Source of the DNA: a virus | DNA length: 25,371 nucleotides | Virus record (IMG/VR): IMGVR_UViG_3300020457_000086 | Location: 1 to 25,371 of that record | Reading direction: 5' to 3' (one strand) | In this document: one piece after another, positions 1 to 25,371 of the stretch | Layout of the letters: each line of letters opens with the position of its first letter | How positions within the stretch are numbered: the first letter of the stretch is position 1 | Notes under the pieces: generated by a model | The model's database searches: none | What the model was told of the DNA's origin: nothing | The model's input: only the letters and a program-made list of their open reading frames with translations | Program-made: the position numbers and the translations under genes

Positions 1-305
1 GCATTAGATTCATACCATCCTCTTTCTTTTTCATAGTTTACATCTGAATTATTTTTATTAGTGTCGCTTTTTCCTAAAAGTAAATCTAATTCTTCTTTTT
101 CTCTTTCATTTAATTGATCCCATCTATCACCACTTCCATCTGATCTTAAATTTTTATTTGTGTCATTGCCTGATCCTATTTTAGCGTTTAATTCCTTGAC
201 AGTCGTTGGTTCACCTTTTTCAAAGTCATCAATTCCATCATCAAAAATTTCAAACCATTTCAATGGTTGTCCATTATTTGCGTTTAGTCTCCTTTCAAAT
301 CCCAT
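1..305 (-). CDS. Unknown phage protein, N-terminal part (runs off the left edge)
   Basis: The minus-strand frame is open from an ATG at 305 to the window edge, about 101 residues without a stop. It starts MGFERRLNANNGQPLKWFE and is hydrophilic, rich in Asp, Asn, Lys and Glu, with no signal peptide or membrane segment. I do not recognise the family. It is the last minus-strand gene of the group that holds the gp4-like nuclease, and an ATAAATA late-promoter-like motif lies 18 bases upstream, inside the end of the preceding gene. The context suggests a late virion or assembly protein, but that is inference from position only. The start is supported by the short 12-base gap to the neighbouring stop codon. 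Confidence 0.75.
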   Translation of the reverse strand, partial: MGFERRLNANNGQPLKWFEIFDDGIDDFEKGEPTTVKELNAKIGSGNDTNKNLRSDGSGDRWDQLNEREKEELDLLLGKSDTNKNNSDVNYEKERGWYESN

Positions 306-317
306 ATTACTTACTTT

Positions 318-668
318 TTAGTTATTTATGCGAAATTTCGCAAATGGTATTGTATTTAGGTCTTGTAACTCCTCATTTGTAACTTGATAGAGTTGGCCAA
401 CGACTTCATCCCATGTATATCTGCGTGATTGACCCCAATGAAAGTTGATACCCGTGAATCCCCAAGAGAATATATTAGTGACTGCTACCAATGGATTCTG
501 GTCATATCGCAATCCAGCAGTCTTTGGTTGATATACAAATACATATATTTTGCCAACATCAGGAATAGGTGTTACACTATCTGTTAATGCATCCATGATT
601 TCAATCATTAAATCATCGGCATCCTCGTTTCCAACAAGATCATCTACTAGTGGGCTGATGCGACTCAT
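318..668 (-). CDS. Conserved-looking 116-aa phage protein of unknown function
   Basis: The protein has an acidic N-terminus (VDDLVGNEDADDLMIEIMDAL), then a segment around residues 42-95 that looks structured, with YVFVYQPKT, LRYDQNPLVAV, WGFTGINFHWG and YTWDEVVGQLY. There is no signal peptide or membrane segment. The ATG at 668 overlaps the stop of the gp4-like gene by four bases (ATGA), so the two are probably translationally coupled. In T4 the gene after 4 is baseplate wedge gene 53, but this protein is shorter than T4 gp53 (about 196 aa) and I see no gp53-like sequence. I treat it as a conserved virion or assembly protein of unknown role, and only its position links it to head or tail completion. 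Confidence 0.85.
   Translation of the reverse strand: MSRISPLVDDLVGNEDADDLMIEIMDALTDSVTPIPDVGKIYVFVYQPKTAGLRYDQNPLVAVTNIFSWGFTGINFHWGQSRRYTWDEVVGQLYQVTNEELQDLNTIPFAKFRINN
323..329 (-). promoter_or_regulatory. Late-promoter-like ATAAATA motif
   Basis: The minus strand reads CATAAATAA across this site, close to the T4 late consensus TATAAATA. It overlaps the last codons of the 116-aa gene and sits 18 bases upstream of the ATG at 305. The position fits a late promoter for the partial gene, but the motif is short and the DNA is AT-rich, so chance matches are likely. Confidence 0.4.
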
Positions 669-1102
669 TTGATTCCTAATTCATTTTCAGTCATAACTTT
701 GAATTCCCACATACGATCTTCGCAGAACTCAGTTGCTGCCCTCCATTTTGCCTGATTTTTAGCAAATTCATATACTTCTCTGAGGTATCCTTTTGTTTGT
801 CTTTTTGGTTTCTTTGGTTTCATGGTCTGTTTGAATGGTTTAACTTCAATCAAATATCTTTTGATTCGACCTGTATTCTCTTGCACTTTGATATAAAAGT
901 CTGGGAAGTACCTATGAACCTTATTATCAACAGGTGATAGGTATGGAAGTGCGATTTCCTCACTCCCCCATTCAAGTATTCTTTCATTTTTGTCACAATA
1001 CACCATGAATTTTCTCTCCCAAAGGGAACGATATATGATGTTAGTGGGATCACCTTTGTACTTTTTAGGGTATGACGGATAATATTTTCCCTTATATGAC
1101 AT
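665..1102 (-). CDS. 4: Head completion protein, T4 gp4-like (TnsA/PD-(D/E)XK nuclease fold)
   Basis: The 145-aa product starts at the ATG at 1102 (MSYKGKYYPS), preferred over an in-frame ATG five codons upstream because the family begins with this segment. The order of conserved blocks matches T4 gp4: DPTNIIYRSLWERK, then EEIALPYLSP, then HRYFPDF, then LIEVKP. Within these, Glu29, Asp68 and the Glu86-x-Lys88 pair fit a PD-(D/E)XK active site of the TnsA-like type. In T4, gp4 acts late in head completion after DNA packaging, before tail joining. The Lys-rich stretch after residue 90 may contact DNA. The gene is divergent from the baseplate genes and has a CTAAATA late-promoter motif 23 bases upstream. 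Confidence 0.88.
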   Translation of the reverse strand: MSYKGKYYPSYPKKYKGDPTNIIYRSLWERKFMVYCDKNERILEWGSEEIALPYLSPVDNKVHRYFPDFYIKVQENTGRIKRYLIEVKPFKQTMKPKKPKRQTKGYLREVYEFAKNQAKWRAATEFCEDRMWEFKVMTENELGIK

Positions 1103-1107
1103 AAATA
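1101..1107 (+). promoter_or_regulatory. Late-promoter-like ATAAATA for the rightward baseplate genes
   Basis: The plus strand reads CATAAATAG, overlapping the gp4 start codon on the other strand. It lies 26 bases before the GTG start at 1133, so transcription starting some 7 bases downstream would leave a short leader. It is a seven-base match in AT-rich DNA, so confidence is moderate. Confidence 0.42.
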
Positions 1108-1124
1108 GAAATAACAATCATACT

Positions 1125-1131
1125 TATTTAG
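1125..1131 (-). promoter_or_regulatory. Late promoter, CTAAATA, for the minus-strand gp4 group
   Basis: The minus strand reads CTAAATAA here, 23 bases before the gp4 ATG. It is one half of a back-to-back pair in a 30-bp divergent gap, which is the right place for a promoter serving the leftward genes. Confidence 0.5.
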
Positions 1132-1132
1132 A

Positions 1133-1747
1133 GTGGCAGAGACAACAATAAAACCATTTAACCTATCGGTTGCAAAGAATATCATAGGTCCGTTAGCACA
1201 GACCAATCATTTTCTTGTAACATTTTCGTCATTAACACCTGCTGTTGAAACATACCTTTCAAATTATACTGGTATTAGAAATATTAGAAATTTTTTATCA
1301 AGGCAGTTAGGTATTTTGTGTAGTGATGCATTATTACCTACTTCAGCACTTGCAACAGCTGAAGTAAAAGATAATTTTATGGGAGTGCCTCAACAATTTG
1401 CACATACAAGATTTTATACTGATATAAGTTATTCTTTTTACATTGATGAAGATTATACATTACTCAAAATATTTGAGGGGTGGATGGAATATATTTCAAG
1501 TGGTGCAAATAACCGTGTGAATCAAGATCATCGTGCATACTACCGAAGAATGAGATACCCTGACTCATATAAATGCAATACAATGTATATTAATAAGTTT
1601 GAAAAAAATTACAAAAGAACTCTTAGATATAGATTTGTCAATGCATTTCCAAAAAGTATTGATACCATCCCAGTTACCTACGGACCTGCTGACATACTTA
1701 AAGTTACTGTAAACTTCAATTATGACCGCTATATAGTAAACGGTTAG
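1133..1747 (+). CDS. Baseplate tail-tube initiator/cap-like protein (gp48/gp54-like)
   Basis: The 204-aa protein starts with GTG; a TAA in the same frame 21 bases upstream leaves no ATG alternative, and MAETTIKPFNLS is a sensible N-terminus. The C-terminal half (about 120-204) has YYRRMRYPDSY, FVNAFPKSID and TVNFNYDRY. This matches the end of T4-type tail-tube-fold proteins, in which a polypeptide segment naming the expected strand order precedes a final beta strand (compare the gp19 ending). T4 gp48 (about 364 aa) and gp54 (about 320 aa) share this fold and seed the tube on the baseplate, so this shorter form may do one or both jobs. The gene heads the hub operon, directly before gp26. It could instead be another tube-fold protein, since the family is divergent. 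Confidence 0.65.
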   Translation: MAETTIKPFNLSVAKNIIGPLAQTNHFLVTFSSLTPAVETYLSNYTGIRNIRNFLSRQLGILCSDALLPTSALATAEVKDNFMGVPQQFAHTRFYTDISYSFYIDEDYTLLKIFEGWMEYISSGANNRVNQDHRAYYRRMRYPDSYKCNTMYINKFEKNYKRTLRYRFVNAFPKSIDTIPVTYGPADILKVTVNFNYDRYIVNG

Positions 1748-1755
1748 AAAACCCA

Positions 1756-1763
1756 TATAAATA
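1756..1763 (+). promoter_or_regulatory. T4-type late promoter, TATAAATA (full consensus)
   Basis: All eight bases of the T4 late promoter consensus are present in the 40-base gap between the tube-like gene and gp26, 24 bases before the gp26 ATG. In T4 such promoters are read by host RNA polymerase with gp55 and gp33. This is the best late-promoter match in the window. Confidence 0.7.
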
Positions 1764-1787
1764 ATTTTACTGAATTGAATATTCATT

Positions 1788-2510
1788 ATGCCTTTACCAA
1801 AAATTAATACACCTACTTACGAATTGGTGTTACCTTCATCAGGTAAAAAACTAAAGTATAGACCTTTTCTTGTGCGAGAAGAAAAAATTCTTATAATGGC
1901 ACTAGAAACAGAAGATACAAAACAGATTACACAAGCTGTTGTGGATATATTATGCTCATGTATCCTCTCAAAGGGTGTTAAACTTGAAAATCTTGCAACA
2001 TTTGATATTGAGTATTTGTTTTTAAATGTTCGTTCAAAATCTGTTGGTGAACAAGTTGAAGTCAATGTAACATGCCCAGATGATAATATTACTTCCGTGC
2101 CAGTTTCAATAGACATTGATTCTATTAAGATAAAGAAAGATAAAAATCATAAAAATATCGTCAAGTTAGATGATTCACTTTCTATTAAACTTAAATATCC
2201 ATCAATGGAACAATTTATTAATAGTAATTTTGAATCTGCTGAAGATTCTAGTGAGGTAAAAACAACACTTGATATGATTATATCTTGTATTGATATGATT
2301 TTTAACGATGAAGAGAGTTGGAATGCATCTGAATCAACTAAGAAAGAACTTGAAGAATTTATTGATCAACTTAATACAAAACAATTTAAGATGATTGAGG
2401 ATTTCTTTGCTACTATGCCCAAACTAACTCATAGTGTCAAAGTCAAAAATCCTAAAACAAATGTTGAATCAACCGTTATATTAGAAGGGTTAGCATCTTT
2501 TTTCAACTAA
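1788..2510 (+). CDS. 26: Baseplate hub subunit/assembly protein, T4 gp26 family
   Basis: The 240-aa product begins MPLPKINTPTYELVLPSSGK, followed by KYRPFLVREEKILIMALE, the hallmark of the T4 gp26 baseplate family. T4 gp26 is about 208 aa. The N-terminal half is a mixed beta/alpha domain with ESLTF-like spacing around LENLATFDIEYLFLNVRSKS and EVNVTCPD; the C-terminal half is acidic and helical and ends LASFFN. It lies in the T4 order 26 then 51-like, upstream of the hub genes. Just before its stop is a T TTT TTC heptamer, with the next ORF in the -1 frame, so it may also be made as a longer gp26-gp51 fusion of about 301 aa. No strong Shine-Dalgarno is visible; a full late promoter is. Confidence 0.82.
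   Translation: MPLPKINTPTYELVLPSSGKKLKYRPFLVREEKILIMALETEDTKQITQAVVDILCSCILSKGVKLENLATFDIEYLFLNVRSKSVGEQVEVNVTCPDDNITSVPVSIDIDSIKIKKDKNHKNIVKLDDSLSIKLKYPSMEQFINSNFESAEDSSEVKTTLDMIISCIDMIFNDEESWNASESTKKELEEFIDQLNTKQFKMIEDFFATMPKLTHSVKVKNPKTNVESTVILEGLASFFN
2498..2504 (+). promoter_or_regulatory. Predicted -1 ribosomal frameshift site (T TTT TTC)
   Basis: In the gp26 reading frame the codons are TCT TTT TTC AAC TAA, so the heptamer T TTT TTC fits the X XXY YYZ rule exactly. Both tRNAs would re-pair on TTT TTT after a -1 slip. The -1 frame is open from 2468 to 2692 and contains the gp51-like ORF, joining through Gln-Leu-Ser. I see no obvious strong stem-loop or pseudoknot downstream and no strong Shine-Dalgarno upstream, so the efficiency is unknown. 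Confidence 0.55.
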
Positions 2511-2512
2511 GT

Positions 2513-2692
2513 ATGGCTCATACGAATCTTGAGGCATACTATAAGATAAACTTTGCATTGATTCAACATCATAAATACTCTTTAACTGAGATTGAAAACA
2601 TGATACCTTGGGAAAAAGATATCTATGTATCTTTACTTCAGCAACACATCGAGGAAGAAAACTTAAAGGCACAACAAAGACAAAATGGATAA
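2513..2692 (+). CDS. Small gp51-like hub/tail assembly protein, possibly the -1 frame part of gp26
   Basis: A 59-aa ORF starts MAHTNLEAYYKINFALIQHH and continues with SLTEIENMIPWEKDIYVSLL. The pattern of a helix followed by a short M-P-W-E-x-x-Y motif recalls the C-terminal extensions of tail assembly chaperones, and the position after gp26 is that of T4 gene 51. T4 gp51 is much longer (about 249 aa), so the name rests on position. There is no Shine-Dalgarno before its ATG: the upstream bases are a T-run and CAACTAAG. It overlaps the next gene by eight bases. It may be made alone by coupled re-initiation two bases after the gp26 stop, or as a fusion by -1 frameshift. Confidence 0.75.
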   Translation: MAHTNLEAYYKINFALIQHHKYSLTEIENMIPWEKDIYVSLLQQHIEEENLKAQQRQNG

Positions 2693-4001
2693 GTCATCTC
2701 CTGTATACGAAAATTTTTCTAACAAGATGGAAGCCATGAGTGGCAAGCCTAAGATTAATCGTACCACATTTAAAATAGGTTCGGGTGATTTAACTCAGAG
2801 AGTTACTAATAATGAAAGAAAAATAACATTATTAAAAAATATATTTAAGACACAAAAGATAGAGATAGGTGAAAAAATAACTCCTAAAGTTAATACTTTA
2901 GAAGAGTCTCTAATGAGTACAACTCAAATATTAGGTGTAATTTCACAAAAATTACAACTTGATATGGATCAAAGAATCAAGGAACAGAAGGCGGCATTTC
3001 AAAACCAGAGAAAATTAAATCAAGCTGATAAAAGGGATACAAAAGAAGAGGAATTAGAAGCAAAGAGAAAATCAAATATAGTTAAAAAATTAGGAAAAGC
3101 AACTATTAAACCATTTGTTGGTATCTTTGATCAGTTAAAACAACTTGGATTAATTTTAGGTACGGGAATAATTGGAACAAATTTGATGAGACTTTTGAAA
3201 GATGAGGATTTTCAAGAGAAATTGCAAGGCATATACAACTGGACAACTAAAAATTGGAAAAGTATTGCGATAGCAGGTGGTATATTAGTTGGACTTAAAT
3301 TAGGATTCACATTATTTAAAGTTTTTAAATTTCTTAAATTGGCAGTAGCAGTTTTATCATCTCCTGTTCTTTTAAAAACATTAGCTATTGCTGCATTAAC
3401 TTTTGGTGTATTTAAGTTATTAACAAATAAAAGTGACATTATTAAAGGATTTTTTGATAAAAGAGAAAAAAAAGTTGGAGAAGTATTAAATGAAGAAGAT
3501 CCAACTGTTAAAAAGAATTTATTAAGATTAAGAAGATTGATAGATCCACAAGGAGTTCTTGGAAAAAAATCTACATCTGATAAAAAATTCATTCGTTTCT
3601 TGGAAAATAATTTTGTTCTTGCAAATCAACCTGATGAAGAAAAGGTTAAAGCTTATAGAGAATTAATGAGTTTATCCAATTTGGAATTATATAAAAAGTT
3701 CCAAAAAGAAGAGGGATCTTCAGGATTGCCATTTTTTATTCCTGACTTATCAAGTTTTTTAAGTGATAAACAAGCACTTGAAAGAGAATATAAAAAACTT
3801 TTAAAAAATAAAACAATACCACCAGTAAAAGTAATTGATGGTGGTACAGTAGATTTGAGAAAAAATAATAAAATAAAAGAATTTAAACAGAATAATCTTC
3901 CAGCTACAGATATAAATACAATCGCATCCATGAATGTTTTAAATCCATATATGGAACAAGTGCCTAAGTTATTTGGTTTCTCTGACTTGGTATATAATTA
4001 A
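2685..4001 (+). CDS. Putative tail tape-measure-like protein, part 1 (coiled coil plus membrane segments)
   Basis: The 438-aa product is Lys-rich and helical. Residues about 40-135 have heptad-like coiled-coil character. A strongly hydrophobic stretch at about 152-168 and another at 193-246 (SIAIAGGILVGLKLG, then LAVAVLSSP and LAIAALTFGVF) could be two or three membrane-spanning helices, typical of tape-measure proteins that reach the host membrane. The C-terminal third is less hydrophobic and ends NPYMEQVPKLFGFSDLVYN. Position directly after the gp26/gp51 pair is where long-tailed phages keep the tape measure. T4 gp29 (about 590 aa) is the functional counterpart, but I see no clear sequence match. 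The next gene follows with only a TAA between, in the same frame. Confidence 0.75.
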   Translation: MDKSSPVYENFSNKMEAMSGKPKINRTTFKIGSGDLTQRVTNNERKITLLKNIFKTQKIEIGEKITPKVNTLEESLMSTTQILGVISQKLQLDMDQRIKEQKAAFQNQRKLNQADKRDTKEEELEAKRKSNIVKKLGKATIKPFVGIFDQLKQLGLILGTGIIGTNLMRLLKDEDFQEKLQGIYNWTTKNWKSIAIAGGILVGLKLGFTLFKVFKFLKLAVAVLSSPVLLKTLAIAALTFGVFKLLTNKSDIIKGFFDKREKKVGEVLNEEDPTVKKNLLRLRRLIDPQGVLGKKSTSDKKFIRFLENNFVLANQPDEEKVKAYRELMSLSNLELYKKFQKEEGSSGLPFFIPDLSSFLSDKQALEREYKKLLKNKTIPPVKVIDGGTVDLRKNNKIKEFKQNNLPATDINTIASMNVLNPYMEQVPKLFGFSDLVYN

Positions 4002-4901
4002 ATGGAAGCAGCAGAAAAGTTAAAACTAACAGCAGAAAATCTTAATAGTATGTTATCAACATCTCTTAGGAAAATTTCTGATACAAGAAAAAGAACAAAA
4101 AAACTAAAGGCAGTATCTATTTTAAGAAGAAGGAGAAAAAAACAAGAAAAAAAATTAGAAATACCATCAGAATTTAAAAAATCAACCAATAGAATTAATA
4201 AAATCTTGCCAAGAGGTTTGGGAAAAAACATGATGACAAGTGTTGTAGAATTGATATCTCTTCTTCTTGTTGGTGTTGCTATTAATAATATTGATGAATT
4301 AAAAGAAAAACTAGAAAAATTAAGAGAGGGATTGGATAAAAATGTAAAATTTATAAAAGGTATTGTTGATAATGTTTCAAAGGGAACAAGGGGGTTTATT
4401 GCATTGTTTGAATCAGAAGATAGGGAAAAACAATTTAAAGAAATAGAAAAAGAAACAAACGAATACAAAAAGATAGAAAAAGATAAACTTGAAATTGAAA
4501 AATTAATGGAAAATTTAAGAAAAGAATATGATATTGTTCAACAAAGATTTAAAAAAGCAGACACAGCAGGAATTAATTTTAATGAAAAGGATGTGACATT
4601 TAATAAAACTGGCACATTATCAACTGGTGCCACATTTGAGATTGACGAAGAAGGAGAAAATATAGCAGTAACTAAGGATGGTAAAGAGGAAACATTTAAT
4701 CTTAGTAAATTTATTAAAAATAATAAAACTGAAATACCTAATATTGTTACAGTTAATAATGAATTAATTAGTAATAATGGAGACAAATTTAAAATAAATA
4801 CAAAGGATTTAATCTCTGATTTGAATCTGAGAGATGAATTTAATGAGGAAGAATCTGCTGCAGTGACATACGTATTCACAGAAATTAAAACAGGAGATTA
4901 A
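4002..4901 (+). CDS. Coiled-coil structural protein, possible second tape-measure part
   Basis: The 299-aa protein begins on the base after the previous stop (TAA ATG) and in the same frame. It has a helical start, a very basic segment at about 28-52 (LRRRRKKQEKK), one hydrophobic helix at about 77-94 (MMTSVVELISLLLVGVAI), and a long Lys/Glu coiled coil to about residue 190. The last 100 residues look beta-rich (GTLSTGATFEIDEEGE). The basic segment, then hydrophobic helix order resembles part of the upstream 438-aa protein, so the two may be related or act as one tape-measure assembly. Low-complexity Lys/Glu content makes homology hard to judge by eye. It may alternatively be a hub-associated scaffold. 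Confidence 0.72.
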   Translation: MEAAEKLKLTAENLNSMLSTSLRKISDTRKRTKKLKAVSILRRRRKKQEKKLEIPSEFKKSTNRINKILPRGLGKNMMTSVVELISLLLVGVAINNIDELKEKLEKLREGLDKNVKFIKGIVDNVSKGTRGFIALFESEDREKQFKEIEKETNEYKKIEKDKLEIEKLMENLRKEYDIVQQRFKKADTAGINFNEKDVTFNKTGTLSTGATFEIDEEGENIAVTKDGKEETFNLSKFIKNNKTEIPNIVTVNNELISNNGDKFKINTKDLISDLNLRDEFNEEESAAVTYVFTEIKTGD

Positions 4902-4902
4902 T

Positions 4903-6288
4903 ATGTCATTTGCAGGTCCTTCAAACTTTGGTAGTTTCAGAGTATTAAAAAAATTAAAAAGTAGGTTAGAACTATTATTAACAGATCAAGGTGGTCAAGA
5001 AACAGAAATAGATATAAAAGGAAAAATATTAGGAGTGAATTATTATGAAAGCATTTATTCACCCATGTTAACTGGAAGTTTTTTAGAGTTAGACACAGGT
5101 GGAACTGTTAATAATAAAGAGGGTAAATCTGGTACATTGAAAGATGCTTTACCAGTAGAGGGATTTGAAGAAGTTTTATTTGGAATACAAACAGGATCTG
5201 GTAATTTATCTTTTCAAGGTCGTAATTTTTCCACTGGAGGAGATAGAAAATCATTTGTAATAACTGGAAGTCCATATAATTTTGATACTGGTAATAAACA
5301 AAGTGCATTTTATCCAATGGTTTCTACAAACGCTTTTGTCAGTGCAAATAGTCCAGTTAAAAAATCATATCCAGATGCACCAATAAGTGAAATTGTTAGA
5401 AAAATTCTACAAGATAGAAGAGGTTTAAAATTACCAGATGGTAGAGTATTTGTTGAAGATACTAAAAATACGATAAAACTTACTGGTGATAATCAACCAC
5501 CATTAGACACTATCCTTAAATTGTGTAAAAAAGCACAACCCTTGGAGGGTGATCCTGGTTACTTTTTCTTTGAAACAAAAAGTGGATTTCATTTTAAATC
5601 AATACATGGGATGATTAAAAAGGGTATAGAAGACTATGGTAATGGTGATCTTAATTATAAACGAACACACCAATATAGATATGGTAGTTTGCTAGAAGCC
5701 AATTTAGATAATGACACTAATAATTTTAAAATTCTAAAACCTCCTGTTGTAAGAAGGGATCAAGATCAAATGACTGCCATAAGAAATGGTCAATATAAGG
5801 TGCGTGTTTGTACGATTGACTCAATAACAGGTGAGTATAAAGAAAAAATTATTCAAGTGGATAATAATCCAAAAGGGACTTTAGGAAAGGTAGACAATCA
5901 AAATTTACAAAATGATCAAAATAATGGAACCGATAGTAATGATAATTTCTGTAAAACATTTTCATATGTCTTAAATTATGATGAGGGATCTTCAATAATA
6001 GACAACCCTTCAGAATATGAACCAAGAGCAATGATGAAATATGGTATGCTTCATGCACAACTTGTGGATATTCAAGTGCCATGCAACGTAAATTTAGAGG
6101 CAGGACAAGTTATTAGAGTTCTTTTTGAAAATATAACTCAAGATAACAAAACTGAAATAGCTTATAATTTACATCGAAGTGGTTTTTATCTAATACTGCA
6201 TCTGTGTCATCACTTTGACTCAAGTAATTCATTTACATCACTCACACTTGCTCGTGATGGTTACGGTCTTTACAATACGAAAAAATGA
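4903..6288 (+). CDS. 27: Baseplate hub subunit, T4 gp27-like
   Basis: The 461-aa product has a good Shine-Dalgarno (AGGAG, ending nine bases before the ATG). The N-terminal 100 residues hold ILGVNYYESIYSPMLTGSFLE, the early beta-barrel motif seen in gp27-type hub proteins, and the middle has APISEIVRKILQD and DTILKLCKKAQ followed by GYFFFETKSGFHFKS, which fit the second hub domain. T4 gp27 (about 391 aa) forms a trimeric ring that connects tube and gp5 spike. The stop overlaps the next start by four bases (ATGA), and the next gene encodes the gp5-like OB protein, matching a gp27-gp5 complex. A polar linker near residues 325-345, rich in Asn and Asp, is not expected for T4 gp27. Confidence 0.8.
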   Translation: MSFAGPSNFGSFRVLKKLKSRLELLLTDQGGQETEIDIKGKILGVNYYESIYSPMLTGSFLELDTGGTVNNKEGKSGTLKDALPVEGFEEVLFGIQTGSGNLSFQGRNFSTGGDRKSFVITGSPYNFDTGNKQSAFYPMVSTNAFVSANSPVKKSYPDAPISEIVRKILQDRRGLKLPDGRVFVEDTKNTIKLTGDNQPPLDTILKLCKKAQPLEGDPGYFFFETKSGFHFKSIHGMIKKGIEDYGNGDLNYKRTHQYRYGSLLEANLDNDTNNFKILKPPVVRRDQDQMTAIRNGQYKVRVCTIDSITGEYKEKIIQVDNNPKGTLGKVDNQNLQNDQNNGTDSNDNFCKTFSYVLNYDEGSSIIDNPSEYEPRAMMKYGMLHAQLVDIQVPCNVNLEAGQVIRVLFENITQDNKTEIAYNLHRSGFYLILHLCHHFDSSNSFTSLTLARDGYGLYNTKK

Positions 6289-7709
6289 ATCAAGAAGGCT
6301 CACAATTTATAGATCCAAGTAAAAGATCACTTTATGGTAAAGAAGGTGGTCAATTTTGGATTGGAAAGATAGTTGCATATGCTGATCAAGAAGATCAACT
6401 AGACGATGGTTTTGGTTGGAGATATAAGGTTCGTATTCTTGGGGATAATTCAGATACTGACCAAATAGAAGATTCATATTTAACATATGCAACTGTTTTG
6501 TTACCTACAACGGCTGGAACTGGTGCTGCTTATAAATTAAGATCAGTAAGATTAAGTCAAGGTGACATGGTATTTGGTGTTCGAGGAGGAGGGACAGCAG
6601 CACCAAAATTCATCATAGGTGCTTTTCCAAGAACAACAAAAACAATCAATCATAAGGATGAAAGAGGTAATCCCACATATGGTAAAACTGGTAAATTTGA
6701 TACACCAAAAGGATTTTATGGATCACTTAAAGAAAATAAAACATTAAGTGGTGAATTTAATGAACAAATCGGACCTAAAACCCCATCAACAGACCCTGTA
6801 GGTCCTAAAAATTATAGCAAAGCAGAAAAGAAAGAACCATCAGATAAAGCAAAAGAACTAGGTGTTATCGCAGGTGGTGATGAAAATGTTAATGTAGAGG
6901 AAAAATTAACACCTAAAAAAATATTCCTATCACTTAAAGATTATACCCAAAATCTTCTTAAAGGTAAGGATGCAGTTAATAGTAAAGAAAATTTAGAGAA
7001 AATAATTGAAGATGTAAATGAAAATAAATCAAGAACTAATACAGAGATTGAGGTTGCTAAAAAAGCAATTGATACCTCAGTAAAACAGAATTTAATCGAA
7101 AAAGAGGAGGCAGTAAATAAAAAGAAAGAACTTAATAAACTTGAAGTAGTTAATGTTAATAACCAAGGTATTATTCTTAATAGTGAGACTGTTCGTGATG
7201 GTCTACTCACGTACGTTGATGGAAATGGAAAACAGTTTGTTAAATTTACTAGTCCCTCTGGCAAGGTAACGTTTGAACCTGCAGATAAGGTAAGAAAATC
7301 ATCAGCAAAAACTAAAGCATATATTGATAGGATAGAAAATGAAGAGACCACTTATGAGATCAGCTCAACTGCTTCAGAATCAACAGAGACATTCACTACT
7401 AGTAGTGACGAAACTTATGATGCAAGTACTAATACATTTACCTCTAGTACCACCACTAGACAAACGACAAGTGGACTTGTAGTGGGTAGTGAAGCACCAA
7501 AAACTGTTACTGATATTAAGTTAAGACTCGTTCAAAATGAACTTACAGTTAAAAAAATGATAAGACTGTATGAAAAAGTTAAGCTTAAAGAAAAAACTGA
7601 GATAGCACAAAGACATTTGAGAGAACTTAAAACTATTGATCCTACCACTTATGATGGATCAAGTTTGCAAACAGAATTAAAATCTTCCTATACTGGAATT
7701 ATGTATTAA
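6285..7709 (+). CDS. 5: Baseplate hub protein, gp5-like OB domain without lysozyme
   Basis: Residues about 22-115 form a gp5/VgrG-type OB-fold: FWIGKIVAYADQEDQ, WRYKVRILGDN, then YATVLLP and GDMVFGVRGGG with FIIGAFPRT. T4 gp5 uses this domain to bind gp27, whose homologue is encoded immediately upstream with an ATGA overlap. T4 gp5 next has a lysozyme domain; here residues 115-210 are a polar linker instead, followed by a Lys/Glu coiled coil at about 210-285, a short beta segment, and a Ser/Thr-rich stretch at about 360-405 before a final helix. No lysozyme catalytic segment and no long beta-helix is visible, so wall lysis and spike must come from other proteins. Length 474 aa versus 575 aa in T4. 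Confidence 0.78.
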   Translation: MNQEGSQFIDPSKRSLYGKEGGQFWIGKIVAYADQEDQLDDGFGWRYKVRILGDNSDTDQIEDSYLTYATVLLPTTAGTGAAYKLRSVRLSQGDMVFGVRGGGTAAPKFIIGAFPRTTKTINHKDERGNPTYGKTGKFDTPKGFYGSLKENKTLSGEFNEQIGPKTPSTDPVGPKNYSKAEKKEPSDKAKELGVIAGGDENVNVEEKLTPKKIFLSLKDYTQNLLKGKDAVNSKENLEKIIEDVNENKSRTNTEIEVAKKAIDTSVKQNLIEKEEAVNKKKELNKLEVVNVNNQGIILNSETVRDGLLTYVDGNGKQFVKFTSPSGKVTFEPADKVRKSSAKTKAYIDRIENEETTYEISSTASESTETFTTSSDETYDASTNTFTSSTTTRQTTSGLVVGSEAPKTVTDIKLRLVQNELTVKKMIRLYEKVKLKEKTEIAQRHLRELKTIDPTTYDGSSLQTELKSSYTGIMY

Positions 7710-7713
7710 TCAA

Positions 7714-7720
7714 CTAAATA
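7714..7720 (+). promoter_or_regulatory. Late promoter, CTAAATA
   Basis: A CTAAATA motif lies in the 30-base gap after the gp5-like gene, 19 bases before the ATG at 7740. The same heptamer recurs in two other small intergenic gaps of this window, which argues against chance. Confidence 0.5.
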
Positions 7721-7739
7721 GTATGAGTGTAAAAAAATC

Positions 7740-9674
7740 ATGGAATTAGTAGCAGTAGGAGTTAGTTATAAATGCGAACCTAAAGCTGGTGCATCAGCTA
7801 TTACAAAGAGTATAGCTAAATTTTTGAATGGTGCATCTGGTGGATTAGGTTCAGCTTTCAGTATGGTTGATGGACTTGATACTGCTGTTGGAGAAATTAG
7901 TGAGGCTATGAGTGGCATCACAACCAAACTAAGTACTCTACTGCAAGAAAAGTTAATTGATTTTGTTGATACTGGTTTGATGGCAGCAAAGAATTTTATT
8001 TTCAATAAAATTACGAATCCGATTGCTGCACTTGCACAAAGCAACTCATTTATGACTACTGCATTTAAACCTATCAGTGGACTTTTTGGTGCATTTGGAT
8101 GTCTAGGATCTGCAATTAATAAGGCATTAAAAGGCACAATTAAAAAGTTACTCACTAATATGGTTCAAAGAGGTTTCATAAATCCTGCTGAGTGTGCAGT
8201 TGAGGATTTTATTGGTTCTTTAACTAGTAAAATTAGCAGTGTGATGGATTCAATTGTAGGTCCTTTACTTGGTCCGATTAACAATTTATTCAGTATAGTT
8301 GGAAAAGGATTTGGATCTATTAAAGGTGTCCTTCAAGGTGGTCTTAACATTCTTGGTAAAGTTGGTGGTCTTTTATCTTGTGCTGATGGTGGAGGTGCAG
8401 GGTGTCATAAACAAACATTATATAGATTGGGTGTTGGTTCAGTAAAGAATGAATCAGATGAGAAGAAACAAAATTTTATAACGAGAGCTTTTGATAAAGG
8501 TAATAAAAAACTTGATAACTTAATTGAAACACTTGATGAAAAAACTGGAAACATTGATGTTCCTAGAATTGATCCAATTACTAAGGAACCGATGGAGGTC
8601 ACTTGTAATACAGGTAATATATTAGACTGTGGACTACCAAGAGTTGAAATCTTTGGTGGAGGAGGATCAGGTGCAGCAGGAGATGTAATACTTGGAAAAT
8701 TTATTGAAGAACTTGATGAGCAGGTTAAGACTATAAAAGTTATTGATGAAGAAACTAAAAAAGAGTCAACCTTTACAAGTTTAATTGATGATATTAAAGT
8801 GACTGGAAGTATCTTGGGTGTGGATATAACATATCCTGGTGAAGGATATACAAGTGAACCTCTTGTCTCATTTGTGGATAATTGCGATCAAGGTTATGGT
8901 GCTTATGGTCGTGCAACTATTGATAAAGATCCAAATTCACCTACATTTGGACAATTAACTGGCATTTTAATGATATCTGAGGGTGAAAATTATCCTACAG
9001 GAGAGGAAGTTGATGTATTTGTAGACAGAATCGAGGTTGAAAATGGTGGATCTGGATATAGTTTGGATGATAAAATTAAAGACTTCGAGATTTGTGGAGT
9101 TGATGAGAATGGTTCAATAACAAAGGTATGCCCGAATGATAAAGCATATCGAACTCTTCCACCAGTGAATGTTGAAAGTATAACTGGTAGTGGAGCAATA
9201 TTAACACCTGTGATGACAACTAGAAGAAGACAAACAGGTGTGACAAATGTTATTGATTGTATTACACCAAGAGATGGTATAGTTGGATATGTTGATGGTA
9301 AACCTTATAATGGACCTTTCCACTTGCATCCAACAAGAGGTGTTAAGATGGTAGGTGCTGTGCATTTATCTACACCTCATGCAATCATTTATGATACTCC
9401 TCAAGAAAGTTTAAGATCTGGTGGTTCTCCTTCATCAAATGTTGGTGGTACTAAAGTCGGATTGCGTTCAATACAACAATTAGTCCAAGAAAGTGAAACT
9501 GAAACTGAAACAACTACACCAAGTACACCAACTATGGATACTTATAGTGATCCAGTTGATGAGTCACAAAACAATACTCCACCACCAACACCACCTAGTT
9601 CACCACCACCAAGTTCACCACCACCAAGTTCACCACCAAGTAGTGGTTCATCAGGCGGAGGATACGGATATTAA
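7740..9674 (+). CDS. Large virion structural protein with His-rich segment and poly-Pro tail
   Basis: The 644-aa protein has three parts. Residues 1-230 are Gly/Ala/Ser-rich with repeated amphipathic helices (KSIAKFLNGASGG, GPLLGPINNLFSIVG) and could interact with membranes. Residues about 290-470 are beta-rich and carry GEGYTSEPLVSF and GGSGYSLDDKI, a GGSGY-type module also found in the 1787-aa fibre. Residues about 520-560 hold PFHLHPTRGVKMVGAVHLS and PHAIIYDTP, with four histidines that could bind metal, as in PAAR or gp5.4-like spike tips. The last 35 residues are Pro, Ser and Gly repeats. It lies between the hub genes and a spike-like gene, which suggests a hub or spike component. I do not recognise a named T4 counterpart. 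Confidence 0.7.
   Translation: MELVAVGVSYKCEPKAGASAITKSIAKFLNGASGGLGSAFSMVDGLDTAVGEISEAMSGITTKLSTLLQEKLIDFVDTGLMAAKNFIFNKITNPIAALAQSNSFMTTAFKPISGLFGAFGCLGSAINKALKGTIKKLLTNMVQRGFINPAECAVEDFIGSLTSKISSVMDSIVGPLLGPINNLFSIVGKGFGSIKGVLQGGLNILGKVGGLLSCADGGGAGCHKQTLYRLGVGSVKNESDEKKQNFITRAFDKGNKKLDNLIETLDEKTGNIDVPRIDPITKEPMEVTCNTGNILDCGLPRVEIFGGGGSGAAGDVILGKFIEELDEQVKTIKVIDEETKKESTFTSLIDDIKVTGSILGVDITYPGEGYTSEPLVSFVDNCDQGYGAYGRATIDKDPNSPTFGQLTGILMISEGENYPTGEEVDVFVDRIEVENGGSGYSLDDKIKDFEICGVDENGSITKVCPNDKAYRTLPPVNVESITGSGAILTPVMTTRRRQTGVTNVIDCITPRDGIVGYVDGKPYNGPFHLHPTRGVKMVGAVHLSTPHAIIYDTPQESLRSGGSPSSNVGGTKVGLRSIQQLVQESETETETTTPSTPTMDTYSDPVDESQNNTPPPTPPSSPPPSSPPPSSPPSSGSSGGGYGY
9599..9640 (+). repeat. 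Tandem 15-base repeat encoding a Ser-Pro-Pro-Pro tail
   Basis: Two exact copies of TTCACCACCACCAAG (9599-9613 and 9614-9628) are followed by a 12-base copy lacking one ACC codon. They encode the SPPPS repeats at the C-terminus of the 644-aa protein. Such tracts change length easily by replication slippage, so this tail probably varies among relatives. Confidence 0.85.
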
Positions 9675-9676
9675 TT

Positions 9677-10372
9677 ATGTCTGAAAGTAAAAGTGAAAGT
9701 AGAGTACTAGATGTCTTTGGTCCGAATCTTGTTATAGAGTCAAACGGACCAGTTGGTTTAGGTGGTGGAATTGCATATCAACTTTATTCTGTTACTGATA
9801 AAGGAATGAAGTATCAACAGGCATTACATGCCAGTGGTCTTTCAACTATTGATGCTGATGGTACTTTAGAAATACAAACAGGTAGAAAAAACAATAAAGA
9901 TGCAATAAGTTATATGGCAATGGCACATAATGGTGATATGTGTATGACTGCTGAGAATGGTTGGATTAGAATTTTTGGACAAAATATAGTTTTAGAGGCA
10001 GCAAATGAAATTCTTTTACAAGGTAAAACGGTAACATTAGGAAATTTTGATGGTTCTACAGAAAAAACAGTTATTTTGGGTGGAGAGATAGCAATTGGAA
10101 GTGAAGAAACAAAGATAGTAGAGGTTGTTGGTTCAAAGAGAATTACAAGACAATCTGGTAATATATTTCTTAAACATCCAATAGGACAACTTGGTGTTTT
10201 TGCAGGAGTAGCACAAGCAGCGTTCGTAGGTCCTTTTCAAGCATCAATCACAAGACCAGTAGAATTTAGAGGAGGTATAGGAAAACCAGTAGGACTTGAT
10301 AAAGTTATTACTGGTGCTGCTGATGCTGTTACAAAGAATAAATTTGATTTTGACACACTAGGGGGTGGTTAA
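9677..10372 (+). CDS. Beta-helix spike-like structural protein
   Basis: The 231-aa protein starts two bases after the previous stop. Its centre (about 70-125) reads as short beta repeats: GTLEIQTG, GDMCMTAENGWIRIFGQN, IVLEAANEILLQGKTVTLG. This is the repeating pattern of the gp5 C-terminal and VgrG beta-helices that form the needle of contractile tails. The gp5-like protein upstream lacks such a domain, so this gene could supply the spike separately; that is inference. The C-terminal part is Gly/Ala-rich (GQLGVFAGVAQAAFVGPF) and ends in a Gly-rich tail. It could alternatively be a baseplate or fibre-attachment protein. Confidence 0.6.
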   Translation: MSESKSESRVLDVFGPNLVIESNGPVGLGGGIAYQLYSVTDKGMKYQQALHASGLSTIDADGTLEIQTGRKNNKDAISYMAMAHNGDMCMTAENGWIRIFGQNIVLEAANEILLQGKTVTLGNFDGSTEKTVILGGEIAIGSEETKIVEVVGSKRITRQSGNIFLKHPIGQLGVFAGVAQAAFVGPFQASITRPVEFRGGIGKPVGLDKVITGAADAVTKNKFDFDTLGGG

Positions 10373-10374
10373 TT

Positions 10375-11406
10375 ATGGAAAGACCAAGTGATAGTATTAA
10401 TAATGGAGGTTTTGATAATGCCTTTGAGAATCTTTATGTCTATGGTAAATTAAATTATAATTTTGAAAATGATGATTTAACAGTAAAATCAATTAATATT
10501 ACCTCACCATCTGCATTTACAGGTGATGTAACATTTTCTGGTGATAGTCTTAATGTTACTAATGCTATAAATGTATCAGGAATATCAACATTTAAAGACA
10601 ATATTGAATTTCATGGAACTAATGGAATATCATCTATTACATTTGATAAATCTCAAAATTCATTGAAATTTCTTGATGAATCGAAAGCTATTTTCGGAAC
10701 AGGAGATGATTTACAAATATATCATACTAATGAACTTAAGGATCAAACTGATTCTAATGGCGATTCAGTTTGTGATAATAGAACTTCATTAATTAAAGAG
10801 AGAGGGTCTGGTGGACTGATATTTAAATCAAATGGTGGAGATGGACCAGGAGCTTATCAATTCTTTGATCAGGGTTGGAGACCAATGTTAAAGATGCATG
10901 GTGGTAATAATGCAAGAACTGTTTTATATCATGATGGAAACGAGAGATTAGTTACTACTTCAAGTGGGATAACAGTAACTGGAAGTTTATCTGTTTCAGG
11001 GACTATATCTGGTTCTGGATTATTACCAAGTGGTGTAATTTTATTATGGTCTGGTGCTTCTAACAATATTCCAACAGGATTTGTTTTATGTGATGGAAAT
11101 AACAGTACACCAAATTTATCTGGTAAGTTTGTTGTTGGTTTTGATGCAAGCAATGGTGATTATGATGTAAATGATACTGGTGGTGCAGAGAGTGTTACTC
11201 TTACATTAAATCAAATACCATCACATAAACACGATACAACATTCGATAATAAGAAATATTTTCCAGGTGGTGGTTCTACTTCAGTTAGTTTTGGTGGTGC
11301 TGGTGGTTATCCTGCTGATACATTTAGTATGAGTAACGCAGGTGGTGGACAGTCGCACGAGAACAGACCACCTTTCTACGCACTTTGCTACATTATGAAA
11401 ACCTAG
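10375..11406 (+). CDS. Short tail fibre with phage tail collar domain
   Basis: The N-terminal half of this 343-aa protein is a beta-repeat shaft (FTGDVTFSGDSLNVTNAINV, FGTGDDLQIYHT). The C-terminal 130 residues form a phage tail collar domain: LPSGVILLWSGAS, IPTGFVLCDGNN, TPNLSGKFVVGFDA, LNQIPSHKHD and a final RPPFYALCYIMKT. These segments are the usual collar hallmarks shared with T4 gp12 and many phage receptor-binding fibres; the His-x-His region in gp12 binds metal, and here SHKH is similar. The gene lies between hub genes and the small-gene island, at the start of the fibre block. It is probably a baseplate-attached host-binding fibre. Confidence 0.85.
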   Translation: MERPSDSINNGGFDNAFENLYVYGKLNYNFENDDLTVKSINITSPSAFTGDVTFSGDSLNVTNAINVSGISTFKDNIEFHGTNGISSITFDKSQNSLKFLDESKAIFGTGDDLQIYHTNELKDQTDSNGDSVCDNRTSLIKERGSGGLIFKSNGGDGPGAYQFFDQGWRPMLKMHGGNNARTVLYHDGNERLVTTSSGITVTGSLSVSGTISGSGLLPSGVILLWSGASNNIPTGFVLCDGNNSTPNLSGKFVVGFDASNGDYDVNDTGGAESVTLTLNQIPSHKHDTTFDNKKYFPGGGSTSVSFGGAGGYPADTFSMSNAGGGQSHENRPPFYALCYIMKT

Positions 11407-11435
11407 TTGACACGACTGGACATATACACTATAAT
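11407..11435 (+). promoter_or_regulatory. Perfect sigma70-type promoter, TTGACA-N17-TATAAT
   Basis: TTGACA is at 11407-11412, the spacer is exactly 17 bases, and TATAAT is at 11430-11435. Both hexamers match the bacterial consensus fully. It starts on the base after the collar-fibre stop codon. A start point about seven bases downstream would be near 11442, so it would drive the small ORFs at 11458-12119 with a very short leader. In T4-like phages such host-type promoters usually serve early genes, which makes this one unusual inside late tail genes. Confidence 0.75.
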
Positions 11436-11457
11436 GAGTTTCGCAAGTATTTTTTGT

Positions 11458-11643
11458 ATGTTAGATGATTCGGTTGTTGGTGTCGTTGTAGACATCTGTG
11501 CTAGGTCTTTTCTTGTTCTAAGTGATGAAGGTAGAGAAAAAAAAGTGACTTGTGACGATGTTGATCAATTCATGAGAGTTCTTAAAGTGTGTAATGATAC
11601 ACTTCCAATTGAACTAATTAAATATGATAGTATAACATCATAA
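11458..11643 (+). CDS. Small unknown phage protein (61 aa) in a putative early island
   Basis: I chose the ATG at 11458 (MLDDSVVGVVVDICARSFLV) because the in-frame ATG at 11434 overlaps the -10 box of the perfect promoter and would not be transcribed from it; reading from 11434 would add eight residues. The protein looks like a small beta domain (VGVVVDI, SFLVLSDEGREKKVT) followed by a helix (DDVDQFMRVLKV). I do not recognise it. No clear Shine-Dalgarno precedes either start. Its frame is the same as that of the collar fibre, separated by the TAG at 11404-11406. It is the first of three small ORFs between two fibre genes and is a candidate host-takeover or regulatory protein. Confidence 0.6.
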   Translation: MLDDSVVGVVVDICARSFLVLSDEGREKKVTCDDVDQFMRVLKVCNDTLPIELIKYDSITS

Positions 11644-11646
11644 ATA
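11640..11646 (+). promoter_or_regulatory. Late-promoter-like ATAAATA overlapping a stop codon
   Basis: The sequence CATAAATAAAG covers the stop of the 61-aa ORF and ends about 21 bases before the next ATG at 11667. It may let the following small ORF be read late as well as early. The match lacks the first consensus T. Confidence 0.3.
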
Positions 11647-11666
11647 AAGTGGTTTGCAAAAAAAAC

Positions 11667-11792
11667 ATGAATAAGGAGAAATCTCCTAATAAAAAGATAT
11701 TAGATAATGTTCGTAAAGTGAAGAAACGTGAAAAAGATGTTGATGATGAAATCATCAGAATTCATATTCTTGAAAATGATGATGCAAGCTAA
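11667..11792 (+). CDS. Very small basic protein (41 aa)
   Basis: An ATG at 11667 opens a 41-codon frame, MNKEKSPNKKILDNVRKVKK and then REKDVDDEIIRIHILEN, ending with TAA at 11790-11792. It is highly charged: Lys/Arg-rich in the first half and acidic in the second, likely one long helix. It fills the gap between the neighbouring small ORFs, and its stop overlaps the next late promoter, which supports it being real. A perfect hairpin sits just inside the coding start. No family is recognised. Confidence 0.5.
   Translation: MNKEKSPNKKILDNVRKVKKREKDVDDEIIRIHILENDDAS
11674..11687 (+). repeat. Inverted repeat AGGAGA-AA-TCTCCT at the start of the 41-aa ORF
   Basis: Six bases pair perfectly around a two-base centre (or five around a four-base loop). 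The left arm contains AGGAG, a Shine-Dalgarno-like sequence, five bases inside the ORF. It could fold in the mRNA and affect initiation of this or a nearby frame, but no start codon lies at proper spacing downstream. Confidence 0.4.
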
Positions 11793-11795
11793 ATA
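11789..11795 (+). promoter_or_regulatory. Late promoter, CTAAATA
   Basis: CTAAATAA overlaps the stop of the 41-aa ORF and lies 24 bases before the ATG at 11820. Same motif and spacing class as the motifs before the 644-aa and 1787-aa genes. Confidence 0.5.
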
Positions 11796-11819
11796 AATTA
11801 CTTTGTCAAAACTTCCTGT

Positions 11820-12119
11820 ATGTACAAACTCTCTACTAAATTTTGCTGGTTTGACGATGGTAAAATGATAGTGAAGATGTATTTTATCAATGGAATTCCA
11901 TTTACATTTGATGAGTTACCGTTTGGACATACATGGGATGAGGATTTGTGTAAAGTAGCAGATGCGAATCGCACATATAATCCAGAATATATGTATAAAA
12001 TGTATGGATATCTAATAATGGAGGAATTACATCCACTTTATTACCCAGTGGAATTAGAAAATCCCGAACTTTTACCTGATGATCTAGAGTATCTTTATGA
12101 ACAGGAAGAATCAACCTAA
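11820..12119 (+). CDS. Unknown acidic phage protein (99 aa)
   Basis: The ATG at 11820 opens MYKLSTKFCWFDDGKMIVKM, followed by a compact aromatic region (FINGIPFTFDELPFGHTWDE, YNPEYMYKMYGYL) and an acidic C-terminus ending YLYEQEEST. It is rich in Tyr, Phe and Pro with no membrane segment. I do not recognise the family. It is the third member of the small-gene island, has its own CTAAATA late-promoter motif, and is followed by another such motif directly after its stop codon. It could be a fibre-assembly accessory protein or an early factor; nothing in the sequence decides. Confidence 0.75.
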   Translation: MYKLSTKFCWFDDGKMIVKMYFINGIPFTFDELPFGHTWDEDLCKVADANRTYNPEYMYKMYGYLIMEELHPLYYPVELENPELLPDDLEYLYEQEEST

Positions 12120-12126
12120 CTAAATA
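12120..12126 (+). promoter_or_regulatory. Late promoter, CTAAATA, for the giant fibre gene
   Basis: CTAAATA begins on the base after the previous stop codon, in a 39-base gap, 32 bases before the ATG of the 1787-aa fibre gene. Confidence 0.5.
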
Positions 12127-12158
12127 GATCATAGCAATATTTTGACGATAATACGAAG

Positions 12159-15100
12159 ATGCCCCTTAATAAACTAGAGAATTTTGTCAAGAATACTGAA
12201 GGTCGTATTCTTTATGTGAATCCAAATGATATTGATTCGACTGATGCTATCACGAATCAAGGTAATTCACTGGCACAACCATTTAAAACAATTCAACGTG
12301 CTTTACTTGAATCTTCGAGATTTTCGTATGTAAGAGGAGCAAATAACGATTTAATTGAAAGAACAACTATATTAATATATCCTGGCGAGCATGAAGTTGA
12401 TAATAGACCTGGTTTTGCATTAAAGGATGTGGGATCAACTGCAACAGCAGTATCACCTTCTGGTGCAGAAACAGCAGCACAAACTACTCTATCACTAGAT
12501 TTAACATCAAATTTTGATTTAGCACAAGAAGATAATATACTTTATAAGTTTAATAGTATCAATGGTGGTGTAATTGTTCCTCGTGGTACATCAATCGTTG
12601 GACTAGATTTAAGAAAGACAAAGATAAAACCAAAATATGTTCCTAACCCAACTGATTCATCAGCACCTAGCACAGCACTATTCCGTGTAACAGGTACTTG
12701 CTACTTCTGGCAGTTCTCTATTTTTGATGGTGATGAAGGTGGTTTAGTTTATACAGACCCGATTGATTTCTCTGCAAATAATCAGTCTACTCCTAGTTTC
12801 TCACACCACAAACTAACTTGTTTTGAGTATGCTGATGGTGTAAACATTGATAATAGATTTGGATTAACTGACTTAGAGATATACTATGCAAAGTTATCAA
12901 ACGCATTTAATGTAGCATCTACAAGAGATATTGATCAGAAATATCCAGCATCAACCGAAGGATTTGCACCACAAAGACCTGAGTTTGAAATCGTTGGTGC
13001 ATTTGCATCTGATCCACTCAGTATTTCTACACTTATATCTGGTGATGGTTCAACACCAGGCAATGTTATCACAGTAACAACCACAACTCCTCACGGTTTG
13101 AGTAGTGGAACACCGATAAAGGTCAAAGGAGTTTCAGTACCAGACTATAATATATCCACAAAGGTTGCAAGTATATTAAGTGGTACACAATTTACATACT
13201 TACTTCCATTTGTAAGACCAAACTTATTAGCAACACCACAATCTGTATCTTCTGCAACAATTACGATTGAAACTGATACGGTGACAGGTGCATCACCTTA
13301 TATCTTTAACGTATCATTACGTTCCGTATTTGGTATGAATGGTGTTCTTGCCGATGGTGCGAAGGCAACTGGATTTAGAAGTATTGTTGTCGCACAGTTC
13401 ACTGGTATCTCACTACAGAAAGATGATAGAGCATTTGTAAAATATAATCCTACTTCAAGAGCATATGAAGGTATTACAATTCAACTCTCAAAAGGTGCTT
13501 CATTATCAAAAGAGTCTTCTTCACTAGATCCATCAACAGTTTATCATTTAGATAGTGATGCTATCTACAGAAAAGGATTCGAGACAACTCATATTAATAT
13601 GAAGAATGATGCGATCATGCAGATCGTATCCGTATTTGCGATTGGATTTAATAAGCACTTTAATGCAGAGACAGGTAGTGACGCATCAGTTACTAACTCT
13701 AACTCAAACTTTGGACAGATTGCACTTACATCTGATGGATTTAAGAAATCAGCATTTAGTAAAGACGATACAGCATATATCAGTAATATAATCACACCAA
13801 GAGCTATAACTGAGAGTCCAGTTACAGTTGATTGGCAATCATTAGATGTTGGACTTACTACATCAGTAGGTATCTCAAGTCATCTATACTTATTTGGATT
13901 CAATGACTTTGATGATAAACCACCTGTAATCATTCAGGGTTATCGTGTTGGTGCAAAATCAAATGATGTTTTATCATTAAATGCAGGTGGATCAATAAAG
14001 ACAGCATCTATCAATATGACTGATAGTGTTGTAAGTGCTGCATCTTCTGTAGTCACAGGTACAAGCATAAGTTCAAAACTATTCAGAGTTGAGTCAGGTC
14101 CATCATTCATACAAAATGATACTGCCTCATCAAATATTTTCACAATAGGAACTCATACACTTCAAACAGGTGAAAAAATCCGTGTGTTTAGTGATGATGG
14201 TGACTTACCAGAAAACATAGAAGTTAATACAGTTTACTTTGTAATTAAAATATCATCAACAGAAATCAAACTTGCATCTTCTGTAACTAATGCACAAAAT
14301 AATGTTGCGATTACAGTTTTTGGTGGAACAAAATTATTCGTAGAGAGTCGAGTATCTGACAAATCATCTGGTGATATAGGTTCACCTATTCAGTTTGATA
14401 CTGTAAATAAAAACTGGTTCGTTCATGTTCCAACAACAAACGATATTTACACTTCACTTGAAACTCAAGGTGTAACTGGACTTACTTCAAAGAGTAATGT
14501 AACAACAATCTCTAGAACAGTAGATTCTAGATCACTTGATGAAAGATTATATACAGTTCGTGTTGTTGTACCAAAAGAAGCACCAAATGCAAAAGATCCT
14601 AATGATGGTTTCGTCATACAGGAATCAAGTACAACTGGTGTAAGAGCAAGCACAGACTTCTCATTAAGAACAATTGATGCAAGTGATGTATTCTTTGATC
14701 GTAACCCAAGATTCATCAGTACCTGTTCAGCTGCTGGAAGCACAGTTACTGTAAGAACAGAGTTACCACACAACTTGAATGTTAACGATAAGATTAATAT
14801 TCTTAATGTAAAGAGTTCAAATAATACCACTGGTGTAGCAAACTCTGCATTTAATGGTACATTCTCAGTATCAGCAATCAATAGTGACAAGGAGTTCCAA
14901 CACACAACTACTGATACCAATGGTTCAGTTCATAATACTGGAAACTTTACAAGTGATACATCTGATAGAACTACGAGTTTACCAAGATTCCAAAGAAACG
15001 ATTTACAATCAAATCACTACATCTATCGAAGTGAAGTAATAAGTGATTACATTAAAGATGTACAAGATGGTATCTATCATCTATTCGTATTAAAAGCAGA

Positions 15101-17522
15101 CAATGCAATCAATACTGAATTTACGGATCAAAAGTATAGTCAGAATGTTTCTGATTTATATCCACAGCAAGATAAAGATAATATAAACGACAATCCTCCA
15201 TCTTCTGTATCATTCGCAAGAAGAAATCCTATTGGTGATGTTGTTACTAATAGTTTGAAGAATAGTATCACCAGAGAAGCAAACGATAAGTTACTACAAG
15301 ATTTTGGTAGAGGACTTAAGATTACAAGTGTTGACTCAACAACTGGTGTCTCTACACTAACATTTGATAGAGAGCATGGATTGAGTGGTATCGTAACTTA
15401 CTCTGACTTCACAGGTGGAGTTGGATATGACAACGGAACATATCATAATATTAAATTATTCAATGAAGGAACAACCACTTGGGATGGTGCAACTGCAAAG
15501 GTTACAATATCAGGTGGATCAATAACTAAATTTGATGTTACTGATGGTGGATCTGGTTATGGTGCAGAAAAATTAGAGTTTGACCCTACATTTATAGGTT
15601 CACCAAGTATTGGTGCAGCAGCTACCTTTACTTCAGTTGGTATCTCATCAAACATTGGTGATGTATTACAAGTAACTGGAATTGGAACATTAACTGATGG
15701 TTACTTCAGAATATCTTCAGTACCATCTACTAAAACTGTTGCGATTGCAAAGACAGGTGGTGATACTTCATTCTTATCAGGTCAGTTTGCATTAAATATA
15801 GGTCCTGCTGTAGCGATATCATCTGATGATTTTGAATCAGTTAGTGGTGTATCAACATTTACCTGTAGTTCTGCTCACGGATTGACAATCGGAAGTCCAT
15901 TTAGAATTATTGATAGTTCAAATAATAAATTAGGTGACTTTACAGTTAAGGAAAGAGTTGGAATTAAAACCTTCTCTGCGAAAACAGATGCTAATTTAAG
16001 TGGAGCATTTGTCCTACAACATGGTATGAGTGCTGGTGATGCAACATCTGGTGCTGATGGAGAAAATCTTGGTACGAGAGGTTTATCATTCTATAATAAT
16101 GAAGTTTTAAATCTAACAGATGATTTAACAACTGGTTCAATAATGAAAGTTCAAGTGCCAAATGCTGGTATTGGAACTGCGATTCGTTTCCCACTAGGTT
16201 CATATGTTCAGATAGATGGAGAAATACTACGAGTTACCACATCAGAATTATCTGGTAGTGGATTAGATGAGGTTGGTGTTGTTCGTGGTGCTTTGGGAAG
16301 TATCAAACAAGATCATTTAACTGGATCATTAGTTAAGAAAATCACACCAATACCAATTGAATTTAGAAGACCATCAATCATTCGTGCTTCTGGTCACACA
16401 TTTGAATACATTGGTTATGGTCCTGGTAACTATTCTACTGGTTTACCTCAAGTTCAGGTTAAGACTCTTACAGAAAGAGAAGAGTTCTTAGTTCAATCAC
16501 AAGAAAGATCTTGTGGACAGGTTGTTTATACTGGTATGAACAATGAAGGTGACTTCTTTATTGGTAACAAGAGAGTTAGTTCATCAACTGGACAGGAGAA
16601 AACATTTGACGCTCCAGTTCCAACAGTAACAGGTGAAGATCCATCAAGATTAAGTGTTGTATTTGATGAAGTAACAATCAAAGAAAGACTTAAGGTTGAA
16701 GGTGGAACATCAAGAACAATCCTATCTCAGTTCGATGGTCCTGTTAACTTTAGTAAAGATGTCAGATTTGATGCTGATACATCTATATCAAAGACACTTA
16801 CATTATCACAAGGAACACAATCCACATCAACAACTACAGGTGACTTAATTGTATCTGGTGGTGTTGGTATTGCAAAGAGTGTTTATATTGGTGGTGACTT
16901 AACAATATCTGGTACATTTAATGGTGGTGCTGTTGAGTTTGGTAATATTAAAGTTGCACAAACTGATGACAATACCATTGATACTAAATCTGGCAATCTT
17001 AAAATTAGTTCTGCTGGATCAGTTGAAGTTATTGATGACTTAAATGTTGCTGGTATTTTAAGTGCTACAGGTAATGTAACTCTTGGAAATGCAACAAGTG
17101 ATGCAACCACAGTATCTGGAACTCTTGCAGTTCAATCAACCACAAACTCAACCAGCAAGACAACTGGTGCGGTAGTCGTAAGTGGTGGTGTTGGAATTAA
17201 TAATGATCTTCATGTTGGTGGAGACATTACTGCATTCTCATCATCAGATAGAAACTTAAAAGAGAACATTGTTGTCATACCAAATGCACTAGATAAAATC
17301 AATGCAATTAGTGGTAACACATTCACTTGGAAATCTAATAGTGATACTTTCCTACAAGGAGATGATACTGGTGTGATTGCACAAGAAGTTGAAGCACTTG
17401 GATTACCTGGCATAACAACAACTAGGGATGATGGTGTTAAAGCAGTAAATTATGATAAATTAATTCCTGTTTTAATACAGGCAATTAAAGAACTATCTGC
17501 GAAAGTAGACGCACTATCCTAA
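12159..17522 (+). CDS. Giant tail fibre with C-terminal S74 self-cleaving chaperone
   Basis: This 1787-aa protein has a pectate-lyase-like N-terminal block (ILYVNPNDIDSTDAI, PFKTIQRALLES, ILIYPGEHE) typical of marine T4-like phage fibres, suggesting a beta-helix. Four diverged HGL-type beta modules follow (PHGLSSGTPIKVKG near 13088, PHNLNVNDKINI near 14765, EHGLSG near 15370, AHGLTIGSPFRI near 15873) and a GGSGY module near 15549. Two copies of a VSGGVGI...GGD unit precede the end. The last 92 residues are a Peptidase_S74 intramolecular chaperone: Ser1696-Asp-Arg-Asn-Leu-Lys1701 fits the Ser-Lys dyad of endosialidase-type cleavage, and the rest (TGVIAQEVEALG, VNYDKLIPVLIQAIKEL) fits the helical trimerising stem. 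Cleavage before Ser1696 would release this domain after the fibre trimer folds. Likely a long, host-recognising fibre. Confidence 0.88.
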   Translation: MPLNKLENFVKNTEGRILYVNPNDIDSTDAITNQGNSLAQPFKTIQRALLESSRFSYVRGANNDLIERTTILIYPGEHEVDNRPGFALKDVGSTATAVSPSGAETAAQTTLSLDLTSNFDLAQEDNILYKFNSINGGVIVPRGTSIVGLDLRKTKIKPKYVPNPTDSSAPSTALFRVTGTCYFWQFSIFDGDEGGLVYTDPIDFSANNQSTPSFSHHKLTCFEYADGVNIDNRFGLTDLEIYYAKLSNAFNVASTRDIDQKYPASTEGFAPQRPEFEIVGAFASDPLSISTLISGDGSTPGNVITVTTTTPHGLSSGTPIKVKGVSVPDYNISTKVASILSGTQFTYLLPFVRPNLLATPQSVSSATITIETDTVTGASPYIFNVSLRSVFGMNGVLADGAKATGFRSIVVAQFTGISLQKDDRAFVKYNPTSRAYEGITIQLSKGASLSKESSSLDPSTVYHLDSDAIYRKGFETTHINMKNDAIMQIVSVFAIGFNKHFNAETGSDASVTNSNSNFGQIALTSDGFKKSAFSKDDTAYISNIITPRAITESPVTVDWQSLDVGLTTSVGISSHLYLFGFNDFDDKPPVIIQGYRVGAKSNDVLSLNAGGSIKTASINMTDSVVSAASSVVTGTSISSKLFRVESGPSFIQNDTASSNIFTIGTHTLQTGEKIRVFSDDGDLPENIEVNTVYFVIKISSTEIKLASSVTNAQNNVAITVFGGTKLFVESRVSDKSSGDIGSPIQFDTVNKNWFVHVPTTNDIYTSLETQGVTGLTSKSNVTTISRTVDSRSLDERLYTVRVVVPKEAPNAKDPNDGFVIQESSTTGVRASTDFSLRTIDASDVFFDRNPRFISTCSAAGSTVTVRTELPHNLNVNDKINILNVKSSNNTTGVANSAFNGTFSVSAINSDKEFQHTTTDTNGSVHNTGNFTSDTSDRTTSLPRFQRNDLQSNHYIYRSEVISDYIKDVQDGIYHLFVLKADNAINTEFTDQKYSQNVSDLYPQQDKDNINDNPPSSVSFARRNPIGDVVTNSLKNSITREANDKLLQDFGRGLKITSVDSTTGVSTLTFDREHGLSGIVTYSDFTGGVGYDNGTYHNIKLFNEGTTTWDGATAKVTISGGSITKFDVTDGGSGYGAEKLEFDPTFIGSPSIGAAATFTSVGISSNIGDVLQVTGIGTLTDGYFRISSVPSTKTVAIAKTGGDTSFLSGQFALNIGPAVAISSDDFESVSGVSTFTCSSAHGLTIGSPFRIIDSSNNKLGDFTVKERVGIKTFSAKTDANLSGAFVLQHGMSAGDATSGADGENLGTRGLSFYNNEVLNLTDDLTTGSIMKVQVPNAGIGTAIRFPLGSYVQIDGEILRVTTSELSGSGLDEVGVVRGALGSIKQDHLTGSLVKKITPIPIEFRRPSIIRASGHTFEYIGYGPGNYSTGLPQVQVKTLTEREEFLVQSQERSCGQVVYTGMNNEGDFFIGNKRVSSSTGQEKTFDAPVPTVTGEDPSRLSVVFDEVTIKERLKVEGGTSRTILSQFDGPVNFSKDVRFDADTSISKTLTLSQGTQSTSTTTGDLIVSGGVGIAKSVYIGGDLTISGTFNGGAVEFGNIKVAQTDDNTIDTKSGNLKISSAGSVEVIDDLNVAGILSATGNVTLGNATSDATTVSGTLAVQSTTNSTSKTTGAVVVSGGVGINNDLHVGGDITAFSSSDRNLKENIVVIPNALDKINAISGNTFTWKSNSDTFLQGDDTGVIAQEVEALGLPGITTTRDDGVKAVNYDKLIPVLIQAIKELSAKVDALS

Positions 17523-17528
17523 TAAATA
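17522..17528 (+). promoter_or_regulatory. Late-promoter-like ATAAATA
   Basis: TAATAAATAAC begins at the stop codon of the giant fibre and lies 16 bases before the next ATG. It matches the late consensus except the first T. Spacing is rather short. Confidence 0.35.
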
Positions 17529-17544
17529 ACTAAAAATACCACAG

Positions 17545-19452
17545 ATGGCGAGTATAAGAAAATCATTTAGTTTCCGAAACGGAGTACAAGTTGACGAAGA
17601 TAATTTTATCGTTAACGCTAATGGCTTGGTTGGTATCGGAACTTCCGTGCCATCTGAGTTTTTAGATGTAAGAGGAACAGCAAAGGTTGTTGGATTAGTA
17701 ACAGCATCAGATTTATTTGTATCTGGTGTTTCTACAATCACAGAGATTCAAGTTGGAAGTGCAATAACAATAGGTAATAGTGGAGTAATAACAGCAACAT
17801 CATTTAAGGGTGACGGTTCAACATTATCAAACCTACCTACATCACAATGGGAAGATGTTAATTTAGGTTTAGGGTTTACTTCAATATATGCAATAGGTAA
17901 TGTTGGTATCGCTACCACAGATCCTAGACAGAGTTTCCAAGTTGGTGGAGATCCATCTGCTACAGGTAAGATAGGAGTTGGTATCAATTCGATTGGTAAT
18001 ATTCGTGCATCTGGTATCATAACTGCTACGAGTTTAGTTGGAGCATTAACTGGTAATGTTGTTGGTAATGTAACTGGAGATTTAACAGGAGCAGTCACAG
18101 GTAATGTAACTGGTAATTTAACTGGTAATGTAACAGGAAATATCAATTCATCAGGAGTATCAACATTTTCACAACTGTCAGTTACGAGTTTAGTCAATGT
18201 TGGAACTGCTGCTACATTCAATACTGCTGGACTTGATGTAACGGGTGTAACAACATCTACGAGTTTTGATGGAGCATTAACAGGAAATGTTACGGGTAAT
18301 GTAACTGGTAATTTAACAGGTGATGTATCTGGTGATATTAATTCAGGTGTAACCACAGCATCAACAGAGATTAATGTTGGCACAGGTGGTACAGCATTTA
18401 CATCATTAAACACAGGTAAAGTTGGAATCGGAACTGCAATTCCTGGTTTAGATGTCTCGATTAGAAAAGAAGCAAACACATCTGTTGAGATTGTATCTGA
18501 TAGTGGCACAACAAAAGTTAGTGTAGGTAATTCAGTAAGTGCAGGTAAGAGTACAGGTATATTAAGATTTGGAAATGAGTCAAATACATTTGATGTAATC
18601 AATAATGATACAGGTGATCTAAACTTTATACTAGATGGAGATAGTAATAGTGGATCAGGTAACTTTAAGTTTGTAGATAATGTAACTGAAAGAGCAAGAC
18701 TTACTAACGATGGTAAGTTAGGTATCGCAATTACAAATCCAGCACATCAACTCCATGTGGTTGGAACATCTACAGTCACAAGTAACGCATTTGTAGGTGG
18801 AAATTTATCAGTCGGTGGTACAATTACAGGTTCTCTATCATTAGGTAATGTAATTGAAGGAACAAATGTTCTCACAACATCTGGTATATCTACATTTAAA
18901 CAAATTAATGTTACAAGTAAGATTGGATTTAGTTCTGCAATACCAGCTTGCGATATTGATTTCCAACAGGCAACAGCATCATTCTCTTCAGTAGGTATTG
19001 GAACTACAAATCCTGGCACTAGATTGAAAGCAGTTGGTACATCAATGTTTGAAACCATTGGTATTAACACAACTTCAATTAAAACTGATCCGTCATTTAG
19101 TGCTGGTAATTTACAGATTGTTGGTGATAGATTTGCATTATTTGATGCACAGATTAGATTTGACTTTGCAAGACAATCTAAGATAGGATTTGGTACAATA
19201 GGAGATACACTTAACGGAAGTATTGACCTTAGAAGAGCAGGTGAAAATAGCATTTCACCGTGGGCGTTCTTACCTGAAATGTCTACAACAGTTAGAAATA
19301 CTAAAACAACTGCTACAGGTCAAAGTGCAAGTGGCATTGGAACAGGTGCAGTAATATATAATACAACAACAAATAGAGTTGAGATATACCTACCTGATGG
19401 AGATTCAAGTGCTAATGTAACTAATTGGGTTGGAGTCGCAACAGTCGCTTAA
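17545..19452 (+). CDS. Repeat-containing tail fibre protein (635 aa)
   Basis: The N-terminus MASIRKSFSFRNGVQVDEDN is that of a fibre attachment region. Five copies of a VGIGTTNP-type motif occur (VGIGTSVP at residues 29-36, VGIATTDP, VGIGTAIP, LGIAITNP and VGIGTTNP), each followed by a short beta segment, as in other fibre shafts. Two arrays of Leu/Val-Thr-Gly-Asn tetrapeptides at residues 168-199 and 245-264 suggest a regular beta fibre. The C-terminus (GAVIYNTTTNRVEIYLPDG) is a small beta tip with no S74 domain, unlike the giant fibre before it. It could pair with that fibre in one appendage. Only three bases separate its stop from the halogenase ATG, so the halogenase is probably in the same transcript. 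Confidence 0.82.
   Translation: MASIRKSFSFRNGVQVDEDNFIVNANGLVGIGTSVPSEFLDVRGTAKVVGLVTASDLFVSGVSTITEIQVGSAITIGNSGVITATSFKGDGSTLSNLPTSQWEDVNLGLGFTSIYAIGNVGIATTDPRQSFQVGGDPSATGKIGVGINSIGNIRASGIITATSLVGALTGNVVGNVTGDLTGAVTGNVTGNLTGNVTGNINSSGVSTFSQLSVTSLVNVGTAATFNTAGLDVTGVTTSTSFDGALTGNVTGNVTGNLTGDVSGDINSGVTTASTEINVGTGGTAFTSLNTGKVGIGTAIPGLDVSIRKEANTSVEIVSDSGTTKVSVGNSVSAGKSTGILRFGNESNTFDVINNDTGDLNFILDGDSNSGSGNFKFVDNVTERARLTNDGKLGIAITNPAHQLHVVGTSTVTSNAFVGGNLSVGGTITGSLSLGNVIEGTNVLTTSGISTFKQINVTSKIGFSSAIPACDIDFQQATASFSSVGIGTTNPGTRLKAVGTSMFETIGINTTSIKTDPSFSAGNLQIVGDRFALFDAQIRFDFARQSKIGFGTIGDTLNGSIDLRRAGENSISPWAFLPEMSTTVRNTKTTATGQSASGIGTGAVIYNTTTNRVEIYLPDGDSSANVTNWVGVATVA
18046..18336 (+). repeat. Two arrays of (L/V)TGN tetrapeptide repeats
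   Basis: Positions 18046-18141 encode eight tetrapeptides (LTGN VVGN VTGD LTGA VTGN VTGN LTGN VTGN) and 18277-18336 encode five (LTGN VTGN VTGN LTGD VSGD). Both arrays follow nearly the same 12-base-register lead-in that encodes Gly-Ala, so the second probably arose by duplication of the first or both expand and contract by recombination. Confidence 0.85.
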
Positions 19453-19455
19453 TTT

Positions 19456-20916
19456 ATGAAAAAAATTGTTATTGTAGGAGCGGGAACTGCTGGTTTAGCA
19501 GCTGCCGCTATGATGAAAAGTTATTGGAATGAAAAGGTAGATATAAGTTTAATATATGATGCTAGTAAAGGTAACATTTCAGTAGGAGAAAGTACAACAC
19601 CTATCTTTAGATTGTTGTTAGCACATTTGGGTGTATCAACAAAGCAACTTATTAAAGATATTGGTGGTAAGGCAACAATTAAATTAGGAATTAATTTTAA
19701 AAACTGGATTCCGAATACAAATTACTTTCATGGTTTTGCCGAAGTTAATTCAGAGATAGGCACTAATACAAGTGCGATATATTCAATACCATCTGGAGAG
19801 TTTAATGGTGGTACAAACTATAATACTGCAGCTACAACTATACCAAATAAACCTTTTGAGGATTATGGATATGCAATGCACATTGATACGAAGGTATTTT
19901 GTGAATACATTACAGATAGATTAAAAAATAGAGTTAAATTTATAGATGACAGGGTAGAAAATGTTATTGTACAGGACAATAAGATAACACAAATTGAGTG
20001 TAAGAATAGTGGTGTTGTTGAAGCAGATTTATTTGTAGATGCCTCTGGTTTCAATTCTGTTTTATTCAGACATTTGAATTCTACTTGGCACGATACTTCT
20101 GATGTTTTACCAATAGATCGTGCGATACCACAGCAAGTCCCTTATGATTTTAAGGAGACACCTGCATATACTACTTGTGAAGCAACAAAGAATGGTTGGA
20201 TATGGCAAATACCAATTGGAGATAGATTTGGTACAGGATATTTGTATTCATCTAAATTTACAACAGACGAGGAGGCACGAGATGATTATGATAAATGGCT
20301 ACGAGAAAAGTTTGATGTAGGATTAGAGACTGATAGAATAATAAGATATAAACCTGGTTACTACGAGGATTATTGGGTGGGTAATTGTCTTGCCATAGGA
20401 TTGTCGAGTGGGTTTATTGAACCACTTGAAGCAACTGGTATTCAGATTATCATTCAACAGATACAAGAGTTTATGATTATCAATTCTACCTTGAAGGATC
20501 TTGAATATAATCGAACTATTGTTAATAAAGGAAATCGCACACTATATACTGATATTATTGATTTTGTTGCATTGCATTACTGTACAAATCGAACAGACTC
20601 AATGTTTTGGAACTATATGACTCATAATAAATGTAATTGGGTTAGAAATTTTGAAGAGAAATGTAAGGAAGAATTTTTAGATACTCGTACTTGTTACAAG
20701 GAAAAAACATTCTGGGGATTAGATAGTTTCATTCAGGTTTGCTATGGTTTAAAGATGTTTGATCGAGAGTCAATTAAAAGTTTCTTATTATCAAAAGTTG
20801 ATGGTAAAGATATATTTAATGACGCTCAGGGTAATCACGAGTTCTTGGAGAATGAGAAGAAAAAGATTAAACAAATTTCTCATAAAAAAGTATTAGACCT
20901 TATTGTAAATAAATGA
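19456..20916 (+). CDS. Flavin-dependent (tryptophan-type) halogenase
   Basis: The 486-aa enzyme has all the diagnostic parts of the FAD-dependent halogenase family: the FAD-binding GAGTAG at residues 8-13; GES at 44-46; the catalytic Lys76 in IKLGINFKNW, aligned with the conserved Lys79 of PrnA; the GWIWQIP signature at 247-253, which is the WxWxIP motif keeping monooxygenase activity low; and SGFIEPLEATGI at 318-329, with Glu325 matching the second catalytic residue. Such enzymes use FADH2, O2 and halide to form HOX, which is passed to Lys to halogenate an aromatic substrate; a separate flavin reductase, not present here, must supply FADH2. Cyanophage Syn10 carries a known relative (VirX1). 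It is embedded between fibre and adhesin genes; an ATGA overlap couples it to the next ORF. The substrate is unknown. Confidence 0.9.
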   Translation: MKKIVIVGAGTAGLAAAAMMKSYWNEKVDISLIYDASKGNISVGESTTPIFRLLLAHLGVSTKQLIKDIGGKATIKLGINFKNWIPNTNYFHGFAEVNSEIGTNTSAIYSIPSGEFNGGTNYNTAATTIPNKPFEDYGYAMHIDTKVFCEYITDRLKNRVKFIDDRVENVIVQDNKITQIECKNSGVVEADLFVDASGFNSVLFRHLNSTWHDTSDVLPIDRAIPQQVPYDFKETPAYTTCEATKNGWIWQIPIGDRFGTGYLYSSKFTTDEEARDDYDKWLREKFDVGLETDRIIRYKPGYYEDYWVGNCLAIGLSSGFIEPLEATGIQIIIQQIQEFMIINSTLKDLEYNRTIVNKGNRTLYTDIIDFVALHYCTNRTDSMFWNYMTHNKCNWVRNFEEKCKEEFLDTRTCYKEKTFWGLDSFIQVCYGLKMFDRESIKSFLLSKVDGKDIFNDAQGNHEFLENEKKKIKQISHKKVLDLIVNK

Positions 20917-21176
20917 TTATCTTTTCTTTCATACTCTCATTATTTGCTAATCATCTACCTGTAATGTACGTTCAAGTACCACAATGGGCAGATGATTGGG
21001 CAGTTTGTGCAGTAGATATACCAGACGCAAAGTGTCATTGGTATGTTATGGCTCCCGATAATACATTTGGAGAGGGTTTTGATTGGGAAAGTGCGCCTTG
21101 GTTTGATGCAAATGGACTTAGTGACATTGCACCGATGCAAAATAAGACAGTACTAGAAAAGTTACAAGATAAATAA
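20913..21176 (+). CDS. Small Trp-rich protein downstream of the halogenase (87 aa)
   Basis: The ATG overlaps the halogenase stop by four bases, suggesting coupled translation. The first 17 residues are hydrophobic (MIIFSFILSLFANHLPV) and could be a signal or anchor, although translation could instead begin at the Met18 (MYVQVPQW). The body holds five Trp residues (25, 29, 43, 58, 63) and two Cys, Cys32 and Cys41, which may form a disulfide if exported. No family is recognised. Its position directly after the halogenase makes it a candidate partner or substrate, but no sequence feature proves this. Confidence 0.65.
   Translation: MIIFSFILSLFANHLPVMYVQVPQWADDWAVCAVDIPDAKCHWYVMAPDNTFGEGFDWESAPWFDANGLSDIAPMQNKTVLEKLQDK
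21169..21175 (+). promoter_or_regulatory. Late-promoter-like ATAAATA
   Basis: GATAAATAAAA overlaps the stop of the 87-aa ORF, 14 bases before the next ATG. A modest AAAAGG Shine-Dalgarno-like sequence follows. Weak match; AT-rich context. Confidence 0.25.
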
Positions 21177-21189
21177 AAATAAAAGGTAA

Positions 21190-21375
21190 ATGGGTTACTA
21201 CATCAAAAAGACAGGATTATCAGGTAAAACAGTCTATTGGACAGGTGGTGTTCATTGGTCTGATGATGATTCAAAGAAAAAAGTATATGCAACTAAAAGC
21301 ACAGCAGATAGCAAAATTGTGAATACTGATGGTAAAAATGGTGGTTGGAAAGGTGCTACAGTAGTGAGTGAATAA
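21190..21375 (+). CDS. Small phage protein, YYIKK/W-rich (61 aa)
   Basis: The protein MGYYIKKTGLSGKTVYWTGG continues with VHWSDDDSKKKVYATKSTAD and ends NGGWKGATVVSE. It looks like a compact beta domain with Trp17, Trp23 and Trp53, and it resembles small standalone modules I have seen in marine T4-like phages, but I cannot name it. Its stop shares one base with the next ATG (TAATG), so it is coupled to the Gly-rich adhesin gene. A role as an adhesin-associated or chaperone-like protein is possible from position. Confidence 0.7.
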   Translation: MGYYIKKTGLSGKTVYWTGGVHWSDDDSKKKVYATKSTADSKIVNTDGKNGGWKGATVVSE

Positions 21376-22502
21376 TGGCAATCACAGTTTCTAAAACAGG
21401 ACCTTTCTTCACATCTGGTGCTATAAGTTTTAGTGCGATGAGAAATACATTTCGGTTGAATAATCCAACTGGAACTATCTCTGCATCTGAACTTTTAAGA
21501 AATACTGATACAACTAATATTGATCCAATACTACCTGATGCAACAGAGAATATTGATGTTGCAACAACTTCTGATTGGAAGACATCACAGATACGAGATA
21601 GTATTAAATTTTATAATGTGACTCAACCTAGTGGAGACACAAACATAAATTTTGATATTGATGCACAGGCATGGAATGGTAATTTAGCTAGAAACATAGT
21701 TAAGAAATTAAATCTAGAAGGAACTTGTGGTTCTAACTCAACATCATTGAGGGCAGCACAGGTCGATCAAGGAGCAAATAATTTAACAATAGATGTAAGT
21801 GGAGATATATTTGGATGTGGTGCTGATGCCACGACAACAGGACCTGATGGTGCTAACGGTGGGGATGCACTTGGAATCACAGGTGGTGGAAATAATATAA
21901 AAGTTAATCTACAATCTACTGCGAGAATTTATGGAGGTGGTGGTGCTGGAGAACATGGAGCTCAAGGTGCTACTGGACAGAGTGGAACTTGTTTTGATTA
22001 TATTTTTGGTACAGTAGCAAGTGGATGTGGATTTTGTGGAGACTGTAGTAATCTTGGAGCAGGGTACGAGAGATTTGGTGGATGTGCAAATGCAGGTGGA
22101 TGTAACTGTGGTGGATGGTGGTTCTGGTCAGGTTGTGCAAGCACGATTCTAACAACTGCTGAGTGTCGTAAGCAAGACCCACAAACTGTTGCAGGTGGAG
22201 CAGGTGGTACTGGTGGAGATGGTGGTAGAGGAAGAGGATTTAATTTCCAATCAGGTTCACTTGCAGGAGCATCTGGTGGAGCGGGTTCAGCATTTAGTGG
22301 ATGTAGTGGTTTTACAGGCACAATAGCATCTGGTGGTACAGGTGCTACTGGAGAGACAGGTGCTTCAGGTGGTGAGTGGGGATTAAGTGGTGGTGATACT
22401 GCAAACACAGGTGATGGTGGTGATGCAGGTGCAGCAATATTCCCCTCTGGTATCTCAGTTACAGGTTCTATAAACTCTAATACAATAAAAGGTTCTTATT
22501 AA
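21375..22502 (+). CDS. Gly-rich, Cys-rich putative receptor-binding adhesin
   Basis: The 375-aa protein starts with a helical/beta attachment segment (GAISFSAMRNTFRLNNP, ISASELLRNTDTTN) of the kind found at the start of phage fibre-tip proteins. Residues about 130-360 are Gly-rich (GGGGAGEHGAQGATGQSG, GGAGGTGGDGGRGRG, GGTGATGETGASGG), which suggests polyglycine-II packing like the S16 gp38 adhesin. Residues 206-264 form an insert with nine Cys (206, 218, 221, 224, 237, 243, 245, 254, 264) and an aromatic WWFW at 248-251. The Gly-rich scaffold would present the Cys-rich loop at the tip. It is probably the host-receptor adhesin; the Cys cluster may be disulfide-bonded outside the cell or bind metal. 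No homology search was possible. Confidence 0.75.
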   Translation: MAITVSKTGPFFTSGAISFSAMRNTFRLNNPTGTISASELLRNTDTTNIDPILPDATENIDVATTSDWKTSQIRDSIKFYNVTQPSGDTNINFDIDAQAWNGNLARNIVKKLNLEGTCGSNSTSLRAAQVDQGANNLTIDVSGDIFGCGADATTTGPDGANGGDALGITGGGNNIKVNLQSTARIYGGGGAGEHGAQGATGQSGTCFDYIFGTVASGCGFCGDCSNLGAGYERFGGCANAGGCNCGGWWFWSGCASTILTTAECRKQDPQTVAGGAGGTGGDGGRGRGFNFQSGSLAGASGGAGSAFSGCSGFTGTIASGGTGATGETGASGGEWGLSGGDTANTGDGGDAGAAIFPSGISVTGSINSNTIKGSY

Positions 22503-22517
22503 TTCTTTGATTTTATT

Positions 22518-22787
22518 ATGAAAAAATATCCACCCCTACTACAACAGGGAAAGAATCTCGTATTGACAATCGGGAGGATAGTTGATACAATACGAGATAA
22601 GAACTCGCAGTTAGTAACTCCGAGAAAGATGTATTGGCGACGCATCGAGATATGTAAAAGTTGTTCGAGTTGTGACCAGAGACAGAAAAGATGTATGGAA
22701 TGTGGATGTTTTATCCCTGCCAAAGCAAAGATTGTTGTTGAGGCTTGCCCACTAGGGAAATGGGAAGAAGATGAACTTATTGATTGA
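22518..22787 (+). CDS. Small zinc-ribbon protein (89 aa)
   Basis: The N-terminus is helical (PPLLQQGKNLVLTIGRIVD). The C-terminal part contains CKSCSSC (Cys46, Cys49, Cys52), RCMECGC (Cys59, Cys62, Cys64) and ACPLGKW (Cys77), the pattern of a small Cys-rich zinc ribbon frequent in T4-like marine phages. The full-length start at 22518 is favoured because the N-terminal Leu-rich helix is also present in the family as I recall it. A TTGACA-N17-TACAAT match inside the gene, and an in-frame ATG at 22629, would allow a 52-aa form with the zinc ribbon only. The gene overlaps the following oxygenase by 17 bases. Function is unknown; structural metal binding is likely. Confidence 0.75.
   Translation: MKKYPPLLQQGKNLVLTIGRIVDTIRDKNSQLVTPRKMYWRRIEICKSCSSCDQRQKRCMECGCFIPAKAKIVVEACPLGKWEEDELID
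22563..22591 (+). promoter_or_regulatory. Possible internal sigma70-type promoter, TTGACA-N17-TACAAT
   Basis: TTGACA is at 22563-22568 and TACAAT at 22586-22591 with a 17-base spacer, eleven of twelve consensus bases. It lies inside the zinc-ribbon ORF, so it may be chance, or may drive a short zinc-ribbon form and the oxygenase gene. Confidence 0.35.
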
Positions 22788-23307
22788 GGACAATTTTTTT
22801 AAAAATCCTGATGTATTGAGAAGGATGGCATTGGATTGCGATTATATTGATAGTGAACAAGTTAAAATTGATGTAGGTTGGAGAGGATATAGAACAGATG
22901 AGTTTGAAGTTATAGGTAATGAAGATTTGATTACTGCAAGTGATGAAGTCAGACAGGCAGTATGTAAACATTATAATCTAGAGGGGTATTCTATATCTTC
23001 ACATTTTCATTTGTCTCATTTAGGAACTAAGAAAACTCTACCAGACTTTGAGAATAAGAAATATCATTTCGATCAATGTGAATATGCAGGGGTTGTATAT
23101 TTAAAACCGAGTCCACCCAAAGGAACAGGAACATCTATTTTAGATGGTGCGAGAAATAAAATAGAGAGTGTTGATAACAAATACAATCGTTTAACTGCTT
23201 ACCCTGCACATCATATTCATGCACCCACAGATTTGTTTGGGAATGATTTTACTACAGGTAGATTGACCCTTACATTTTTTATGGCAAAAGATTGGACTTG
23301 GGATTGA
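22771..23307 (+). CDS. 2-oxoglutarate/Fe(II)-dependent oxygenase-like protein
   Basis: The 178-aa protein has the double-stranded beta-helix dioxygenase layout. His99-x-Asp101 (HFD) is followed by YAGVVYLKP, then a GTGTSI strand, then NRLTAYPAHHIHAP with a distal His (probably His150), and finally TTGRLTLTFF, in which Arg164 fits the 2-oxoglutarate-binding basic residue. It is near the DUF6445/prolyl-hydroxylase-like class of small phage oxygenases. The substrate cannot be told: free amino acid, peptide, nucleotide or DNA base are possible. A terminator follows about 65 bases downstream, so this is the last gene of the fibre block. It overlaps the zinc-ribbon ORF by 17 bases. Confidence 0.7.
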   Translation: MNLLIEDNFFKNPDVLRRMALDCDYIDSEQVKIDVGWRGYRTDEFEVIGNEDLITASDEVRQAVCKHYNLEGYSISSHFHLSHLGTKKTLPDFENKKYHFDQCEYAGVVYLKPSPPKGTGTSILDGARNKIESVDNKYNRLTAYPAHHIHAPTDLFGNDFTTGRLTLTFFMAKDWTWD

Positions 23308-23327
23308 AAATCTGAAAATACATACAT

Positions 23328-23341
23328 AACCTTGTAAGGTT
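23328..23341 (+). repeat. Small inverted repeat AACCTT-GT-AAGGTT
   Basis: A perfect six-base stem with a two-base centre lies just after the oxygenase stop. No T-tract follows, so it is not itself a classic terminator. It may stabilise the transcript end. Confidence 0.35.
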
Positions 23342-23373
23342 TGTTCGAGAAACTTTATATTTTTTTAAGGACA

Positions 23374-23397
23374 GGGGTGGACAACACTCCTTTTTTT
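23374..23397 (+). terminator. Rho-independent terminator
   Basis: GGGGTG (23374-23379) pairs with CACTCC (23385-23390) through five Watson-Crick pairs and one G-T pair, around a five-base loop, followed directly by seven T residues at 23391-23397. It ends the late fibre transcript at the only 120-base gap in the right-hand half of the window. Confidence 0.7.
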
Positions 23398-23407
23398 GTG
23401 CTATAAT
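23378..23407 (+). promoter_or_regulatory. Extended -10 promoter, TGGACA-N18-TATAAT
   Basis: TGcTATAAT (23399-23407) is a full extended -10 element. TGGACA at 23378-23383 is a five-of-six -35 box with an 18-base spacer. It lies partly inside the terminator hairpin, and the start point would be near 23414, 14 bases before the methyltransferase ATG. It is a host-type promoter, as expected for early or middle DNA-metabolism genes. Confidence 0.65.
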
Positions 23408-23427
23408 AAGATATATTCAATTTTATT

Positions 23428-23997
23428 ATGCTTGATAGTGGCAAACTAATGTATTCGAGTGGTAACAATGATGAGTGTTACACACCCGACTATGGTGTAG
23501 AACCAATATTGAAATACATTCCAGAGGGTGCTACTGTATGGTGTCCTTTTGATACAGAGGAGAGTCAGTTTGTAAAGCAAATATCAGAACAGAATGAAGT
23601 AGAATATTCGCATATATCAACTGGTCACGATTTTTTTGATTATGAACCTGACGAGTGGGATGTAATGGTATCAAACCCACCATTCACAAATAAGAGAAAG
23701 TATTTTGAAAGAGCATTAGATCTTGGCAAACCCTTTGCCTTGATAATGACAAATACTTGGTTGAATGACTCAGCACCAAAACAACTGTTCAAAGATAAAG
23801 ACCTACAGTTGTTGATGTTTGATAAGAGAATGAAATTTATAAGTCCTGATGGTAGAAAAAATGATAAGATCACATTCAGCAGTAGTTACTATTGTTGGAA
23901 CTTTCTACCAAAACAAATTATTATGGAAGAACTACAAGTGACAAATAAGAAAGTGGCACAAGATGTAGAGACACCCCTTACAAAACTGTTATCATAG
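23428..23997 (+). CDS. NPPF-motif DNA methyltransferase-like protein (189 aa)
   Basis: The sequence DECYTPDYGVEPILKYIP, TVWCPFDTEESQFVK and then DVMVSNPPFTNKRKYFERAL follows the layout of N6-adenine methyltransferase-superfamily proteins, with motif IV NPPF at residues 83-86. The SAM-binding motif I would be at CPFDTEESQFV, but it lacks the usual Gly-rich loop, so SAM binding is not certain. The C-terminal helix region is Lys-rich. It lies 20 bases before the UvsW-like helicase gene, and a DNA methyltransferase fragment follows the helicase, suggesting a modification or anti-restriction function. It could instead be a catalytically changed relative. No close named family is recognised. Confidence 0.62.
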   Translation: MLDSGKLMYSSGNNDECYTPDYGVEPILKYIPEGATVWCPFDTEESQFVKQISEQNEVEYSHISTGHDFFDYEPDEWDVMVSNPPFTNKRKYFERALDLGKPFALIMTNTWLNDSAPKQLFKDKDLQLLMFDKRMKFISPDGRKNDKITFSSSYYCWNFLPKQIIMEELQVTNKKVAQDVETPLTKLLS

Positions 23998-24016
23998 GTA
24001 TATCAAAAGAAATACT

Positions 24017-25186
24017 ATGCAACTAAGACCACATCAAAACGAAGCACTTACAAAGATGAGATTCAGTAGAAAAGGACAAGTGATTGTTCCTACTGGTGGT
24101 GGTAAGACAATGTGCATGATCGAAGATGCGAAGAGAAGATTTGCACAGGATAGTTTACCAAAGACTATTGTAGTTGTTGCACCTCGCATCTTACTTGCAA
24201 GTCAGTTATCAGCAGAGTTCCTAGAGTTCATTACCGATGCTGATGTGATTCACGTTCATAGTGGAGAGACACATCACAAGAGTACAACAAAGGCAGATGA
24301 GTTAGAGTATATGGTTAACAATAGTACAGAGAACTTACTTATATTCACTACATATCATTCACTACACAGAGTCGAGGAGACAGGTATTGAAGTTGATACT
24401 ATCTACTTTGACGAAGCACATAATTCAGTACAGAAGAACTTTTACCCTGCTACTGATTACTTCTCAAGAAATGCAGATAGGTGCTACTTCTTTACAGCAA
24501 CACCAAAGCACAGTCGTACAGGTGCAAAGGCAGGTATGAACTGGTCAAAGACTTATGGTAATGTGATATGCCAAATCCCTGCACCAAGACTTGTCAAGCA
24601 GGGATATATACTACCACCAAAGGTTCAAGTCTATAAGTCAAGAATACTTAAGAAAGATGAGTTAGTTGCTGATAGAGACAATGAGCAAATGATTGATGCT
24701 ATTGATAACCTAGACAAAGATAAGGTATTGATATGTGCTAAGTCAACCAGACAGATTGTTGCACTTGTATCACAGACAGACTTTGTGAAGCAACTTGCAG
24801 TTCGTGGTTACTCTTATATGTACATCACAGCAAAGACAGGTGCGGTTATTGACGGAGAGAAGGTTGACAGAGAGACTTTCTTTGATACTCTTAATGAATG
24901 GGGTAGAAACGGTAAAAAGTTTGTTGTACTTCATCACAGCATACTCTCAGAGGGTATCAATGTCAATGGTCTTGAAGCAGTATTGTTTATGAGATCAATG
25001 GATTACATAGGTATCTCACAGACAATCGGTAGAGTTATTCGTAAGGGTAATGCAGACAAAGTATTTGGACTTGTATGTATTCCTGTTTACTCTAACGTAG
25101 GTATCTCTACTGCAAGAAAGGTCGAAGCAGTTGTTGATACTATATTCAACAAAGGAGAGGCGGCAACATCAATCGTAAACACATGA
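24017..25186 (+). CDS. uvsW: SF2 DNA/RNA helicase, UvsW-like
   Basis: The 389-aa protein contains the SF2 motifs in order: RPHQNEAL near the N-terminus, Walker A PTGGGKT at residues 25-31, VVVAPRILLASQ, DEAH at 132-135, TATP at 160-163, LICAKSTRQIVAL, the SEGINV motif and QTIGRVIRKGN as motif VI. In T4, UvsW is about 587 aa and unwinds branched DNA and R-loops to switch replication from origins to recombination; this is a shorter protein with both helicase cores but no large N-terminal domain. It may therefore be a UvsW relative or a generic Res-subunit-like helicase. The stop overlaps the next ATG by four bases. Confidence 0.8.
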   Translation: MQLRPHQNEALTKMRFSRKGQVIVPTGGGKTMCMIEDAKRRFAQDSLPKTIVVVAPRILLASQLSAEFLEFITDADVIHVHSGETHHKSTTKADELEYMVNNSTENLLIFTTYHSLHRVEETGIEVDTIYFDEAHNSVQKNFYPATDYFSRNADRCYFFTATPKHSRTGAKAGMNWSKTYGNVICQIPAPRLVKQGYILPPKVQVYKSRILKKDELVADRDNEQMIDAIDNLDKDKVLICAKSTRQIVALVSQTDFVKQLAVRGYSYMYITAKTGAVIDGEKVDRETFFDTLNEWGRNGKKFVVLHHSILSEGINVNGLEAVLFMRSMDYIGISQTIGRVIRKGNADKVFGLVCIPVYSNVGISTARKVEAVVDTIFNKGEAATSIVNT

Positions 25187-25287
25187 AAACAGATTTATTA
25201 CTAAGGATATACAAAGTGGTTAGGGTAGAACCTAAACCACAATATAAACCAGTTCGCAAACATTACAACATTCATACTTACGGATGA
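25183..25287 (+). CDS. Small basic protein (34 aa) between helicase and methyltransferase
   Basis: An ATG overlapping the helicase stop (ATGA) opens a 34-codon frame starting MKTDLLLRIYKVVRVEPK and ending in YNIHTYG with TGA at 25285-25287. That stop in turn overlaps the next ATG at 25284. The double ATGA linkage supports a translated ORF. It is basic and has no recognised family. Confidence 0.5.
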   Translation: MKTDLLLRIYKVVRVEPKPQYKPVRKHYNIHTYG

Positions 25288-25371
25288 AGGACACAATTTT
25301 ATTTGGAAACTGTCAAGATACATTAAAACAGTTTGACCCCCATAGTGCAAGGACTTGCGTGACATCCCCAC
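25284..25371 (+). CDS. DNA methyltransferase, N-terminal fragment (TSPP motif)
   Basis: An ATG at 25284 opens MKDTILFGNCQDTLKQFDP, followed by a TCVTSP segment at the window edge, with the next codon starting C. The layout GNCQDTLKQF, then Arg/Thr-Cys-Val-TSPP, is the start of N6/N4 DNA amino-methyltransferases (the family of motif TSPPY). About 29 residues are visible, and only the first part of the TSPP motif is in the window. It may work with the NPPF protein upstream in phage DNA modification. Confidence 0.6.
   Translation, partial: MKDTILFGNCQDTLKQFDPHSARTCVTSP

Follow-up and report, generated by a model that had tools for sequence, protein, structure and literature searches.

Why would a virus carry the gene for a flavin-dependent halogenase among the genes of its tail fibres? 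The question arises from a 25,371-base IMG/VR virus fragment, IMGVR_UViG_3300020457_000086, which belongs to a T4-like phage and which we call the window, meaning the whole stretch of DNA analysed. Among isolates, Synechococcus phage S-SRM01 (Kyanoviridae), from fresh water, comes closest to it, and the hosts would be aquatic bacteria, probably cyanobacteria; a megablast search of the window end against phages gave no match. The features around the halogenase gene are as follows.

12159-17522, + strand: long tail fibre distal subunit, 1787 aa, with a C-terminal Peptidase_S74 chaperone (phrog_529, E 0; PF13884, 6.7e-12)
17545-19452, + strand: second tail fibre protein (TF2), 635 aa, immediately 5' of the halogenase (phrog_3269, 2.9e-63)
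19456-20916, + strand: flavin-dependent halogenase, 486 aa (PF04820, 3.8e-86; phrog_2928, 2e-96; AlphaFold model; dN/dS)
20913-21176, + strand: Trp-rich ORF of 87 aa, hydrophobic at its start and overlapping the stop codon of the halogenase (phrog_14182, 3.6e-44, annotated "esterase", a label that looks doubtful given the 87-aa length)
21190-21375, + strand: small ORF of 61 aa between halogenase and adhesin (phrog_24339, 8.6e-17)
21375-22502, + strand: glycine-rich gp38-like adhesin tip, 375 aa, with a Cys-flanked Trp-rich loop (alignment; the S-SRM01 orthologue is annotated as adhesin tip)
22518-22787, + strand: DUF6171-like ORF of 89 aa, conserved 3' neighbour of the adhesin (PF19668, 4.4e-07)
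22771-23307, + strand: DUF6445 protein, 178 aa, putative 2-oxoglutarate/Fe(II) oxygenase with H99-x-D101, H150 and R164 (PF20043, 3e-06)
23428-23997: short DNA methyltransferase-like ORF (phrog_799, only part of the profile matched)
24017-25186: DEAD/DEAH helicase, which relatives also keep at the adhesin locus

An apparently functional halogenase of a known family

The gene at 19456-20916 is a complete ORF running from ATG to TGA, and it holds every motif that an earlier note on this DNA had named in claiming an intact active site: GAGTAG (residues 8-13), Lys76 in TIKLGINF, WIWQIP (248-253) and Glu325 in PLEATG. Its match to PF04820 (Trp_halogenase) scores 290 bits, against a gathering score of 21. 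Across 21 diverse phage halogenases, no variation occurs at G8, G10, G13, K76, W248, P253 and E322-P-L, and conservation of W250 and E325 reaches 90% or more; Lys76 aligns with the catalytic Lys of solved halogenases (Lys79 in PrnA), and Glu325 is the equivalent of the catalytic Glu346 in PrnA. Structure prediction, which had been put forward as a check, supports the assignment: the AlphaFold2 model (pLDDT 88.7) matches PyrH, PrnA, RebH and other solved halogenases, with PyrH as the best PDB match in Foldseek (2wet; 1.2e-35, TM 0.84), and the least certain residues of the model, 318-321, adjoin the catalytic Glu325. The gene is also under strong purifying constraint, as judged by dN/dS values of 0.04-0.10 against near relatives. 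By its motifs and predicted fold, it apparently encodes a working flavin-dependent halogenase, which would be catalytically active. With PrnA, RebH and PyrH it shares the common fold, GxGxxG, the catalytic Lys, WxWxIP, the catalytic Glu and the His and Phe of the indole sandwich, but its identity to them is ~25%, its length is 486 aa versus 511-550 aa, and the Ser that follows their catalytic Glu is Ala in the window enzyme.

The nearest isolate relative of the enzyme is the tryptophan halogenase of S-SRM01 (PQC13_gp052, YP_010670027.1; 52% identity over 95%), and since that gene was already annotated, the halogenase gene itself is not new. The paper on S-SRM01 does not discuss it (PMC8557907). 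In a tree of 119 phage and bacterial halogenases, the window enzyme falls within a phage-only clade (100 SH-aLRT). The window gene thus adds one more member to an enzyme family already known; the novelty lies in the conserved unit of fibre, halogenase and adhesin, which a protein-hydroxylase-like partner may or may not accompany.

The halogenase occupies one specific fibre-adhesin junction

The gene begins three bases behind the preceding fibre gene, as the earlier note had said (the fibre gene ends at 19452 and the halogenase ATG lies at 19456). The coupling to the next ORF that the note had also described exists in the window, where the halogenase stop overlaps the ATG at 20913 (ATGA), but it is peculiar to this phage, because none of the related loci read (L003-L009 included) has a counterpart of the ORF at 20913-21176 between its halogenase and adhesin genes. 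What is conserved around the halogenase is a fibre gene on the 5' side and an adhesin gene on the 3' side, with TF2 as the neighbour at position -1 and the long tail fibre gene at position -2 in relatives too. The window and S-SRM01 share the order long tail fibre distal subunit, tail fibre, halogenase, adhesin tip, DUF6171-like ORF and helicase, the S-SRM01 locus lacking the 61-aa ORF, the 87-aa ORF and the DUF6445 gene at the equivalent place. The 61-aa ORF is kept in near relatives only (L003-L005 and L007, 85-89% identity), and the long-fibre/fibre/halogenase/adhesin order recurs in IMG/VR relatives down to ~46% halogenase identity. In some phages the halogenase-adhesin gap is taken up by small ORFs (61-84 aa) that show a YYI...YW/YYQG...W pattern (window 21190-21375; L028:7833-8015; L141:5726-5977).

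Two sets of loci were compared, one chosen by halogenase similarity alone, not for fibres, and the other gathered through an adhesin search, with and without a halogenase. Within the halogenase-chosen set, the fibre-halogenase-adhesin arrangement is kept in L003-L009; in L013-L015 the same gene string encodes a collagen-like, glycine-rich tail protein ~4 kb ahead of the halogenase, and in L016 the fibre genes lie ~5 kb upstream. Three loci of the window's own clade are exceptions (L010-L012), with no fibre gene within the stretch examined; there the helicase lies downstream of the halogenase on the opposite strand. Behind the collagen-like tail protein, a protein of 404-424 aa and another of 87-89 aa (L013:4558-5769 and its relatives L014, L015 and L031) are conserved along with oxygenases and a pair of halogenase-like genes.

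Among 40 dereplicated fibre-adhesin junctions, 28 hold a halogenase, a count raised by the fact that part of the set was fetched by halogenase similarity; 12 are empty, and none (0/40) holds other cargo without a halogenase, a zero that the sampling leaves unaffected. One further ORF, small or oxygenase-like, accompanies the halogenase in 8/28 junctions, and in two of these eight (L009 and L173) a 2OG-oxygenase-like gene lies beside it. Gaps adjoining the halogenase measure at most 35 nt, on the same strand, and the gaps of empty junctions at most 70 nt. Because the junction holds a halogenase or nothing, with other cargo alone in 0/40, a generic insertion hotspot is not supported and would not be expected to give such counts. 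The location within a fibre operon, as originally proposed, is therefore borne out as a conserved and near-exclusive arrangement in relatives.

A protein-hydroxylase-like enzyme is a frequent partner

The DUF6445 protein encoded beyond the adhesin retains H99, D101, H150 and R164, which are invariant in 18 relatives and form the pattern of 2-oxoglutarate/Fe(II) oxygenases with a double-stranded beta-helix fold, namely the HxD...H iron triad and the 2OG-binding Arg. Its predicted structure (pLDDT 93.1) matches OGFOD1, Pseudomonas prolyl-4-hydroxylase (P4H) and PHD2 (5e-06 to 1e-04, TM ~0.6), and these closest structures all act on proteins, the Pseudomonas enzyme on EF-Tu and PHD2 as the HIF prolyl hydroxylase. 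We regard it as a putative 2OG-Fe(II) oxygenase resembling protein prolyl hydroxylases.

In one phage contig, the two enzymes are joined in a single 681-aa ORF, a halogenase fused to a DUF6445 domain (L092:7948-9990). Upstream of this fusion, across three small ORFs, lies a collagen-like fibre of 2216 aa that bears an S74 chaperone, and the fusion precedes a tail sheath gene; the same contig has a second, separate halogenase gene (503 aa) after the fusion ORF. DUF6445 is the next gene after the halogenase in 6/80 bacterial loci, and direct DUF6445-halogenase neighbours were seen in marine gammaproteobacteria (L197, L225, L228, L238, L240 and L254). Near the adhesin, DUF6445 genes occur in 7/29 halogenase-linked loci and in 4/22 loci without a halogenase. 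DUF6445 is thus a frequent, non-obligate partner of the halogenase at adhesin loci.

Reduced flavin would come from the host

No flavin reductase is present among the window proteins scanned, in agreement with the earlier note. The reductase family PF01613 was likewise not found in 12 related phage records, the complete S-SRM01 genome included, which would leave the supply of reduced flavin to the host; a PF01613 match is present in Synechococcus elongatus, one of the control genomes. Late expression of the halogenase would be plausible; the T4 late-promoter motif did not occur above chance.

A candidate target in the adhesin and a pocket possibly suited to indole

The adhesin shows gp38-type features, with glycine-rich motifs and variable loops in its alignment and a gene placed after the fibre genes, and an HHpred link to PF05268 was reported for the S-SRM01 orthologue (3.9e-07; PMC8557907). 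A search of the adhesin profile against the PDB gave no true match, gp38 structures included. The gp38 adhesins of Salmonella phage S16 and of PP01 likewise bear glycine-rich motifs and variable loops at the fibre tip (PMC6851490, PMC12892980); compared with them, the Cys/Trp-rich loop is a feature of the window-type adhesins.

This Cys-flanked loop spans residues 243-254 in the window (CNCGGWWFWSGC), and its S-SRM01 equivalent reads CNWWGNCWW. Trp is present in the loop of all halogenase-linked adhesins (27/27) versus 6/17 of those without a halogenase, an association that falls short of significance when kinship is taken into account. Halogenase presence or absence changes ~5 times (at least 5) on the adhesin tree, and a version of the test that counts knobs with at least three Trp goes both ways. 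The loop was rejected as proof of substrate, because with at most five independent pairs the pairwise test on the adhesin tree cannot reach significance; as a lead from the sequence, it is a candidate target of the halogenase. A reading of the small Trp-rich ORFs (20913-21375) as substrates of a precursor-like kind was weakened, the 87-aa ORF being missing from relatives and the 61-aa ORF present in some of them only.

The substrate pocket was compared with that of RebH, in which we take His109 and Phe111 to sandwich the indole and Tyr454, Tyr455 and Asn470 to bind the free amino acid. His92 and Phe94 of the window enzyme match His109 and Phe111, and Trp420 matches Trp466. RebH Tyr454, Tyr455, Glu461 and Asn470 align to Asp409, Thr410, Glu416 and Ser424, leaving Tyr454, Tyr455 and Asn470 without a counterpart in a C-terminal pocket where the alignment is weak. 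With the sandwich residues kept and the free-amino-acid residues unmatched, the pocket would fit either a protein-borne indole or some other indole compound. Enzymes of the same class, MibH, SrpI and ChlH, halogenate Trp in peptides, MibH doing so once proline has been hydroxylated (PMC12615548, PMC12518702). These enzymes differ in belonging to peptide-natural-product clusters with their own peptide substrate, and MibH (5uao) is the weakest among the PDB matches listed for the window enzyme (1.8e-24).

Fibre genes beside other phage halogenases

The comparison with VirX1 that the earlier note had drawn holds for gene context but not for close kinship. VirX1 (PDB 6QGM) is CPUG_00131 of Syn10, the second of two tandem halogenase genes, and like the window enzyme it is a phage flavin-dependent halogenase whose gene comes after tail-fibre genes, there accompanied by 2OG-Fe(II) oxygenases. 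Upstream of the Syn10 pair are matches to phrog_529, the family of the window long fibre, and to the fibre-assembly family phrog_863. The two enzymes are ~27% identical and lie in different well-supported clades, and the residue equivalent to window His92 is replaced in VirX1. Halogenase genes adjoin fibre, fibre-assembly or collagen-like genes in S-RIM44, P-SSM2 and the Actinomycetia phage DSL-LC01, and they lie away from fibre genes in Syn1, S-H38, S-SSM7 and S-B64, that of S-SSM7 within a carbamoyltransferase/sugar gene cluster. On many IMG/VR contigs, two to five halogenase paralogues alternate with 2OG-Fe(II) oxygenases; L058, L063, L054, L052 and L101 have three to five paralogues among many such oxygenases.

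Discussion

The conservation of the fibre-halogenase-adhesin arrangement in dozens of related viruses suggests a virus that chemically modifies its own attachment proteins. That the halogenase is dedicated to the receptor-binding proteins of the virion, modifying the adhesin or fibre, is in our judgement about evenly balanced between true and false, the protein substrate, the residue, the halide and the effect on attachment all being parts that we infer. It is the reading best supported by context, through the adhesin junction, the DUF6445 partner and the fusion beside a fibre; the place of VirX1 after fibre genes, the loop Trp counts (27/27 versus 6/17), the RebH pocket match and the MibH/SrpI/ChlH precedent also count for it. 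Against it stand the kinship-corrected Trp test, the placement of the gene in L010-L012, Syn1, S-H38, S-B64 and S-SSM7, the lack of DUF6445 in 22/29 loci and the weak C-terminal alignment to RebH. In such a mechanism, the halogenase would be made from the fibre-adhesin gene string, and a host reductase would provide reduced FAD to this two-component enzyme. Hypohalous acid formed by the halogenase would pass to Lys76, and exposed aromatic side chains, most likely Trp, at the adhesin tip or in the neighbouring fibre would be halogenated before or during assembly. The DUF6445 oxygenase would probably hydroxylate the same protein, making a two-enzyme cassette. The fuller proposal, in which Trp or its neighbours in the Cys-flanked adhesin loop are halogenated and DUF6445-hydroxylated, tuning host attachment, and VirX1-type viral halogenases in general have such fibre proteins as their native substrates, is one we hold tentatively and consider somewhat unlikely as a whole. 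Within the parts available of the open-licence literature found, neither such virion protein modification nor fibre modification by phage halogenases is proposed.

The main rival is an auxiliary metabolic gene acting on a small molecule of the infected host, such as free indole, a phenol or a pigment-related compound, the fibre position merely securing late expression. Since prnA-like genes came to notice in cyanophages, published opinion has had phage halogenases modifying metabolites or antibiotics (PMC2984593, PMC10452541), VirX1 accepts many small aromatics (PMC8407142), and the S-SSM7 gene sits among sugar genes; but a junction that holds a halogenase or nothing, the fusion and neighbour links to an oxygenase resembling protein hydroxylases, a window free of other biosynthetic genes and the unmatched free-Trp residues of RebH all speak against it, and we consider the small-molecule role unlikely. 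Decoration of a surface glycan, on the fibre or the host capsule, in concert with sugar enzymes and oxygenases would fit the S-SSM7 cluster content, the glycosyltransferase after the halogenase of phage DSL-LC01 and the capsular decoration or secondary metabolite proposed for the S-SSM6a gene cluster (PMC7824862). We think it very improbable, as no sugar enzymes are recognised in the window and flavin halogenases act on electron-rich aromatics and are not known to act on sugars.

The enzyme might instead act on protein-bound Trp of the adhesin as an oxygenase or cross-linker, like the tryptophylquinone builders QhpG, LodB and GoxB. Such a role is suggested by the conserved Cys beside Trp in the adhesin loop, by weak superfamily matches to all three and by QhpG, a flavoprotein resembling halogenases that dihydroxylates protein Trp (PMC7876137). 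These matches fall far under their cut-offs (GoxB 35 of 400 bits), the Pfam Trp_halogenase match is far stronger, and Lys76, WxWxIP and Glu325 are intact, which makes this the least probable of the explanations. Finally, fibre regions are generally plastic, and the gene could be an evolutionary hitchhiker, a moron at a variable host-range locus with no functional tie to fibres, as its presence or absence at the junction across the adhesin tree would allow. That other cargo is never alone at the junction, that selection on the halogenase is strongly purifying and that further fibre links exist (VirX1/Syn10, S-RIM44, P-SSM2, DSL-LC01 and L092) render it improbable.

For the modification of receptor-binding proteins, one specific fibre-adhesin junction, together with a fusion elsewhere to a protein-hydroxylase-like partner, allows concrete candidate substrates to be named in S-SRM01 and in the VirX1 phage. 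If true, phage receptor-binding proteins would be enzymatically modified, and phage halogenases would be natural protein halogenases, useful in protein chemistry.
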